Below the pieces are notes generated by a model. That model was not told where the DNA came from. It did no database searches and saw nothing but the letters and a program-made list of their open reading frames with translations. Positions 1 to 64,000 of a stretch of DNA of 64,000 nucleotides are shown piece after piece. This stretch comes from Robiginitalea myxolifaciens. Lineage in GTDB: Bacteria; Bacteroidota; Bacteroidia; Flavobacteriales; Flavobacteriaceae. The position numbers and the translations under genes are program-made. The stretch spans positions 868,001-932,000 of the forward strand of contig NZ_FOYQ01000002.1 of the NCBI RefSeq assembly GCF_900115205.1, given 5' to 3'. Position 1 is the stretch's first letter. Every line of letters begins with the position of its first letter.

Positions 1-651
1 CTTCTGGAACCCGGGCGCGAGACCCTGATTCAGGAAGGCCCCGATTTCGATGTTCCCGGCGAGGGGAATTATCGCCTGGAAATTTACGATAACAACACAG
101 GGCCCGGCGGAGATTTCGAATGCAGCAGTTCCCAGGAATTTACAGTTGTCGCTTCTTCGGCCCCGCAAATTGATGCGACCAATACAACCCTGGGAGCTGG
201 GGTAATACGCATTGAGATAGAGGTTTCCGGTCTGGGAGATTATGAATTCGCTCTCGGGGATCCGGCGGGACCCTATCAAAGCAGCAACACCTTTTCCAAT
301 CTGCCTGTAGACTCCTACCGGGTATTTGTGCGGGATATCAATGGCTGTGGAACCGTTGAAGTCCTGGTGGAACCCGACCTGACCCTGGAGGGTTTTCCCG
401 AATTTTTTACCCCCAACGGGGATAATGTCAACGATTTCTGGCAATATATTGTCCCACCATCCGGAATCAACCCGATTACCCGGATTACCATCTTCGACCG
501 CTACGGAAATCTCCTTGCGCAGATAGACCCCAACAGCCGCGGTTGGGATGGAAATTCCAACGGGCAACCGGTTCCTCCCAACGATTACTGGTTTATGGCA
601 GAAGACCGAAACGGAGGCAGCGTACGCGGTCATTTTACCTTAAAAAGATAG
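1..651 (+). CDS. C-terminal part of a secreted protein with T9SS type B sorting domain (5' partial)
   Basis: The frame is open from the first base, so the gene begins before the window. The visible 216 residues end in the gliding-motility-type C-terminal domain: a segment reading FFTPNGDNVNDFW (from about nt 403), a FDRYGN strand, a GWDGNSNG turn, a DYWF strand, and a final GHFTLKR. In this family (TIGR04131-like) the domain directs export through the outer membrane by the type IX secretion system. Upstream are beta-rich stretches typical of large adhesin-like surface proteins with PKD or SprB-type repeats. The cargo function cannot be told from this fragment. uvrB follows 34 bases later on the same strand. 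Confidence 0.9.
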   Translation, partial: LLEPGRETLIQEGPDFDVPGEGNYRLEIYDNNTGPGGDFECSSSQEFTVVASSAPQIDATNTTLGAGVIRIEIEVSGLGDYEFALGDPAGPYQSSNTFSNLPVDSYRVFVRDINGCGTVEVLVEPDLTLEGFPEFFTPNGDNVNDFWQYIVPPSGINPITRITIFDRYGNLLAQIDPNSRGWDGNSNGQPVPPNDYWFMAEDRNGGSVRGHFTLKR

Positions 652-685
652 CTTCAAACCCATAGGGCTTTCGTATTTTTAGGGT

Positions 686-2674
686 ATGAAATTCAAGGTC
701 GTTTCAGAGTTTTCACCAACCGGGGATCAACCCGAAGCCATCCGTCAATTGAGTGAAGGTATCCGGGAAGGAGATACCGCCCAAACCCTGCTCGGGGTCA
801 CGGGTTCGGGTAAAACCTTTACTGTGGCTAACGTGGTGGAATCCGTGCAGCGGCCCACCCTGGTTCTGGCCCATAACAAGACCCTGGCAGCACAGTTGTA
901 TTCGGAATTTAAAATGTTCTTTCCCGACAATGCGGTGGAATATTTTGTGTCGTATTACGACTACTACCAGCCTGAAGCCTACATCCCGACCAGCGGGTTG
1001 TATATCGAGAAAGACCTGTCGATTAATGAGGATATCGAAAAGTTGCGGTTGAGTACGACTTCCTCCCTGCTCTCCGGCCGAAGGGATGTTCTCGTGGTGG
1101 CCTCAGTATCCTGTCTTTATGGGATCGGTAACCCCATTGAATTCAAGAAAAATGTCATCCGCCTGGAAAAGGACCAGGTGATTGCCCGCACCAAATTGCT
1201 GCACCTTTTGGTCCAATCCCTGTACTCCAGGACTACGGCCGATTTTAAAAATGGAAACTTCCGCGTAAAAGGGGATGTCGTGGATGTTTTTCCGAGCTAT
1301 GCCGACCACGCCTATCGCATCCACTTCTTCGGGGACGAAATCGAAGAGATCGAGGCCTTTGATCCTTTCAACAATACGGTTTTGGAACAGTTTGACGTAT
1401 TGACCCTGTATCCGGCCAATATGTTTGTTACCTCCCCGGATATCCTGCAAAATGCCATCCACCAGATCCAGGACGATCTGGTAAAGCAAATCGATTACTT
1501 CAAAGAAATCGGAAAGCCACTGGAGGCGAAACGCCTTGAGGAACGAACGAATTTTGATCTGGAAATGATTCGGGAACTGGGCTATTGCTCGGGAATTGAA
1601 AACTACTCCAGATACCTGGACGGCAGGGAACCCGGAACACGTCCTTTTTGCCTGCTCGACTATTTCCCGGACGATTATCTGATGATCGTAGATGAAAGCC
1701 ATGTTACCATTCCCCAGGTCCACGCCATGTTTGGTGGAGACCGTTCGCGGAAGGAAAATTTAGTGGAGTACGGCTTCCGCCTGCCTGCAGCCATGGATAA
1801 CCGCCCCTTGAAATTCGAGGAATTTGAAGCCCTTCAAAACCAGGTCATCTATGTGAGTGCTACCCCTGCAGACTACGAATTGCAAGAGAGCGGTGGAATC
1901 TATGTGGAACAGGTAATCCGGCCAACCGGACTGCTCGATCCCGTGATTGAGATACGTCCGAGTAAGAACCAGGTAGACGATTTGGTGGAGGAAATACAAA
2001 CCCGCGTACAACTCGATGAGCGTACCCTGGTAACCACCTTGACCAAGCGCATGGCCGAGGAACTGACCAAGTACCTAACTCGGATCGATATTCGCTGTCG
2101 CTATATCCACAGCGATGTAGATACGTTGGAGCGGGTGGAAATCATGCAGGACTTGCGCAAGGGAATTTTTGATGTGCTGGTCGGGGTAAACCTCCTGCGG
2201 GAAGGACTGGACTTGCCGGAAGTAAGCCTGGTGGCCATTATCGATGCAGATAAAGAAGGATTTTTAAGGAGTAATCGCTCCCTGACCCAAACAGTCGGGC
2301 GTGCGGCCCGCCACCTCAATGGAAAAGCCATCATGTATGCCGATACGATTACAGACAGCATGCAGAAGACCATTGATGAGACCAATTACCGGCGGGAGAA
2401 GCAATTAGCTTATAACAAAAAGCACGGAATTGTACCGAAGGCGCTGTCCAAAAGCCTGGATAATGCGCTGGCCAAAAACTCGGTTTCGACATTCCATTTC
2501 GAAAAGAAAGAGCTCGCCGCCCAGGAACCCGATCCGGCTTATCTTACCGAGGCGCAGCGGGAAGATATGATTCGGACCAAACGCAAGGCCATGGAGAAAG
2601 CGGCCAAAGACCTCGACTTTATGATGGCGGCCAAGCTGCGAGACGAAATCAAGGTTTTACAAAACCAGGAATAA
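686..2674 (+). CDS. uvrB: Excinuclease ABC subunit B
   Basis: This is the damage-verifying helicase-like subunit of the UvrABC nucleotide excision repair complex in the cytoplasm. The 662 residues match the family's full length. Visible are Walker A GVTGSGKT (residues 37-44), the beta-hairpin region with YYDYYQPEAYIP that clamps DNA, a DESH Walker B, helicase motifs V and VI (GVNLLREGLDLPE and QTVGRAARH), and a C-terminal UVR domain (MAAKLRDEIKVLQ) that contacts UvrA or UvrC. The ATG lies just after TATTTTTA (674-681), close to the Bacteroidota -7 consensus, so the message may be nearly leaderless. The other uvr genes are not in the window. Confidence 0.98.
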   Translation: MKFKVVSEFSPTGDQPEAIRQLSEGIREGDTAQTLLGVTGSGKTFTVANVVESVQRPTLVLAHNKTLAAQLYSEFKMFFPDNAVEYFVSYYDYYQPEAYIPTSGLYIEKDLSINEDIEKLRLSTTSSLLSGRRDVLVVASVSCLYGIGNPIEFKKNVIRLEKDQVIARTKLLHLLVQSLYSRTTADFKNGNFRVKGDVVDVFPSYADHAYRIHFFGDEIEEIEAFDPFNNTVLEQFDVLTLYPANMFVTSPDILQNAIHQIQDDLVKQIDYFKEIGKPLEAKRLEERTNFDLEMIRELGYCSGIENYSRYLDGREPGTRPFCLLDYFPDDYLMIVDESHVTIPQVHAMFGGDRSRKENLVEYGFRLPAAMDNRPLKFEEFEALQNQVIYVSATPADYELQESGGIYVEQVIRPTGLLDPVIEIRPSKNQVDDLVEEIQTRVQLDERTLVTTLTKRMAEELTKYLTRIDIRCRYIHSDVDTLERVEIMQDLRKGIFDVLVGVNLLREGLDLPEVSLVAIIDADKEGFLRSNRSLTQTVGRAARHLNGKAIMYADTITDSMQKTIDETNYRREKQLAYNKKHGIVPKALSKSLDNALAKNSVSTFHFEKKELAAQEPDPAYLTEAQREDMIRTKRKAMEKAAKDLDFMMAAKLRDEIKVLQNQE

Positions 2675-2702
2675 AAAAACGCCCTCCGCTATCGCAGAGG
2701 GC
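2674..2702 (-). terminator. Rho-independent terminator, best fit for the hsp20 transcript
   Basis: The stem GCCCTC / GAGGGC (2681-2686 with 2697-2702) has an inner GC/GC pair and a TATC loop. A run of seven A on the + strand precedes it, which is a T run after the stem when read on the minus strand. The hairpin could also slow + strand reading from uvrB. Confidence 0.7.
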
Positions 2703-2712
2703 GCTCCCTAAC

Positions 2713-2731
2713 TAACCAACTAAACAAACCA
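2713..2731. repeat. 19-base element, near-identical copy at 63105-63123
   Basis: TAACCAACTAAACAAACCA on the + strand matches the minus-strand sequence at 63105-63123 at 18 of 19 positions. In both places it lies next to a GC-rich hairpin between genes. Its role is unknown. Confidence 0.5.
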
Positions 2732-2802
2732 ACCATCACAGGGCCCGTTAGGAGGGCACCTATAATTCTTTGTACGGAAATCCTTTTTCCAATTACAAAT
2801 TT

Positions 2803-3231
2803 TTACTTGCCGATCTCGATCAGACGTTTCGGCTTAGGCAGGGCTTCCTCCTTCTTGGGAAGGCTAAATCTCAGGATGCCAGCCTCATAATTCGCTTCAA
2901 TCGCATCGGCATTTACGGTTTCCGGAAGGGTAAAGGCACGCTTGAAGCTGCCATATCGGAATTCCCTTCGGGTATATCCATTCTCTTTGGTTTCCTCCTT
3001 ATCCTTCACTTCCATGGAAATCGTGAGCACATCGTGATCTACCTCAATGTTGAAATCTTCTTTCTCTCTCCCAGGAATTGCGAGTTCCAGGGTAAATCCA
3101 GTTTCCTCCTCCCGGATATTTACGGCCGGAAAGGCAAAGTTGCTCTGGTCCATGCCCCCGAACCAATCCGGGGTTAAAACGTCGTTCAAAAGACTTGGGA
3201 ATAATCCGTTGTGTCTGCGAATCAAGTTCAT
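2803..3231 (-). CDS. Hsp20 / alpha-crystallin family small heat-shock protein
   Basis: An ATP-independent holdase that binds unfolding proteins in the cytoplasm. At 142 residues it has the usual length. An N-terminal arm of about 35 residues precedes the alpha-crystallin domain (about residues 38-130), with the LELAIPGREKEDF strand and the GILRFSLPKKEE segment. The tail has the I-x-I-type IEI that mediates oligomer assembly. It is a single-gene unit with its own terminator on the left. The upstream region holds two inverted repeats (3262-3283 and 3302-3318) that may be operators. CIRCE is not present. Confidence 0.96.
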   Translation of the reverse strand: MNLIRRHNGLFPSLLNDVLTPDWFGGMDQSNFAFPAVNIREEETGFTLELAIPGREKEDFNIEVDHDVLTISMEVKDKEETKENGYTRREFRYGSFKRAFTLPETVNADAIEANYEAGILRFSLPKKEEALPKPKRLIEIGK

Positions 3232-3261
3232 AATACTATTGTTTTAAAAATTGTTTTTACG

Positions 3262-3318
3262 CTTTGACCTATAGTAGTCAAAGTCCGTACCATAGCAGAA
3301 AACTGTCATTTAGACAGT
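3262..3318. promoter_or_regulatory. Two inverted repeats upstream of hsp20
   Basis: CTTTGAC-N8-GTCAAAG (3262-3283) and ACTGTC-N5-GACAGT (3302-3318) are both perfect in their arms. On the minus strand the inner TTTGAC sits where a -33 element would be, 19 bases before TAAAAACA, a weak -7 box. A role as operators of the heat-shock gene is inference. Confidence 0.5.
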
Positions 3319-3348
3319 AATATACGCTTAAAAAGTGCCATTTTGGCG

Positions 3349-3750
3349 TTAATTCTCGTGTTTCCGGAAGATATCGATCAATTCCCTCGGAGGAATGATC
3401 AAGTCGGGATAGCGATGCATGGCTGCGAGGACCTCCTGTACTGCTGAAGGTCGCAAGCCCATGTGGAGCCCGATATTATGCAGTTGACGAATTTCCTCAG
3501 GATGCTGTTCCTGATCGATGTTCATCAATAACAAGAGTCTGTGGAACTGGAGGATACGTTCCATTTGGGTTTTGGGTTGCCGGGGGTTTACTCCTTCGTC
3601 CAGTAAAGCCCTGAAATCGTTTTGATCGATTCCCAACATCCGACTAACCCCTAAGAGAAAAGTGTGTTCGGATTCCTTTATACCCGCATCAGATCGCGCA
3701 AATGCAATCATTTCAGATAAAATTCCCAATTTTTCCCGATACGTATTCAT
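3349..3750 (-). CDS. TerB-like all-helical protein of unknown function
   Basis: A 133-residue protein, predicted to be almost all helix, without signal peptide or membrane segment. The pattern of paired helices with acidic residues (EMIAFARSDAGIKESE, then FLLGVSRMLGI) resembles the TerB / tellurite-resistance helical bundle, but the match is from memory of the fold and is not firm. An alternative ATG eight codons upstream (3774) exists. The internal ATG at 3750 is preferred because relatives tend to begin near the REKL segment. It stands between hsp20 and the two small secreted proteins, all on the minus strand. No function is proposed. Confidence 0.7.
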   Translation of the reverse strand: MNTYREKLGILSEMIAFARSDAGIKESEHTFLLGVSRMLGIDQNDFRALLDEGVNPRQPKTQMERILQFHRLLLLMNIDQEQHPEEIRQLHNIGLHMGLRPSAVQEVLAAMHRYPDLIIPPRELIDIFRKHEN

Positions 3751-3828
3751 GCTGGTTGGCCAGATTCTATACATAGAACTCTAAAAAGCTACTGTTTCGT
3801 ATGTTGCAGCCCCTCCAAAATCACCAAC

Positions 3829-3881
3829 AAAAAACCCCGGCATACACTGCCGGGGCTTGCCCGCTGCCCTCGGGTAGCGGG
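3829..3881 (-). terminator. Tandem-hairpin terminator of the 3900-4244 gene
   Basis: On the minus strand a strong stem (CCCGCT with AGCGGG, 3860-3881) is followed by a second one (CCCCGGCA with TGCCGGGG, 3835-3855) and a six-base T run. The second is a textbook intrinsic terminator. The first may add stability to the 3' end. Confidence 0.85.
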
Positions 3882-3899
3882 AAATATTTGGAAGCGCGA

Positions 3900-4244
3900 T
3901 TAGCTGGTAAACCGAACAGGTACTTCGTACGTTTTACCACGCTCAAGACCTTCTACAGAAATTTCCTGATAATTCAGGCGGGCCTTTACAAAGCTTTCCA
4001 CTACTTCATCTCCAGTGCGTACCGAAAGCACAACGATTTCTCCGTTTTCGTTTACCATAAACTTAACCGAAGCGCTGACCTCCTGGTTTTCTTCGAGCAC
4101 AATGTTGTTGTTATCCAACAGGTCTCCGATTTTCTGAGCAATTTTTTTGCCTTCCGGACCTTTGACTGCAGGCGAATCAGCCGCAAAGGCATTTACTGAT
4201 AAAAACGCGGCGGCTGCTAGAGATAATACAAGTGATTTTTTCAT
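3900..4244 (-). CDS. Small secreted protein, TonB-C-like domain, paralogue of 4419-4757
   Basis: A 114-residue protein with a clear signal peptide (MKKSLVLSLAAAAFLSVNAFA). The mature part has a short helix (KKIAQKIGDLLDNN), then a beta-alpha-beta unit with VKFMVNENGEIVVLSV, and a final YEVPVRFTS strand. This order resembles the C-terminal domain of TonB-type energy transducers, but there is no membrane anchor or proline linker, so it is probably free in the periplasm. The next gene upstream (4419-4757) is a diverged copy with the same plan. Both are preceded by the same ECF-sigma-like promoter, which suggests joint induction, perhaps by envelope stress (inference). Function is unknown. Confidence 0.85.
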   Translation of the reverse strand: MKKSLVLSLAAAAFLSVNAFAADSPAVKGPEGKKIAQKIGDLLDNNNIVLEENQEVSASVKFMVNENGEIVVLSVRTGDEVVESFVKARLNYQEISVEGLERGKTYEVPVRFTS

Positions 4245-4291
4245 GACTAAGATTGTTAAATGATTGATGATGAATGTTTGTACTGTTTAAA

Positions 4292-4319
4292 AGACGAGTC
4301 CAGAAAGTCAATGTTACAA
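4292..4319 (-). promoter_or_regulatory. ECF-sigma-like promoter of the 3900-4244 gene
   Basis: On the minus strand TTGTAACA (4312-4319) is followed after 15 bases by CGTCT (4292-4296) and then TTTTAAACAG. GTAAC and CGTC are typical -35 and -10 elements of extracytoplasmic-function sigma factors. The same arrangement stands before the paralogue. The predicted leader is about 40 bases. Confidence 0.6.
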
Positions 4320-4363
4320 GGATTTCAGTATTTAACAGTATTTTAATTTTTGGGAATGCTTCA

Positions 4364-4392
4364 ATAAAACAGCCTCCCGGTTGAGGAGGCTG
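4364..4392 (-). terminator. Terminator of the 4419-4757 gene
   Basis: CAGCCTCC (4370-4377) pairs with GGAGGCTG (4385-4392), and on the minus strand TTTTATT follows. It separates the two paralogous genes into independent transcripts. Confidence 0.85.
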
Positions 4393-4418
4393 CAATAGCT
4401 AATGCGCGAAACGACGAA

Positions 4419-4757
4419 TTAATTTGTAATTCTCAAGGGCAGGACATAGCGTTTTCCCTGCAGGGATTCGTCTACGAATACCTTTCGGCCGTCCATCTGG
4501 GAATTGATAAACGCCGCAAGATCTTCATGCCCGCTCTCAACAGCGATTACCTCAATACGATTTTCATCATCGAATGTAAATAAGACTTTCGCGGTGAGGG
4601 TTCCTGCATCGGGGGAAATATCGTTTTGGTTTAACAAGAACTGAATTTGTTTCAGGAATGAGGTTCTGGGATTCTCTTCTACGGTGGGTGCGGCAATTGC
4701 GGTAGCGCTTAACCCAAAGAATAAAGCAACAGCTAAAACGATTGATGTTTTTCTCAT
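4419..4757 (-). CDS. Small secreted protein, TonB-C-like domain, paralogue of 3900-4244
   Basis: A 112-residue protein starting at MRKTSIVLAVALFF. The longer reading upstream to 4835 runs into the promoter and is rejected. The signal peptide ends near AIAAP. The mature part has a helix (FLKQIQFLLNQND), the AKVLFTFDDENRIEVIAV strand pair, a helix (DLAAFINSQMDG), and a final RYVLPLRITN strand, which parallels the neighbour's YEVPVRFTS. Overall identity between the two is low, but length, order of elements and promoter agree, so this is an old tandem duplication. Its role is unknown. Confidence 0.85.
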   Translation of the reverse strand: MRKTSIVLAVALFFGLSATAIAAPTVEENPRTSFLKQIQFLLNQNDISPDAGTLTAKVLFTFDDENRIEVIAVESGHEDLAAFINSQMDGRKVFVDESLQGKRYVLPLRITN

Positions 4758-4818
4758 GACTTTTTGATTTTGATTGTTTTGATTGAAAACTGATTGATGA
4801 ATGATGATTCTATTTAAC

Positions 4819-4845
4819 AGACGAGGTGAGCTCACAGATTGTTAC
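4819..4845 (-). promoter_or_regulatory. ECF-sigma-like promoter of the 4419-4757 gene
   Basis: On the minus strand GTAACA (4840-4845), a 16-base spacer, then CGTCT (4819-4823) and GTTAAATAG. The downstream part matches the sister promoter as CGTCT-n-TTAAA-n-AG. The predicted leader is about 55 bases. Confidence 0.6.
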
Positions 4846-4896
4846 AGGCAGTATGTTGCTTTAACAATTAATTAATCTGGTCAGCCGATAGGATAA

Positions 4897-4931
4897 ATAA
4901 AAAAGGGCCATACCTTTTAGGTATGACCCTT
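4897..4931 (-). terminator. Terminator of sucC
   Basis: An 11-base stem (4904-4914 with 4920-4930, one C-A mismatch) with a five-base loop is followed on the minus strand by six T. It lies 27 bases after the sucC stop. Confidence 0.88.
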
Positions 4932-4957
4932 ATTCCAAAATCTGGATTAGAAAAAAT

Positions 4958-6151
4958 TTACGCCAGAACTTCTTTTACTTTGTCGGCTGCCTCCTGAAAC
5001 TGTACGGCCGAGTGTACCGCGAGGCCGGAATTGTCCAGAATCTCCTTAGCGAGTTCCGCGTTGGTACCCTGCAATCGCACAATGATCGGCACTTTAATAG
5101 CGTCTCCCATGTTTTTGTAGGCATCCACCACTCCTTGAGCTACCCGATCACATCGAACAATACCTCCGAAAATATTGATCAGGATCGCCTGAACGTTCTC
5201 GTCTTTGAGGATAATGCGAAAGGCTTCTTCTACCCGCTTGGCGTCTGCAGTACCTCCGACATCGAGGAAGTTGGCAGGTTCTCCCCCAGCCATCTTAATC
5301 AAGTCCATGGTGGCCATAGCCAGCCCGGCTCCATTCACCATACATCCCACATTACCATCTAAATCAACGTAATTTAAGCCTACCGCCCGCGCTTCTACTT
5401 CAATGGGGTTCTCCTCCCTCAAATCGCGCATTTCGGCGTATGATTTCCGGCGATACAAGGCATTGTCGTCCAGGGTTACCTTGGCATCGACCGCCATAAT
5501 TTTATCGTCTGAAGTCTTCAGGACCGGATTGATTTCAAAAAGGCTTGCATCGCTTTGTTCGTAGGCCTTGTAAAGCGCAGTAACGAACTTGCTCATCTCT
5601 TTGAAAGCGGTTCCTGACAACCCCAGGTTAAATGCGATTTTACGCGCCTGGAAGGGCAACAAACCGGTGGCCGGATCAACTTCTTCCGTAAAGATCAGGT
5701 GAGGCGTTTTCTCGGCGACCTCTTCAATATCCATTCCCCCTTCTGTCGAGTACATAATCATCACCCGCGCAGTGGCCCGATTCAGTAATACAGACATGTA
5801 AAATTCACTGGTCTCCGAGGGACCCGGGTAATACACATCCTCCGCAATAAGAACCTGGTGAACCTTTTTACCTTCCGCGGAAGTCTGCGGGGTTACGAGA
5901 TTCATCCCGATGATTTGCCCGGCGATTTCCTCTACCTCTTTCAGGTTTTTAGCCAGCTTCACGCCACCGCCTTTTCCGCGACCTCCCGCATGAACCTGTG
6001 CCTTGATTACATGCCAACTGGTACCCGTTTCCTGCGTAAGTTGCTTAGCAGCATCGACGGCTTCCTTGGCATTGTGCGCGACCAGGCCGCGCTGAATGCG
6101 GACTCCAAAGCTTTCTAAAATCTGTTTTCCTTGGTATTCGTGTAGATTCAT
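4958..6151 (-). CDS. sucC: Succinate-CoA ligase (ADP-forming), beta subunit
   Basis: Beta subunit of the TCA-cycle enzyme that makes ATP from succinyl-CoA. The 397 residues from MNLHEYQGKQ match the family's usual length. An upstream extension to 6265 would cross the -7 box at 6215-6222 and is rejected. The N-terminal ATP-grasp region has VHAGGRGKGGGVKLAKN. The C-terminal CoA-ligase domain carries the NIFGGIVRCDRVAQGV phosphate-binding loop. No sucD is next to it, so the alpha subunit must be encoded elsewhere. It is a monocistronic unit with its own promoter and terminator. Confidence 0.97.
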   Translation of the reverse strand: MNLHEYQGKQILESFGVRIQRGLVAHNAKEAVDAAKQLTQETGTSWHVIKAQVHAGGRGKGGGVKLAKNLKEVEEIAGQIIGMNLVTPQTSAEGKKVHQVLIAEDVYYPGPSETSEFYMSVLLNRATARVMIMYSTEGGMDIEEVAEKTPHLIFTEEVDPATGLLPFQARKIAFNLGLSGTAFKEMSKFVTALYKAYEQSDASLFEINPVLKTSDDKIMAVDAKVTLDDNALYRRKSYAEMRDLREENPIEVEARAVGLNYVDLDGNVGCMVNGAGLAMATMDLIKMAGGEPANFLDVGGTADAKRVEEAFRIILKDENVQAILINIFGGIVRCDRVAQGVVDAYKNMGDAIKVPIIVRLQGTNAELAKEILDNSGLAVHSAVQFQEAADKVKEVLA

Positions 6152-6214
6152 ATCGGTTAATTCTAGTTTGATACTGGCCGGATTACGCCCGGTACAGGTG
6201 GAATATTTCGAGTA

Positions 6215-6222
6215 CAAAAATA
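6215..6222 (-). promoter_or_regulatory. -7 box of the sucC promoter
   Basis: TATTTTTG on the minus strand fits TAnnTTTG and would give a leader of about 57 bases to the ATG at 6151. No TTG is found at the -33 distance. Confidence 0.5.
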
Positions 6223-6304
6223 GGGAACGAGAAGCACATCCCCTAATCGAGAACGCCTTTTCCAAAAAGCTGAAAAATGGCCGTTTTTGCCGTATTCCCG
6301 AGGT

Positions 6305-6946
6305 CTATTCCAATTTAAAATCCTCAAAGTCGAGCGGATCGTAATTGCGAAAATGGCCATTCATTTCAATGCGTTCCCGGGTAGCATTAAGTTGAGACAG
6401 CACCTCAGCCGTTTGTTGCAGGTGATCATTGATAAATTGCAGGCGCATCGCCTCAGAGGTCATTCGGAGTAAGTCAAATTCCTGACGCATACTCAGGCCA
6501 ATTTTATGGGCCAGGGTAAAACTGTTGAAACGATCCGGATCTATGGGTTCATGAGTAAGATCCATGAGCTTATATAGATCCTGTATACCGGTTATAACGC
6601 GTTGCTTTAGTTCCGGGTCGGAATCCCGGATTTGATCGAGAAACTCCACTTCCCCACCGGGATAGGGTTTTCCAGACCACAAGGACTCAAAGCTCTTTAA
6701 ACGAAACACCTGGCGCGCCGCGCAAACCACATCCCTGGAACCATCTGCGTAGGTATTGACTACCCGGGCAAGCTGAACTTCTGTCCCATAGCTCAATGTA
6801 TTGTCGATAAAAACAGGTATCCCAAAAGTCTGGGATTCCCGATGGCAATCTTCAATAAGGGCTTTGTACCTGGGCTCGAAAATATGCAGGGGTACGGTTT
6901 CTCCTGGAAAAAATACTGTACGTAGTGGGAAAAGCGGTAAATTCAT
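6305..6946 (-). CDS. LON peptidase N-terminal (substrate-binding) domain protein
   Basis: A 213-residue stand-alone relative of the N-terminal domain of the Lon protease. It opens with LPLFPLRTVFFPGETVPLHIFEPRY, split here as LPLFPLRTVFFPGE and VPLHIFEPRYK, which is the family's signature PUA-like barrel. A helical part follows (about residues 115-195). There are no ATPase or protease domains, as is usual for this family. The function is not established; substrate or adaptor binding is possible. The gene is on its own on the minus strand, divergent from lysA. Confidence 0.93.
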   Translation of the reverse strand: MNLPLFPLRTVFFPGETVPLHIFEPRYKALIEDCHRESQTFGIPVFIDNTLSYGTEVQLARVVNTYADGSRDVVCAARQVFRLKSFESLWSGKPYPGGEVEFLDQIRDSDPELKQRVITGIQDLYKLMDLTHEPIDPDRFNSFTLAHKIGLSMRQEFDLLRMTSEAMRLQFINDHLQQTAEVLSQLNATRERIEMNGHFRNYDPLDFEDFKLE

Positions 6947-6993
6947 AGTAGTTCTAAGCTACGAAGCACCGGGGAAAAGGACAAGCGGAATGT

Positions 6994-7015
6994 AATTGTT
7001 ATTTATACAACAATT
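6994..7015. promoter_or_regulatory. Inverted repeat in the divergent lysA region
   Basis: AATTGTT-N8-AACAATT lies between two divergent starts (6946 and 7094). It could be an operator for either gene. No known site was recognised. Confidence 0.35.
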
Positions 7016-7069
7016 TGTTTTAAAATTAATATTTCTAATAAAATATTCGTCGATTCCAGCCCAGTGTCA

Positions 7070-7077
7070 TAGCTTTG
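7070..7077 (+). promoter_or_regulatory. -7 box of the lysA promoter
   Basis: TAGCTTTG fits TAnnTTTG. Transcription would begin near 7083, leaving a leader of about ten bases before ATG 7094. At -33 only TTC is seen. Confidence 0.5.
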
Positions 7078-7093
7078 GAGAAAATAATGCACC

Positions 7094-8398
7094 ATGGAAA
7101 ATCAACAATTGCTGGACATTGCCCAAGAGTTTGGAGCCCCTGTTTATGTCTATGATGCTGGTAAAATCCAGTCGCAATACAACCGCCTGACCGAAGCCTT
7201 TAGCAGTGTACCCCGTTTAAAACTAAACTACGCCGCAAAAGCGCTTTCGAACCTCTCCGTCCTGCGTTATTTAAAAAGCCTGGGGAGCGGCCTGGACACC
7301 GTGTCGATTCAGGAAGTACAATTGGGCCTGCGGGCAGGTTTTAATCCGGAAGACATTATCTACACGCCCAATGGAGTAAGTCTGGAAGAAATTGAGCAGG
7401 CTGCTGCCCTTGGGGTCCAGATCAATATCGACAACCTCTCTATATTGGAGCAGTTCGGGCATTTGCATCCAAAAACTCCTGTTTGCATACGTATTAATCC
7501 GCATGTTATGGCTGGTGGAAATTCCAATATTTCCGTGGGCCATATCGATTCAAAATTTGGGATTAGTATCCATCAGATTCCGCATTTGCTAAGAATTGTT
7601 GAACTCACCGGGATGCATGTCAATGGTATCCACATGCACACGGGAAGTGATATCCTCGATATCGATGTATTCCTCTATGCCTCTGAAATCCTTTTCGATA
7701 CCGCTAAGCACTTCAAGGAGCTGGAATTTATTGATTTCGGAAGCGGATTTAAGGTACCCTACAAAGAGAACGATATCCAAACAAATGTAGGGGAACTGGG
7801 TCAGAAACTCGGCGGACGTTTTAACGCATTCTGCGAGGAGTACGGTCGACCGCTGACGCTCTCCTTTGAGCCCGGGAAGTTTCTCGTAAGCGAAGCGGGG
7901 TATTTCCTGGCCCGGGTTAACGTGGTCAAGCAAACTACTTCCACCGTCTTTGCAGGTATCGATTCAGGATTCAACCACCTGATCCGCCCGATGCTCTATG
8001 GCTCCCAACACGAGATTCATAACCTCTCCAACCCGGAAGGAAAGGAGCGGTATTACTCCGTTGTTGGGTATATTTGTGAAACAGACACCTTTGGCAGCAA
8101 CCGGCGGATCCGGGAAATCTCAGAAGGAGATATCCTGTGCTTCCGCAATGCAGGGGCGTACTGCTTTACCATGGCCAGCAATTACAATTCGCGATACAGA
8201 CCCGCGGAAGTATTGTGGTTGGATGGAAAAGCCCATTTGATTCGCGAGCGGGAGACCTTTGAGGATTTGTTACGAGGGCAAGTCGAAGTTCCCGATTTAT
8301 TTGAGGCAAAACCTGCAGCACCCGTAGGAGGCGCACAGCAAACAAATGGCAATCGGCCCAAGGGAAACCTTAAAATAAAATCAGCTGCCGAACGTTAG
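7094..8398 (+). CDS. lysA: Diaminopimelate decarboxylase
   Basis: Makes L-lysine from meso-diaminopimelate, the last step of lysine synthesis, with PLP as cofactor. The 434 residues form the fold-III PLP barrel. The Schiff-base lysine is K49 in NYAAKALSN. Later come HMHTGSDI, the FEPGKFLVSEAG phosphate loop (lysine where many relatives have arginine) and the C-terminal GAYCFTMASNYNSRYRPAEVL segment, whose Tyr and Arg contact the substrate. A low-complexity tail of about 35 residues follows the enzyme core. The next gene starts 55 bases after the stop and may be cotranscribed. Confidence 0.96.
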   Translation: MENQQLLDIAQEFGAPVYVYDAGKIQSQYNRLTEAFSSVPRLKLNYAAKALSNLSVLRYLKSLGSGLDTVSIQEVQLGLRAGFNPEDIIYTPNGVSLEEIEQAAALGVQINIDNLSILEQFGHLHPKTPVCIRINPHVMAGGNSNISVGHIDSKFGISIHQIPHLLRIVELTGMHVNGIHMHTGSDILDIDVFLYASEILFDTAKHFKELEFIDFGSGFKVPYKENDIQTNVGELGQKLGGRFNAFCEEYGRPLTLSFEPGKFLVSEAGYFLARVNVVKQTTSTVFAGIDSGFNHLIRPMLYGSQHEIHNLSNPEGKERYYSVVGYICETDTFGSNRRIREISEGDILCFRNAGAYCFTMASNYNSRYRPAEVLWLDGKAHLIRERETFEDLLRGQVEVPDLFEAKPAAPVGGAQQTNGNRPKGNLKIKSAAER

Positions 8399-8452
8399 GA
8401 TTTTATGGAGTTGCGTACTAATATTCGCCTCCAATCCATTAGGCAATTGGTT

Positions 8453-8971
8453 ATGACAAAAAAAATACACTTTTTAGGACTCATTTTATTCCTCCTGGTC
8501 GGTACTTCCATGCAGGCTCAGGAAGTAGACTGGTTGAGCTGGGACGAGGCTGTGGCCAAGGCCCAATCGGACAGTGATCCCAAGAAGGTATTTATTGATG
8601 TTTACACCGATTGGTGCGGTTGGTGCAAGCGAATGGATGCCGACACCTTCCAGAATCCTGAAGTAGCCGCCTATATGAATGCCAATTTCTACATGGTTAA
8701 ATTGGATGGCGAGCAAAAAGAACCGATTGAATTTAATGGGAAGACCTATAATTTTGTCCCTCAGGGACGGCGCGGTTACCACGAATTGGCCGCCGCCCTA
8801 CTGCAGGGCAGACTGAGCTACCCTACGGTTGTTTTTCTGGATGAAAACCTGAAAATGCTTTCGCCTGTTCCGGGTTATCAAAAACCAGACGCCTTTTTGA
8901 AGATTGCCCAGTACTTCGGCAATAATATCTACAAAGATCAGGACTGGCAATCCTATAGCCAGAGTAAATAA
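8453..8971 (+). CDS. Periplasmic thioredoxin-like protein (WCGWC)
   Basis: A 172-residue protein from MTKKIHFLGL, with a signal peptide ending near MQAQ. The in-frame ATG at 8405 would put 16 charged residues before the signal peptide and is rejected. The domain is a thioredoxin fold with the redox pair in TDWCGWCKRMD, a set-up shared with DUF255-like and DsbD-C-like reductases. The SYPTVVFLDE segment holds the cis-proline. It probably reduces or isomerises disulfides in the periplasm; the partner is unknown. It is convergent with guaB. Confidence 0.88.
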   Translation: MTKKIHFLGLILFLLVGTSMQAQEVDWLSWDEAVAKAQSDSDPKKVFIDVYTDWCGWCKRMDADTFQNPEVAAYMNANFYMVKLDGEQKEPIEFNGKTYNFVPQGRRGYHELAAALLQGRLSYPTVVFLDENLKMLSPVPGYQKPDAFLKIAQYFGNNIYKDQDWQSYSQSK

Positions 8972-9009
8972 TCCGGCTGCTATCCTAGTTTAAATTGCTG
9001 AAACTCGGA

Positions 9010-10494
<1,485 letters not shown>

Positions 10495-10505
10495 TTAATT
10501 GCGTG

Positions 10506-10513
10506 CAAATATA
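10506..10513 (-). promoter_or_regulatory. -7 box of the guaB promoter
   Basis: TATATTTG on the minus strand, 24 bases before the guaB ATG. No -33 TTG is seen. Confidence 0.5.
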
Positions 10514-10652
10514 CTACATAAATTCTTGGCAGCATGCTCCATGAGCCGCCTTAAAATTAACGTAAGGTCACCGACGGGAAAAAAGTGTTCCACTCCAATG
10601 CTAACGAAACCAATCCCTTAGGTGAATTTATTTTTAATTATTCTAAATAAAC

Positions 10653-10683
10653 TTGGATATCGCATCAGGAGCACATAGTTTTG
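10653..10683 (+). promoter_or_regulatory. Promoter of the TonB-dependent receptor gene
   Basis: TTG (10653-10655), a 20-base gap, then TAGTTTTG (10676-10683) fit the Bacteroidota housekeeping consensus TTG / TAnnTTTG. The possible TTG start at 10681 lies inside the -7 box and cannot be in the message, which fixes the start at ATG 10729. Confidence 0.7.
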
Positions 10684-10728
10684 CGGGGTCGATTTTATTT
10701 TTATTCAGTCTTAATTACAGCAAGCCTA

Positions 10729-12990
10729 ATGCCGTTCCCTTCCAACAAACTGACCCGTCTGCAAACTGCTATCTTCCTTTCACTGGCGTTTATATACCTG
10801 CTTTCTTCTCAAGCCATACAGGCACAGGACAAAGACTCCCTTCCACCCCTGCCCGTCGTCAATCTCAATGAGGTTGTTTTGGAAGCCAAGGTAATTTTCG
10901 GAAGCAAATTCGAAGCGAAAAACCGCACCGGTTCCTCCTATTATATCAGTCCTGAAGAGATCCAACGCTTTAACTATACCGACGTGACGCGTACCCTGCG
11001 CGCTGTCCCCGGGGTTAACGTTTACGAAGAAGACGGCTTTGGATTACGCCCAAACATAAGTCTGCGAGGCACCTCTCCGGAACGCAGCGCCAAAATCACC
11101 GTAATGGAGGATGGTGTACTCATTGCCCCGGCTCCCTACAGTGCCCCGGCGGCCTATTACTTCCCCACTATCGCCCGGATGCAGGCCGTTGAAATCCTGA
11201 AGGGAAGCAGCCAGGTACAATTTGGCCCCTACACTACCGGAGGTGCAATTAACATGATCACCACCGAGGTTCCCGATCAATTCGGGGCTATGCTCAATGC
11301 GAGTTATGGTAGTTTTCAAAGCAGCAGGCTCCATACCCAACTGGGGGATAGCCGAAAGTATTTTGGGTATTCTGTAGAATACCTCAACTATAATTCCAAC
11401 GGTTTTAAAAACCTGGACAACGGCGGAGACACCGGCTTTGATAAGAACGACCTTGTGGCCAAGTTTCGCCTGAACATTAATCCCGACGGTAAAACCAAAC
11501 AAGCCCTGGAGCTTAAATTGCAGTATTCTGATGAAAGTTCGGATGAAACCTATTTAGGGCTGAGTCAAGAGGATTTTGAGGCCGATCCTTTCCGCAGGTA
11601 TGCCTCTTCGGCCGAGGACCTGATGGAAACCGAACACAGCCAGATTGCCCTCACCCACGTTCTGGATTTTAGCCAGTATTTCCGGATCACAACCACGGCA
11701 TACCGAAACAATTTCAAGCGAAACTGGTACAAGCTCAATGACCTGACCCTTAATGGGGAGCGCGTCGGGATTGCATCCATCCTGGAGGATCCCGCAGCTT
11801 TTCCGGCCTTTTACGATGTGGTTCGCGGCGATGTCGATAGCCCGAATGATGCGCTTGCTTTAAAAAACAATAACCGCGAATATCTGAGCACCGGGGTACA
11901 GACCAAGCTCGATCTGCACTGGGCAGGTGAAAAAACCTTTCACGATGTTGAAGTGGGGATACGCTATCACTATGACGAAGAGGATCGCTTTCAGTGGGTC
12001 GACGACTATGCCCTGGTCGATGGCGTGATGAACCTGACCACAGCGGGTATTCCCGGAACCGACGCCAACCGAATCAGCGACGCTACGGCCCTGGCCACTT
12101 TCGCCATGTACAAAATTAAAACCGGTAATTTAACCCTGAGCCCCGGAGTCCGTTATGAGAACATCCGATTGGGAAGGGTGAATTATGGAAGCAGCGATCC
12201 GGAGCGAACCGGCGCAAACCTCAGCGAGCGGGAAAACCGTGTCGATGTCTTTATCCCTGGCGTCGGATTCAATTATAACTTTGAAAGACTTTCTGTGTTC
12301 GGGGGAATCCATAAAGGATTTTCTCCTCCCGGAAATCAGGAAGGACAGGTTCCGGAAGAAAGTATCAATTATGAGTTGGGTACCCGTTTCGGATTCGGTG
12401 GCTTAAGTGGAGAGGTGGTAGCCTTTTTCAACGACTACAGCAACTTGTTGGGAAGCGATTTAGCCGCAACCGGGGGTACCGGATCCCTGGACCAGTTCAA
12501 TGCCGGTGAAGTTAATGTCGGCGGGCTGGAGTTATTGCTGAATTACGATTTACTGGCAAACAATTCCAAATACCGCTTGCCCATCACCTTTGCCTATACC
12601 TTTACGGACACCGAATTTCAGAACGCCTTTGGTAGTGATGAGGACCTCTGGGGAGAAGTGGCAGCGGGCGATGAATTGCCCTATATTTCCCGCCATCAAT
12701 GGAATGCGGGGATCAGCTTCGAACACGATCGTTATGCCTTGAACTTCAATGCGCGGTATGCAGGGGCTTTCAGAACGCAGGCAGGAAGCGGCCCCATTCC
12801 TTCCGACGAAGAAGTCGCCAGTAATTTCGTGCTGGATTTTGGTGGAAAATACCTCCTGAACGAACACATCAGCCTTACGGCCAATGTCATTAACCTGCTC
12901 GATGAAACCTATGCCGTTGCCCGTGTCCCAGCCGGATTGCGACCAGGTCATCCGTTTGGGATCTATGCCGGAATAGCCCTGAGGTATTAG
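10729..12990 (+). CDS. TonB-dependent receptor, FecA-like
   Basis: An outer-membrane, TonB-energised importer of 753 residues with a signal peptide ending near IQAQ. The plug (about residues 45-170) has NEVVLEAKV, a possible TonB-box region, then RPNISLRGTSPERSAKITVMEDG split over two strands, and GPYTTGGAINMIT. The barrel ends with HPFGIYAGIALRY, whose C-terminal aromatic residue is typical for Bam-dependent insertion. The plug resembles Fe(III)-dicitrate receptors, so a ferric chelate is the likely cargo, but no siderophore genes or FecIR pair are nearby. It lacks the carboxypeptidase-like N-terminal domain of SusC proteins. Confidence 0.92.
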   Translation: MPFPSNKLTRLQTAIFLSLAFIYLLSSQAIQAQDKDSLPPLPVVNLNEVVLEAKVIFGSKFEAKNRTGSSYYISPEEIQRFNYTDVTRTLRAVPGVNVYEEDGFGLRPNISLRGTSPERSAKITVMEDGVLIAPAPYSAPAAYYFPTIARMQAVEILKGSSQVQFGPYTTGGAINMITTEVPDQFGAMLNASYGSFQSSRLHTQLGDSRKYFGYSVEYLNYNSNGFKNLDNGGDTGFDKNDLVAKFRLNINPDGKTKQALELKLQYSDESSDETYLGLSQEDFEADPFRRYASSAEDLMETEHSQIALTHVLDFSQYFRITTTAYRNNFKRNWYKLNDLTLNGERVGIASILEDPAAFPAFYDVVRGDVDSPNDALALKNNNREYLSTGVQTKLDLHWAGEKTFHDVEVGIRYHYDEEDRFQWVDDYALVDGVMNLTTAGIPGTDANRISDATALATFAMYKIKTGNLTLSPGVRYENIRLGRVNYGSSDPERTGANLSERENRVDVFIPGVGFNYNFERLSVFGGIHKGFSPPGNQEGQVPEESINYELGTRFGFGGLSGEVVAFFNDYSNLLGSDLAATGGTGSLDQFNAGEVNVGGLELLLNYDLLANNSKYRLPITFAYTFTDTEFQNAFGSDEDLWGEVAAGDELPYISRHQWNAGISFEHDRYALNFNARYAGAFRTQAGSGPIPSDEEVASNFVLDFGGKYLLNEHISLTANVINLLDETYAVARVPAGLRPGHPFGIYAGIALRY

Positions 12991-13042
12991 TGATCGTTTG
13001 GTTTGGATTTTAACAGCCGGGGTTCAGGTGCAGCGGGTTTTG

Positions 13043-13909
13043 CTAAGCGTATTTGCCAAAGAGTTCGGAAGCCTTGTTGTAGGCAGCTTCAAAAGCCATC
13101 CAGCGCACCCCGGTTTCGGCCTTTTGGGAAGTAAAATAAGAGAGCATTTTTTCGGTAGGCATATTCCCGGTAAGGTCGTCCTTGGCCATAGGACATCCTC
13201 CAAATCCCTGTACCGCTCCGTCGAAACGACGGCAGCCACCGCGATACGCAGCGTCGACCTTTTCGTGCCAGCTACTGGGATGTGTATGCAGGTGGGCTCC
13301 GAATTCCACCTCAGGATGCTCAGGTATAAGCGTGTTGAACAAAGGATAAATCGTGGCTTCTGTGGACGTTCCCACCGTATCGGAGAGGGATAAAATACGA
13401 ACACCCATACCCACCAATTTATGGGTCCATTCCGACACAATCTCCGGACTCCAGGGATCGCCATAGGGATTCCCGAACCCCATGGAAATATAAACGACCA
13501 CTTCCTTGTCATGTGCATTGGCTAGTTCCAAGATGTTTTTAAGTACTTCCACGGACTGGTCAATAGTCTTGTGCGTATTCCGCATCTGGAAGTTCTCAGA
13601 AATGGAAAAAGGATATCCCAGGTACTTAATTTGCGGAAAGCCCACCGCGGCCTGAGCCCCTCTGAGGTTGGCTACAATGGCCAGTAATTTGGTGGAAGTT
13701 CGGCTCAGGTCCAGTTTGTTCAATACTTCGGCAGTATCTGCCATCTGAGGAATGGCTCTGGGGGAAACAAAACTCCCGAAGTCGAGGGTGTCAAAATCAC
13801 AACCAAGCAACGCCTGCAGGTACCGCGCTTTTTCTACAGTGGGAATCTGCATCTTGATCCCCTGCATGGCATCCCGCGGACATTCAATGATTTTGACTTT
13901 CTCTGCCAT
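13043..13909 (-). CDS. mvaB: Hydroxymethylglutaryl-CoA lyase
   Basis: Cleaves HMG-CoA to acetoacetate and acetyl-CoA, the last step of leucine breakdown. The 288 residues form a DRE-TIM metallolyase barrel. It starts with KIIECPRDAMQG, whose ECPRD holds the catalytic Arg and metal Asp. HLHTHPSSW carries metal-binding histidines, and FGGCPMAKDDLTGNMPTE is the flexible cysteine loop typical of this lyase. The other leucine-degradation genes are not adjacent. The gene lies 11 bases downstream of pyrD on the same strand, so it may be cotranscribed with it. Confidence 0.95.
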   Translation of the reverse strand: MAEKVKIIECPRDAMQGIKMQIPTVEKARYLQALLGCDFDTLDFGSFVSPRAIPQMADTAEVLNKLDLSRTSTKLLAIVANLRGAQAAVGFPQIKYLGYPFSISENFQMRNTHKTIDQSVEVLKNILELANAHDKEVVVYISMGFGNPYGDPWSPEIVSEWTHKLVGMGVRILSLSDTVGTSTEATIYPLFNTLIPEHPEVEFGAHLHTHPSSWHEKVDAAYRGGCRRFDGAVQGFGGCPMAKDDLTGNMPTEKMLSYFTSQKAETGVRWMAFEAAYNKASELFGKYA

Positions 13910-13920
13910 TGGGAAGGTGC

Positions 13921-14958
13921 TTACTTCTTGTTGAGGATTGCTCGGTTTATCCTGCGGATCAAGGCCGGGCCTTCATAGACAAAGCCTGTATAAAGCTGCA
14001 CGAGCGAAGCTCCCGCTTCTATCTTTTCCAGAGCGTCTTCCGCGCTGTGGATGCCTCCTACTCCGATAACCGGAAAGGCGTTGTCACTTTCCTGGACCAA
14101 AAACCGAATAACTTCTGTAGCTCGCTCCCGCAAGGGTAAGCCACTGAGACCTCCAGCCTCATTTACGATTGCAGGATCGCTTGCGAGTCCTTCACGGCTT
14201 ATGGTCGTATTTGTGGCAATTACCCCGTCGATCCGGGTTTCTTTTACAATTTCGATAATGTCCCGTAATTGGTCGTCGGTCAGGTCAGGCGCGATCTTTA
14301 AAAGCAAGGGCCTGGTTTTCAAATTGTGTTCCCGAGCTATTGCCGTGTTAGCCTCCATGAGGGTGTTCAATAAACGGGTAAGGGGTTCCCGCTCCTGTAG
14401 TTCCCGTAATCCCGGGGTATTCGGGGAACTGACATTAACTACAAAATAGTCTACCAAAGGAAACAGCTGGGTGAAACACTTCAGGTAATCATCGACCGCC
14501 TCCTCGTTGGGGGTAACTTTGTTCTTACCAATATTTCCACCGATAAGCACCTGTCCTTTGCGCTGCAAACGGATAGCCGCCGCCGCAACACCCTGGTTAT
14601 TGAATCCCATACGGTTTATGATACCACTATCCTTCTTTAAGCGAAACAGCCGCTTTTTGGGATTTCCGGGCTGGGGTTTGGGGGTCAGGGTCCCTATCTC
14701 GATAAAGCCAAATCCAAAACTCGATAATTCCCGGAAACATCGGGCGTCTTTATCGAAACCTGCGGCAAGCCCTACGGGATTCGGGAACTTCAGTCCAAAA
14801 ACCTCCCGCTCCAATTCCGGTTTGTTCAATTGATATCTCCACCGGATAACAGGCCCCAGACCGAGCCGGTGCATCAGGCGTATTGCGCTAAAAGAAAGGT
14901 AGTGAACCCGCTCCGGATCGAGCAGGAATAGCAAGGGTCTTAGCAGGAGTTTATACAT
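13921..14958 (-). CDS. pyrD: Dihydroorotate dehydrogenase (quinone)
   Basis: Class 2, membrane-associated flavoenzyme that oxidises dihydroorotate to orotate and passes electrons to quinone in pyrimidine synthesis. The 345 residues are usual. The N-terminal helices (residues 1-40) form the membrane-binding, quinone-entry part. [14 protein letters not shown] carries the catalytic serine. [11 protein letters not shown] and the [15 protein letters not shown] phosphate loop bind substrate and FMN. It is followed closely by the HMG-CoA lyase gene. Confidence 0.97.
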
Positions 14959-14985
14959 CCGCCGGTTTTACGACAAAAGTACAAA

Positions 14986-15468
14986 TTATCCCCGGTTGGG
15001 AGCTACTGAATCCTTTGGCGTTTCTTTGGGTTTTCCCGGGTCTACTTCGACCGAGGGCGGCAGGGGATTGCGCACGGCCTCCCGGCATAATTGCAGGTAA
15101 AGTGCATATTGCTTCTGGTTGAAAGTTCCCAGCAATAGTTGATCGTAACTCTTGGCATTAGCCACCATGGCATCCCGTATTTTCCCGTATTTGTTTCCCA
15201 GGGCTTCCAATTCATCGAGGGTGTTTTGAGGATGCTCGTCGAGCAATGCCATGGCTTCCCTTTCGAGCGACTCATTAGATGCAGATAACTCAGCTTCCCA
15301 GGCGCGCATTTTTTGCGTTTGTTCGGCATTGAGCTGAAAAACCTGCCGAATAATCTCAGAGTCCTTTCCTCCCAGCCCCAGGGTGCAATCCTGACCCAGG
15401 AGACTAATACTGGATATCAGAAAAAAACTGGCACACAACAATCCATTAAAACCTGAAGCTCGATGCAT
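14986..15468 (-). CDS. Secreted helical protein of unknown function
   Basis: A 160-residue protein with an N-terminal signal peptide ending near LLGQ. The mature part is mostly helix (about residues 40-135), rich in Glu, Gln and Leu, with QVFQLNAEQTQKMRAWEAEL and a later NQKQYALYLQL. The pattern resembles periplasmic Spy/CpxP-like helical chaperones, but no clear LTxxQ pair is present, so this stays a suggestion. The tail is proline-rich and probably disordered. It lies 27 bases upstream of pyrD on the same strand. Confidence 0.75.
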   Translation of the reverse strand: MHRASGFNGLLCASFFLISSISLLGQDCTLGLGGKDSEIIRQVFQLNAEQTQKMRAWEAELSASNESLEREAMALLDEHPQNTLDELEALGNKYGKIRDAMVANAKSYDQLLLGTFNQKQYALYLQLCREAVRNPLPPSVEVDPGKPKETPKDSVAPNRG

Positions 15469-15545
15469 TATTTGTAATTTGCAGGGGTTCCAAAAATGAA
15501 AACTCGGATTTGGGACCTTTAGTATTTTATTAGTTCCAAAGATAT

Positions 15546-16799
15546 ATGAAAGATCTGCTCGGGCGTTTTCTACGCTACGTCCGCATTCATACTACCAGTG
15601 ATCCTAATTCGGCTTCTTGTCCCAGTACAGATTGGCAATGGGATCTGGCGCGATTACTCGAGAAAGAATTGAAAGCCCTGGGGATGGAGGAAGTTTCCCT
15701 GGACGCTAACGGTTACCTGACGGCTACCTTACCAGCTAATGTTCCGCATCCCGTTCCCGTTATCGGATTTATTTCCCATTACGATACCAGCCCGGACTAC
15801 AGTGGCAAAGGGGTAAACCCAAGGGTCATAGAAAACTACGACGGAAGCGATATTATACTGCATCCGGAAACCCAACGCGTCCTGTCGCCAAAGGACTTTC
15901 CGGAGCTGCTGGCATATAAGGGCCAACAACTGGTTGTGACCGACGGGACTACCTTGTTGGGCGCGGATGATAAAGCCGGGGTTGCCGAAATAGTGACCGC
16001 GATGGATTGGTTAATTCAAAACCCGGAAATTCCACACGGAAAAATCCGTATCTGTTTTACCCCGGACGAGGAAATCGGTAGGGGCGCGCATCTGTTCGAT
16101 GTAGAAGCCTTTGGAGCTGCCTGGGCCTATACCCTGGACGGGAGCCAGATCGGGGAGTTAGAGTACGAGAATTTCAATGCAGCGGGTGCCCGGATCGAAG
16201 TTACCGGCAAGAGCGTTCACCCCGGTTATGCAAAAGGTAAAATGATAAACGCCGGGCGGGTTTTGCAACAAATGCTCAATGGCCTTCCCCAGCGCGAAGT
16301 ACCGGAGCACACTTCCGGGAGGGAGGGCTTTTTTCATGTACAGGAGTTTCAGGCAACTATAGAAAAGGCTACGGCCCGACTGCTGATCAGAGACCATGAC
16401 CGGGAATCTTTTGAAAACCGAAAGAGTCGTCTAGAAGCTATAGTAGCTAGTCACAAGGAAGCTACCGGTGCCGGTATTGTTTTGGAAATCGAAGATCAAT
16501 ACTACAACATGAAGGAAAAGATCATGCCTGTGTTTCCCATTGTTGAAGTCGCAGAGGAAGCTATGGAGGCCTGTGGGGTAAAACCGATTATTAAACCTAT
16601 TCGCGGGGGCACCGATGGCTCACAACTGAGTTTTATGGGCCTGCCTTGCCCCAATATCTTCGCAGGGGGACATAATTTCCACGGTCCCTATGAATACGTT
16701 CCGGTTGAGAGTATGCAGAAGGCAGTTGAAGTTGTAGTTAAAATTTGCGAACTTACTGCTGCAAAAGATCCTTCATCGTGGAAAAAGCAGAAAAAATAG
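15546..16799 (+). CDS. pepT: Peptidase T (tripeptide aminopeptidase)
   Basis: M20 dizinc aminopeptidase that removes the N-terminal residue of tripeptides in the cytoplasm. The 417 residues match the family. Metal and catalytic motifs are SHYDTSPDYSG (His, Asp), GADDKAGVAEI (bridging Asp), TPDEEIGRGA (catalytic Glu pair), YTLDGSQIGELEYENFNAA (Asp) and GGHNFHGPYEYVP (final His). GGTDGSQLSFMGLPCPN is the family's substrate loop. The following gene overlaps its end. Confidence 0.97.
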   Translation: MKDLLGRFLRYVRIHTTSDPNSASCPSTDWQWDLARLLEKELKALGMEEVSLDANGYLTATLPANVPHPVPVIGFISHYDTSPDYSGKGVNPRVIENYDGSDIILHPETQRVLSPKDFPELLAYKGQQLVVTDGTTLLGADDKAGVAEIVTAMDWLIQNPEIPHGKIRICFTPDEEIGRGAHLFDVEAFGAAWAYTLDGSQIGELEYENFNAAGARIEVTGKSVHPGYAKGKMINAGRVLQQMLNGLPQREVPEHTSGREGFFHVQEFQATIEKATARLLIRDHDRESFENRKSRLEAIVASHKEATGAGIVLEIEDQYYNMKEKIMPVFPIVEVAEEAMEACGVKPIIKPIRGGTDGSQLSFMGLPCPNIFAGGHNFHGPYEYVPVESMQKAVEVVVKICELTAAKDPSSWKKQKK

Positions 16800-17374
16800 C
16801 CGCTTACTTCGAAGCCGAGAGCCCTTTTCGGGAAGGCATTGCCCTCCTCCGGGAACGCGTCCTGGCAGCCGGGCTTGGCGAGGAGCTCAAATGGGGGGCG
16901 CCAGTTTATACCCTGGATGGACAAAATGTGCTGGGCATTATGCGCTTTAAACACCATTTTGGCATGTGGTTTTTTCAAGGGGTCTTCCTCAGTGATCCAC
17001 TCGGGGTGCTTGAGAATGCCCAGGAAGGCAAGACCAAGGCCATGCGCCATTGGAAGTTTACAGCCGTGACCGATATCAACCGAGCGCAACTAGATGCTTA
17101 TATCGCCGAATCCATCGAGAATACCCGTAAAGGTTTAAAAGTTGCTCCGGCCAAAAAATCTGCAAAAGCTAAACTGCCGCCAGAGCTTAAGAAAGCCCTG
17201 GAGGATCCGGAATTAAAACAAGCTTTTAGTGCACTTTCCCCTTACAAGCAGCGCGATTTTGCGGAATATGTGGCCACGGCCAAACAAGAGGCGACCAAGG
17301 CACGACGCCTTCAAAAAATATTACCCATGATTCGGGAGGGTATTGGCCTGAACGATAAATATCAAAAATCCTGA
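16778..17374 (+). CDS. YdeI / DUF1801-like protein
   Basis: A 198-residue cytoplasmic protein. The first 115 residues are a DUF1801 (SCP-like fold) domain with LKWGAPVYTLDGQNVLGI. The C-terminal part (from about residue 125) is the YdeI / OmpD-associated helical unit with LPPELKKALEDPELKQAFSAL and RRLQKILPMI. The start is uncertain. GTG at 16778 is chosen because it gives the usual EKAEKIAAYFE opening, and it overlaps the pepT stop by 22 bases. A TTG at 16745 would add 11 residues. Function is not established. Confidence 0.85.
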   Translation: MEKAEKIAAYFEAESPFREGIALLRERVLAAGLGEELKWGAPVYTLDGQNVLGIMRFKHHFGMWFFQGVFLSDPLGVLENAQEGKTKAMRHWKFTAVTDINRAQLDAYIAESIENTRKGLKVAPAKKSAKAKLPPELKKALEDPELKQAFSALSPYKQRDFAEYVATAKQEATKARRLQKILPMIREGIGLNDKYQKS

Positions 17375-17389
17375 TGCGGAAAGCACCAT

Positions 17390-17422
17390 AAAAAACGCCG
17401 GCTATTTGCCGGCGTTTTTTTT
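17390..17422. terminator. Bidirectional terminator
   Basis: CGCCGGC (17396-17402) pairs with GCCGGCG (17408-17414) around a TATTT loop, with an A run before and eight T after. It serves the YdeI-like gene on the + strand and yajC on the minus strand. Confidence 0.92.
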
Positions 17423-17444
17423 ATCGACGGGAGCCAAAAGCGTC

Positions 17445-17729
17445 CTATTTCGCAGGCGCATTCAGTTTTTTGCTCATTTCCATAGATATGGCAGAGCGAT
17501 CAAATTTGAGCCTTCCAGCCATAGTCTCCAGGATAAAGGAGGAATCTTTGTCGTTCAGGTCTACTACCTTACCGTGCAATCCGCTTTTGGTAATAACCTT
17601 ATCTCCTTTTTTCAAAGCCTCGACAAATTTCCGTTCGTCCTTCTGGCGTTTCATCTGCGGTCGGATAATGAAAAAATACGCGACAGCAAATATCAATATC
17701 ATAGGCAGGAATTGCCCCATCTCTCCCAT
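17445..17729 (-). CDS. yajC: Preprotein translocase subunit YajC
   Basis: Accessory inner-membrane subunit of the SecDF-YajC part of the Sec translocon. The 94 residues have one N-terminal membrane helix (FLPMILIFAVAYFFII), the RPQMKRQKDERKF segment, and a soluble domain with the GDKVITKSGLHGKV loop. Its length is normal. It follows the DUF1573 gene and nusB on the minus strand, an order seen in many Flavobacteriaceae. secD and secF are not present here. Confidence 0.96.
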   Translation of the reverse strand: MGEMGQFLPMILIFAVAYFFIIRPQMKRQKDERKFVEALKKGDKVITKSGLHGKVVDLNDKDSSFILETMAGRLKFDRSAISMEMSKKLNAPAK

Positions 17730-17763
17730 AGTACTCAGTTCTTAGGTTTGGTAAATACCTCTC

Positions 17764-18243
17764 TTATTGTGCGGTAGGACCAACTGCCGCCGTGCTTCCA
17801 GCAGGGGCAACAAATGCCTTAATGCGCAACATTTCAGATCCTTTGGCTGTATTGGCGCGAATGGTTACCGTTTTGGTTACCTGCCCGCTACCGGATCCAT
17901 TGAATTTAACTTTGATCTCTCCTTGTTCTCCCGGAGCGATTGGCGTATTCACAGGAGCATCAGGTACAGTACACCCACAGCTGGCTGAAGTGCTGGTGAT
18001 AATCAAAGGGGCGTTACCCGTATTGGTAAATGTAAAAGCTGTTTCCTGAGGCATTCCCTGGGTAATGGTACCAAAGTCGTGCTCAGCCTTGTCGAAAGTC
18101 ATAACCGCAACATTACGGGAAGCCTCATCCCGCTGGGCGGCAACTTCCATATTTGTAGCGTCGATTTTTTCAGAGGCCTTTTCCTTGCAGGAGGTCATAA
18201 ATGTCAGGGCGCAAAGTCCCAGAATCAAAGAAACTCTTTTCAT
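17764..18243 (-). CDS. DUF1573 lipoprotein
   Basis: A 159-residue protein with a lipoprotein signal (FMTSC). Residues 45-145 form a DUF1573 / Ig-like (ASPM-SPD-2-Hydin type) domain: KAEHDFGTITQG, FTNTGNAPLIITSTSASCGCT and GEQGEIKVKFNG. The SCGC pair is typical of the family in Bacteroidota. It probably sits on the periplasmic face of a membrane. The role is not known. Its neighbours nusB and yajC suggest an old conserved cluster more than a shared pathway. Confidence 0.92.
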   Translation of the reverse strand: MKRVSLILGLCALTFMTSCKEKASEKIDATNMEVAAQRDEASRNVAVMTFDKAEHDFGTITQGMPQETAFTFTNTGNAPLIITSTSASCGCTVPDAPVNTPIAPGEQGEIKVKFNGSGSGQVTKTVTIRANTAKGSEMLRIKAFVAPAGSTAAVGPTAQ

Positions 18244-18271
18244 TGTAATTGTTTTTTTAGCATGGATGGGT

Positions 18272-18279
18272 CAAAAATA
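18272..18279 (-). promoter_or_regulatory. -7 box upstream of the DUF1573 gene
   Basis: TATTTTTG on the minus strand, 29 bases before the DUF1573 ATG, in the gap after nusB. It suggests that DUF1573-yajC can be expressed apart from nusB. Confidence 0.5.
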
Positions 18280-18312
18280 CGCATATTTCAGGAACTCCTT
18301 TGCAGGATTTCG

Positions 18313-19257
18313 TTAAAGCAAACCCCGTCCTGATTTATTCAAACGCCCGGAGGCCTTGTATTCTTTGATAAGCTTATCGAGGATACCATTAATAAAGATG
18401 CTACTCTTTGGAGTAGAGTATTCCTTGGCAATTTCCAGATACTCATTAATAGTTACGCGCTCGGGAATAGAGGGGAAATGAAGCAATTCAGCGATACCCA
18501 TCTTCAAGAGAATTCCATCGATATCAGCAATGCGGTCCTTATCCCAATTTGGTGTCTTCCCTTCGATCTCCCCCTGTAATTCTTCGGATTTCAACAAGGT
18601 GGTACGCAGCAGTTTCTTAGCGAATTCCATATCCTCCTCATTTTTCAGCAAAGCCGGCAGCAGGTAGCTATCGGGGGCATCCTGTGGCATTTTACCCAGG
18701 TGCTTTACCAAATAGGTATTGATAAGGGGAAGATCATCTATCCAGGTAATCCCCTCATCTTCAATAAATTCAAATAGCTTGTCATTTGGGGCGATGATAT
18801 CCTGGTATATACCGATAAGAAATTCCCGGTCCTGTTCCCAGGAAGATTCCGTTTGGGCGTGTTCCCGGTAACTTTCGCTCTGTTCGATTTCCTTCAGCAA
18901 AATCTTGACGTACTCTTCGTTCAGGTACCAGTGTTTGAGCTTGCGTTTTTTCAGGGCCGCCGTAAGGGCCTCGTTTTCGGACAAGGCATTCAGCACAGCA
19001 TTGGATGCCAGACGTCCCGGACCCGGATTCAGTGCCGGATCCTGCTTCAAGTACTTTTTGCGTCCTTTTTCGGCCCGGGTTTGGGCAACGGTTCGCAATT
19101 CCCGCAACAAAGCCAGAATCAACAGGTAAAGGGTGTAGGATTGCGCGATACTCTGATTGAGGAACTTCTCCTGTGTCTCGAGTGAGTCGCTTTTGGAAAG
19201 GGTTAGGGCATAAATGCACTGCATTACTTTTACCCGGATATGCCTTCTGGTGAGCAT
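18313..19257 (-). CDS. nusB: Transcription antitermination factor NusB (long form)
   Basis: RNA-binding partner of NusE in rRNA antitermination. At 314 residues it is about twice the length of enterobacterial NusB, as is normal in Bacteroidota. It opens with MLTRRHIRVKVMQCIYAL, the RNA-binding arginine-rich helix. A long middle insertion is charged and helical. The classical C-terminal part has DRIADIDGILLKMGIAELL and ERVTINEYLEIAKEYSTPKSS. The 11 residues upstream (to 19290) are not needed and the ATG at 19257 is taken. Confidence 0.95.
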   Translation of the reverse strand: MLTRRHIRVKVMQCIYALTLSKSDSLETQEKFLNQSIAQSYTLYLLILALLRELRTVAQTRAEKGRKKYLKQDPALNPGPGRLASNAVLNALSENEALTAALKKRKLKHWYLNEEYVKILLKEIEQSESYREHAQTESSWEQDREFLIGIYQDIIAPNDKLFEFIEDEGITWIDDLPLINTYLVKHLGKMPQDAPDSYLLPALLKNEEDMEFAKKLLRTTLLKSEELQGEIEGKTPNWDKDRIADIDGILLKMGIAELLHFPSIPERVTINEYLEIAKEYSTPKSSIFINGILDKLIKEYKASGRLNKSGRGLL

Positions 19258-19372
19258 GTAAAGAACTTTGCGTCGGTCTGTTGCCGGCAAAAATAGAAAT
19301 CTCCCACAACATGCCCTAGTGGTTTCTGTTATCTTAGCATTTCCCTAACATCGGGATTGCAGGGGGAAAGCC

Positions 19373-19380
19373 TATATTTG
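19373..19380 (+). promoter_or_regulatory. -7 box of the ABC exporter promoter
   Basis: TATATTTG, 41 bases before the ATG at 19422. The nearest TTG (19357-19359) is too close to be a normal -33 element. Confidence 0.5.
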
Positions 19381-19421
19381 TCTCAGAACCCCTTGTGGGG
19401 TATGAACCGCACCTCCCTTAG

Positions 19422-21179
19422 ATGAAAGAACTCCGGCATGTAAACAAGTACTTTCGCAAGTACTGGAAAAAGCTGTTTATAGGAACCCTGATCACAATTA
19501 TTGCCCGGGTATTCCAACTGGTAATGCCCTCCTATGTGAGTAATATTATTGAGGTTGTTGAAAAATACGGACAAGGCCTGATTGCCAAAGGGCCTGCCCA
19601 GCAGGATCTCCTGCTGTATATCGGGATAATATTCGGCGCGGCCTTACTCTCCGGGCTCTTTACTTTCCTGATGCGGCAAACCATCATCAATGTCAGCCGC
19701 TATATCGAATTCGACCTTAAAAACGAAGTCTTTGACCACTACCAGAAGCTCGATCTGAATTTTTATAAATCGAACCGAACGGGAGACCTGATGAATCGTA
19801 TCAGCGAAGATGTCAGCCAGGTGCGTATGTACGCCGGTCCGGCCTTGATGTACGGAATCCAGACGGTTACCCTATTTGTCTGTCTGATTCCCCTGATGTT
19901 TATCAAGGCCCCTACTATGGCCTTCTATGCACTCCTGCCCCTGCCGGTACTCTCTGTTCTTATTTATTGGATCAGTCGGGTAATCCATAAACGATCCACG
20001 CGTGTCCAAGCCTTTCTCTCTAACCTGTCTACTTTTGCCCAGGAATCATTTTCAGGGATTTCGGTTATCAAGGCGTATGTAATGGAATCCCAGACCAACG
20101 CACAGGCATCGGACCTCGCTCAGGAAGGCCGGGATAAAAGCATGGATCTGGCTAAGGTAAATGCCTGGTTCTTCCCCATGATGATTCTGCTGATCGGGGT
20201 GAGTAACATCTTTGTAATCTATGTAGGAGGAATGCAATACTTCCGGGGGGAAATCAGCTCCCTGGGAACTATTCTGGAATTCATCATCTACGTGAACATG
20301 CTCACCTGGCCGGTGGCCATTGTTGGCTGGCTTACTTCCATAGTTCAGCGGGCGGAAGCTTCTCAAAAACGCATCAATGAATTCCTCAAACAAAAGCCGG
20401 AAATCGAAAGTCCGGAGCAGCCGGAACCTCTGGAAATCGAAGGGGGCGTTGTCTTTGATCAGGTTAGCTTTGTTTACCCGGATACCGGAATTAAAGCGCT
20501 TGATAATGTGAGTTTTGAGGTGGCCCCCGGGGAAACACTAACTATCCTGGGGAAAACAGGATCGGGCAAATCTACATTGCTCGATCTTATTGCCCGGCTA
20601 TATGATACCAGCACCGGAGAAATCCGTATCGATGGCGTTCCCATCACTAATTTGGATTTGGAGGCATTGCGTGCCGCAATTGGAGCAGTACCCCAGGATG
20701 CCTTCCTCTTTTCAGATACCATAGAGAACAATATCCGTTTTGGAAAAGAGGATGCTCATTTCGACGAAATTCAGGCGGTTGCACGCCAGGCCGTGGTGCA
20801 CGACAACATCGCTGGATTTGCGAAAGAGTACCAAACCGTTCTTGGCGAGCGCGGGATTACCCTTAGCGGGGGGCAAAAACAGCGCATTTCTATAGCCCGG
20901 GCACTTATCAAAGACCCGGTTATCTATTTGTTTGACGATTGCCTGTCCGCAGTGGATACGGAAACCGAAGAGGCAATATTGGGTAACCTCCGTCAGGCTT
21001 CCCGCAACAAAACCACCATCATTGTCAGCCATCGGGTCTCTTCCGCCCTGCACGCAGACAAAGTCATTGTCCTGGAAAACGGACGCATCATCCAACGTGG
21101 CAATCACGAGAAACTAATGGCTGAAGATGGGTACTACAAAGACCTATATATCAATCAGCTATCCGGTAAAGAATCGTAG
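19422..21179 (+). CDS. ABC transporter, fused permease and ATP-binding protein (exporter type)
   Basis: A 585-residue half-transporter that works as a dimer in the inner membrane. Six membrane helices (about residues 15-300) come before the nucleotide-binding domain (from about 340). This has Walker A GKTGSGKST, a Q-loop (AVPQDAFLFSD), signature LSGGQKQRISIARAL, Walker B VIYLFDDCLSAVD and the switch histidine in VSHRVSS. It belongs to the MsbA / MdlB-like lipid or multidrug exporters; the substrate is not known. The DUF3276 gene follows after 74 bases. Confidence 0.95.
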   Translation: MKELRHVNKYFRKYWKKLFIGTLITIIARVFQLVMPSYVSNIIEVVEKYGQGLIAKGPAQQDLLLYIGIIFGAALLSGLFTFLMRQTIINVSRYIEFDLKNEVFDHYQKLDLNFYKSNRTGDLMNRISEDVSQVRMYAGPALMYGIQTVTLFVCLIPLMFIKAPTMAFYALLPLPVLSVLIYWISRVIHKRSTRVQAFLSNLSTFAQESFSGISVIKAYVMESQTNAQASDLAQEGRDKSMDLAKVNAWFFPMMILLIGVSNIFVIYVGGMQYFRGEISSLGTILEFIIYVNMLTWPVAIVGWLTSIVQRAEASQKRINEFLKQKPEIESPEQPEPLEIEGGVVFDQVSFVYPDTGIKALDNVSFEVAPGETLTILGKTGSGKSTLLDLIARLYDTSTGEIRIDGVPITNLDLEALRAAIGAVPQDAFLFSDTIENNIRFGKEDAHFDEIQAVARQAVVHDNIAGFAKEYQTVLGERGITLSGGQKQRISIARALIKDPVIYLFDDCLSAVDTETEEAILGNLRQASRNKTTIIVSHRVSSALHADKVIVLENGRIIQRGNHEKLMAEDGYYKDLYINQLSGKES

Positions 21180-21253
21180 ATTTTTTTGCTGATTTTGCAT
21201 TTTTTTCACATTTTTGGGAAGACACACCTCCCAATGAGTAAGCATTTGAAGTA

Positions 21254-21625
21254 ATGAATGAGAAAAATTCAATGGATCAGGAAGAGATCCATTCCAAGGT
21301 GCTACGCGCCGGTAGACGCACCTATTTCTTTGATGTAAGAAGCACTCGCGCCGGCGATTATTACCTGACCATCACCGAGAGTAAAAAGTTCACGCACGAG
21401 GACGGTTCTTTCCACTACAAAAAGCATAAAATCTACCTTTACAAAGAAGACTTCGAGGCTTTTAACAGCCATCTTTCTGAAATGACCGAGTTCATTGTTT
21501 CTGAGAAAGGTGAGGAAGTAATTTCCGAGCGCCACCAGGCCGATTACAAGGGGCACGAAGCCATTGGAAAAGAGGAGTCTCCTTCGGGGAACAACTTTGT
21601 AGACGTAGATTTCGACGACATCTGA
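21254..21625 (+). CDS. PUR-family DNA/RNA-binding protein (DUF3276)
   Basis: A 123-residue protein with one PUR domain (about residues 15-85): RAGRRTYFFDVRSTRAGDYYL, split by its two strands, then FHYKKHKIYLYKEDFEAF, ending in a helix. The family is related to eukaryotic Pur-alpha and Borrelia BpuR, which bind single-stranded nucleic acid, and it is present across Bacteroidota. The tail from about residue 100 is acidic and disordered. Its cellular target here is unknown. A short repeat begins at its stop codon (21616-21681). Confidence 0.93.
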   Translation: MNEKNSMDQEEIHSKVLRAGRRTYFFDVRSTRAGDYYLTITESKKFTHEDGSFHYKKHKIYLYKEDFEAFNSHLSEMTEFIVSEKGEEVISERHQADYKGHEAIGKEESPSGNNFVDVDFDDI

Positions 21626-21681
21626 TCTAACGCGTCAAACCGCGTCAGATTCAACGACGCTAACGACATCTGATTCAACGC
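21616..21681. repeat. Short direct repeat at the end of the DUF3276 gene
   Basis: CGACATCTGAT-nn-AACGC occurs at 21616-21633 and again at 21664-21681, a 48-base period. A partial copy (CAGATTCAACG) lies between them. It covers the stop codon of one gene and reaches the stop of the convergent acyltransferase gene. A local duplication is the simplest reading. Confidence 0.6.
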
Positions 21682-22715
21682 AGCTTGATATATAAGATAT
21701 TGTGCAGGAACACCCCTGCAGGTACAGCAATTCCAGTTATCCAGCCTGTGAAAATTCCGAACAGCACACCCAACAGGATCAGATAAATCGGTGCAGTGAT
21801 CAGGGCAAAGCCGAAGCGGAATGTGCTCATAAACTCAGGTTCCCAAACTTTAGGTTTTACCCATACCTTCCAAATGGCAACAAGCGGCAGGTTGACTACT
21901 TTGAAAATCACATCCCATAATTTCCATAACAACCCTTTTTTCAGCGGAAGCTTCGGGACAGCCGTATCCGGATTTTCGAACCAGGCATTAATGGGATCTG
22001 GATTGGAAAAGTCGGGCTGTAAGCCACCCAGCCGCTCCATTGTTTGTTCATAATCCTGATCTTCAGGAACGTGGGTGGTAAGCACCTTTAAAGAGGCCGA
22101 AACCGCAGCTTTCATAGCCTTGGAATCCTCATTAAAATCCACCCCTTTGACATAGGCCGCCGCTGGTAGGGGATGCCCAAATCGGTAGGTAACCCGATCG
22201 GGAAAATCGGCTCCCCGTTGAAAATTGATACCCACCGGAATCAATTGAAGGTCGGTTTCGGGATATTTCTCCAGGGCATTAATCGCGATTCGTGTAAATC
22301 CTTTGCTCAAGGTGCGTACCCGCCGTCCGAGGTTGTGATTGGCTTCCGGAAATAACAACAAGTGTTCTCCCTGATTGAGCAAATCTGCACAGCGATCAAA
22401 TATCTCCTCATTGCGGTGCAGGGTATCCCGGCCATCCCGTATCCGGTATATGGGGATCATTCGAAGACTCTCGAGTATGTTTTGCAGGAAGCCACCGGTA
22501 AAAACGTCCGAGCGGGTTAAAAAATACGGGCGTCGCGCTTTGGCCAGGGCCGCTACGATGAGCGGATCCAATAAGGCATTCTGATGATTGGGCAAAAGCA
22601 TGGCGGGTTTGTCTCGGGGAACCCTGTCCATATCTACCATACGCAATCTTTGGTAGTAGCAGTAAAACCCAAAACGGATCAACGGTTTAAGACAACCGTA
22701 AAAGAGTTCTTTCAA
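21675..22715 (-). CDS. PlsC-like 1-acylglycerol-3-phosphate acyltransferase family protein
   Basis: A 346-residue membrane acyltransferase, likely in phospholipid or lipid remodelling. The catalytic motif is PNHQNALLD, with His44 and Asp50; the spacing is one residue longer than the classical HX4D. The second block reads LLLFPEANHNLGRR where many relatives have FPEGTRS. Two membrane helices near the C-terminus (about 290-340) are extra to the short PlsC enzymes. Its start overlaps the stop of the symporter gene by four bases (ATGA), so the two are translated together. The acyl acceptor is not known. Confidence 0.88.
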   Translation of the reverse strand: MKELFYGCLKPLIRFGFYCYYQRLRMVDMDRVPRDKPAMLLPNHQNALLDPLIVAALAKARRPYFLTRSDVFTGGFLQNILESLRMIPIYRIRDGRDTLHRNEEIFDRCADLLNQGEHLLLFPEANHNLGRRVRTLSKGFTRIAINALEKYPETDLQLIPVGINFQRGADFPDRVTYRFGHPLPAAAYVKGVDFNEDSKAMKAAVSASLKVLTTHVPEDQDYEQTMERLGGLQPDFSNPDPINAWFENPDTAVPKLPLKKGLLWKLWDVIFKVVNLPLVAIWKVWVKPKVWEPEFMSTFRFGFALITAPIYLILLGVLFGIFTGWITGIAVPAGVFLHNILYIKLR

Positions 22716-23686
22716 GGCTTAGTTGGTTTTAATGCGACCGGGGAAGACCAAAACCCTGCGATTGCCATCCCTGAGATCAAATGCCATATTCCCCAGAAGG
22801 CGGCAATGAGTGCCATTCCTCCCAGGCCCCCAAAGAAAGTAAATATAAGTAAAAGGCCCAGACCCGAATTCTGGATACCGGTTTCTATGGTCAGGGTTTT
22901 GATATCGGGTTGTGGTAATCGAAAGAGCCTCGCCAGGGTATACCCACTTGCCAGGGCTATCAGGTTATGTACCAGTACCAGTAGAAAAACCAGGCCCACA
23001 TAGTCGAGGAAAACATCGAAATCCCTGGCCAGGGCGAGGACGACCAGCAGTGCGAAAAACAGTAAGGAACCGATTTTGAAATACCGGGCCATACGACTCG
23101 CCAGAGCGGGTTTCCAATGCCCCAATGCCATCCCAAGCAATACAGGAATCCCCAGGAGCATTCCGACCAGTTGCGCCATTGCCCAGAAATCAATTTGGAT
23201 AGCCTGGAGCAAGGTTTCGGTAGGCGGATACAAGCTTCCCCAAAAATGAAAGTTTACCGGAGTAATGATGACTGCTCCCAGAGTAGCTATCGCGGTGAGG
23301 CAAACGGAGAGCGCACTGTTTCCCCCTGCCCAGTGGGTCATAAAATTAGATACATTACCCCCGGGACAGCAGGCTACCAGTAACATACCCAGGGCAAAAC
23401 TCGGGTGCGGCTCCAGCAGGAGTATTAATACATATGTTAATGCGGGAAGCACTAAGAATTGGGCAGTTACGCCCAACAAAACGCTTTTGGGACGCTGCAG
23501 GACCGTTCTAAAATCTGAGACGCGCAGTTCTAGGGCAATACCGAACATGACGAATGCCAGGGCCAGGTTTAGCATCCAAAGACTACTCTCGTCAAAATTA
23601 AGTTTCAGGGAATCTATAGGAAGTTCCAGGGTATTGCTGGTGTTGGTCAGGGTGGAGAAGATAACTTCTGGCGAGGAATTCCACAA
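22712..23686 (-). CDS. Bile acid:sodium symporter family protein
   Basis: A 324-residue inner-membrane carrier of the BASS family with about nine or ten membrane helices. The core motif CCPGGNVSNFMTHWAGGN is the crossover sodium-binding region, and ETGIQNSGLGLLL is the second crossover helix. Bacterial members carry various organic anions, so bile acids are not implied. It overlaps the acyltransferase gene by four bases, which suggests cotranscription. The genes to its right run the other way. Confidence 0.92.
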   Translation of the reverse strand: MWNSSPEVIFSTLTNTSNTLELPIDSLKLNFDESSLWMLNLALAFVMFGIALELRVSDFRTVLQRPKSVLLGVTAQFLVLPALTYVLILLLEPHPSFALGMLLVACCPGGNVSNFMTHWAGGNSALSVCLTAIATLGAVIITPVNFHFWGSLYPPTETLLQAIQIDFWAMAQLVGMLLGIPVLLGMALGHWKPALASRMARYFKIGSLLFFALLVVLALARDFDVFLDYVGLVFLLVLVHNLIALASGYTLARLFRLPQPDIKTLTIETGIQNSGLGLLLIFTFFGGLGGMALIAAFWGIWHLISGMAIAGFWSSPVALKPTKP

Positions 23687-23728
23687 GTTTATGCCTAACT
23701 TTCGGGATCAATTCAGTGATTCTAAACC

Positions 23729-24292
23729 ATGGCCAGAACACCTTCTAACATGCTTCCCCTGGGGACCAAAGCCCCAGATTTTGAGCTTCCCGATACCGTC
23801 TCAGATCAAACGTTGGCGCTCGCTGATCTCGCCGGATCAAAAGGCACACTCATAATGTTTATCTGCAATCATTGTCCGTTTGTAAAACATGTAAATGCGG
23901 GATTGGTAGCGCTCGCAGCGGCTTACCAGGATCTGGGTATCTCCTTTATCGCTATCTCCAGCAATGATGTGGAAAATTACCCTCAGGACGGTCCCGAACT
24001 CATGAAGGCTACTGCTGCAGAAGAAGGCTACACCTTTCCTTACCTCTATGACGAGACCCAGGAGGTGGCGCTCGCCTATGAAGCCGCTTGCACCCCGGAT
24101 TTTTTCCTGTTCAATGAGGAGCTGAACCTCGTTTACCGGGGACAATTAGACGACTCACGGCCAGGAAATGGCCTGCCGGTAACCGGAGCAGATATGCGGG
24201 CTGCCCTGGACAACTTGTTAGCTGGAAATAGTGTTTCCCCGGATCAAAAACCCAGTATCGGTTGTAATATCAAATGGAAAACAGCGAGCTGA
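23729..24292 (+). CDS. Thioredoxin-fold / peroxiredoxin-like (AhpC-TSA) protein
   Basis: A 187-residue protein with no clear signal peptide. It opens with the AhpC/TSA pattern (LPLGTKAPDFELPD). The active site reads FICNHCPFVKHV: two cysteines as CxxC in CNHC, followed by a proline. A third cysteine (AACTPDFFLF) precedes the cis-proline. The C-terminal part keeps PVTGADMRAALDNLL and SIGCNIKWK, both typical of this bacterial family, which is often annotated as a thioredoxin family protein. A peroxide- or disulfide-reducing role is likely. It overlaps the next gene by 19 bases. Confidence 0.92.
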   Translation: MARTPSNMLPLGTKAPDFELPDTVSDQTLALADLAGSKGTLIMFICNHCPFVKHVNAGLVALAAAYQDLGISFIAISSNDVENYPQDGPELMKATAAEEGYTFPYLYDETQEVALAYEAACTPDFFLFNEELNLVYRGQLDDSRPGNGLPVTGADMRAALDNLLAGNSVSPDQKPSIGCNIKWKTAS

Positions 24293-24843
24293 TCTCTCTT
24301 GCAGCCCGGGAGGGGTACACGCTGAATCTTCGACAACTGGAGCCAAACGATTCGGCCATAGCCACCTATGTGCAAACAGGTCGGTCCGGTTACCGGGATC
24401 ATTATTGCCACCTTTGGCCTAAAGGAGATCCCTGGCCCTATATCGACAGGAACTTCACCACTCCAATTGTATCGTCAGAAGTTGGGCGGGAAGGCCTTTC
24501 CCATTGGTTGGTTTATTGGAATAACGAAGCCGGTGGAATCTGTAAGGTCGATTCAGGCAAGGCGTATCCGGGCTTTCTGAATAGGCAATCGCTTTACCTC
24601 GAAAAACTGTATTTCCGCAAAGCCTGCACCGGTAAGGGTATAGGAGGAAGCATGCTGGAATTCCTCAGGGATTTTGCCCTGAAAGCAGGTAAAACGGGAA
24701 TCTGGCTTGAAGCCATGCAGAAAGGGCCTGCCCTGAACTTTTATCTCAAAAATGGATTTGAGATTATTGGCGAAACTCAGGTGCCCTATCCCGAAGTGGT
24801 GCCGGAGGAGCGCCATATGTGGGTCCTCGGTTTAGCCTTTTAA
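24274..24843 (+). CDS. GNAT family N-acetyltransferase
   Basis: A 189-residue protein with the GNAT fold. The acetyl-CoA pyrophosphate loop is KACTGKGIGGSMLEF, close to the usual Q/RxxGxG/A. LEKLYFRK is the preceding strand, and FYLKNGFEIIGET is the closing motif B. The substrate cannot be inferred. It starts inside the end of the peroxiredoxin-like gene, so the two are translationally linked. Confidence 0.93.
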   Translation: MENSELISLAAREGYTLNLRQLEPNDSAIATYVQTGRSGYRDHYCHLWPKGDPWPYIDRNFTTPIVSSEVGREGLSHWLVYWNNEAGGICKVDSGKAYPGFLNRQSLYLEKLYFRKACTGKGIGGSMLEFLRDFALKAGKTGIWLEAMQKGPALNFYLKNGFEIIGETQVPYPEVVPEERHMWVLGLAF

Positions 24844-24862
24844 GTAGCTCGTACCCGGTTAT

Positions 24863-25399
24863 TCACCAACCCTTCCTTTTCTTGAGCGCCTTCAGGTGTG
24901 CCAAATGATGGGATCCGTGCCAGGCGTAGCGGCCCACATTTTCGGCCAAGGTAGTAACCGCTCCGGTTTCGGGATGCGTGAACGTGCGATCGAGCATTTC
25001 CCGTGTTAAACCCCGCAATAACAAAACCAGTTTGGCGTGTACTGCCGACAGATGATCCAGAGATAAATCAATGGGGGCCTCCCGGGTATCGAACAGTTCG
25101 GCCCAGGCTTTCTCGTCATACGCTTTAATCATGGGATTATCCTCGGTTAACGCCCATTTAAAGCGGATATAACTATTGTGGTGGCTATCCGAAACGTGGT
25201 GGACCAATTGCCGAAGGGTCCAACCGTCGGGGCGGTATGGGGTATTGAGCTGATCATCGCTGAGATCAGCCGTTTCCCGGCGAAAATCCTCCGGCAGGGC
25301 GGCTAACTGGTCAATCCAACCCGATAAATGGGTATCCGTAATGATAGCCGGCACCTGATATTTGCCAATGGGATAACGCAATTCTTCCAAATTCATCAC
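24863..25399 (-). CDS. DinB-family metal-dependent protein (YfiT / BstA-like)
   Basis: A 178-residue four-helix protein. Three histidines that would bind the metal lie in LVHHVSDSHHNSY and in WHGSHHLAHLK. The opening DLRYPIGKY-like segment (here LEELRYPIGKYQVP) is typical of the YfiT branch, which in Bacillus includes the bacillithiol transferase BstA. Bacteroidota members are usually called putative metal-dependent hydrolases. The substrate is uncertain. It follows the PPIase gene on the minus strand, after a terminator. Confidence 0.92.
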   Translation of the reverse strand: MMNLEELRYPIGKYQVPAIITDTHLSGWIDQLAALPEDFRRETADLSDDQLNTPYRPDGWTLRQLVHHVSDSHHNSYIRFKWALTEDNPMIKAYDEKAWAELFDTREAPIDLSLDHLSAVHAKLVLLLRGLTREMLDRTFTHPETGAVTTLAENVGRYAWHGSHHLAHLKALKKRKGW

Positions 25400-25416
25400 A
25401 ATGTAGCTTTAGTGTT

Positions 25417-25442
25417 AAAAAAAACCCGGGCAACTGCCCGGG
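25417..25442 (-). terminator. Terminator of the PPIase gene
   Basis: CCCGGGC (25425-25431) pairs with GCCCGGG (25436-25442) around an AACT loop. On the minus strand eight T follow. It stands just after the PPIase stop. Confidence 0.9.
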
Positions 25443-25448
25443 CTTTAC

Positions 25449-26381
25449 TTATGCTATCCCTTCTAGGACAACTTCAAATTTTAGTGGTGCATGTGGTGGG
25501 ATCACCCCTCCTGCCCCTCGGGCTCCGTAAGCCAAATCCGAAGGCAACAGCAACTGGGCACGGTCTCCGACAGCGAGTAATGCAATCCCCTCATCCCATC
25601 CGGGGATAACCTGACCTTCTCCCAAAAGGAATTCGATAGGTTCTCCCCTTTTAAAAGAACTATCGAAAACGGTACCATCTAAAAGGGAACCTTCATAATG
25701 GACCCGAACGCGATCTCCTTTCTTTGGTTTTGCCCCGTTTCCGGATTCAACCATATTGTAGCGCAGCCCACTGGCTGTTTTTTCGAATCCTTTGGAGTGA
25801 TCTTCCAATTGTTTTTCCAAGGCCGCCTTAGCCTCGGCCTCCCGGCGTGCACCGGATGCCTTGAAATCTTCGAAGGCCGCCACAGCATCCCAGGATTCAG
25901 CTTCCTGCCCGACACGAACGATCTCCAGAGATTCGATGGTATCGCCCTGTGCAATGGCATCGACAACCTCCTGCCCGCTGGCTACTTCACCAAAAACGGT
26001 GTGCTTCCCATCGAGCCATGGTGTTGGAACATGAGTGATGAAAAACTGACTCCCATTGGTTCCTGGTCCGGCATTCGCCATCGAGAGGATCCCGGGGGCA
26101 TTGTGCTTGAGTTCCGGATGGAATTCATCGTCGAATTGATATCCGGGGTTTCCTGTTCCCGTTCCTGAAGGACATCCGCCCTGAATCATGAAATCAGGAA
26201 TTACCCTGTGAAACTTGAGGCCATCGTAATAAGGGGCTCCGTCACTTTTTGGGGCATTGGATATTTTACCTTCGGCGAGTCCTACGAAATTTCCAACCGT
26301 TCCCGGTGTTTTATCGTGGGTGAGTTTTACCAGGATTTCTCCTTTGGATGTATTGAATTTGGCGTATATACCTTCTTGCAT
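25449..26381 (-). CDS. Cyclophilin-FKBP fusion peptidyl-prolyl isomerase
   Basis: A 310-residue protein with two different prolyl isomerase domains. Residues 5-160 are cyclophilin ([13 protein letters not shown], then NGSQFFITH and [11 protein letters not shown]). Residues 200-310 are FKBP ([47 protein letters not shown]). The two-domain form is common in Flavobacteriia. No signal peptide is seen, so it is probably cytoplasmic. It has its own -7 box and terminator. Confidence 0.96.
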
Positions 26382-26400
26382 AATCTTAATTTATTGGCCG

Positions 26401-26408
26401 CAAAGATA
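26401..26408 (-). promoter_or_regulatory. -7 box of the PPIase promoter
   Basis: TATCTTTG on the minus strand, 20 bases before the ATG at 26381. No -33 TTG is seen. Confidence 0.5.
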
Positions 26409-26422
26409 GGCATAATTACCCG

Positions 26423-27895
26423 CTACTCCGAACCGGGAGGAAGGGCTTTTGGAGGATTGTTGTCGAAAAGGTATACCAGCGAAGTCATGGCCGCCGCACC
26501 TAGTTCTAACTCCCTGCGATTGACCGCTTCGAAGGTGTCCGCATCGGAATGATGGTAATCGAAATATCGCTGGGAATCCGGACGAAGCCCCGCCAGTACG
26601 GTAGCATTTGGTTTTAATGGTCCGATATCGGCGCCACTTCCCCCTGCGTAGAACTGATGGACCAGATACGGTTCAAACAGCGGTTTCCAGGCTAATACCT
26701 GATTCAGGAGTTCCGGACTGCAGTCAAAAGAGAAGCCCCTGGGGCTGAATCCGCCCGCATCACTTTCCAGGGCAAGAAGGTGGTGTTCGCCTTTTCTGGC
26801 AACTTCTTCGGCATATTTACGGCCGCCTCGCAGCCCGTTTTCTTCATTCATAAAAAGGACCACCCGTATGGTGTGCTTGGGGGTGTAACCGACTTTTTTA
26901 AGCAGGCGCAGTACAACCATACTCTGCACACACCCGGCTCCATCGTCATGGGAACCATCGCCCAAATCCCAGGAGTCCAGGTGACCGCCAACGACAATTA
27001 CTTTTTCCGGGTTTTCGCTTCCTTTGATTTCTCCGATTACATTAAAGGACTCCACATCCTCCAGTTGCCTGCAGCTTTGAGCGAAATAAAATTTAATGTC
27101 CGGGTTTAATTTCAGGGTAGTACTCAGGAGTTCGGCTCCATTGGTACTTATCGCAGCAGCAGGGATGCGCTGCGGTACAGGCAAATCTCCATAACTCATG
27201 GATCCGGTATGCGGAAAGTCGTCCAGGCGCAGATTCATCGAACGCACAATGACCCCTACCGCGCCAAGCATACCCGCCTCCTTAGCCCCCGAATGCCGTT
27301 GATCCACACATCCGGAATACGCTTCAAAGGTATTGATCCGGGTAGGATCCATAGGTCGGTTAAAGAAGACGATCTTTCCGATTATGTCTTCCGGGTCCCG
27401 AGATTTAAGGTCTTCAATGCCACTTACCTCTACCACCCCGGCTTTAAGGCCACCGACTGGGGTAGCCACTGAACCCCCAAGGGCGCGAATAGGCACATTG
27501 TTGGTATTTCCCGGGGTACTCTCAATGTAGGCAAACTCGGCTTTTCCCCGGACCCATTTAGGGACCATAACCGGTTGTAGCCATACACGATCCAGGCCAA
27601 GCGCTTCCAACTCTTTTTTCGTGTAGGTTATGGCTTGTTCTGCCTGGACAGAACCGGATAACCTCCCGCCTATACGGGTGGAAAGGTACCGCAGCCATTC
27701 GTATGCGGCCCCATCGGTAAGGGAAGCGTTATAAATTTTTTCCAGCATAGCGGCCTCCGCGGAGGCCATCGTTTCCGCATTTTGCTGTGCCATTCCCACC
27801 CTGCTGCAAAGCAACAAGCCTAGGAAGACCAAAGTCCATTGACGCAAGCAGTACATTCCTGTATATTTCATTCTCAAACCCAAGGTTTTATTCAT
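26423..27895 (-). CDS. Secreted M28-family zinc aminopeptidase
   Basis: A 490-residue exported peptidase. The most upstream ATG is used; M9 (27871) or M14 (27856) would place the signal peptide (ending GMAQ) nearer the N-terminus and are as likely. A PA domain (about residues 130-260) is inserted before the catalytic domain. Metal ligands are seen in order: GGHLDSWD, HDDGAGC, MNEENG, ESDAGG and YHHSDAD. It likely trims peptides in the periplasm or outside the cell for amino acid uptake. It follows PPK2 by 11 bases on the same strand. Confidence 0.93.
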   Translation of the reverse strand: MNKTLGLRMKYTGMYCLRQWTLVFLGLLLCSRVGMAQQNAETMASAEAAMLEKIYNASLTDGAAYEWLRYLSTRIGGRLSGSVQAEQAITYTKKELEALGLDRVWLQPVMVPKWVRGKAEFAYIESTPGNTNNVPIRALGGSVATPVGGLKAGVVEVSGIEDLKSRDPEDIIGKIVFFNRPMDPTRINTFEAYSGCVDQRHSGAKEAGMLGAVGVIVRSMNLRLDDFPHTGSMSYGDLPVPQRIPAAAISTNGAELLSTTLKLNPDIKFYFAQSCRQLEDVESFNVIGEIKGSENPEKVIVVGGHLDSWDLGDGSHDDGAGCVQSMVVLRLLKKVGYTPKHTIRVVLFMNEENGLRGGRKYAEEVARKGEHHLLALESDAGGFSPRGFSFDCSPELLNQVLAWKPLFEPYLVHQFYAGGSGADIGPLKPNATVLAGLRPDSQRYFDYHHSDADTFEAVNRRELELGAAAMTSLVYLFDNNPPKALPPGSE

Positions 27896-27906
27896 TATCC
27901 AATGGC

Positions 27907-28797
27907 TTACTTCTCCGGGGCCTCCGCTTCCAACTGAGCTCGGTAAGCCTCCAGGTTTTCCTTTATTTCGTCCGCTAATTCAGGCTCCACGACATCGTTA
28001 TACTGCCGCAGGATTTCCATCATTACCGAAGCCACGATCAAACGAGCGCCCTCCTTGTCGTCGGCTGGTATCACGTACCAGGGGGCATGCTCGCAGGTAG
28101 TCCTGCGAATCGCATCCTGATAACATACCTGATAGTCGTCCCATAACTTCCGCTCTTTCAGATCTCCCGGCGAGAATTTCCAGTTTTTCTGTCTGAGCCG
28201 GAGTCTGCGCAGGAGGCGCTGGCGCTGTTCTTCCTTGGATAAATTCAGGAAAAACTTAAAAATTATCGTTCCGTTTTCCGCAAGGTGCTGTTCAAAGTCG
28301 CGAATCTGACGAAAACGCTTCTCCCAGAAGGAATCATCGATATCAGCTACTGAATTGACATCCGGGAGGAATTCTCCCAGAATATACTGAGGGTGTACCC
28401 GGGTTACCAATACATTTTCGTAATGCGTACGGTTGAAAACCCCAAAAGTCCCCCGGGCTGGAAGTGTGATATAATGCCTCCAGATGTAATCGTGACGCCG
28501 CTCGATTTCGGTAGGCACTTTGAAACTATGTACTTGCACGCCGCGAACATTGAAATTCTTGAAGACTTCCCGGACCAGGCTGTCCTTGCCGGCGGTATCC
28601 ATTCCCTGAAGGCAAACCAGGACGGAATATTTCCCATGCGCGTAAAGGGTATTCTGGAATTCGGCCAATTCTTTGCGAACCGCTTTTAATGCTTTCTTCA
28701 GCTCTTTTTTGGTTTTGCCAAAATCCTGAAGAGTAGGTTGGTCGCTTAACTGTATGTTTTTGTCGGCGAGATATTGGGCAGCTTTTATTTCCTCCAT
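27907..28797 (-). CDS. Polyphosphate kinase 2 family protein
   Basis: Transfers phosphate between polyphosphate and nucleotides. The 296 residues form one PPK2 domain. Walker A is LQGMDTAGKDSLV, and the lid has RRHDYIWRHYITLPARG. WYVIPADDKEGARLIV near the C-terminus is typical. The N-terminus is taken at MEEIKAAQYL; an upstream ATG (28815) adds only six residues. It is close to the short class of PPK2, which may use AMP or ADP; the class is not decided here. It leads the M28 peptidase gene. Confidence 0.94.
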   Translation of the reverse strand: MEEIKAAQYLADKNIQLSDQPTLQDFGKTKKELKKALKAVRKELAEFQNTLYAHGKYSVLVCLQGMDTAGKDSLVREVFKNFNVRGVQVHSFKVPTEIERRHDYIWRHYITLPARGTFGVFNRTHYENVLVTRVHPQYILGEFLPDVNSVADIDDSFWEKRFRQIRDFEQHLAENGTIIFKFFLNLSKEEQRQRLLRRLRLRQKNWKFSPGDLKERKLWDDYQVCYQDAIRRTTCEHAPWYVIPADDKEGARLIVASVMMEILRQYNDVVEPELADEIKENLEAYRAQLEAEAPEK

Positions 28798-28943
28798 GGG
28801 ATGAAGATAAAACAAAATCGCCCTTTTGCGTCGTTTGACGAGAGAATTCCACCGCTTGTCGCAAGATTGAAATGTCGGGAATCTTCAGGTCGTTAGAACA
28901 TCACTTCTCAGCGAATAAATCGGCTGGGAGGATTCGATTAACC

Positions 28944-28951
28944 TAATTTTG
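28944..28951 (+). promoter_or_regulatory. -7 box of the 28981 gene promoter
   Basis: TAATTTTG, 29 bases before the ATG. A TTG at -33 is missing. Confidence 0.5.
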
Positions 28952-28980
28952 GAGCACCCAAATCCTGAAATACACCTACT

Positions 28981-29709
28981 ATGTTCCGTACATATGTAAT
29001 ACTTATAAGCCTGCTGGCCAGTTCCCTTACCCTCTCTGCCAATACCCCGGAGGCAGCGTTATCTTCTTCGAATACCGAAAAGAAGTGTACCGACGTGGGG
29101 TCTCTTATGGACTTTGTTGGAGAACACATTCGCAAAGCGATGCAGGCCGATGAACTGCAAATGCTCCGCTACCATACTTTTAAAGCCCTGAATACCCTGG
29201 TCAAATTTAAGGAACAGGTCGACGGCTGTGGGTGTGATTATGCCCAGCAGGGCATTGAGGAATCCCACGCCGGCCTGAAACTGGCCACCCGGGTCAATAC
29301 CCTCGATGGTGCCAATATCCTTTTGAAAAGAGCCCTTGACGACGTAAAAGAAGCTCAGGAAGCTTTGTTGGAGCACAATACCCTGCACACCGGAGAATAT
29401 AATACCGGAATGCTGGCGATGAATACCGCTTCAGCCAAAACCGGGAATTCCGACCGGGCGGCCGAAGTAACTGGCCTAGCTCTGGAGGCTAAAATAGATA
29501 GCTCGCTGGTAGCTTATACACGTTCCCTGGACGAAGTGGTAGCTACGGTTCCCTGTGAGGAAGCGCTGGAATTTGTTGAGCGTGTCTACGCCCATTGCGA
29601 AAAGCAACTCATGCGAACCGACCTCAGCCCGGCCAAGCGGTACTACAACATCAAAACCAAAGAGATAACCCAGAACGCCCTGGATCAGCTGCGCAGCTGC
29701 GGGCGATAA
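28981..29709 (+). CDS. Secreted helical protein of unknown function
   Basis: A 242-residue protein with a signal peptide (ending LSAN). The mature part is largely helical and carries five cysteines (KKCTD, GCGCD, PCEEAL, AHCEKQL, LRSCG), an odd count for a periplasmic protein of Bacteroidota. It is rich in Ala, Glu and Leu, with no recognised domain. The gene is convergent with the sigma-54 activator gene; their stops are five bases apart, and CCAGT-n6-ACTGG at 29710-29725 is the only hairpin between them. No function is proposed. Confidence 0.8.
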   Translation: MFRTYVILISLLASSLTLSANTPEAALSSSNTEKKCTDVGSLMDFVGEHIRKAMQADELQMLRYHTFKALNTLVKFKEQVDGCGCDYAQQGIEESHAGLKLATRVNTLDGANILLKRALDDVKEAQEALLEHNTLHTGEYNTGMLAMNTASAKTGNSDRAAEVTGLALEAKIDSSLVAYTRSLDEVVATVPCEEALEFVERVYAHCEKQLMRTDLSPAKRYYNIKTKEITQNALDQLRSCGR

Positions 29710-29714
29710 CCAGT

Positions 29715-30878
29715 CTATTTACTGGCGAATAAGCGAACGTCTTCTTCATTTACCTCTTTTCCACCGAGGATGAGCAGCCGTTCTACAACATTGCGCAATT
29801 CACGAATATTTCCAGTCCAATCATAGTCCTTGAGCAGGGAAACTGCCTTGTCTGAAAAAGACTTCGGCGCAGTTCCCTGTTCCTGGGCAATCTTATCCGC
29901 GAAGTGTTCTATGAGCAGCGGAATATCATCTCGACGGTCGTTAAGTGCAGGGACTTTGATCAGGATTACGGCCAGGCGGTGATACAGGTCTTCCCGGAAG
30001 CGACCTTCGGCAATTTCCTCCTGCAGGTTTTTATTGGTAGCCGCCACAACGCGAACATCGACAGAAATATCCTTATCCGAACCCACCCGGCTTACCTTAT
30101 TCTCCTGTAACGCCCGGAGGACTTTGGCCTGGGCAGAAAGGCTCATATCGCCTATCTCATCGAGGAAAATAGTACCCTTATTGGCCGTCTCAAATTTACC
30201 GGCTCTGTCCTTAACGGCAGAGGTAAAAGCTCCCTTGACATGACCAAAGAGCTCGCTCTCGATAAGCTCCGAAGGAATAGCAGCACAGTTGACCTCGACA
30301 AACGGGGCTTTATGGCGTTCCGATTTCTGGTGAATCCAATGGGCAACCAGTTCTTTACCAGTTCCATTGGAGCCGGTAATGAGGACACGGGCATCCGTGG
30401 GAGCCACTTTTTCGATCATGTCCTTAATTGCAGTGATCTCGGGACTCTCCCCTATCATCTCATACTTCTTACTGACCTTTTTCTTGAGGATGCGATTCTC
30501 AGCAACCAACTCCTTTTTGTCCAGAGCGTTGCGTACCGTAGTAAGCAGTCGGTTCAAATCCGGTGGCTTACTGATGTAATCAAAAGCGCCCATGCGCATC
30601 GTATTGACGGCTGTGTCCAGATCCCCATGCCCTGAGATCATGATAAAGGGCAATTCCGGGCGGACCTTCCGTCCGGCCTCCAGTACCTCTACCCCATCCA
30701 TTTTGGGCATTTTGATATCGCAAAGCACCAGGTCGTATTCACCATTTTTGATGCGGTCCAGTCCCTGCACCCCATTTTCCGCTTCTTCTACCTGATACGC
30801 ATCATTCTCCTCGGACAGGATTTTTACCAATACCCGGCGGATCGCCGCTTCATCTTCTATTACCAATATTTTGGACAT
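29715..30878 (-). CDS. NtrC-family sigma-54 response regulator without DNA-binding domain
   Basis: A 387-residue protein. The receiver (residues 3-115) has acceptor Asp54 in LCDIKMPKMDG and Lys104. The AAA+ domain (from about 140) has Walker A GSNGTGKE, the GAFTSA loop that contacts sigma-54 RNA polymerase, and Walker B GTIFLDEIGDM. The protein ends with WTGNIRELRNVVERLLIL plus about 15 residues, so the Fis-type helix-turn-helix of the family is absent. It must act from solution or through a partner. No histidine kinase gene is in the window. The gene downstream of its promoter is not clear. Confidence 0.95.
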   Translation of the reverse strand: MSKILVIEDEAAIRRVLVKILSEENDAYQVEEAENGVQGLDRIKNGEYDLVLCDIKMPKMDGVEVLEAGRKVRPELPFIMISGHGDLDTAVNTMRMGAFDYISKPPDLNRLLTTVRNALDKKELVAENRILKKKVSKKYEMIGESPEITAIKDMIEKVAPTDARVLITGSNGTGKELVAHWIHQKSERHKAPFVEVNCAAIPSELIESELFGHVKGAFTSAVKDRAGKFETANKGTIFLDEIGDMSLSAQAKVLRALQENKVSRVGSDKDISVDVRVVAATNKNLQEEIAEGRFREDLYHRLAVILIKVPALNDRRDDIPLLIEHFADKIAQEQGTAPKSFSDKAVSLLKDYDWTGNIRELRNVVERLLILGGKEVNEEDVRLFASK

Positions 30879-30887
30879 GGTTCTTTT

Positions 30888-31742
30888 TTAGTTTTCTAAA
30901 TTAATTAAACCTTCAGGGAAATCAGCCGCCTCTAATAATTCAAGTTCTTGCCTGCTTTTGGATTTCATCCCTACACGGATCGAAATGCCCTGGATTTCCA
31001 TCTCCAGGGTCATATCCAGTTCAAGATTCATGCCAGTCAGGAAACGGGATCCTACGCTATAAGTGGCTGTTCCCTTCCCAGTTCCATTTGCGGTCATTTC
31101 ATAACCTTCAATTGTAGTGTTCATGACAATAACCTGATCAAGATTGAGGTTGGCAATTCCATTCTGCACATCGATCAAGGTATATTCAGTTACAATATCT
31201 ACTACGAAAACACTGGGACCAATGGGTATTTCCATAGGAACACTGTGGCTAAAGGATTCCCCCACTTTTAATGCCGTAGGTGGAACCTGGGTGTTTTTGA
31301 TCAAAGCGCTCACCCCTTTAAGTACAGCAGTAGCAGTGGCTTCGTCCATGTTTGAATTCGCAATGGAATCAAAAACGGGAATTCCACGCTGTACTTCACC
31401 AAACAGTAAGGCGCCTGCCGGCAAATCGTAATTATCAGACTCCGTAATCTTCATTTGAAGGGGATAATTAGCTCCTTGTGCATTGCCCGTATAGGTTAGG
31501 GATGAATTTGTGATCGTATCGACAGATTCTTGTGGATTTTCGATACCGGCCTGCTCTAAATTTGCCAACATCAGGGAGTCTCCCCTGTATTGCAACAAAT
31601 TCTGGGTAATCAGTTGTTGCTTGGTCTTGTAGACCATTTTCGGCCTCAAGCCAGCTTCAAAAATTATGGACTCTTGTGCGCTTAGCGATTGTCCTATTCC
31701 ACAAAGGATAAAAACGAATAGTCCTTTTAAAAAATATTTCAT
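30888..31742 (-). CDS. Secreted beta-rich protein of unknown function
   Basis: A 284-residue protein with a signal peptide (ending SLSAQ). The mature part is predicted to be mostly beta strand, with GKGTATYSVGSRFLTGMNLEL and a final MKSKSRQELELLE. It resembles DUF6263-like exported proteins of Bacteroidota, though this match is only from general pattern. It ends ten bases before the sigma-54 activator gene starts, on the same strand, so the two may share a transcript. Confidence 0.8.
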   Translation of the reverse strand: MKYFLKGLFVFILCGIGQSLSAQESIIFEAGLRPKMVYKTKQQLITQNLLQYRGDSLMLANLEQAGIENPQESVDTITNSSLTYTGNAQGANYPLQMKITESDNYDLPAGALLFGEVQRGIPVFDSIANSNMDEATATAVLKGVSALIKNTQVPPTALKVGESFSHSVPMEIPIGPSVFVVDIVTEYTLIDVQNGIANLNLDQVIVMNTTIEGYEMTANGTGKGTATYSVGSRFLTGMNLELDMTLEMEIQGISIRVGMKSKSRQELELLEAADFPEGLINLEN

Positions 31743-31783
31743 CGATTGTTGCCAACAGGCTTTTTTTTAAACCCTTAACCGGC

Positions 31784-32713
31784 CTATTCAGACTTATCGC
31801 TATCGGGCTCTTGTATTATTTGCAGTGGATTATGCGGATAAAAATGAACATCGCGCTGCGGGAATGGTATGGTGACCCTGTTCTCCCTGAACAGCGCATC
31901 GATTTTATAGCGAATGGCACTTTTTATCCGAGGGTCTCCGAAGGAATCGTTGGTAAAAAAGTTTAGTGCAAACATCAGGGCCGAATCCCCAAAATCCTCG
32001 AAAATCACATTGGGTTTAGGGCTTTTGAGAACACCGCGCTGTTCTTCCACGGCCTCCAGGAGAAGTTTTGTGACCAGCTCCACATCACTGCCATAAGCAA
32101 CGCCTACCCGAACTGTTTCTCTGGTAGTACGGTGATTCTGGGTGTAGTTGTAAATAACATCACTGATAAACTTGTGATTGGGAATAACCAGGATCTTATC
32201 GTCCCGGGTCATGGCCCGTGTGGTCCTTAATTTAATTTCAAAGACCTTGCCCACCTTACCATCGACTTCCACAATATCCCCGACCCGGAGCGATTTATCG
32301 ACCAGGATCAGAATCCCTGCAATGATATCCTGAATCAGTTCCTGCAAGGCGAGCCCGATCCCCACAAAGAGCGCGGCCGATGCCGTGATCAGGATCGTAA
32401 TATCAATACCCGCTGCACTAACGGTAATAATCACTACCGCCACATAGATCAGGTATTTGATATACTTGAATACGGTAATGAACTTGAGTTCGTCCTCCCG
32501 CTCCATTTTACGGGTGAAGAGCTTTCGGAGCAACCCCATGATAAAGTTGGCAGCTAAAAGGGCCACAGCAAGGGCAAGTAATAAGCCCACCGTAATATGG
32601 ATGGATTTTTCTCCCTCTCCGAAATGCAACCCATAATTCAGGATCTCCCGGATGCGTTCCCAGAGATCTTCTTTAATAAATTCCTCAATGATAGGCTCGT
32701 CCTGCAAGCTCAT
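31784..32713 (-). CDS. MscS-family mechanosensitive ion channel
   Basis: A 309-residue inner-membrane channel that opens under membrane tension to release solutes. Three membrane helices (about residues 40-135) end in the pore helix ALFVGIGLALQELIQDIIAG. The middle beta domain carries VGDIVEVDGKVGKVFEI and VIPNHKFISDVIYNY. The C-terminal mixed domain ends in FPQRDVHFYPHN. It is followed by the beta-rich secreted protein gene and preceded within five bases by the ABC permease gene. Confidence 0.95.
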   Translation of the reverse strand: MSLQDEPIIEEFIKEDLWERIREILNYGLHFGEGEKSIHITVGLLLALAVALLAANFIMGLLRKLFTRKMEREDELKFITVFKYIKYLIYVAVVIITVSAAGIDITILITASAALFVGIGLALQELIQDIIAGILILVDKSLRVGDIVEVDGKVGKVFEIKLRTTRAMTRDDKILVIPNHKFISDVIYNYTQNHRTTRETVRVGVAYGSDVELVTKLLLEAVEEQRGVLKSPKPNVIFEDFGDSALMFALNFFTNDSFGDPRIKSAIRYKIDALFRENRVTIPFPQRDVHFYPHNPLQIIQEPDSDKSE

Positions 32714-32717
32714 GGGC

Positions 32718-34043
32718 TTAATACTTTAACCACTTATAAAGGTCCTTGTAGGTAGGCTTTTTACCATACATCAGGATTCCCGTTCTGTAAATTCGGGCAG
32801 TCAGCCATACAATCCCTATAAAAGTAATCAAAAGCAAGGCTATCGAAGCCAGTAGTTGCCAGAGTGGAACGCCACCTTCGCCTATTCCACCGGGAAGGCG
32901 CATGAGCATCACTATCGGGGAAGTCAGGGGAAATATCGAAAAGCCCACAGCTATCGGACCATTGGGATTGGAGAAAACTGAAAAGAAGCCCACGTAAATA
33001 GCCAGCATCAGTGGAAGGATTATTGGAAAGATGAATTGCTGGGTATCGGTTTCGTTGTCTACAGCGGCCCCGATAGCGGCATAGATTGAACTATAAATGA
33101 GATAGCCCAACACAAAATAGATCAAAAAACATCCGATAAGGAGTCCCATGGGAATTTTCAGGAATTCCTCCAGAATAAGCCGTGTGGTAGCATCGTCGGG
33201 CAGTCCTTCCATAGGCATTCCGGGGGCTGGCGTGCCTTTCATGAGGATGGTAGGGTCAATATCCATAAACATCAGGGCCACCACCATCAACAGACTTGCC
33301 GAAAATATCCAGATCAGGAATTGGGTAACCCCGGCCAGGGAGGTACCTATGATTTTTCCCATCATCAATTGGAAGGGCTTTACGGAGGAAATAATCACCT
33401 CGATGATCCTGCTTGTTTTTTCTTCGATTACCGACCGCATCACAAACCCGCCATAGATAATGATGAACATCATGATCAGGTAACCGAAGGCACCTCCGAC
33501 GATAGCTTTGATTTCGTTGAGGCCCTTACCGCTGCGCTCGCCGGAAAAGGTTGCCGTCTCAAGTTCATACCCCTTGCGAACGCCTGCATACTGTTCCGCG
33601 GTTACCCCTAGCGATTCCAGCCTTCCCGCCCGGAGTTCCTCCTCGAAAAAGCCTTCCAGATCCTGAAGGATATTTGTACTGGGAGCTTCCGCGGTAAAGA
33701 AAAAGGCATCGGCTGCAACATCTTCTGCATTATTGCGATCGGGCAAATGCAGGAGGCCATAGTATTCCCCGGCCAGGGTACAATCCTTAGCTTCCTCAAT
33801 ATTGAGCCCCTTTAAATGGATAAAGCGGAGCCCTCCGGAGGTTTGAAAAGACTCCTTGAAGAAGTCGCTCTGATTCAACAGGGCGATACTGCGCTTTTCG
33901 TCGTCATTGACTTTAGTGAGATAAGCGATCAAAACGATCATTCCCACCAGTAGTATGGGGCTCAGGAACGTCATAACCACAAAGGATTTATTACGCACTT
34001 TGGCCAGGTATTCCCGGCGGATGATTAGTCCGAGTTTACGCAT
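32718..34043 (-). CDS. ABC-2 transporter permease (NatB-like)
   Basis: A 441-residue inner-membrane protein. One N-terminal membrane helix (SFVVMTFLSPILLVGMIVLI) is followed by a large extracytoplasmic part (about residues 45-180) and then five or six helices (about 190-425). This is the architecture of NatB and related sodium or toxic-compound exporters. SRIIEVIISSVKPFQLMMGKIIG is the conserved coupling helix. The start overlaps the end of the ATPase gene by eight bases. The substrate is not known. Confidence 0.93.
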   Translation of the reverse strand: MRKLGLIIRREYLAKVRNKSFVVMTFLSPILLVGMIVLIAYLTKVNDDEKRSIALLNQSDFFKESFQTSGGLRFIHLKGLNIEEAKDCTLAGEYYGLLHLPDRNNAEDVAADAFFFTAEAPSTNILQDLEGFFEEELRAGRLESLGVTAEQYAGVRKGYELETATFSGERSGKGLNEIKAIVGGAFGYLIMMFIIIYGGFVMRSVIEEKTSRIIEVIISSVKPFQLMMGKIIGTSLAGVTQFLIWIFSASLLMVVALMFMDIDPTILMKGTPAPGMPMEGLPDDATTRLILEEFLKIPMGLLIGCFLIYFVLGYLIYSSIYAAIGAAVDNETDTQQFIFPIILPLMLAIYVGFFSVFSNPNGPIAVGFSIFPLTSPIVMLMRLPGGIGEGGVPLWQLLASIALLLITFIGIVWLTARIYRTGILMYGKKPTYKDLYKWLKY

Positions 34044-34971
34044 GGCTTTCCTGATTTTTTACGGTTTGAATAAATATATCATTGGCCGAAGGAATCCATT
34101 CCTGAAAAGTGGCCAGATTTCCCGAACCCGCTAATATGGCGAGGGCTTCGGCTTTTTGGTGTTCCTCCAGTTTCATTTCAAAATCCCAGCTACCTTCTTC
34201 GGCATCGAACCTCGGGTTGGCAACCGAAAAGCGCTGTTCAATAGCAGTTAATCCCTCGGTGGCGGCAGCCGGTTCCCAACAAACGCGATACCGGTTATCC
34301 TTATGCGCTTTGCGTATAGCGGAAAGTTTACCTTCCAGTATCAGGCGCGAATTATGGATTAGCCCAATATACTCGCAGAGCTCCTCCACGGATTCCATTC
34401 GGTGTGTAGAAAAAATTATGGATGCCCCTTGTTCTTTAAGTTCCAGAATCCGATCCTTGATCAAGGCAGCGTTGATGGGGTCAAAACCACTGAAAGGTTC
34501 ATCGAAAATCAATAGTCGCGGCTCGTGTAACACCGTTACGATAAATTGGATTTTCTGAGCCATCCCTTTGGAGAGTTCCTGGACTTTCCGATTCCACCAA
34601 TCCCCGATTTCCAGCTTCTCGAACCAATGCAACAAACGCTTTTTGGCTTCAGCGCGCGAGAGGCCTTTTAGCTGGGCCAGATAAAGGGCCTGTTCCCCGA
34701 CCTTCATACTTTTATATAGGCCGCGCTCTTCCGGCAGATAGCCGATTTCCGCGATATGCTCAGGCCTAAGTGGTTCTCCTGCAAACAGAACCTCCCCACT
34801 ATCCGGGTAGGTGATTTGGTTAATGATTCGAATGAGGGTGGTTTTCCCGGCTCCATTAGGCCCAAGCAGGCCAAATATTGCATTTTCCGGGATCTCGAGG
34901 TTTATGGTGTCCAGAGCTTTGTGACTTCCAAAGGATTTGCTGACTTCCCGAATAGAAAGCATGTGATTCAT
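34036..34971 (-). CDS. ABC transporter ATP-binding protein (NatA-like)
   Basis: A 311-residue ATPase for the permease encoded just downstream. It has Walker A GPNGAGKTT, Q-loop IGYLPEERGLY, the signature ELSKGMAQKIQF (serine-lysine variant of LSGGQ, usual in this branch) and Walker B RLLIFDEPFSGFD, then the H-loop STHRMESVEE. The last 80 residues form a small C-terminal domain (DUF4162-like). The upstream hairpin at 35031-35060 belongs to dnaJ. Confidence 0.94.
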   Translation of the reverse strand: MNHMLSIREVSKSFGSHKALDTINLEIPENAIFGLLGPNGAGKTTLIRIINQITYPDSGEVLFAGEPLRPEHIAEIGYLPEERGLYKSMKVGEQALYLAQLKGLSRAEAKKRLLHWFEKLEIGDWWNRKVQELSKGMAQKIQFIVTVLHEPRLLIFDEPFSGFDPINAALIKDRILELKEQGASIIFSTHRMESVEELCEYIGLIHNSRLILEGKLSAIRKAHKDNRYRVCWEPAAATEGLTAIEQRFSVANPRFDAEEGSWDFEMKLEEHQKAEALAILAGSGNLATFQEWIPSANDIFIQTVKNQESHA

Positions 34972-35019
34972 CGGCGAAATTTTGGGCGCTTAAAGATAGG
35001 GAACTCCAAGGGTAGGCCA

Positions 35020-35060
35020 AAAAAGAAAAACCCATCCCCGAGCTGATCCTCGGGGATGGG
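35020..35060 (-). terminator. Terminator downstream of dnaJ
   Basis: A perfect 12-base stem (35031-35042 with 35049-35060) with a six-base loop. On the minus strand TTTTTCTTTTTT follows. It lies about 90 bases after the dnaJ stop and just before the divergent-looking ABC ATPase start. Confidence 0.9.
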
Positions 35061-35084
35061 AAAAAATTGCTATGAAAAAGAAAA

Positions 35085-35118
35085 TTAATATTGGAGTCCC
35101 AATATTAAATCAAATATA
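35085..35118 (-). ncRNA. Possible small RNA or 3' element downstream of dnaJ
   Basis: A perfect 10-base inverted repeat, TTAATATTGG-AGTC-CCAATATTAA (35085-35108), lies just after a -7-like box TATATTTG on the minus strand (35111-35118) and before the terminator at 35031-35060. Together they could give a transcript of about 80 bases. No -33 TTG is seen. It may simply be the 3' end of dnaJ mRNA. Confidence 0.3.
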
Positions 35119-35150
35119 CATTTTTATTTTAAATGGGCCTGATTTATTCG

Positions 35151-36266
35151 TTAGGAGAACATATCCTTCACTTTTTCAAAAAAGGACTTGTCGGATTTTT
35201 CTGGTTTGGGCGTGAACTTCTCATCGTCGAGCATGCGCTCGAAAAATTCCTGCTGTTCCTTGGACAGGTCCTTCGGGGTCCAGACATTGACATGTACCAA
35301 AAGGTCGCCGCTTCCATAGCCATTCAGGCTTTTGATCCCCTTGTTGCGCAAGCGTAAAATTTTACCGGATTGTATGCCGGCTTCGAGCTTTATACGAACC
35401 TTTCCACCCACAGTATCGATTTCCTTGGAAGTACCCAGTACTGCCTCTGGAACACTTATATACAGGTCGTAGTGCAGGTTGTCTCCTTCCCTTTTAAGAC
35501 TGGGATGCTCTTTAGTTTCTATGGCTACGAGTAAATCCCCTGGAATTCCATCTCCGGGCGCCTCATTTCCTTTGCCGGAAACCTTGAGTTGCATCCCGCT
35601 TTCTACCCCAGGTGGTATTTTGATAGCAACCGTTTCCTCTTTGACAATCATGCCCTGAGCATCTGCTTCCGGCGGACGGGAGTCAATGGTTTTACCACTA
35701 CCCCCACAGGTTTGACACGTTGCGGCGGTTTGCATACGTCCCAGGATGGTATTGGTTATCTTGGTAACCTGCCCGCGACCTCCACAGGTACCGCAGGTTT
35801 TGTAAGTCACTCCAGGCGCCTGTACCTTGCGTTTTACTTTGACCTTTTTCTCAACGCCCTCAGCTACTTCTTCCAGATTCAGGGTAACGCGAATACGCAT
35901 GTTGCTCCCCTTAACGGTGCGCTGACCACCACCAAATCCTCCGAAACCACTGAATCCGCCACCAAAGGCCCCTCCGAAAATATCTCCAAACTGGCTAAAG
36001 ATATCTTCCATATTCATGCCGCCGCCACCGCCAAAGCCACCACCTTCAAAGGCGGCATGGCCGTACTGGTCATAACGGGCTTTCTTATCCGGGTCGCTTA
36101 AGACCTCGTAGGCCTCCGCAGCTTTTTTAAAGTTCTCCTCCGCCTTGGCATCGCCAGGGTTCTTATCAGGGTGGAACTCAATCGCTTTCCTGCGATAGGC
36201 TTTCTTGATCTCGGCTGCAGTCGCTCCTTTACTAACTCCTAGTATTTCGTAGTAATCCTGCTTCAT
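35151..36266 (-). CDS. dnaJ: Chaperone protein DnaJ with a half zinc-finger
   Basis: Co-chaperone that stimulates DnaK ATPase. The 371 residues have the J domain with HPD (32-34), a Gly/Phe-rich region (about 75-114), the zinc region and two C-terminal beta domains. The zinc region keeps only two CxxCxGxG motifs: C158-C161 and C184-C187. The segment between them (NTILGRMQT) identifies them as motifs 2 and 3. Where motifs 1 and 4 should be, the sequence reads QAPGVTY and SRPPEAD, without cysteine. So one zinc centre is lost. It is cotranscribed with grpE, three bases apart. Confidence 0.97.
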   Translation of the reverse strand: MKQDYYEILGVSKGATAAEIKKAYRRKAIEFHPDKNPGDAKAEENFKKAAEAYEVLSDPDKKARYDQYGHAAFEGGGFGGGGGMNMEDIFSQFGDIFGGAFGGGFSGFGGFGGGQRTVKGSNMRIRVTLNLEEVAEGVEKKVKVKRKVQAPGVTYKTCGTCGGRGQVTKITNTILGRMQTAATCQTCGGSGKTIDSRPPEADAQGMIVKEETVAIKIPPGVESGMQLKVSGKGNEAPGDGIPGDLLVAIETKEHPSLKREGDNLHYDLYISVPEAVLGTSKEIDTVGGKVRIKLEAGIQSGKILRLRNKGIKSLNGYGSGDLLVHVNVWTPKDLSKEQQEFFERMLDDEKFTPKPEKSDKSFFEKVKDMFS

Positions 36267-36269
36267 GAT

Positions 36270-36851
36270 TTAGTTTCCAACGACTACTTTAGGATGCCGG
36301 ATAATCCGGTCTCCGAGTCGATATCCTTTTTCGATAACGTCTACAATTTTTCCTTTAAGCTTTTTATTCGGCGCAGGAATTTGGGTTACGGCCTCGTGAA
36401 GTTCGGCATCAAAGGCATCCCCCTGCCCTACTTCTATATGGGCCAGCCCCTTGTTTTTCAGGGTGTCAGAAAATTTGTTTCGGATGAGCTCCACCCCTTT
36501 GAACAGATCGTCATCGCCATTGCGTTCCAATTCTTTGAGGGCACGATCAAAATCGTCCATCACAGGCAAAAGGGCCACGATTACTTCCTGCCCAGCTGTC
36601 TTGAACAGCTCCATGCGCTCTTTGTTGGTGCGCCGTTTGTAATTCTCAAACTCTGCAAACAAGCGCAGGAACTTATCCTTTTCGACCGCCAGGGCCTCCT
36701 GGGCTAACTCCAGTTCCGAACGCTCTTCCACTACGGTTTCCTCAGCGGCCACAGGGTTATCTCCTGAATTTACCTCCTGAGTTTCGGCTTGGTTATCTCC
36801 TGTTGCGGTCTCCTGCTCGGGACTTGTAGGCTTCTCAGTATTCTCTGTCAT
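36270..36851 (-). CDS. grpE: Nucleotide exchange factor GrpE
   Basis: Releases ADP from DnaK in the DnaK-DnaJ-GrpE cycle. The 193 residues have a long acidic, disordered N-terminus (to about 45), a coiled-coil helix (about 50-100), FENYKRRTNKERMELFKTA as the dimer helix, and the C-terminal beta domain with KGYRLGDRIIRHPKVVVGN. It is the first gene of a two-gene operon with dnaJ; dnaK is not nearby. Its promoter (36893-36924) is one of the best matches in the window. Confidence 0.96.
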   Translation of the reverse strand: MTENTEKPTSPEQETATGDNQAETQEVNSGDNPVAAEETVVEERSELELAQEALAVEKDKFLRLFAEFENYKRRTNKERMELFKTAGQEVIVALLPVMDDFDRALKELERNGDDDLFKGVELIRNKFSDTLKNKGLAHIEVGQGDAFDAELHEAVTQIPAPNKKLKGKIVDVIEKGYRLGDRIIRHPKVVVGN

Positions 36852-36892
36852 TTCTTATCTCAATTTCGCTTTACAAAGCGATTTAGAACGGG

Positions 36893-36924
36893 CAAAATTA
36901 CTGCCATTTCTATAATAATGTCAA
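36893..36924 (-). promoter_or_regulatory. Promoter of the grpE-dnaJ operon
   Basis: On the minus strand TTG (36922-36924), a 21-base gap, then TAATTTTG (36893-36900). Both elements and the gap fit the Bacteroidota housekeeping consensus. The leader is about 35 bases. No CIRCE or other heat-shock operator is seen here. Confidence 0.7.
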
Positions 36925-36946
36925 AATGTCACCAAAAAAGTCCTGC

Positions 36947-37861
36947 TCAGGTCAATAAATCTTCCAGGGCAGGCATAAGGTTTGGATAGGTAAAAGTAAA
37001 ACCGGCTTCCTGGATTTTTTGCGAACTAACCCGCTGACTCCCCAAAACCAACTGCGACCGCTCCCCAAGTGCAGTTTTCAGCACAAAACCAGGTACGTTG
37101 GGAAGCCATAATGGCTTTTTCAGAACTTTTGCGGCCGCCTTGGTCAGGACCGCATTACTCACCGGATTCGGCGCCACCGCGTTGTAGATTCCCTCGAGGT
37201 CATGCTCCTGACAGAATCGGAAAGTTGCCGCAATATCCTGAAGATGGATCCACGATTGCCATTGCTCCCCAGAACCTAATGCGGCTCCGGCGTAAAAGCG
37301 TATGGGGCGGATCAGTTGTGGCAGGGCACCTCCTTTTTCCGACAAAACAAGACCGATACGCACTAGCGAAGTTTTAAGTCCCAAAGCTGTAAACTTCAGG
37401 GCCTCTTGCTCCCAAACCTGGACCGTAGTGCTCAGAAAGCTATGGTCTCCCTGGTTCATGTCTTCGGTGTACAGGGTGTCGAGGGAATCCGGATACAACC
37501 CAATGGCCGATGCGGAAATCAGATGGGTAACTTCGTGTTGTTTTTTTGCTTCCAAGGCGCTATACAGGGTTCGGAGACTGTCCTGCCTGCTTTGCACGAT
37601 TAGTTCTTTATTGGATTTTGTCCACGGCAACGATATAGAGGCGCCGGCCAGGTTAATAATGGTACTTACTCCCTGAAGAGCATCTTCATCGAGCTGCCCC
37701 TTCGCCGGATTCCAGCGAAAACCCATATAATCTTCAGTATCCCTGATTTTATCCGGATTGCGGGTGAGGTAATTTACCCGGGTGCCGGCCTGGAGCAATT
37801 GCCTGCTTAGCTCGCTCCCGATCAGACCGGTAGCTCCTGTGATGAGAACCTTTTTTGACAT
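36947..37861 (-). CDS. TIGR01777-family NAD(P)-dependent epimerase-like protein
   Basis: A 304-residue short-chain dehydrogenase-like protein. The dinucleotide loop is ITGATGLIGSELSRQLL. STIINLAGASIS and ISASAIGLYP are family marks. The C-terminal third (DUF1731-like, LWLPNVPGFVLKTALGE) is typical of the TIGR01777 group, related to YfcH and the cell division inhibitor SulA-like proteins. The reaction is unknown. It sits on the minus strand between mnmD and grpE; the gap to grpE holds the grpE promoter. Confidence 0.94.
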   Translation of the reverse strand: MSKKVLITGATGLIGSELSRQLLQAGTRVNYLTRNPDKIRDTEDYMGFRWNPAKGQLDEDALQGVSTIINLAGASISLPWTKSNKELIVQSRQDSLRTLYSALEAKKQHEVTHLISASAIGLYPDSLDTLYTEDMNQGDHSFLSTTVQVWEQEALKFTALGLKTSLVRIGLVLSEKGGALPQLIRPIRFYAGAALGSGEQWQSWIHLQDIAATFRFCQEHDLEGIYNAVAPNPVSNAVLTKAAAKVLKKPLWLPNVPGFVLKTALGERSQLVLGSQRVSSQKIQEAGFTFTYPNLMPALEDLLT

Positions 37862-37900
37862 AGCGCGAAGATACCGGAATTTTAGCGAATCCCGGGCTGC

Positions 37901-38566
37901 TTATGGCTTGCTTGCACGCAACATTTCGCGCTTCCCCGGGGGTCCCGGGAGGCGTTCCACCTGAAATCCTACCTCCTGCATGGCCCGGCGCACACTGCCT
38001 TTGGCTGCATAGGTAACCAGAACACCACCTGGCCGAAGCGCCCTGTACATCGTTTCAAAAATGGCTGCTGTCCACAATTCTGGCTGTACCCGGGCTCCGA
38101 ATGCGTCGTAATAAATAAGATCAAAGGCTTCCGTCGGCTCAAACTCCCGAACATCTACCTGGAGTTTGCGCAACTCAAAACCCGGGGTGATTTCATTGAA
38201 CATACCCCAGGCACTTCGATGAAGTTGCTCGTAAATTCGGTTGGCCTTCGGATGTTCGACCTGGCTGGGATAGTCCAACGGCTGCCATTCGTCGGCGGAC
38301 AGGGGGAAAGCCTCAAGGCCGGTGTAGCGAATCGCTTTGCCTTCCACTTGAGGGTGGATAGCGGTCAACAAGGCGTTGAGGCCTGTACCAAATCCCATTT
38401 CCAGGATGTTGAGATTGTTACCAAATGGTAGGTATTCCAACCCCATACGAATGAAAACATGCAGGGATTCCTGTACGGCGCCATGAATAGAATGATAGGA
38501 TTCATCCCACTGTGAAATCCTCAGGGAAGGTGAACCATCGGCTGTTCGTATAACCTCCCTTTTCAT
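37901..38566 (-). CDS. mnmD: tRNA (mnm5s2U34) methyltransferase MnmD-like
   Basis: Adds the methyl group in the last step of mnm5s2U34 formation in tRNA wobble positions. The 221 residues have the SAM-binding ILEMGFGTGLNALLTA and DLIYYDAFGARVQPELWT, the family's catalytic block. This is the stand-alone MnmD form; the FAD domain found in the MnmC fusion is absent. The gene follows DUF4920 by 18 bases on the minus strand and leads to the TIGR01777 gene. Confidence 0.93.
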   Translation of the reverse strand: MKREVIRTADGSPSLRISQWDESYHSIHGAVQESLHVFIRMGLEYLPFGNNLNILEMGFGTGLNALLTAIHPQVEGKAIRYTGLEAFPLSADEWQPLDYPSQVEHPKANRIYEQLHRSAWGMFNEITPGFELRKLQVDVREFEPTEAFDLIYYDAFGARVQPELWTAAIFETMYRALRPGGVLVTYAAKGSVRRAMQEVGFQVERLPGPPGKREMLRASKP

Positions 38567-38584
38567 GATTAAAGGTTAAACGGA

Positions 38585-39106
38585 TTAAGGCGTTTCGCCA
38601 GCATATTCCAGTACCTGGACGCCACTGGCCTCAAATCCATATTCCCGGGCCGTTCCCTGGATTTCGCTAATTTCCTCAGCGGTAGCTCCACCATCTTCGG
38701 CAAGGTGCCTGCGATCTTCTTCGGAAACTTCAGAAATAAACGCACGACCCTGAACCAAAACCTCACTCCCCGCTAAATCCTTGGGAACGAAAAAACCATA
38801 ATCCTTGAAGCGAACCATTACCGCTTCCCCTTCCGGTAAAGCCAGGCGCATCCAACATCCTTTGGATTGACAAACCTCCAGCACTTCGGCTTTGAACGCG
38901 GTTTGTAGTGTATCGGCGAGTTGAATCTCCTTAAAATTATCGTGAAGTTGTGTCGCCAGGAGTACAGACTCCGCGTCCGGGCGTTCTCCATAGATAAATT
39001 CCTGCTCAGCAACTTCTGGTTCCTGCGCAACTTCCGGGGTTTCAGCCTTATCCTTGCACCCTGCCAAAACGAGTACTGCCAAACTTAAAAACACTAATTT
39101 TTTCAT
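38585..39106 (-). CDS. DUF4920 lipoprotein
   Basis: A 173-residue lipoprotein (MKKLVFLSLAVLVLAGC) starting at 39106; the longer reading to 39205 runs past the lipobox and into the ilvE start, so it is rejected. The mature part has GCWMRLALPEGEAVMVRFKDYGFFVP, here split as GCWMRLALPEG and VRFKDYGFFVP, the usual DUF4920 core with one conserved Cys. The family is confined to Bacteroidota. The function is unknown. It is upstream of mnmD and divergent from ilvE. Confidence 0.92.
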   Translation of the reverse strand: MKKLVFLSLAVLVLAGCKDKAETPEVAQEPEVAEQEFIYGERPDAESVLLATQLHDNFKEIQLADTLQTAFKAEVLEVCQSKGCWMRLALPEGEAVMVRFKDYGFFVPKDLAGSEVLVQGRAFISEVSEEDRRHLAEDGGATAEEISEIQGTAREYGFEASGVQVLEYAGETP

Positions 39107-39176
39107 GAGATATGATCGATTATTCCAAGTGCAAAGGTCAGGAATTTTGCGTAATTTTACCCCGTAAAACAGGCCT

Positions 39177-40244
39177 ATGAAAGTTTCTGCATTGGAAATA
39201 CCCATTACACGGACTAATCAGTCCCGACTTCCGGAAGTCGATTTCAATAATCTTCCCTTTGGAAGCGTCTTTTCGGACCATATGTTTTTGGCAGATTATT
39301 ACGACGGGGCATGGCAGGATGCGCGGGTAGTACCCTACGGTCCGCTGAGTCTTGAACCTGCCGCCAAGGTATTCCACTACGGGCAGGAAGTTTTTGAGGG
39401 CATGAAGGCCTACAAGGATAAGGAAGGACAGGTATGGTTATTTCGCCCGCTGGAAAATCAGCGCCGGTTAAACAAGTCTGCTTCCCGCCTAATGATTCCT
39501 GAGCTGCCTGAGGCCATTTTTATGGAAGGGTTAAAAACCCTGTTGCGTACCGATAGTGATTGGATTCCCACGGTTGCCGGGAGTTCCCTCTATATTCGTC
39601 CATTTTTATTCGCTTCCGGGAATGGCTTTCACGCCTCGCCTTCGGACCGCTACACTTTTGTTATTGCCACGGCGCCTTCGGGAGCTTATTTTGCCGGGGA
39701 GGTCCATGTGCGCATTGAGGAAAAATACAGCCGGGCTGCCAACGGAGGTGTGGGATATGCTAAGGCGGGTGGAAATTACGCAGGACAATTCTATCCTACG
39801 CAACTGGCCAAAGAAGCTGGCTTTCAGCAGGTGATCTGGACAGACGATAACACGCATGAGTACATAGAGGAGGCCGGCGCTATGAATATCTTTGTGCGTA
39901 TTGGAGACACCTTACTTACCAGCCCAACCAGCGATCGGATCCTGGACGGTATTACCCGGAAAAGTATTCTCGAGTTAGCCGAAGCGGAAGGAATTCCTAC
40001 TGAAGTTCGCAAAATAAGCGTCAGCGAGATCGTAGAGGCTTCCAAAAAAGGCCAGCTAAAGGAGATGTTTGGCGCAGGGACAGCTGCAGTTGTTTCCCCG
40101 ATCAGCGGGTATGGTTATCGCGACGAACGTTTTGATCTTCCGGAAGTAGCCGATAGTTACGCAACCTTCTTTAAAAAGCGCATTACCGACATTCAGTACA
40201 ATCGATCAGAAGATCCTTTTGGGTGGAGGTATCCCGTCTCTTAA
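39177..40244 (+). CDS. ilvE: Branched-chain amino acid aminotransferase
   Basis: Fold-IV PLP enzyme that interconverts Leu, Ile and Val with their keto acids. The 355 residues match the longer (BCAT-2) type. The Schiff-base Lys is in GVGYAKAGGNYAG, and YIEEAGAMNIFVR and ITRKSILELAEAEGI bind the cofactor phosphate. The end overlaps the convergent pyrophosphatase gene by four bases (TTAA shared by both stops). It is regulated with no obvious leader; no attenuator is seen. Confidence 0.96.
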   Translation: MKVSALEIPITRTNQSRLPEVDFNNLPFGSVFSDHMFLADYYDGAWQDARVVPYGPLSLEPAAKVFHYGQEVFEGMKAYKDKEGQVWLFRPLENQRRLNKSASRLMIPELPEAIFMEGLKTLLRTDSDWIPTVAGSSLYIRPFLFASGNGFHASPSDRYTFVIATAPSGAYFAGEVHVRIEEKYSRAANGGVGYAKAGGNYAGQFYPTQLAKEAGFQQVIWTDDNTHEYIEEAGAMNIFVRIGDTLLTSPTSDRILDGITRKSILELAEAEGIPTEVRKISVSEIVEASKKGQLKEMFGAGTAAVVSPISGYGYRDERFDLPEVADSYATFFKKRITDIQYNRSEDPFGWRYPVS

Positions 40245-40627
40245 GAATTTAGGATAGCTGGAATGTTTGGTGGAAAGTACTCGGGTCCTTTCAATACTTT
40301 ACCATCTTCCCGATAGATGGGTTTACCGTCTGGCCCCAGCTTGCTCATATTACTGCGCTGAATCTCTTCGAAAACTTCTTCGATTTTGTACTGCATCCCG
40401 TGTTCGAGGATGGTACCACATAATATGTATAACATATCGCCTAACGCATCGGCCACTTCTACCAGGTCCCCTTCATTGGCTGCTTCCAGGTACTCTTCGT
40501 TTTCCTCCTGCATCAGTTTAAATCGCAGTGTATTTTTTGACACCCCCAGATTAGCTGTGGGTTCCTGGAGAATTCCCAGGCCAAAGGCGGTATGGAATGC
40601 GGCGACCGCATCAATTTTACTTTTCAT
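40241..40627 (-). CDS. MazG-like nucleoside triphosphate pyrophosphohydrolase family protein
   Basis: A 128-residue all-helical protein of the MazG / HisE-like superfamily. The metal motif is EENEEYLEA with a later EVADALGDMLYIL (ExxD). The mid-length form with a C-terminal GPDGKPIYREDGKVLKGP segment is widespread in Bacteroidota. It may clean non-canonical nucleotides or act on phosphoribosyl-ATP; the substrate is unknown. It is convergent with ilvE and divergent from the small membrane protein gene at 40669. Confidence 0.92.
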   Translation of the reverse strand: MKSKIDAVAAFHTAFGLGILQEPTANLGVSKNTLRFKLMQEENEEYLEAANEGDLVEVADALGDMLYILCGTILEHGMQYKIEEVFEEIQRSNMSKLGPDGKPIYREDGKVLKGPEYFPPNIPAILNS

Positions 40628-40645
40628 GTTCCGAACAGATTGCGT

Positions 40646-40653
40646 TAGTTTTG
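40646..40653 (+). promoter_or_regulatory. -7 box of the 40669 gene promoter
   Basis: TAGTTTTG, 15 bases before the ATG at 40669, so the leader is very short. This rules out the longer reading from 40597. Confidence 0.5.
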
Positions 40654-40668
40654 TTCAAAAATATTAAG

Positions 40669-40857
40669 ATGCTAACCACCGGACAAATGGTTTTTGGGGC
40701 AATTTTTGCCCTGGTATTTATTGTAGTCATTACCCTGATGTATCGCCGCGACCGGGGATGGCAAAGAAAACAATATAAAGGGGTTCTAAAAGTACTTCTG
40801 GCCTTTATCAGTTTCTTAATAATTCTGCTACTACTCAAGTATTTCCTAAAAAATTAA
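40669..40857 (+). CDS. Small two-helix membrane protein
   Basis: A 62-residue protein with two membrane helices (GAIFALVFIVVITLMY and LLAFISFLIILLLLKYF) joined by a basic loop (RRDRGWQRKQYKG). The loop would face the cytoplasm by the positive-inside rule. The function is unknown; it is not part of a recognised transporter. The next + strand gene starts 117 bases later and has its own -7 box. Confidence 0.75.
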   Translation: MLTTGQMVFGAIFALVFIVVITLMYRRDRGWQRKQYKGVLKVLLAFISFLIILLLLKYFLKN

Positions 40858-40938
40858 TAGGAAAATTGCGAAGCTCATAAAAATCACGTTTAGATCGTCT
40901 TTGGAGGAATCGTTTAACGTATAGTATAAGAAAACACG

Positions 40939-40946
40939 TACTTTTG
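40939..40946 (+). promoter_or_regulatory. -7 box of the 40974 gene promoter
   Basis: TACTTTTG, 28 bases before ATG 40974. At -33 only TTT is seen. Confidence 0.45.
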
Positions 40947-40973
40947 CGTTATACGATTAAACAACTCTGATTG

Positions 40974-41177
40974 ATGGTCACATTCCTTATCGTATTTTTT
41001 GCTCTTGTCGGCCTCAACGCCCTGCTTTTATTCCTCAGTAATTCCCTGGTTTATCGCAGTGGTAAATTTAATTTGAGCCTGGATCTCTTCTTCGGAAATC
41101 CTGACTCAGGAACTGCTCGCAGTCCTAAAATTTACCCCTTAAACACAACGGATTCTGAGCTTCGAAATGCGGTTTAG
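40974..41177 (+). CDS. Small protein with one membrane helix
   Basis: A possible 67-residue protein with an N-terminal hydrophobic helix (LIVFFALVGLNALLLFLS) and a polar tail ending in SELRNAV. The start is at ATG 40974; a TTG directly before it is less likely. A -7 box at a sensible distance supports expression. No family was recognised, and it is short, so it may not be a gene. It lies 113 bases before crcB. Confidence 0.5.
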   Translation: MVTFLIVFFALVGLNALLLFLSNSLVYRSGKFNLSLDLFFGNPDSGTARSPKIYPLNTTDSELRNAV

Positions 41178-41290
41178 GGCACCGGAATTCTCCCAGATGG
41201 GCGGATAATTCTCCGCACTAACACCCTTATTACCTACATACCTTAATGCTTTTTATTAGCTTTAGCCGTAGTAATCGCGTATGATTATCT

Positions 41291-41662
41291 ATGAAAGAAG
41301 TTATTCTCGTTATTGTCGGTGGGGGACTCGGTAGCGGCCTGCGCTACTGGATCGGTAAATCATTAAATCCAATCTTCGAAAACTTTTACCTGGGTACCTT
41401 CCTGGTCAATATCCTGGGGTGCTTGCTCATTGGTTTGGTCTTTGGCTGGAGTCTGAAGAATCAAACGATGGCTGCCACATATACCGCCCTACTTGCCACC
41501 GGATTCTGTGGCGGATTCACCACGTTCTCTGCTTTTGGACTTGAATTATTTCTACTCATAAAAGAAGGCAGTTACCTACCCTTTATTGGCTACACCTTAC
41601 TTAGCGTGGTCCTTGGAATACTCGCAGTTCTTTGCGGGATTTGGCTCATGCGATCCTTTTAA
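41291..41662 (+). CDS. crcB: Fluoride efflux channel CrcB / Fluc
   Basis: Dual-topology inner-membrane channel that removes fluoride. The 123 residues have four membrane helices and the family marks GGGLGSGLRYWIGK, NILGCLLIGLVFG and FCGGFTTFSAFGLE. The usual short length means it works as a homodimer. The region upstream was checked for the fluoride riboswitch and nothing convincing was found. The next gene is glnK, behind a 315-base gap. Confidence 0.94.
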   Translation: MKEVILVIVGGGLGSGLRYWIGKSLNPIFENFYLGTFLVNILGCLLIGLVFGWSLKNQTMAATYTALLATGFCGGFTTFSAFGLELFLLIKEGSYLPFIGYTLLSVVLGILAVLCGIWLMRSF

Positions 41663-41720
41663 ACCGCATTTGAAGCCGGCGTAATGTTTTTCTGACTGCG
41701 CCTTGTGATATCTGAAACTT

Positions 41721-41752
41721 TTATCAACAATTCTGGGTCTTTATTAACAATT
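41721..41752. promoter_or_regulatory. Direct repeat TTATYAACAATT, 20-base period
   Basis: TTATCAACAATT (41721-41732) and TTATTAACAATT (41741-41752) differ at one base and lie exactly 20 bases apart, two turns of the helix. That spacing is typical of paired sites for a transcription factor dimer. The factor is unknown. Confidence 0.5.
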
Positions 41753-41854
41753 TCGCATTGAACTCCCGGGATTTGATGCTTTTTCTTCAGCATTTTGGGC
41801 TTTTTGCCTAAAACAATTCAACATATCCTCAAAATAATACGGATATAAATCCAT

Positions 41855-41929
41855 CACCCTAAATTTTTTGGGGGTCATTTTGTGATACTGATAAAAATGT
41901 CGCAATGACCCCCTCATTTTTTAGGGGTG
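41855..41929. promoter_or_regulatory. Long imperfect inverted repeat upstream of the glnK promoter
   Basis: A perfect core GGGGGTCATT (41870-41879) pairs with AATGACCCCC (41904-41913). The flanks CACCCTAAA (41855-41863) and TTTAGGGGTG (41920-41929) add a second paired block. It ends 14 bases before the -7 box. It could be an operator, or a terminator for crcB with a weak T run (CATTTTTTA) between the blocks. Confidence 0.55.
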
Positions 41930-41943
41930 TTTTCAAATACATA

Positions 41944-41951
41944 TATATTTG
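41944..41951 (+). promoter_or_regulatory. -7 box of the glnK-amtB promoter
   Basis: TATATTTG, 26 bases before the glnK ATG. No TTG is seen at -33, so an activator bound upstream may be needed (inference). Confidence 0.5.
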
Positions 41952-41977
41952 GCCCGATCAACAAATAAACTTTACCC

Positions 41978-42316
41978 ATGAAAAAAGTGGAAGCAATCAT
42001 TCGGAAATCCAAATTTGATGAAGTCAAGAAGGCGCTTCATCAGATAGAGGTGAACTTCTTCAGCTACTGGGATGTCACCGGTGTTGGAAATGAAAAACAA
42101 GGCCATGTCTATCGCGGCATCTCCTACAGTACCTCGGACATTCAGCGCAGGTACCTGGTAATCGTAATCTCAGATGACTTTTTAGAAAAAACTGTGAATA
42201 CGCTGTTGGAGACTGCCTCAACAGGAAATGTAGGCGATGGTAAAATTTTCGTCTCCGAGATGCAAGAGGCGTACCGAATCCGCACCAAAGAAAGCGGACA
42301 CGCCGGAATCAACTAA
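41978..42316 (+). CDS. glnK: PII signal protein (GlnK-like)
   Basis: Trimeric nitrogen and energy sensor that blocks AmtB when ammonium is plentiful. The 112 residues have the PII fold. The T-loop carries YRGISY, whose Tyr50 corresponds to the modified Tyr51 of E. coli. The usual PK pair of the T-loop base is replaced (DIQRRYLVIVI), and residue 85-equivalent of the B-loop is Asn in TGNVGDGKIFV. The C-loop RIRT is kept. These changes may alter effector binding. The linked amtB starts 29 bases later, the standard order. Confidence 0.94.
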   Translation: MKKVEAIIRKSKFDEVKKALHQIEVNFFSYWDVTGVGNEKQGHVYRGISYSTSDIQRRYLVIVISDDFLEKTVNTLLETASTGNVGDGKIFVSEMQEAYRIRTKESGHAGIN

Positions 42317-42345
42317 CCCAACTCAAAAGACTAAAGAAATTAATT

Positions 42346-43590
42346 ATGGATACTGGATTATTTACAGCTAACAACGTATGGATGATGGTGTGCACCGCGC
42401 TGGTGTTCTTCATGCATGCCGGTTTTGCCTTTCTCGAAATTGGACTGACCCGGCAGAAAAACACCATCAACATACTCTTTAAGAATATCTTCATCATCAC
42501 CGTGGGCCTCCTGCTCTATTACATCGGAGGGTTTAACCTGATGTACCCTGGAGAATTCAACGGATACTTCGGGTTTGCCGGATTCGGGATCGGTACGGAT
42601 GCTGCCGGCCTCACCCCCGAATACGCAGATGGCGGATATACGTACTGGACCGACTTCCTCTTCCAGGGGATGTTCGCAGCCACAGCGGCTACCATCGTAT
42701 CGGGAGCAGTAGCAGAGCGTATCAAAATTGGCCCGTTCATGGCCTTTACCATCCTGTATGTTGGCCTGGTATACCCAATCGTAGGTTCCTGGCAATGGGG
42801 TGGTGGTTTCCTTTCTACCCTGGGTGGCGATGAAGCCGGATTCTACGACTTTGCAGGATCTACCCTGGTTCACTCTGTAGGAGGATGGGGAGCCCTGATC
42901 GCTATCTGGTTACTCGGTGCACGTGTCGGGAAATTCGGAGAGGATGGAAAACCCAAGGCAATCCCGGGTCACAATATTCCACTGGCAACCGCTGGGGTAC
43001 TTATACTGTGGCTGGGCTGGTTTGGATTCAACGGAGGTTCCGTGCTTTCTGCGGACCCTGCCCTGACCTCTTTGGTATTGGTAACCACATGTCTGGCTGC
43101 CGCAGCAGGTGGGGTTGGTTCCTTTATTGTTTCGTCGATTGCCTACAAGAATTACGACCTGACCATGTTCCTCAACGGAATCCTGGGTGGTCTGGTAGGA
43201 ATCACAGCCGGAGCTGACCTGATGTCGCCTTTTGAAGCTATTATTATTGGACTTATCGCCGGAGCAATCATAGTAGGTGGGGTTGCCCTGATCGACCGCA
43301 TTCGCCTCGACGACCCGGTTGGAGCAGTAACTGTTCACCTTATCTGTGGAATCTGGGGTACTCTCGCTGTTGGGATCTTCGGAGATAAAGCCGGAATGGA
43401 TCAGTTCCTGTATCAGCTTGCCGGTGTTGGCGCCGCTGGGGTATTCTGTATCATAACCGCTTTCCTGATCCTCATCGCACTCAAAAAGACTGTGGGTATC
43501 CGCGTCAGCAAAGAGGAAGAAGTGGAAGGACTGGACTTACACGAACATGGAATGGACGCTTATGCGGACTTCCGTATGAACCAGCACTAA
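42346..43590 (+). CDS. amtB: Ammonium transporter
   Basis: Trimeric inner-membrane ammonium channel. The 414 residues have 11 membrane helices, with marks MHAGFAFLEIGLTRQKN, the pore His in TLVHSVGGWGAL, WLGWFGFNGGS and the second pore His in VHLICGIWGTLAVG. The C-terminal tail that binds GlnK is present (VSKEEEVEGLDLHEHG). Two hairpins separate it from the porin gene. Confidence 0.97.
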   Translation: MDTGLFTANNVWMMVCTALVFFMHAGFAFLEIGLTRQKNTINILFKNIFIITVGLLLYYIGGFNLMYPGEFNGYFGFAGFGIGTDAAGLTPEYADGGYTYWTDFLFQGMFAATAATIVSGAVAERIKIGPFMAFTILYVGLVYPIVGSWQWGGGFLSTLGGDEAGFYDFAGSTLVHSVGGWGALIAIWLLGARVGKFGEDGKPKAIPGHNIPLATAGVLILWLGWFGFNGGSVLSADPALTSLVLVTTCLAAAAGGVGSFIVSSIAYKNYDLTMFLNGILGGLVGITAGADLMSPFEAIIIGLIAGAIIVGGVALIDRIRLDDPVGAVTVHLICGIWGTLAVGIFGDKAGMDQFLYQLAGVGAAGVFCIITAFLILIALKKTVGIRVSKEEEVEGLDLHEHGMDAYADFRMNQH

Positions 43591-43600
43591 GAAAACAAAC

Positions 43601-43683
43601 GAACGGAGCGTTTGGCGGAACGCTCCGTTCTACATAATCAATTAACTCGACTAAGACTAAAACCTGCTTCCTTAAGCGGAAGC
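43601..43683 (+). other. Two hairpins between amtB and the porin gene
   Basis: A perfect 12-base stem (43601-43612 with 43619-43630) lies just after the amtB stop but has no T run. A second, GCTTCC with GGAAGC (43666-43671, 43678-43683), lies 15 bases before the porin ATG. They may tune the amount of porin message by partial termination or by mRNA protection. Confidence 0.6.
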
Positions 43684-43697
43684 CAAAACTGTAGCTT

Positions 43698-44747
43698 ATG
43701 AAACTGATTAATAATTCAAAGTACTTAAAATTTCTCCTTATTTCCGCGCTTTCCCTTAGCTCTTTTGCTTTGAGCGCCCAGGAGGAAGAAGCCGAAGAAA
43801 AGAAATTCGCAATCAGCGGGACTGTCGATGCCTATTTCCGAACAAATATCGGCGCTCCCAACGATGAAGAAGCCATTGCTCCGGGTTCCTCTTTTGCGAA
43901 CCTGCCAGGCTTTGCCCTGGGTATGGCCAATGTAATTGCCTCCTATGAAGGCGAAAAGGTTGGATTTGTTGCCGACCTCGTATTTGGTCCACGTGGCGAG
44001 GACGCTGTATTTGCCTCCCCAATGACCAGTGCCTTCGGAACTGGAAATATTGTAAACCAATTGTACATGTATTGGAATGTTTCAGACGATGTAACCCTGA
44101 CCTTTGGTAACTTCAACACCTTCCTGGGGTATGAGGTAATCTCACCGGCTGCCAATTTCAACTACAGTACCTCCTATCTGTTCTCCTACGGACCCTTCTC
44201 CCATACCGGTATAAAAGCCGATTTTGATCTGGGAAGCGACTGGTCTGCGATGGTTGCAGTAATGAATCCTACGGATTTGACCGAGTTCAACCCTACTGGA
44301 GATTACGCCGTTGGTGCCCAGCTTGGATATTCCGGACAGTTCCTGAATTTCCTTTACAGCCAGGGCGGTTTTGAAATCGATTATACAGGAGGATTTGATG
44401 TTACAGAGGAATTTTTCCTCGGGATCAATGCCGCCTATTTCGACAATGACGACCTGGGGTTTGCAGGGGTAGCGCTATACCCACAGTACAGCGTTTCCGA
44501 AACCTTCTCCCTTGGGCTTCGTGGAGAATATTTCGCTGAAACCGGAGATTTCGGAGCTATCGGCACCGGGGTTGAGGATTCCAGCGTACTGGCCCTGACC
44601 CTGACCGGGAGCGCCACTATCGGCGACCTGCTTATCAAACCCGAATTGCGATTAGACAGCGCCTCGGATGATGCCTTTATCGATACTGATTTAGCTCCAA
44701 CTAAGAGCCTGGCATCTTTCCTGCTGGCCGCAGTATATTCTTTCTAA
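43698..44747 (+). CDS. Outer-membrane porin, OmpL-like (BBP2 family)
   Basis: A 349-residue beta-barrel with a signal peptide ending at FALSAQ. Strands alternate polar and hydrophobic residues all along, and the last residue is Phe in LLAAVYSF, as expected for Bam insertion. FLGYEVISPAANFNYSTSYLF and FSYGPFSHTGIKADF, each shown in part, are marks of the putative beta-barrel porin-2 family. Its place after glnK-amtB suggests uptake of ammonium or small nitrogen compounds across the outer membrane (inference from context). Confidence 0.88.
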   Translation: MKLINNSKYLKFLLISALSLSSFALSAQEEEAEEKKFAISGTVDAYFRTNIGAPNDEEAIAPGSSFANLPGFALGMANVIASYEGEKVGFVADLVFGPRGEDAVFASPMTSAFGTGNIVNQLYMYWNVSDDVTLTFGNFNTFLGYEVISPAANFNYSTSYLFSYGPFSHTGIKADFDLGSDWSAMVAVMNPTDLTEFNPTGDYAVGAQLGYSGQFLNFLYSQGGFEIDYTGGFDVTEEFFLGINAAYFDNDDLGFAGVALYPQYSVSETFSLGLRGEYFAETGDFGAIGTGVEDSSVLALTLTGSATIGDLLIKPELRLDSASDDAFIDTDLAPTKSLASFLLAAVYSF

Positions 44748-44797
44748 AAGCGCGTAATTGCGCGCTTCCATTTGTTTCGTTTGGTTAATGGAGAAAG

Positions 44798-44831
44798 CCC
44801 CTGGTGCATTTGCACCGGGGGTTTTCGTTTT
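44798..44831 (+). terminator. Terminator of the porin gene
   Basis: CCCCTGGTGCA pairs with TGCACCGGGG (44798-44808 with 44811-44820) and is followed by GTTTTCGTTTTT. The DUF1684 gene ends at the same place from the other strand. Confidence 0.88.
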
Positions 44832-45514
44832 TAATAGTAGCGCACTCCGGCCTGTACTTCGGTATCCAGGTGGTTAACTTGCGGGACTATGGGGCAGGAA
44901 TACTTCACATTGTAAGCGCAATACGGATTGTAGGCCCGGTTAAAATCAAGGAGCAGCGAATCCCCGGAAGGAATTCGAAGATCCATGTAGCGACCGCCTT
45001 CATAGGTGGTTTCCCCATTCGTTCGATCAGTAAAGGGAAGGAAAAGGTAATCTTCCATTCCCTCCTGCAGCATCAGGTCGGGACTCTGGTATACTTCCAG
45101 TTGGAACGATTCGCCATTCAAATTAAATTTCAATACACCATAGCGGCGTTCCCTTGCCATCCGCTCGGTAGTGGTAGGCATATCAAAAGGCAATGCCTGC
45201 GGGCTGCGTTCAAGTCTAGCCCACACCTGATAAGTCGTGTCCGGACTAAAAAAGGGTAATCCATCGAACTTGCGGAGTTCTTCCTGGGAAAGCGGCGAGG
45301 TCTCCGGGTCACTAAATTCTGCATTGAGCTCTTCCTGATGCGCCAGGATTGCTTTCAACCCAACCACCGCAACCTTATTTTCATCGGCACGGGTTGTCGC
45401 TGTTACTTCTGCCTCGCTGTGGTAGCGCTTGCCATCCCGGCAGGAACCCAAAAACACGAGAAATAAAAGACAAGTGCCGAGATATACTTTCGGCGAAAAA
45501 ATAGTGCTTCTCAT
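44831..45514 (-). CDS. DUF1684 lipoprotein
   Basis: A 227-residue lipoprotein starting at MRSTIFSPKVYLG, with lipobox FLGSC. The reading to 45574 would overlap the previous gene by 50 bases and put 20 polar residues before the signal, so it is rejected. Marks of DUF1684 are LPFFSPDTTYQV, LPFLPF-like blocks (here YLFLPFTDRTNGETTYEGGRY) and the final FNRAYNPYCAYNVKYSCPIVP with two cysteines. The family is widespread but its function is unknown. It lies ten bases after the hydrolase-like gene and is probably cotranscribed. Confidence 0.93.
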   Translation of the reverse strand: MRSTIFSPKVYLGTCLLFLVFLGSCRDGKRYHSEAEVTATTRADENKVAVVGLKAILAHQEELNAEFSDPETSPLSQEELRKFDGLPFFSPDTTYQVWARLERSPQALPFDMPTTTERMARERRYGVLKFNLNGESFQLEVYQSPDLMLQEGMEDYLFLPFTDRTNGETTYEGGRYMDLRIPSGDSLLLDFNRAYNPYCAYNVKYSCPIVPQVNHLDTEVQAGVRYY

Positions 45515-45524
45515 TGTCGAAAAA

Positions 45525-46970
45525 TCAATAGCCTGGCCAGAATCCGCCTTCATCGGGATTTTCGGGAACTTCATAACGCGGATCGTTCAGGTACTTTTCA
45601 ATAAGGGCGTTGAATTCAGGTCCAATCCGCAACAAGGCCGTATGCTCCAGATCGTAGAGTTTTTGCTTATCGCGATAACCCGTTTTCAGAAGTTCTTCCA
45701 GATAAAATAAGGCTGTCCCGTAATCATTGTATTTGGATGTCAGGGAAATGACCCGTAAATAACCTTCCGACGCCGTTGGGTGACTGAGGGTTCGCAACAT
45801 GCCCAGGAGAATCAGGGCATCTTCATCTACAGGTTTGGCTGCAAACGCAAGGGTTTCATAATCCTCAATGAGGGCATCGATATAGGAATGCAATCGTTTA
45901 CCCATCAGGCGCTCCTCGTGCTCATCACTTTTTTTGAATCCCTCTATCGCCTGAATTTGATAGCGCCACCAGCCCAAATTATCCAGGTTAAACCGGAGAA
46001 TGTCCTCCTCCAAATAATAGACAAAATCATCGCTTAAAATCTGCTCCTTCAACTTGAGGTTCCGCAGCTCCCGACGCTGAGAACGGAAACCATCGGATCG
46101 CCGGACCGCAGTCCGGGCAGCATTTAATCCCGTTGTTGGCAATAGATCATCAAAGAGTTCTCCCCCCATATCGGCGAGTGCCTCCGAAACAATAAATGCT
46201 TCCTGTTTCTGCTCCACGCTTACTTGGGTCAGAACCCGCTCATAGGTCTTTCGGATATACGCAGAATCCTGGGCAATATGGCCTCCTTTCATGGCCATTA
46301 CCCGCAACACAGCCAAACTTTCAGCGATCAGGTCCTCCCCGGGTAATTCCAGGTCACTTTCAAAGTAGCGCAGGTAATAAGGAATTCGCTTTTCTCGCAG
46401 CGAAATCTCTGAGGCCACCGTAGGCAGGTAGTGGTGGTCCCCGCGATGTACCACGCCAACATAGTGAAAGGAAGAACGCAGGGAGAGCAATTCAGGGTTT
46501 GGCGGGGCCGATGACAGCGCAAGTACTCCCCGAATCCCCTGGACGAGACTGGGTAAAATCTGGGCAAGTTCGGCGTTGGCCCGCAGTCCGCCAACATAGA
46601 TCTGGCGGGTATCCACAGGGAGTATTTCCTTTAATTTGTCGAGGCTCCCTGCTACATATAAGACCTTTTGGGTTAGTGGCAAGGTATCGAGCAGGGCAGC
46701 ATTGGCGGCGAGAATATAGCCTTCGCGTTCGGCCGCCCCGGCCATAAACCGCAAACTTTGCGATGCCGACCCCTCCTGAGTGGTAAGGAACAGCACGGGC
46801 CATTTACGGGCCACATCAAAGTTAGTGGGTAAGTATAGCAGCATACGACTGCCTACAGAGTCCTGCAATGCCAGGTCTTCCAGGACCCGGCCTTTGGTCA
46901 GCTGTAGTTCTTGGGCACTGGTTAATAATGTGGAGCAACATACCAGTACAATCAATAAAACTATTCTCAT
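45525..46970 (-). CDS. Secreted alpha/beta-hydrolase-like protein of unknown function
   Basis: A 481-residue protein with a signal peptide (ending TSAQ). The first half resembles an esterase-type alpha/beta hydrolase: LLYLPTNFDVARKWPVLFL, then a strand with QIYVGGLRANAELAQILP where the nucleophile elbow should be (GGLRA, not GxSxG). The second half is helical with TPR-like pairs. The catalytic serine is not evident, so it may be inactive. The DUF1684 gene is ten bases downstream. A role in envelope stress or peptide handling cannot be inferred. Confidence 0.8.
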   Translation of the reverse strand: MRIVLLIVLVCCSTLLTSAQELQLTKGRVLEDLALQDSVGSRMLLYLPTNFDVARKWPVLFLTTQEGSASQSLRFMAGAAEREGYILAANAALLDTLPLTQKVLYVAGSLDKLKEILPVDTRQIYVGGLRANAELAQILPSLVQGIRGVLALSSAPPNPELLSLRSSFHYVGVVHRGDHHYLPTVASEISLREKRIPYYLRYFESDLELPGEDLIAESLAVLRVMAMKGGHIAQDSAYIRKTYERVLTQVSVEQKQEAFIVSEALADMGGELFDDLLPTTGLNAARTAVRRSDGFRSQRRELRNLKLKEQILSDDFVYYLEEDILRFNLDNLGWWRYQIQAIEGFKKSDEHEERLMGKRLHSYIDALIEDYETLAFAAKPVDEDALILLGMLRTLSHPTASEGYLRVISLTSKYNDYGTALFYLEELLKTGYRDKQKLYDLEHTALLRIGPEFNALIEKYLNDPRYEVPENPDEGGFWPGY

Positions 46971-47003
46971 ACCATTAAGGTATCAAAAATTCGGCCAAAA
47001 ATG

Positions 47004-47438
47004 TCAAACTGCCTTAATCGGTGCGTTAGAAATTACTTCGGACAGAATAATATGGGTTCGGGTCTCTCCATATCGAATCAATTGATCTATGAATTCCTCC
47101 AAGTGGGATTGGTCCCGAAGTACTACTTCCATGATAATATTTTCGTTCCCGGTTATCCGGTAACAATTGACTACTTCTTCTAATGTAGTTACCTGTTCCA
47201 GGAAGGGTTTTAGCTTACCCATAAATGCCTTCAGGGTAATTATGGCCTTGAGTTGATAGCCGCTTTTCTGATGCGAAATCTGCGTCCAGTAACCTTCAAT
47301 AACCCCACTGTCCTCCAGTCGCTTAACCCGCTCCGCGACGGCAGGCGGAGTGAGGCCTACCAGCTGTCCCAGCGCGGTAAAGGAGATGCGTGCATTTCGT
47401 TGCAAAGCACCTAGTATTTTTCGATTTAAGGCATCCAT
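47004..47438 (-). CDS. Lrp/AsnC family transcriptional regulator
   Basis: A 144-residue DNA-binding protein. The N-terminal helix-turn-helix (residues 1-60) has LDALNRKILGALQRNARISF-like sequence, split as LNRKILGALQRN and LGQLVGLTPPAVAERVKRLE. The RAM (amino-acid sensing) domain follows, with GNENIIMEVVLRD. It is one of the typical small Lrp-like regulators. icmF is separated from it only by a short + strand gene, and ilvE is about 7 kb away, so branched-chain amino acid control is possible (inference). Confidence 0.95.
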   Translation of the reverse strand: MDALNRKILGALQRNARISFTALGQLVGLTPPAVAERVKRLEDSGVIEGYWTQISHQKSGYQLKAIITLKAFMGKLKPFLEQVTTLEEVVNCYRITGNENIIMEVVLRDQSHLEEFIDQLIRYGETRTHIILSEVISNAPIKAV

Positions 47439-47564
47439 TCGCTATAATTAAAGCAATAATTAATAACTACTTTATTTTAATAAGCAAAATACATTATTTA
47501 CCTTTTTTTACAAAACGTATTACCCTCTGGAATGAAGTATCTTTATTGAAATTGCTATTGAATC

Positions 47565-47957
47565 ATGTCTTCACCTCGGCTAAATAGACTGCCGGTGTAC
47601 CGGCAAGCGCTCTCACTACGTACTCTGAGTAGTGAGTTAGCTGCTTTTGTTAGTTACAATAAGGATCTGATGAGCCTGCGGAATTCCCTGAGCCATAGAG
47701 ATCAACTGGCAGATTGTCTGCTGACCGACGCCACCTTAATTCCAGAGCAAATTGCTGAAGCAGAAAATTCGTCCAGCCTGGCCATTCGCGAGCAACGTGT
47801 CCAATTCATCGGAGTGATTACGCGTAACCTCAACGCTTATGTCAAAGGACTGGAGATGGACGGGATCCGTGAACGCGAATACCTCGAGTTATTGCGTCGG
47901 GAGGTTCGCATCTTCCGCGTAGCTTTCAAGAAGTGGCGAAAAAGCGTATTGCGCTAA
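47565..47957 (+). CDS. Conserved-looking small cytoplasmic protein of unknown function
   Basis: A 130-residue, mostly helical, strongly charged protein without signal peptide. It has two likely helix pairs (LRTLSSELAAFVSYN and REQRVQFIGVITRNLNAYV) and a basic C-terminus (FRVAFKKWRKSVLR) that could bind RNA or DNA. No family was recognised. The start is ATG 47565 and a normal promoter was not found. It lies between two genes on the minus strand and ends nine bases from the icmF stop. Confidence 0.7.
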   Translation: MSSPRLNRLPVYRQALSLRTLSSELAAFVSYNKDLMSLRNSLSHRDQLADCLLTDATLIPEQIAEAENSSSLAIREQRVQFIGVITRNLNAYVKGLEMDGIREREYLELLRREVRIFRVAFKKWRKSVLR

Positions 47958-47966
47958 GGCTTTCGA

Positions 47967-50900
47967 TTACATATTTCTGCGGTACTGTCCCCCGACTTCG
48001 AAGAGCGCCTGGGTAATCTGACCCAAACTACAGGTCTTGCATACCTCCATGAGCACCGTGAATAAATTTTCATTTTCCGTGGCTGCTTTGCGCAAGCGGT
48101 CGAGCTCGGTTTGAGCTTCCGGTTGGTGTTGTTGATGTACCCGTTCCAACGTAGCGATCTGTTGCTTTTTCTCGTCCTCCGTAGCGCGAATTACTTCCGC
48201 CGGTAAGATTGTTGGCGAACCCTTGGAATTCAGGAAGGTATTTACTCCAATGATCGGATACTCCCCATTGTGTTTCAGGGTTTCGTAATGCAAGCTTTCC
48301 TCCTGAATACGCGATCGCTGGTACATGGTCTCCATAGCGCCCAGCACGCCTCCCCGTTCGGTAATCCGGTCAAATTCCTGCAGGACCGCCTCCTCTACCA
48401 AATCGGTAAGCTCGTCGATAATGAAGGAGCCTTGCAACGGATTTTCGTTTTTGGCCAGCCCAAGTTCCTTGTTAATGATCAACTGAATAGCCATGGCCCT
48501 GCGCACAGATTCTTCCGTAGGTGTGGTAATCGCCTCGTCATAGGCATTGGTGTGCAGGGAATTGCAGTTATCGTAAATCGCATAGAGCGCCTGAAGCGTG
48601 GTTCGGATATCATTGAAATCTATCTCCTGGGCATGCAGGCTGCGCCCGGAAGTCTGAATATGATATTTGAGCATTTGTGCCCTGGGGTCTGCTCCGTATT
48701 TGTCCCGAAGCGCCTTAGCCCAAATCCTCCGGGCTACCCGGCCAATAACGGCGTATTCCGGATCAATCCCGTTGGAGAAGAAAAAGCTGAGATTCGGGCC
48801 GAATTTATTCACATCCATCCCGCGGCTCAGGTAGTATTCCACATAGGTAAACCCATTGGCCAGGGTAAAGGCCAGTTGGGTAATGGGATTGGCACCGGCT
48901 TCGGCGATATGATAGCCCGAAATAGAAACAGAGTAGAAGTTTCTAACCTCTTGCTCAATAAAATATTCCTGTACGTCTCCCATGAGGCGCAATGCAAACT
49001 CCGTTGAGAAAATGCAGGTGTTCTGGGCCTGGTCCTCTTTGAGGATATCGGCTTGTACCGTTCCGCGTACCTGTCTGAGCGTCTGCTTGACTATCCGCTG
49101 GTAATCTTCTGCAGGAAGAACCTGGTCTCCCGTTATCCCGAGAAGCATCAAGCCCAGGCCGTCATTGCCCTGTGGCAATTCGCCCTGATAAACCGGACGT
49201 TGTACCCCGCGTTCTTTGAAGTAGTCCGAAATGCGCTTCTCAACTTCTTTTTCCAAGCCCTGCTCCCGAATAAATCGCTCGCACTGCTGGTCTATCGCGG
49301 CATTGAGGAAATATCCCAACAACATGGGCGCCGGGCCGTTGATAGTCATGCTCACAGAAGTCATCGGATCGCACAGGTCAAAACCGCTGTAAAGCTTTTT
49401 GGCATCGTCCAGGCAGCAGACCGAAACTCCGGCATTGCCAATTTTACCATAGATATCAGGCCGATGTCCCGGATCCTGTCCGTAAAGGGTAACGGAATCA
49501 AAGGCTGTAGACAGCCGTTTGGCCGGCATTTCCAGGCTTACATAATGGAAGCGTCGATTGGTGCGTTCGGGACCCCCTTCTCCGGCAAACATCCGCGTTG
49601 GATCTTCTCCTTTGCGCTTGAAGGGATAGATTCCAGCCGTATATGGGAAATGACCCGGGAGGTTCTCCTGCAATATCCAATGCAGCAGATCGCCCCAGCT
49701 ACTGTATTTCGGTAAGGCAACACGCGGAATTTGTTGATGGCTGAGGCTTTCCGTATGGGTAGCCACCCGAATGTCTTTCCCCCTGACCTGGTAAACGAAT
49801 TCCGGGTTCTTATACCGATTATGCAGTTCCGGCCATTGGCAAATGAGATCCCAGTAATGGGGATTGAGGTCTTTTCGCTTTTCTTCAAAGAGCTCCAACA
49901 AGGCCGTTCCTGCCTGGGTATGATCAGCGGGTATGGCCTGCTGGAATGCCTTGCGATTGATCCCGTCGCTTCCAATTAAATCCTGCGATTGCCCATCCAA
50001 ACCAGTAAGGGAGCAAAGACTTCTGAAATACCCATAGAGGGAATCCGCCACCATTGCCTGTTCCCGCGAAATACGGTCGTAGCTACGGTTGTTCTCGGCA
50101 ATTTCAGAGAGGTATCGGGTACGTGCAGGAGGAATAATAAATAGCTTCTCGGAATTACCCTGGGGATCTGATTGGGATTTTCCCGCCCAGTCCAGTCCAT
50201 CTTGGCGAAGCATCTCAAAGATCGCCGCATATAACTGATTCATCCCGGGATCATTGAACTGGGAGGCAATCGTTCCCATTACGGGCAACTCCTCTGCTTT
50301 AGCATCCCAAAGTCCGTGATTTCTCTGATATTGCTTGCGCACGTCCCGCAAGGCATCCTGAGCCCCGCGCTTGTCGAATTTATTGATCGCCACCAGATCG
50401 GCAAAATCCAGCATATCGATTTTCTCGAGCTGGGTAGCTGCCCCGAATTCCGGGGTCATCACATACAGGGAACGATCGGAATGTTCAAGGATTTCCGTAT
50501 CGGACTGCCCGATTCCCGAGGTTTCGAGAATGATCAGGTCAAATCCTGCCGCCTTAAGCACTTCTACAGCCTCCTGTACATATCGCGAAAGGGCCAGGTT
50601 TGATTGTCGGGTAGCCAGGGAACGCATATACACCTTGGGATGATGTATGGCATTCATGCGAATGCGATCTCCCAGGAGCGCACCACCTGTTTTTCTTTTG
50701 GAGGGATCTACCGATATGATTCCTATGCTCTTTTCAGGGTAATCGCGAAGGAATCGGCGCACCAACTCATCGACAAGGCTGCTTTTACCTGCACCACCAG
50801 TCCCGGTGATTCCCAGGACAGGCGCTGGTTTTTCGGGTTTACCCAGCTTATCCCGCAGTCCTTCAAATACTTCAGGGGTATTTTCTGCAATGGAAATCAA

Positions 50901-51416
50901 GCGGGCCAGGACCTGCGGGTCTTTTTGCTTCATGGCCTGGTCCAGTGCCGTCTGTTCTGGGAAAGGCACCTCGGCAACCGGATAATCGGCCCGGCTCACT
51001 AAATCATTGATCATTCCCTGAAGCCCCATCTCCCGGCCATCATCGGGGGAGTAAATCCGCTCAATCCCATAGTCCATCAAGGCCTCGATTTCTTCGGGCA
51101 GGATAACTCCACCACCGCCGCCAAAGATCTTTATATGTCCGGCGTTCCGCTCCAGCAGCAAATCGTGCATGTAGCGGAAGTATTCGTTATGCCCCCCCTG
51201 ATAGGAAGTCATCGCGATAGCATTGGCATCCTCCTGAATAGCACAGTCAACCACCTCAGCAACACTGCGGTCGTGACCCAGGTGGATCACCTCAACGCCG
51301 GTTGCCTGAATAATCCGCCGCATAATGTTGATTGCGGCATCATGTCCATCAAAAAGGGAGGCCGCAGTTACGATACGGACCTTGTTCTTGGGTTTGTACG
51401 ATTCAGGTGCTTTCAT
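47967..51416 (-). CDS. icmF: Fused isobutyryl-CoA mutase IcmF
   Basis: A coenzyme B12 radical mutase fused with its G-protein chaperone, about 1149 residues. In order: a B12-binding domain (FDGHDAA, His25 as lower ligand, with Ala28 where DxHxxG has Gly), a MeaB-like GTPase (Walker [20 protein letters not shown]), and the mutase TIM barrel. It should interconvert isobutyryl-CoA and n-butyryl-CoA and can act on related acyl-CoAs. The pocket has Tyr597 (in TAGIYPFKR) and Gln798 (in [10 protein letters not shown]), a mixed pair. Neighbours are Lrp and purU. It has a -7 box at 51486-51493. Confidence 0.95.
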
Positions 51417-51485
51417 TGGCCGGCCTGGATAGGTTCTGGTTTTTAAAGAAAACGTAATAGAAATCCACTTCTTTTGCGGATGCTA

Positions 51486-51493
51486 CAAAAATA
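51486..51493 (-). promoter_or_regulatory. -7 box of the icmF promoter
   Basis: TATTTTTG on the minus strand gives a leader of about 65 bases. TTG lies 13 or 25 bases further up, both outside the normal gap. Confidence 0.45.
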
Positions 51494-51539
51494 ACACGAT
51501 ATCGGTCAAGTCCACTGGCAATCTGCTATTTTTATTGCC

Positions 51540-52412
51540 GTGATTTTAACACTACTCATTCACTGTCCGGATGCCCCGGGCATTATTAGTGCGGTAACCG
51601 GTTTCTTTCATAGCCAGGGAGGGAACATTGTGTACCTGGACCAGCATGTAGACAAACAAGCCGGGGTTTTCTTCATGAGACTCCAGGCCGAATTTGCCCG
51701 CGATCAGTATGGAGATGATACGGAAGGATCTTTTCTGAAGTCCCTGGAGGAAGATTTCACTTCTACCTGCGCCCGGCAATTTGGAATGGACTGGACCATA
51801 CATCGCGAGGCCTCCAAAACCCGAATGGCGATTTTTGTGTCCAAATACAACCACTGCCTCTACGACCTACTTGGCAGGTACGAAACCGGGGAACTGCATA
51901 CCGAGATTCCCTTTATCCTTAGCAATCATGACGACTGCAGACCCATTGCAGAACAATTTGGTATTCCCTATTACCATATTCCCGTAAATAAGGAGAACAA
52001 AGCAGAAGCCGAGGCCAGGCAACTGAGCCTGCTTAAAGAACACGACATTGACCTGGTAGTCCTTGCGCGCTACATGCAAATTATCGGACCGGGTCTAATC
52101 GGGGAGTTCACCAATAAGATTATCAATATCCACCACTCGTTCCTGCCCGCTTTTGCTGGTGCAAAACCCTATCACGCGGCCTTCAGGCGCGGGGTAAAAA
52201 TTATCGGAGCTACGAGTCATTACGTTACCGAAGACCTGGACGAAGGTCCTATTATTGCCCAGGATGTGAGTCCGGTTTCCCATAGCCACAGCATTCCTGA
52301 TTTTATTGCAAAAGGACGGGATCTGGAAAAAATAGTTCTGGCACGGGCCGTTCTCCTACATTTACAACACAAAACCCTGGTGTACGATAATCGCACTGTG
52401 GTTTTTGCCTGA
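51540..52412 (+). CDS. purU: Formyltetrahydrofolate deformylase
   Basis: Releases formate from 10-formyl-THF, feeding PurT and balancing one-carbon units. The 290 residues have an N-terminal ACT domain (about 1-85, LLIHCPDAPGIISAVTGFFH) that senses Met and Gly in E. coli. The formyltransferase domain has the HHSFLPAFAGAKPYHAAF motif and IGATSHYVTEDLDEGPII with the catalytic Asp. The start is GTG 51540, directly followed by the conserved ILTLLIHCPD. It is divergent from icmF. Confidence 0.96.
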   Translation: MILTLLIHCPDAPGIISAVTGFFHSQGGNIVYLDQHVDKQAGVFFMRLQAEFARDQYGDDTEGSFLKSLEEDFTSTCARQFGMDWTIHREASKTRMAIFVSKYNHCLYDLLGRYETGELHTEIPFILSNHDDCRPIAEQFGIPYYHIPVNKENKAEAEARQLSLLKEHDIDLVVLARYMQIIGPGLIGEFTNKIINIHHSFLPAFAGAKPYHAAFRRGVKIIGATSHYVTEDLDEGPIIAQDVSPVSHSHSIPDFIAKGRDLEKIVLARAVLLHLQHKTLVYDNRTVVFA

Positions 52413-52736
52413 AACCAGGGAATTTTGCATGTTTCCTGCAGGCTGCAGGGATAATTTCGAAAAAATCTAAGTTGTTAGATACTAAACGATTGTAAAGCTG
52501 CGTTACCATTCAAAGCGGCAGGAATTAAAAGTTTTTGTATCCGCATTATTTGAGTTAGTATTTTTGAGTTAGTTAGTTTGAAAAACCCCACATCCCCAGG
52601 ATGCGGGGTTTTTTACGTTTATTCCCTACTGTCCCGGAGTAAAAGTTGATCGGGACTTACTTCCTTTAAGACTTTTTTAAGAAATCACATAGCAATTATC
52701 TTTAATTTCAAGGGAGCTAATTCATCAATCAAATCT
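52413..52736 (+). other. 324-base gap between purU and the AraC regulator gene
   Basis: No gene was found. It contains a promoter-terminator pair (52535-52615, listed separately) and a weak -7-like box TATCTTTA (52697-52704) that may serve the AraC gene. Confidence 0.6.
52535..52615 (+). ncRNA. Candidate small RNA: promoter followed at once by a terminator
   Basis: TTG (52535-52537), a 21-base gap, TATTTTTG (52559-52566), then the stem CCCCACATCC with GGATGCGGGG (52586-52595 with 52599-52608) and six T. The elements fit the Bacteroidota promoter consensus. A transcript from about 52572 would be only 40-45 bases long. It may instead be the terminator of purU with an accidental promoter. Confidence 0.4.
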
Positions 52737-54320
52737 ATGAGGCGCAGCAATATCATATCGGGGCCTGGTTCGGTCTTGTTCCTATGGAGCTGGTGCCTCT
52801 TTCTTTTGCTAAGCCCTCAATCACTTGTTGCAGAGCGCATTACAGAATCGGAATTTTACACTCCGGATCTCGATCTCGCCTTTCAACCGATCCAGGAAAA
52901 CCCCGGGCAACTATCCCTAAAAGATACCTTACTACAAGAACCCACAGCCGACGCAGTGGCGTATTATCAGCGTATGCTGGATTTTGGTGAAACTTCTCAA
53001 AAGATTCACGCTTCCCGTCAAATGGCTTTTCTCCTGGCCCAGGAAGGTAAAGCCGAAGCGGCTACTAATTTTGTGACCCAGTACCTGAATTGGGAATTTC
53101 GCCCTGAGGTCCTTGCCGATAGGAATTTTGACCCTATCCGAAATGAAGCAGCATTTCAGGAAGTAGTGGAGGCCTATTTACCCGAGCACTCCTTCTGGTC
53201 CTATTTGTACATCTATATAGGACTAATCGGAATTTTCATTGTGTCGGTAATCTGTTTTCAGCGGAAAGCAGAATTAGGGGGTCGCCTGCTTATCGGAGGC
53301 TTTGTCTTTATCCACTCTATTTTTATACTGCATATAGCCCTGGCTGTATCGAACTATCAATACGAAATCCCCCATTCCTACCTGAGCTCAACGGTATTTT
53401 CTTTTCTGTACGGCCCCCTGTTATACTTTTATTTCAAGCGGTCCGCCCAGGGATATACTTTCAAAGTAAGGGATCTGCTGCATTTGGTTCCCACCCTGAT
53501 CCTCCTGGGCTATTTAATTCCGATTTACGGTCTTTCAGCAGCCGAAAAGCTGGATTTGATGCTCAGCCGGTACCGGGATGGCTTAAACCCGTCCGACTCG
53601 GCTAACCTGGTACTTATCGTCTCCCTTAAACTGACCTCCCTGGTTATTTACGGATGGTTGATCCGGCGGCATTTCCCGCAGATTGTCGGTAGTGCCAAAC
53701 AGCCACCCAGAACCCATTGGGAGCAAAACATCTACCGCATCCATGTTGCCTACATTATTTGTTATGCTATCTACGGCGGACTTATCATTTACCGGATCAA
53801 TTCCGGCCCCTTTTATCATGCCCAGGTAATCAGTATGGCATTGATGGTACTTTATGTAGGGTACTTTGCCAGTCTGAAACCAGAAGTTTTTGGATCTACC
53901 CTGGCATTCCAACCCTTACTCTTTTCCAAGTACAAGAAATCAGGCCTGACCCCCAGTTTCTCAAAAGAGTTGCGAGATCAACTGACCAAATTATTCGAAC
54001 AAGAAAAAATATACCGGGAAAATGACCTGAACCTGGACCGGTTGGCAGACTTGCTGGACACCACCCGGCACAATACCTCCCAGGTGATTAACGAACACTT
54101 TAAAGTGAGCTTTCACGAGTTGATCAATACCTATCGTATTGCGGAAGCCAAGGAATTACTGCGTAACGATCCCCAGGGAAATCTTCAGATTATCGACATC
54201 GTTTACGAGGTTGGTTACAACAACAAGGTCTCCTTCAACAAGGCCTTCAAAAAGGACACGGGACTTACCCCCAGTGCCTTCCAGGAACGCGCTGCCAAAC
54301 TCGAAGTAAAGCGGGCGTAA
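52737..54320 (+). CDS. Membrane-bound AraC-family transcriptional regulator
   Basis: A 527-residue regulator. An N-terminal signal or anchor (to about residue 32) is followed by an exported part (about 33-155), seven or so membrane helices (about 160-380), and a C-terminal AraC domain (about 400-520) with two helix-turn-helices: NLDRLADLLDTTRHNTSQVI and QIIDIVYEVGYNNKVSFNKAFKK. It probably senses a signal outside or in the membrane and controls the susC-susD pair that starts 199 bases later. Repeats at 54316-54348 are its likely sites. Confidence 0.92.
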   Translation: MRRSNIISGPGSVLFLWSWCLFLLLSPQSLVAERITESEFYTPDLDLAFQPIQENPGQLSLKDTLLQEPTADAVAYYQRMLDFGETSQKIHASRQMAFLLAQEGKAEAATNFVTQYLNWEFRPEVLADRNFDPIRNEAAFQEVVEAYLPEHSFWSYLYIYIGLIGIFIVSVICFQRKAELGGRLLIGGFVFIHSIFILHIALAVSNYQYEIPHSYLSSTVFSFLYGPLLYFYFKRSAQGYTFKVRDLLHLVPTLILLGYLIPIYGLSAAEKLDLMLSRYRDGLNPSDSANLVLIVSLKLTSLVIYGWLIRRHFPQIVGSAKQPPRTHWEQNIYRIHVAYIICYAIYGGLIIYRINSGPFYHAQVISMALMVLYVGYFASLKPEVFGSTLAFQPLLFSKYKKSGLTPSFSKELRDQLTKLFEQEKIYRENDLNLDRLADLLDTTRHNTSQVINEHFKVSFHELINTYRIAEAKELLRNDPQGNLQIIDIVYEVGYNNKVSFNKAFKKDTGLTPSAFQERAAKLEVKRA

Positions 54321-54348
54321 ACATTAATCGGCGTCCGTAAACGTTGAT
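54316..54348. promoter_or_regulatory. Paired CGTAAAC boxes upstream of susC
   Basis: CGTAAACATTAAT (54316-54328) and CGTAAACGTTGAT (54336-54348) are direct repeats with a 20-base period, between the AraC gene and susC. AraC proteins often bind such paired half-sites, so they may be the regulator's operator. The same box recurs after susD. Confidence 0.5.
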
Positions 54349-54519
54349 AAGGCTTACCCTTCCCCCTGCCACATCCCGATACCTTGAATGAAATTTCGTG
54401 CCTTGCTGCACTGTTGTTTCACTCGGGAATAGCCAACCTACTTACTACGCTTACCACACCATTTACCCAGCTTTCCTAAGTGCGCATTGTTTCAAGTCCA
54501 CGGCAAAACGCGCAACATT

Positions 54520-57500
54520 ATGAAGTATTTAAAAATGACCCTGTGTCTGGCACTATTGCTGACCTTCGCCCCCTTGCAGGCACAGGAACAAAAAACAGTA
54601 AGCGGAACCGTTACCGACCAGGCCGGCATCCCGCTTCCGGGGGTTAACATTCTGGTCGAAGATTCCCAACGGGGTACACAATCCGATTTTGACGGGAATT
54701 ACAGCATTCAGGCTGCGGCCGGGGAAGTCCTGGTCTTTTCCTACCTGGGGCAAGAGACCCAGCGCCTTACCGTGGGTGCCAGTAATCGCATTGACGTTGC
54801 CATGCAGGAAGATGCCACCGCCCTGGAGGAAGTCGTTGTGATTGGTTATGGTAATCAGGAGCAACGAAAAATCATCCAGAATGTCGGGATCGTAAAAGAA
54901 GAAGCTATTGATAATTTGGTGGTTACTTCCGCTGATCAGTTGCTTCAAGGGCAAACAGCCGGAACACAGATTGTAAATTCCTCAGGTGTCCTGGGGTCGG
55001 CTTCTGTAATCCGCGTCCGCGGGGTCAACTCCATCAACTCGGGGAGCCAACCCCTGATTGTTATCGACGGGGTGCCGATTACAGATACGGAAACCAATAC
55101 GCTTAACCGTGGGGGGAATACGGGGATAAATCCGTTGTCGTACGTGAACCCGAATGATATCGAATCCCTTACGGTGCTCAAGGATGCCGGGGCTACTTCG
55201 ATCTATGGTTCCCGGGGTGCTAACGGAGTAATTCTGATTACGACCAAAAAAGGACGGAAAAATCAGGCGGCAACCGTAACCCTCGATGTGAGTACCCAAT
55301 ATACCTCAGCCACGGATGTTCCGGAAATTCTTTCAGCCGATGAATTCCGAACCTTTAAATCCGAAGTGGCCAGCATTCAACAGGGCACTACCGTGACCCC
55401 AGAAGATTTGAATCTGGGTGCCTTGGGTTCAGGAGGAACCGATTGGCTGGCAGGCGTGCAACGGACCGGTATTTCGCAGAACTACAGCCTGGGGATTCGC
55501 GGGGGTACAGAAAACACCACCTATTTTATCGGGGCAGACTTCCAGGATACCGAAGGTTTCATCATAGGTAATAACCAGCAACGTTCCGGGGCCCGTATCA
55601 ATCTGGAGACCGAAGTGAATTCATGGTTGACCGCCGGGATGAACCTCGGGGTCACGAATACCCGTCTGAATCGGGTAGGTGTTGAAAACAATACATTCGC
55701 TCCCTTTACCACGGCCTTCCTTCAGAGTCCGGTTGTCCCGGCATTCGACGACGAAGGCAATTTTGCTCAGTCAGGATCATTTATTCCGAACATCTTCGCC
55801 ATTGTGGCCCTGGATACGGATGAACTCAAGACCTTCCGGTCTATCGGGAATTTCTACGCCGAAATTACCCCTTTCAAGAATGTTACCTACCGGGCCGATT
55901 TTGGGTTTGACAAACTGGAACTGGAGGAATTCCTCCGCTTTACAGATTTCAATACCCCGGGGGGTGCTGCACAACAGTTGAACGTCGCGGAAGATCGCTG
56001 GCTTACGAACCAGACGCTTACCTACACCAATCAATGGGGAGATCACAGTCTTACCGCTTTGGCGGGTCTGAACTACGAGGAAACCCTTAGAACCCGGTCT
56101 AACGTGAGTGTAACCGGTTTCCTGACCGATGACTTGCGAAACCTCGGGTCCGGATCGACCCCTACGATTCTCAATGGAGATCGCTTCCCTTCCCGTTTGT
56201 ACGGGCTTTTTGGCCGGGCTTCCTATGATTATGCCGGCAAATATCTGGTAGAAGGTTCCCTGAGAAGGGATGGTTCCTCCCGATTTGGGCGGAATAACCG
56301 CTTCGGATATTTCTGGTCTGTAGCTGCGGGATGGGTATTATCCGAAGAGAATTTCCTGGCAGATGCTACCTGGTTGGATTATTTATCGCTCCGGGCCAGT
56401 TTGGGAACTGTAGGAAACGATCGCCTGGGTACCTTTCCTTCGCTGGGGTTATTCAACGCGGGCGCCATCGCAGACTATAACGGACAATCCGGGGTTATCC
56501 CGAATCAACCGGCCAATCCGGATCTGAAATGGGAAGAAAGCGAAACCCTGGATATCGGGATTCGTTCCACCCTTTTTAAGGGGCGTCTGACCGCGAATAT
56601 TGCCTATTTCAAGAAGACTACCAGCGACCTGCTCCTGAACCAGGTGCTGCCTCCCCAAACCGGGTTTACCTCCATCTCTCGAAATGTCGGGGAAATGGAA
56701 AACCGGGGATGGGAATTTGATATCAGTTCGGTAAACGTGCGTACGGACAAGTTCGAATGGCGCACCAGCCTTAACCTAACGACAATCGACAATGAGGTAC
56801 TCCGCCTAAACGCAGATGCCGCTACCGATGAACAGGGACGCCGAATCATTGACGGCCCCATTCAACGTGCCATAGAAGGGGAAAGCCTGAACAACTTCTT
56901 CCTGATCCGCTATGTCGGGGTTAATCCGGAAACCGGAGATGCCGAATGGCTCGACAAGGATGGCAACATTACCCTGAACCCCGGGTCGGGGGACCGGGTG
57001 GTAGCAGGAAGTCCACTCCCTGATTTCTCAGGGGGTATCACCAATACCTTCCGCTACGGAAATCTGGATTTGAGTATTCTGATGAATTACTCCTACGGAA
57101 ACGATGTGGTCATTGACGGGCTGCGTTTTGCCGACGGTAATGATGCCATTGGAGGTATTGTAAATATCCGCCGTCAGAACCTGGATTACTGGCAAGCACC
57201 CGGGGACAGGGCCTTTTTACCTTCCCCAACCAGCAGCACCTTTAACCTGTTCAACCAGCGCTCTACCCTGCAGATGCTGGACGCTTCTTACCTCCGCCTT
57301 AAAAATGTAACCCTGGGATACAACCTGCCACAGCGGGCCCTGGATCAAATGGGAGGGATATTCAAAGGGCTTCGGCTCTACGTAACGGGTACCAACTTGT
57401 TTACCATCAAGCGGGATGAAATGAAAGGGATTGACCCTGAAGTTACGGATGACATTGATCCGCTTTTCCAGGGAGAATCCTTCTTTACCGCCCCGCAGGC

Positions 57501-57537
57501 AAAGAGCTATTTATTTGGTGCACGCATAACCTTTTAA
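54520..57537 (+). CDS. SusC-family TonB-dependent receptor
   Basis: Outer-membrane, TonB-driven importer, 1005 residues. The start is ATG 54520; a TTG at 54487 is less likely. The signal peptide ends at LQAQ. A carboxypeptidase D-like domain follows (VSGTVTDQAGIPLPGVNILVEDSQ, in part), with FDGNYSI. The TonB box region is VVVIGYGNQEQ, and the plug has IRVRGVNSINSGSQPLIVIDGVP in two strands. The barrel ends in KSYLFGARITF. It forms a pair with the SusD lipoprotein. No glycoside hydrolase is nearby, so the cargo is unknown. Confidence 0.95.
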   Translation: MKYLKMTLCLALLLTFAPLQAQEQKTVSGTVTDQAGIPLPGVNILVEDSQRGTQSDFDGNYSIQAAAGEVLVFSYLGQETQRLTVGASNRIDVAMQEDATALEEVVVIGYGNQEQRKIIQNVGIVKEEAIDNLVVTSADQLLQGQTAGTQIVNSSGVLGSASVIRVRGVNSINSGSQPLIVIDGVPITDTETNTLNRGGNTGINPLSYVNPNDIESLTVLKDAGATSIYGSRGANGVILITTKKGRKNQAATVTLDVSTQYTSATDVPEILSADEFRTFKSEVASIQQGTTVTPEDLNLGALGSGGTDWLAGVQRTGISQNYSLGIRGGTENTTYFIGADFQDTEGFIIGNNQQRSGARINLETEVNSWLTAGMNLGVTNTRLNRVGVENNTFAPFTTAFLQSPVVPAFDDEGNFAQSGSFIPNIFAIVALDTDELKTFRSIGNFYAEITPFKNVTYRADFGFDKLELEEFLRFTDFNTPGGAAQQLNVAEDRWLTNQTLTYTNQWGDHSLTALAGLNYEETLRTRSNVSVTGFLTDDLRNLGSGSTPTILNGDRFPSRLYGLFGRASYDYAGKYLVEGSLRRDGSSRFGRNNRFGYFWSVAAGWVLSEENFLADATWLDYLSLRASLGTVGNDRLGTFPSLGLFNAGAIADYNGQSGVIPNQPANPDLKWEESETLDIGIRSTLFKGRLTANIAYFKKTTSDLLLNQVLPPQTGFTSISRNVGEMENRGWEFDISSVNVRTDKFEWRTSLNLTTIDNEVLRLNADAATDEQGRRIIDGPIQRAIEGESLNNFFLIRYVGVNPETGDAEWLDKDGNITLNPGSGDRVVAGSPLPDFSGGITNTFRYGNLDLSILMNYSYGNDVVIDGLRFADGNDAIGGIVNIRRQNLDYWQAPGDRAFLPSPTSSTFNLFNQRSTLQMLDASYLRLKNVTLGYNLPQRALDQMGGIFKGLRLYVTGTNLFTIKRDEMKGIDPEVTDDIDPLFQGESFFTAPQAKSYLFGARITF

Positions 57538-57572
57538 TCATGCAGCTCCTAATTCATTTAAAAAAAGAAATC

Positions 57573-58982
57573 ATGAAAACAAATCATATACTAGCAACCC
57601 TGTTAGGCCTTTTCCTGCTGGTAGGCTGCGAGGACCGTTTGGATGTGGTCCCGGAGGACCAGGTAGCTTCTAACACGGTATTCAATAGCCTGGCCACAAT
57701 CGACGGGGCCGTAGTTGGGATTTACAGTAAAAACCAGAGTGGAGACCTCAATGGGATGGCCCAGCTTACGTCCGACTTTATGGCCGACGACGTGAATTTT
57801 GTAGGAAGCTTTACCTCCCTGCAGGAAATTGATCAGTTCGAAACGCTGGCCACGAACACCTCGGTCGACAACATTTGGCTGGACGGCTACGAGCTAATCG
57901 GCGCTGCAAACAATGTCATTGAAAACCTGCCGTTGGTTTTCGATGTTCAGGGCGTCGATGAAACGGTTAAGGCTCAGTTTATAGCCGAAGCCAAATTCTT
58001 AAGAGCCCTAACCTATTTTCAGCTTGTTAACCTGTTTGCGCAACCCTATCAGTTCGCTCAGGGTGGAAACCTGGGAGTACCCCTGGTATTACAACCATTC
58101 GAAGGGGGAGACATCAGCAGCTTCCAACTCGAGCGATCTACGGTCAATGAGGTTCATGCTCAAATAGAATCGGATTTAATGGATGCCATTGCAGACCTTC
58201 CTGCGGATAATGGCGTTCGGGCAGAATCCGGATCGGCCAGAGCCTTGCTGGCAAGGCTATATCTCTATCGCGAGCAGTGGGCGCAGGCGGCCGCCCAGGC
58301 CGATATGGTAATCAGCTCCGGAAATTATTCCCTGGCAGCCGATTACGACTTCTATGACGACAACCCGGGTTCTTCGGAGCACATCTTTACGGTGGTAAAT
58401 ACCCCTTCCGACGGACCTCAGGAGGTTGCCGGCTCGGATGAAGTTTACGTGACCTTTTACAATGCAGCTCCCGGCGGGCGCGGGGACGCTCCTTTTAGCC
58501 AGAGCTTGCTCGATGCCTTCGCAGCAGAACCGGGAGATCGACGGTTCGATGAGCTTTCTGTTGCGGCTACGGATGCAGGAGGAAACAATACGTTTTTTAC
58601 CACCAAGTATCCGGACATCGTCAATGTTGCCTCCGACGGAATGGTCCTGAGAATAACTGAAATGTACCTGATCCGGGCCGAGGCCAACTTAAGGGGTGGA
58701 AGCAATGTCGGGGATTCTCCGATCAACGATATCAATTTACTGCGCAACCGGGCCGGTTTGGCACCACTCGGAAGCGTCGATTTAGATGCCATCCTGAATG
58801 AACGGCGGAAGGAGCTGTGTTTTGAAGGTCATCGCAGGATGGATCTGTTGCGCAATAACCGGAATCTTCGTCCCGGTGGCGGTCCCGAGTCCGAGCCCGG
58901 GGCTAACAAGGTGATCTTTCCGATTGTTGAGGATGAAACCACAAACAATCCGAACATCACACAGAACCCGGGTAATTTCTAA
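57573..58982 (+). CDS. SusD/RagB-family nutrient-binding lipoprotein
   Basis: A 469-residue lipoprotein (lipobox LLVGC) that caps the SusC barrel on the cell surface. The start is ATG 57573; an upstream ATG (57540) would add 11 residues before the lipobox. TPR helices form the first half. Marks are FLRALTYFQLVNLFAQPYQ, LARLYLYREQWAQAA and the RRKELCFEGHRRMDLLR block near the C-terminus. It is cotranscribed with susC and ends before the terminator at 59042. Confidence 0.95.
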   Translation: MKTNHILATLLGLFLLVGCEDRLDVVPEDQVASNTVFNSLATIDGAVVGIYSKNQSGDLNGMAQLTSDFMADDVNFVGSFTSLQEIDQFETLATNTSVDNIWLDGYELIGAANNVIENLPLVFDVQGVDETVKAQFIAEAKFLRALTYFQLVNLFAQPYQFAQGGNLGVPLVLQPFEGGDISSFQLERSTVNEVHAQIESDLMDAIADLPADNGVRAESGSARALLARLYLYREQWAQAAAQADMVISSGNYSLAADYDFYDDNPGSSEHIFTVVNTPSDGPQEVAGSDEVYVTFYNAAPGGRGDAPFSQSLLDAFAAEPGDRRFDELSVAATDAGGNNTFFTTKYPDIVNVASDGMVLRITEMYLIRAEANLRGGSNVGDSPINDINLLRNRAGLAPLGSVDLDAILNERRKELCFEGHRRMDLLRNNRNLRPGGGPESEPGANKVIFPIVEDETTNNPNITQNPGNF

Positions 58983-59041
58983 TTGCCTGTTCGGTTCGAT
59001 TCCGGTTATTCCAACAGGCTCGCCTTGAGAAGGTGGGCCGT

Positions 59042-59075
59042 GAAATCCGCACCCCTGGGTGCGGATTTCTTTTTT
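59042..59075 (+). terminator. Terminator of the susC-susD operon
   Basis: A perfect 13-base stem (59042-59054 with 59057-59069), followed by six T. It is one of the strongest terminators in the window. Confidence 0.92.
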
Positions 59076-59077
59076 CC

Positions 59078-59133
59078 GGTAAACCTATGGCGTAAACCAC
59101 GCGTAAATAATCCTCGGATACGTAAACGTTTAT
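59078..59133. repeat. Cluster of CGTAAAC-like boxes after susD
   Basis: GGTAAAC (59078), CGTAAAC (59091), CGTAAAT (59102) and CGTAAACGTTTAT (59121) follow one another within 56 bases. The last matches the boxes before susC at 11 of 13 positions. They may be extra binding sites for the AraC regulator or the remains of a copy of the susC control region. Confidence 0.5.
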
Positions 59134-59294
59134 CCGGTTTTACGCCTTTTCCTGCCGAAGGTGGTTATTTAGAGGTATCAATCAAAAAACGCGATGCAGC
59201 TCTGAGGTCTACTTCCCTAAAAGACTTTCGTCTCATTTTTTAGAGTAGTATTTGAATTAGCTATCTGTACTTTGGGGCTGCTTGTTTTTTGATT

Positions 59295-59828
59295 TCAGTC
59301 CCTGGAATAAATTCCATTGAACAACGTCTGAATCACTTCTCCTTCCTCATTCAAAACATCCCAGGTCTGACGCACGCTTCCGTCTTTTTGTAGGGTCCAG
59401 GTAATCCGGTGCTGCCGTGAATCCCCATTTGGGTCCTCATAGGACTCCGAAGACATTATCATAGCGCCTTCAGTTACATTGCCATAGAGCTTCAAAACAT
59501 TACCGGCATTATCTACCCATACCTGTTCCCATTGCCCGGCTACGGTATTGTAATAATTGATGCTATTTCCAGTGGTACCTCCGGAACCTTTCCAATTTTC
59601 CCTCAGCAGACATCCATCCTGTAAGCGCTCAATACTATTTGTTCCCAAAAGATTCCCGGTAGCATCCCGAACATTCCATTCTCCTACCCAAAAATCAAAG
59701 GCCCTGTGATTCTCATCACAGCACGCACAAGGCTGCTGCTGGCCTTGCATTGGGTTACTCCATAGTACAGTAAATAGAACGACAAAAAAAAGGGGCTGAC
59801 CCATCCATTTCACGCCTTTAGTTTTCAT
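59295..59828 (-). CDS. Secreted DUF1579-like protein
   Basis: A 177-residue exported protein with a signal peptide ending at MQGQ. Three cysteines follow (QPCACCDE) and may be cleaved off or bind a metal. The domain begins with HRAFDFWVGEWNV, the mark of DUF1579 and its lipocalin-like relatives, and continues with SIERLQDGCLLRENWKG and GQWEQVWVDNAGN. A small-molecule or heme-binding role is possible from the fold, but no function is known. It stands alone on the minus strand. Confidence 0.88.
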   Translation of the reverse strand: MKTKGVKWMGQPLFFVVLFTVLWSNPMQGQQQPCACCDENHRAFDFWVGEWNVRDATGNLLGTNSIERLQDGCLLRENWKGSGGTTGNSINYYNTVAGQWEQVWVDNAGNVLKLYGNVTEGAMIMSSESYEDPNGDSRQHRITWTLQKDGSVRQTWDVLNEEGEVIQTLFNGIYSRD

Positions 59829-60001
59829 GACAATTCTCGTTTAAATGATGTGATTATAAGGTAGCCAGAAACTGCTAAAATGAAGTGAAAACCGAACGGG
59901 AATTGCCAGGTATTCAGGCGATAATGTTAAAAAAACGACAAATTACACGTTTTTTAGTCCAATCCACATGAAGGCCGAAATCTATAGGGCCGTTTGCGCC
60001 G

Positions 60002-60009
60002 TATATTTG
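60002..60009 (+). promoter_or_regulatory. -7 box of the 60027 gene promoter
   Basis: TATATTTG lies 18 bases before the ATG at 60027 and after the longer possible start at 59994, which is thereby excluded. Confidence 0.5.
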
Positions 60010-60026
60010 TTATAAAAAGTGAGGCT

Positions 60027-60221
60027 ATGAATTATCAATATTGCAAAGTTGGGGCAAGTACCCCTCCGGCCAAAGGTGTAGAAGGCGTCCGAGTTCTTGA
60101 AAACCGCTATCGGGAATTCAAAATGAAAGCGGAAAAAGCGGTTGCCAGCCAGAATCCTCTGAAAGACTTTTTTGAAGGTAAAGCGCGCTCTATGCAGCGT
60201 CTGATCCAGGAATGCGCCTAA
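60027..60221 (+). CDS. 64-residue protein of unknown function
   Basis: A small cytoplasmic protein starting MNYQYCKVGASTPPAKGVEGV, in part, with a C-terminal helical, basic half (REFKMKAEKAVASQ, DFFEGKARSMQRLIQECA). No family was recognised. A -7 box places it on its own short transcript. It ends four bases before the pyrF stop on the other strand. Confidence 0.7.
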   Translation: MNYQYCKVGASTPPAKGVEGVRVLENRYREFKMKAEKAVASQNPLKDFFEGKARSMQRLIQECA

Positions 60222-60225
60222 AGGA

Positions 60226-61041
60226 TCAGTTGAGCATTTTGTTCATCTGAGCCTGCAAGGTGGCAGCCTCCTGCCCTGCCCGTTGAGCAAAATCTGCTCC
60301 CTGGGAAGCATATATAATGCCCCGGGAAGAGTTGATCAATAACCCCACGCGTTTATTCATCCCATACCGGCATACTTCCTCCAAGCTTCCCCCCTGGGCT
60401 CCAACTCCGGGTATTAAGAGAAATGCTTCCGGAACTACCTTCCGGATATCGGTCAGAAATTCTGCCTTGGTGGCTCCCACCACATACATCAGGCGATCTG
60501 CATTTTTATATTGCTGCGTTTTTTCCAAAACTTCCAGGTACAATTGCTGCTGCCCCGCTATCGGCAGGGTCTGAAAATCAAAAGCACCCGGATTTGAGGT
60601 CAATGCGAGCAGTACCGCATACTTTCCCTCAAACTCCAGAAAAGGTTCTACGGAATCCCGGCCCATATATGGGGCAATGGTGAGGGCATCACACGGAATT
60701 TCTTCAAAGAACGCCTTGGCATATCGGGTAGAAGTATTGCCGATATCCCCGCGCTTTGCATCTGCGATAATTAAATGATCCGGATAATTTTGGTTCAAAT
60801 AGACAACAGTTCGCTCTAAGGCCTCCCAGCCCTTAACCCCATATGCCTCAAAAAAGGCCGTATTGGGCTTGTAGGCCACGCAATACGGGGCGGTGGCATC
60901 AATTATGGCCTTGTTAAAGGCAAAGATTGGGTCTGGCTGTTGTAATAAATGACCGGGGATTTTTTCCAGATCAGTATCCAGCCCTACACATAGAAATGTC
61001 CCCTTGGAACGTATCTGATTTTCGAGTTGGTCTAGTGTCAT
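60226..61041 (-). CDS. pyrF: Orotidine-5'-phosphate decarboxylase
   Basis: Makes UMP, the last step of pyrimidine synthesis. The 271 residues belong to the longer type 2 group. The catalytic DxKxxD-type block is [17 protein letters not shown], with [13 protein letters not shown] at the N-terminus and the phosphate-binding GVGAQGG and [10 protein letters not shown] near the end. It follows prfA by 16 bases on the minus strand and is probably cotranscribed with it. Confidence 0.97.
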
Positions 61042-61057
61042 TGAGGCAATATGAGCA

Positions 61058-62134
61058 TCAAAGAATTTCGGAAGCTTCCTTTAGTTTTTCGGTATTCTCG
61101 ACAAGCATGAGCTCATCGATAATCTTTTGGATATCCCCGTCAATGATATTCTGTAAATCGTACAGGGTAAGGCCAATCCGGTGGTCGGTTACCCGCCCCT
61201 GCGGATAGTTATAGGTGCGGATCTTAGCAGATCGGTCTCCGCTGCTCACCTGCGAATTCCGCTTAGCCGCGTCTTCCTCCTGCTTTTTGGCCAGTTCCAG
61301 GTCATACAAACGCGACCGCAACACCTTAAAGGCCTTGTCTTTGTTCTTATGCTGGGATTTCTCGTCCTGACATTGCGCCACCAACCCGGTTGGCAGGTGG
61401 GTAAGCCGAACAGCAGAATAGGTGGTATTCACTGATTGTCCTCCCGGACCAGAGGAACAGAAGTAATCGATCCGCACATCTTTAGGATCTATTTGCACAT
61501 CGAAGTCTTCGGCCTCAGGCAAGACCATCACGGTTGCCGCACTGGTGTGTACCCGGCCCTGGGTTTCGGTTTGGGGGACCCGTTGTACGCGGTGTACCCC
61601 GGCTTCAAACTTCAAAGTTCCATAAACGTCTTCCCCACTTACTTCAAAATGGATTTCTTTATACCCACCACTGGTTCCTTCGCTCAGGTCAATGACATTG
61701 GTGCGCCATCCCCGGGATTCGCAATACTTCGTGTACATCCGGAATAAGTCTCCGGCAAAAATACTGGCCTCATCCCCTCCGGTACCTGCCCGGATTTCCA
61801 TGACGACATCCTTGGCATCCTCAGGATCTTTAGGGATCAGCATCATTTTTACCTCTTCCTCCAGCGGGGGAAGGGCAGATTTGGCCTCATCGAGCTGCTG
61901 ACGCGCCATTTCGACCATTTCGGGATCCGAGCCGTCCTGCAGGATTTCTTCGGCCTCTTCGATACGATTTTGCAATCGGATATATTCCTCTCGCTTGTCG
62001 ACAATCGCTTTGAGATCCTTATACTCTTTGTTGAGCTGGATATAACGTTTTTGATCCGATATAATATCGGGCTGAATGATTAGATCAGAAACCTCGTCGA
62101 AGCGTTGTTTAACAATATTAAGTTTGTCGAGCAT
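61058..62134 (-). CDS. prfA: Peptide chain release factor 1
   Basis: Ends translation at UAA and UAG. The 358 residues from [14 protein letters not shown] match the family; the upstream 17 codons (to 62185) are rejected. The tripeptide that reads the stop codon is PQT ([10 protein letters not shown]), the PxT form of RF1. The catalytic GGQ is in [21 protein letters not shown], in part, and its Gln is the usual methylation site. It is in a row with pyrF on the minus strand. Confidence 0.97.
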
Positions 62135-62203
62135 GGGTAATAACTTCCCGGCGAAGTTACAATTTTTTGAGCGCTCTGGGAGCAACGTTCCAGCGTGTTT
62201 CTA

Positions 62204-63058
62204 TTACTCCAGGGAAAGGTCCAACCCACGGGACCAATACATTATTCCAGTAGCATCAGTGAGGATCGCCTCGGTGTCTCCAAGTAATTCCACCAGGGGG
62301 ATTCCCTGTTCGGGACCAAGGACACCCAGAGCCAATCCCAGGCATTGGGCCAATTCGGCAGAACTTGCAAATACGGTAACCTGATCTACGCTTCCTCCCG
62401 GCCGCCACAGGAGCACAGAGGATTCAATAAGAGGAATCCATTTCAGGATTTGCCCCACATGATTGGGATCACTAATCCCCAAAAGCCAACGCTCTCCCGA
62501 AGCCTTCCGACCCCACACCCCTACCAGCCCCCCGGCGTTGATCATACCTCCGGGAACCTGCCGCATGCGCATCATATTACGAACTTGCTCTATCCCGTAA
62601 CCTCGGGCAATACCGGTGATTTCCAACTGCATCGTTTTTTGCGGGAGACCAATTTTTCCGCTCTCGGGATCGAGAATCAGTTCGCGATAACTGTGGCTGG
62701 GCGTAGCCACGGGATCATAAGCCCCATCAGTGATTTCGGCGATACGAAGCGCGCGTTCCAGCAATTGATACACTTCATCGCCCACCTCAACAGGTTTTTG
62801 TCCCGCCCGACTATTGAGCTGGGAAATTTCAGAGGTTGCTATGGATGCTGAGGTCAGGTTTTCGATCCGTCGGAAGGTAGCAAAGGCCTCTTCCAGGAGC
62901 ATATAGCCTTCCTCCTCGCTTTCACAAACCAGGGTAATACCAATTGAAGTTCCGAGGATTACTTCATTGCGATGTACGGCAACATGGGGGTTGTCCTGGG
63001 CACAGAGTCCCTGGAATACCAAAATCAGCCATAACCAATAACCTTGCCTGAGGTTCAT
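62204..63058 (-). CDS. ApbE-like FAD:protein FMN transferase, degenerate
   Basis: A 284-residue exported protein with a signal peptide ending near LCAQ; an ATG four codons upstream is also possible. ApbE relatives attach FMN to proteins of the Rnf or Nqr type. Here LEITGIARGYGIEQV stands where the usual motif has DxGAIAKGYAVD, and MINAGGLVGVWG replaces VNAGGDI. The C-terminal metal-binding block near VTVFASSAELA lacks a clear Asp-Thr pair. The protein is shorter than typical ApbE, so catalytic activity is doubtful. It lies between the Rieske gene and prfA. Confidence 0.8.
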   Translation of the reverse strand: MNLRQGYWLWLILVFQGLCAQDNPHVAVHRNEVILGTSIGITLVCESEEEGYMLLEEAFATFRRIENLTSASIATSEISQLNSRAGQKPVEVGDEVYQLLERALRIAEITDGAYDPVATPSHSYRELILDPESGKIGLPQKTMQLEITGIARGYGIEQVRNMMRMRQVPGGMINAGGLVGVWGRKASGERWLLGISDPNHVGQILKWIPLIESSVLLWRPGGSVDQVTVFASSAELAQCLGLALGVLGPEQGIPLVELLGDTEAILTDATGIMYWSRGLDLSLE

Positions 63059-63104
63059 AGGCAGATACAATTGCAGATCACCCGTTTGGGGTGATCCTGG
63101 ATTA

Positions 63105-63123
63105 TGGTTTGTTTGGTTGGTTA
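63105..63123. repeat. 19-base element, near-identical copy at 2713-2731
   Basis: TGGTTTGTTTGGTTGGTTA on the + strand; its complement matches the 2713-2731 element with one difference. It lies in the 5' region of the ApbE-like gene, next to a hairpin. Confidence 0.5.
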
Positions 63124-63129
63124 CCTACT

Positions 63130-63161
63130 CCCGGTCTAAGATCAGGTCGCCTGATACCGGG
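63130..63161 (-). other. Hairpin between the Rieske and ApbE-like genes
   Basis: CCCGGT (63130-63135) pairs with ACCGGG (63156-63161), and ATCAGG (63141-63146) with CCTGAT (63150-63155) inside, with a five-base bulge. There is no T run, so it is more likely an mRNA stem than a terminator. Confidence 0.55.
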
Positions 63162-63175
63162 AATACGTCCGGGTC

Positions 63176-63604
63176 TTATTCAAAAACCCGCAGTGAGTCC
63201 CCATTGAGTTCGGTGTTAAAAATCTTCAGGGGATTCTGGGTAATGTTATTGATCGGGGTACCGTTCTGCGAGAAACGAGATCCGTGAGTGGAACATTCAA
63301 AAATTCCTCCCTGGGTCTCCACAAAGGTAACCCCATCGGTTTGTTGGTGGCTGCACACCTGGCTGGCTGCAACAAAGTTGCCTTCCAGATTACGCGCGAT
63401 AACGACAAAATTTCTGAGTATGAAATCCCCGGGGTTCTCCAGAGCAGCGCCATCCGTTCCGCTTAAATCAATCGTAAAATCGATTCCTTCCGGTACGGGT
63501 TGTGTTTCGAATTCCGGACCCTTGGTACACCCCTGGGTACATGGAAAAACCAATGCAAAAGCAGCCCCGGCTCCCAGGCTTTTTAAAAACTCCTTACGTT
63601 CCAT
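63176..63604 (-). CDS. Rieske [2Fe-2S] domain protein
   Basis: A 142-residue protein with a hydrophobic N-terminus that may be a signal or lipoprotein anchor (LGAGAAFALVFPC). The cluster ligands are in CSHQQTDG and CSTHGSRF, i.e. CxH and CxxH. The fold and short size match soluble Rieske ferredoxins or a small membrane-bound form, not the bc1 subunit. It lies beside the ApbE-like gene, so a redox role in the envelope is possible. MERKEFLKSLG is taken as the start; four codons more are possible. Confidence 0.92.
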   Translation of the reverse strand: MERKEFLKSLGAGAAFALVFPCTQGCTKGPEFETQPVPEGIDFTIDLSGTDGAALENPGDFILRNFVVIARNLEGNFVAASQVCSHQQTDGVTFVETQGGIFECSTHGSRFSQNGTPINNITQNPLKIFNTELNGDSLRVFE

Positions 63605-63686
63605 AAGATTTGGCAATTTTTTGGGGAGGCCGCTCCCAAATGGCAGGGCCTTACAAAAAGAACGGAACTATCGGGTAATTCGTATT

Positions 63687-64000
63687 CTAGTAGTGAAATT
63701 CGCCTTTTTCGCTTCGGATAGTCAATTGGGTAGAATCACTGGCCTCAACACAACCAATAACCTGCGCGGGGATATCAAAGGATTCTGAAATTTCGATCAC
63801 CCGTGACGCCACGGATTCTGGCAGGTAAACTTCCAGGCGGTGTCCGCAATTAAATACCTGATACATTTCCTTCCAATCAGTCCCTGACTCGCGCTGAATC
63901 AATTCAAAAAGCGGGGGAACGGGCAAAAGGTTATCCTTGATCACGTGCACCCCATCTACAAAGTGCAGGACTTTGGTTTGAGCCCCGCCACTGCAGTGCA
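63687..64000 (-). CDS. purM: Phosphoribosylformylglycinamidine cyclo-ligase, C-terminal part (5' partial)
   Basis: The reading frame is open to the right edge of the window; the GTG that appears to start it at 63950 is internal. The visible C-terminal part begins HCSGGGAQTKVLHFV and goes on with GVHVIKDNLLPVPPLFELIQ, in part, and NCGHRLEVYLPE, typical of the Bacteroidota PurM (AIR synthetase). This enzyme makes AIR from FGAM with ATP in purine synthesis. It is the first gene of a minus-strand row with Rieske, ApbE-like, prfA and pyrF. Confidence 0.93.
   Translation of the reverse strand, partial: HCSGGAQTKVLHFVDGVHVIKDNLLPVPPLFELIQRESGTDWKEMYQVFNCGHRLEVYLPESVASRVIEISESFDIPAQVIGCVEASDSTQLTIRSEKGEFHY

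Follow-up and report, generated by a model that had tools for sequence, protein, structure and literature searches.

A membrane AraC regulator, its candidate operators and a predicted hairpin RNA around a susCD operon

The window, i.e. the whole stretch of 64,000 nucleotides analysed here, carries a gene for a membrane-bound AraC-family regulator, a susCD operon behind it and, behind susD, a predicted hairpin RNA that we term H. Our analysis suggests, with a probability of roughly 0.65, that the seven-helix AraC protein would activate both susCD and the small RNA H, and that H would in turn feed back on its regulator and repress another SusC. This reading builds on what the sequence contains: conserved operators, a conserved and covarying structure for H, the linkage of H to araC, and complementarity between H and the start regions of araC and SusC genes; from these we infer binding, activation, transcription of H, the direction of repression and a signal.

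The membrane AraC protein and its candidate operators

The regulator gene and the sites around it are arranged as follows.

52549-52614, + strand: element U, two TTTGAGTTAG copies and then an intrinsic terminator, upstream of araC
52639-52660, + strand: candidate auto-operator GTAAAAGTTGATCGGGACTTAC, 98 bp upstream of the araC start
52716-52728, + strand: GCTAATTCATCAA in the translation-initiation region of araC, complement of an H seed (leader scan)
52737-54320, + strand: araC-family regulator gene, 527 aa (Pfam, hydropathy, AlphaFold model)
54316-54322, + strand: box A of operator E1, CGTAAAC, sharing bases with the araC stop codon TAA (54318-54320)
54336-54342, + strand: box B of operator E1, CGTAAAC of GTAAACGTTGATAAG (pair scans, locus scoring)
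54353-54359, + strand: putative inverted third half-site of E1, CTTACCC, proposed from its likeness to the site upstream of araC
54380-54387, + strand: weak candidate -7 element of susCD, TACCTTGA
54520-57537, + strand: susC, SusC/RagA TonB-dependent transporter, 1005 aa (TIGR04056, 791 bits)
57548-57559, + strand: CCTAATTCATTT in the susD leader, possible further target of H (leader-box scan)
57573-58982, + strand: susD, 469 aa (domain search)
59042-59075, + strand: intrinsic terminator behind susCD with a 12-pair stem (terminator scan)

As judged from hydropathy and an AlphaFold model (mean pLDDT 79.9), the AraC protein consists of a signal peptide, helices at residues 56-147 with weak TPR similarity, seven transmembrane helices between residues 153 and 380, and a helix-turn-helix (HTH) region at 406-526. 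Pfam assigns residues 436-518 to the AraC-type HTH (HTH_18, E 3e-16; HTH_AraC, 2e-6), for which 6swi is the best match both by sequence and in Foldseek. With its C-terminal AraC-type double HTH, the 527-aa protein belongs to AraC/XylS, and the earlier note on this DNA was right to call the regulator a membrane AraC protein. At E<=0.001 Pfam finds HTH models only and no kinase or receiver domain; the protein is thus not an HTCS. A relationship of the seven-helix bundle to GPCRs was considered and set aside: VIA-align yields Z scores of ~15 to many GPCRs at 4-12% identity, which is weak evidence since helical bundles can score high through arrangement alone.

The earlier note had proposed two CGTAAAC boxes with a 20-base period between araC and susC. 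Both copies are present, with a start-to-start distance of 20 bp, behind araC and before susC, except that box A overlaps the araC stop codon. Lone CGTAAAC motifs are unremarkable (8 in the window, 5.4 expected). The spaced pair is found once in the window compared to none in 100 shuffles, and once in the whole 3.2 Mb genome, where a reversed-pattern control gave none. The pair is real, but the idea of a two-box operator needs extension: CTTACCC at 54353-54359 seems, by its sequence, to be part of E1 together with both boxes, and further boxes are located behind susD. The fuller E1 unit reads GTAAACnTTnATCGG-n4/5-GTAAACGTTTATAAGnnTTTCCC. Among 11 loci with closely related SusC proteins (the window included) the pair is kept, by eye extended to GTAAACwTTyATCGG-n4/5-GTAAACGTTTATAAGnnTTTCCC.

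A contig scan with the regulator yielded 93 relatives, and the best 80 of these 93 loci were kept. Scoring the stretch from 12 bp before to 250 bp after the araC stop in 81 loci (L041 was left out on account of a contig end), we obtained a box-pair score of at least 22 of 30 in 43 of 81 loci, in none of 81 on the antisense strand and in 1 of 1620 shuffles. The 49 loci scoring at least 20 have a box spacing of 19 (37 loci), 20 (10) or 21 (2), with 19 as the usual value. Conservation of boxes at two-turn spacing behind araC, as put forward earlier, is supported. Furthermore, a genome-wide pattern, built from the E1 and E3 sites themselves (E3 is the operator behind susD, see below), has two matches in this genome and two in its congener G003, all of them at E1 or E3, and none in the reversed control. 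A sigma-70-type promoter scan gave no match at the operator and promoter sites in question; the -7 candidates listed here follow the Bacteroidota -7 promoter consensus.

The earlier note had named, as one refuting observation, that close relatives retain the operon but have lost the boxes; the outcome here is mixed. The pair is kept in 9 of 9 fetched loci with SusC 75-80% identical, and also in G003, whose SusC is 86% identical over the 430 residues compared. In contrast, an Allomuricauda-type group with a second, HTH-only AraC gene and a mostly distant SusC (28-29%) retains a single box behind the first AraC gene. In all, 24 loci (e.g. L063 and L078) show a second, HTH-only AraC-like ORF ~70 bp behind the membrane AraC gene, and the box pair there is reduced to one.

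A site related to the candidate auto-operator, matching at least 14 of 18 consensus positions, precedes araC in 82 of 82 loci, usually ~98 bp upstream of the start; the antisense and coding controls gave 0 of 82 each. The presence of a related site before its own gene in every locus points to this AraC protein as the natural binder of the boxes, which resemble the operator that the adjacent membrane AraC protein should have and are its putative target.

Farther upstream, element U may be sRNA-like or an attenuator. A U-like arrangement was seen in most of the 59 sites examined, ~190-240 bp before araC where checked; three of these sites (L071, L072, L104) are susC leaders and one (L080:7068) is H. 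The TTTTTTGAGTTAGTTAGT motif of element U has 18 matches in 17 of 199 family genomes, with an araC match following closely in 8 cases, and its complement CTAACTCA is found in susC leaders (see below). Duplex energies do not favor element U as a specific antisense RNA: they are unspecific, and araC ranks fifth of the 48 window ORFs.

The predicted hairpin RNA behind a second candidate operator

The region behind susD contains a second operator, followed by H.

59078-59144, + strand: operator E3 behind susD, with GGTAAAC at 59078, CGTAAAC at 59091 and CGTAAAT at 59102, then GTAAACGTTTATCCGGTTTTACG; CGTAAAC at 59121
59165-59172, + strand: candidate -7 element of the H promoter, TTATTTAG (TTACTTTG or near in most relatives, by eye)
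59179-59296, + strand: hairpin RNA H, predicted sRNA with estimated ends (79.5 bits at 59187-59290; the 3' arm enters a T-rich tail)
59230-59243, + strand: seed 1 of H, GTCTCATTTTTTAG, which complements start codons, AAAAAATGAGA for example
59251-59265, + strand: H seed 2, TTTGAATTAGCTATC, complementary to the araC and distal susC leaders
59295-59828, - strand: convergent gene for a 177-aa protein with a signal-like N-terminus (ORF list)

Pfam finds no match for the 177-aa protein. Because its gene is convergent, no gene lies downstream of H on the strand of H; inspection by eye shows H followed by a similar convergent gene in L040, L058 and L106, all without detected susC. In most copies among the relatives, TTACTTTG or a close variant lies ~43 bp past the operators and is followed by the hairpin. 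G003 has the same layout as the window, with H behind susD. The covariance model described below detects no H behind E1 in the window, where the only intact copy is the one behind E3.

H is a hairpin with a variable yet paired outer stem around the constant core TCTCATTTT...TTTGAATTAG, which within H reads GTCTCATTTTTT...TTTGAATTAGCTATC. In an alignment of 36 sequences, chosen by the core motif from 42 non-redundant hairpins, compensatory changes occur in 9 of the 10 pairs of the 10-bp outer stem and 95.1% of cells are paired, which none of 500 shuffles equalled. Left out of this alignment were L070:717, L072:345, L073, L078, L097 and L111, and 4 of 114 motif sites had been set aside (L116, plus sites with a weak stem in L071, L072 and L104). 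With the resulting covariance model, 76 of 82 sources yield a total of 117 matches at E<=0.0075. Every one of them is on the strand of araC, and those to the 36 sequences that built the model are matches by construction. The model matches this genome once, and H as a mobile or multicopy repeat was rejected. At gathering score, Rfam has no family matching the window or five further loci, and H was rejected as a known Rfam family. Weak matches appear only at E<=5; examples are rnk_pseudo, with 27 bits in the region of the susCD terminator, and BTnc005, with 22 bits at element U, both far below their cut-offs.

Loci with two copies combine one GAATTAGTCn loop with one GAATTAGCTA loop in 36 of 36 cases, in either order; we refer to these as GTCN and GCTA types. 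The count leaves out motif sites at positions 5000-7900, which are upstream elements (in L080 this applies below 6900), as well as the L070 and L072 sites located below 1000; L088 carries a third, coding motif site. Outside the araC locus, G000:C3:1809146 (locus L116, 1501) appears to be another sRNA-like gene that shares the core of H (TTCTCATTTT...ATTATTTGAATTAGTCAGCGG) and has a terminator to itself, and G003 has a match to it at C1:1317769.

H is linked to araC beyond this genus. Within the genus (10 genomes), a close relative of araC was found in one of the nine other genomes, G003 (59%). In 199 genomes of the family, representing 198 genera, the H model has 24 matches in 16 genomes. Each is preceded, within ~7 kb and on its own strand, by an araC homologue; for three apparent exceptions, reading the sequence revealed that the araC close by was diverged or HTH-only. 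At E<=1e-70, araC is matched in 39 of the 199 genomes, 15 of which also have an H model match (Fisher p 2.6e-11, phylogeny not corrected). Among the remaining 24 araC-bearing genomes, several show a diverged hairpin by eye and some none. These locus counts are not independent events, as the species are related.

Among 24 fetched loci without a SusC match by tblastn, H is kept in 20, 12 of them with a box-pair score of at least 22 and two of them on contigs ending shortly behind araC; L041, L047 and L107 are cut by contig ends, and 18 of the remaining 21 have H. Since H is kept without detected susC, the conserved unit seems to be araC, operator and RNA, with susCD optional. The earlier view of the boxes as simply the operator of susCD is not supported in this form: the same operators precede the candidate promoters of hairpin RNAs as well. 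That interpretation as a whole is partly supported.

Complementarity of H to araC and susC leaders

To find leaders complementary to H, 915 ORFs of 82 loci were scanned for CTAATTCA at -40 to -8 of the start. The motif occurs in 64 of 82 araC leaders, compared to 3 of 62 for susC, 1 of 20 for susD, none of 24 for other AraC-like genes and none of 717 for other ORFs, with gene starts taken from a simple ORF caller that may misplace start codons. The 18 araC leaders lacking an exact copy in the tested stretch comprise, by eye, 12 with a one-base variant, 2 with the motif just outside, L111 with two differing bases, and L041, L051 and L056 with nothing similar. The sister box CTAACTCA is confined to susC, where 27 of 62 leaders carry it. 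The window's susD is the sole one of 20 susD ORFs with a leader box (CCTAATTCATTT). The second block of H fits as well: 71 of 82 araC ORFs start with ATGRGR, compared to 54 of 727 other genes, and these starts match the GTCTCAT of H.

When possible partners were ranked within each locus, araC came first for 49 of 67 H cores, whereas shuffled cores reached a mean of 3.4 (maximum 6) and reversed ones 9. This test employed 67 H copies from 54 loci with an upstream T[CT]TCA[AT]T block, after removal of three antisense artefacts and L072:422. In the window, araC is narrowly the best of the 48 ORFs (-25.3 vs -23.9 in one test, -19.9 vs -19.2 in another). The local susC was rejected as a target in trans, since its duplex with H is weak and its leader has no complementary box; the missing box counts against our main reading. 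So do the lack of a detected H behind E1, the narrow lead of araC among the window ORFs, the araC-bearing genomes with no H model match, the single other genome of the genus with a close araC relative, the single box in the Allomuricauda-type group and the araC leaders lacking an exact motif.

Among the leaders tried, the strongest complementarity involves a distal SusC gene of this genome, G000:C2:1231206, ~304 kb away. An exact complement of TTTGAATTAGCTA begins 23 nt before its ATG, and the complement of CTCATTTTTT covers the start codon. The predicted duplex amounts to -38.6 kcal/mol; of the other SusC-type leaders tried, the next one reaches -21.7, and no window ORF out of 48 does better than -19.9. 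With this gene, H shares the extended complementarity to a transporter start region that characterizes FopS and OmrAB. Among the 30 of 56 sites read in 14 other H-bearing genomes, the same leader precedes a SusC that is apparently orthologous, as judged by its N-terminus, in six genomes. The 29-nt leader (at most 3 mismatches) is present in 29 of 199 genomes: 10 of the 16 H-bearing ones have it, as do 19 of the 183 in which no H was detected. Its presence in the latter indicates conservation independent of H and perhaps another role, which also counts against our main reading. We dropped this leader as proof of co-evolution with H, the comparison being confounded by phylogeny. At G027:C1:1295473 (L184), a peptidase-like gene (family assigned by eye) has a similar leader, AATAGCTAATTCAAATAAAAAATGAGG, which suggests that H has targets beyond SusC.

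Several other readings of these data were weighed. The boxes could be an ordinary AraC operator for susCD only and the hairpins terminators or leader attenuators without function in trans, as would suit the AraC-type HTH, the position of E1 directly before susC, the terminator-like shape of H with its T-rich tail and the hairpin within the susC 5' leader of a number of relatives. We regard this as unlikely. A plain terminator needs no invariant core, yet the stem changes around a TTTGAATTAG that never varies among the 36 aligned copies, which this motif had served to find. Moreover, an operator and a promoter-like site of its own precede H in the stretch between susD and the convergent gene, its complement specifically marks araC leaders, and its persistence in 20 of 24 loci without detected SusC does not fit an operator serving susCD alone.

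The hairpin within susC leaders is also the starting point for a reading in which H acts mainly in cis, its loop pairing with the ribosome-binding region of susC as a translational switch, and the stand-alone copies are relics or decoys. Four distant loci (L159, L161, L163, L164) have TTTGAATTAGTC in a leader hairpin and its exact complement GACTAATTCAAA shortly before the susC start, and in L035, L036, L102 and L108 the GTCA-type copy pairs best with the susC of its own locus. Nevertheless, stand-alone copies with operators and T-rich tails keep both seed and stem, the sole intact copy in the window stands alone, and it is araC leaders that carry the box, which makes a predominantly cis-acting hairpin improbable. 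Very unlikely, finally, is that TTTGAATTAG and CTAATTCA constitute the DNA-binding site of another regulator instead of RNA partners. The same 8-10 bp do recur near several genes of one system, but their orientation is opposite in H and in the leaders, they sit ~20 nt before start codons, a second block is complementary too (GTCTCAT and ATGAGR), and the flanking stem covaries as RNA.

A proposed circuit and known systems

In the activator-sRNA circuit that we favor, the periplasmic and seven-helix part of the AraC protein would sense a signal, and its cytoplasmic HTH would bind GTAAAC half-sites just upstream of promoters. Binding would activate susCD and, from the second operator behind susD, H, while the related upstream site would allow the protein to control its own gene. 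H would present two conserved stretches inside a long terminator-like hairpin, which may pair with two parts of the araC mRNA, its CTAATTCA leader box and its AUGAGR start. A further partner in this genome may be the start region of the second SusC ~304 kb away. Such pairing would block translation, resulting in negative feedback on the regulator and, through the distal target, in a swap of one SusC for another. On a broader scale, the odds appear even to us that this constitutes a self-contained signalling module of marine Flavobacteriaceae, in which a single-protein seven-helix membrane transcription factor and twin hairpin sRNAs with two fixed types of seed (GTCN and GCTA) provide post-transcriptional self-control and SusC exchange, kept also without adjacent susCD.

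If true, Flavobacteriaceae would possess their own sRNA family for post-transcriptional control of SusC, without detected kinship to FopS, and a one-protein membrane transcription factor would wire this sRNA into a regulator-sRNA feedback loop. The circuit would also explain why the regulator persists without its operon. The analysis provides testable operators, one sRNA and two targets for which pairing is predicted. In the open-licence literature, which was searched in part, no title or abstract pointed to a paper on an RNA of this sort from Flavobacteriaceae; such a paper may nevertheless exist.

Control of susC-type genes by noncoding RNA is also attributed to the DonS type, reportedly described by Cao in 2016 as cis-encoded antisense RNAs of PULs; H differs from what is said of these in lying on the susCD strand, as its own intergenic unit with its own operator. 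As for the regulator, HTCS of PULs likewise fuse a membrane sensor to an AraC-type HTH and employ direct-repeat operators and susCD targets, according to the available part of PMC3878776. The AraC protein differs from them in having a seven-helix bundle in place of the histidine kinase and receiver domain of an HTCS. A transcriptome of F. psychrophilum reports many new RNAs (PMC9723704, available part).

Post-transcriptional control of SusC is already known from gut Bacteroides. In Bacteroides thetaiotaomicron the sRNA FopS represses susC translation and, as for H, paralogous sRNAs are antisense to the start regions of susC mRNAs (PMC11697453, available part). As described there, FopS is ~65-70 nt long, has a single-stranded 5' seed whose sequence differs, is transcribed from sigma-ABfr promoters and responds to bile salts, and that part of the source reports no feedback on a cognate regulator. 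In contrast to a single-stranded 5' seed followed by a terminator hairpin, the seeds of H lie inside the predicted hairpin. FopS has been deposited in Rfam according to the same part of PMC11697453, but its model is possibly absent from the Rfam copy used here, which returned no FopS match to H at gathering score (window and five loci) and none among matches at E<=5 for L068:9530-10400 and window positions 58983-59400. Thus, as judged from sequence, Rfam scan and layout, H is not a FopS.

A close parallel to the proposed circuit comes from E. coli, where the twin sRNAs OmrA and OmrB are activated by OmpR and repress ompR as well as outer-membrane siderophore receptors (PMC12692685, available part). 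Twin sRNAs activated by a regulator and acting on that regulator and on outer-membrane receptors are what we predict for H, whose effects are predicted only and whose complementarity to the mRNA of its own putative activator is seen in the 49 of 67 copies with araC as best partner. The two systems belong to different phyla, and according to the same part of PMC12692685 OmpR acts as response regulator within a system of two proteins, compared to a single seven-helix AraC protein here, and OmrA and OmrB employ 5'-end seeds and Hfq, whereas H carries its seeds within a hairpin.
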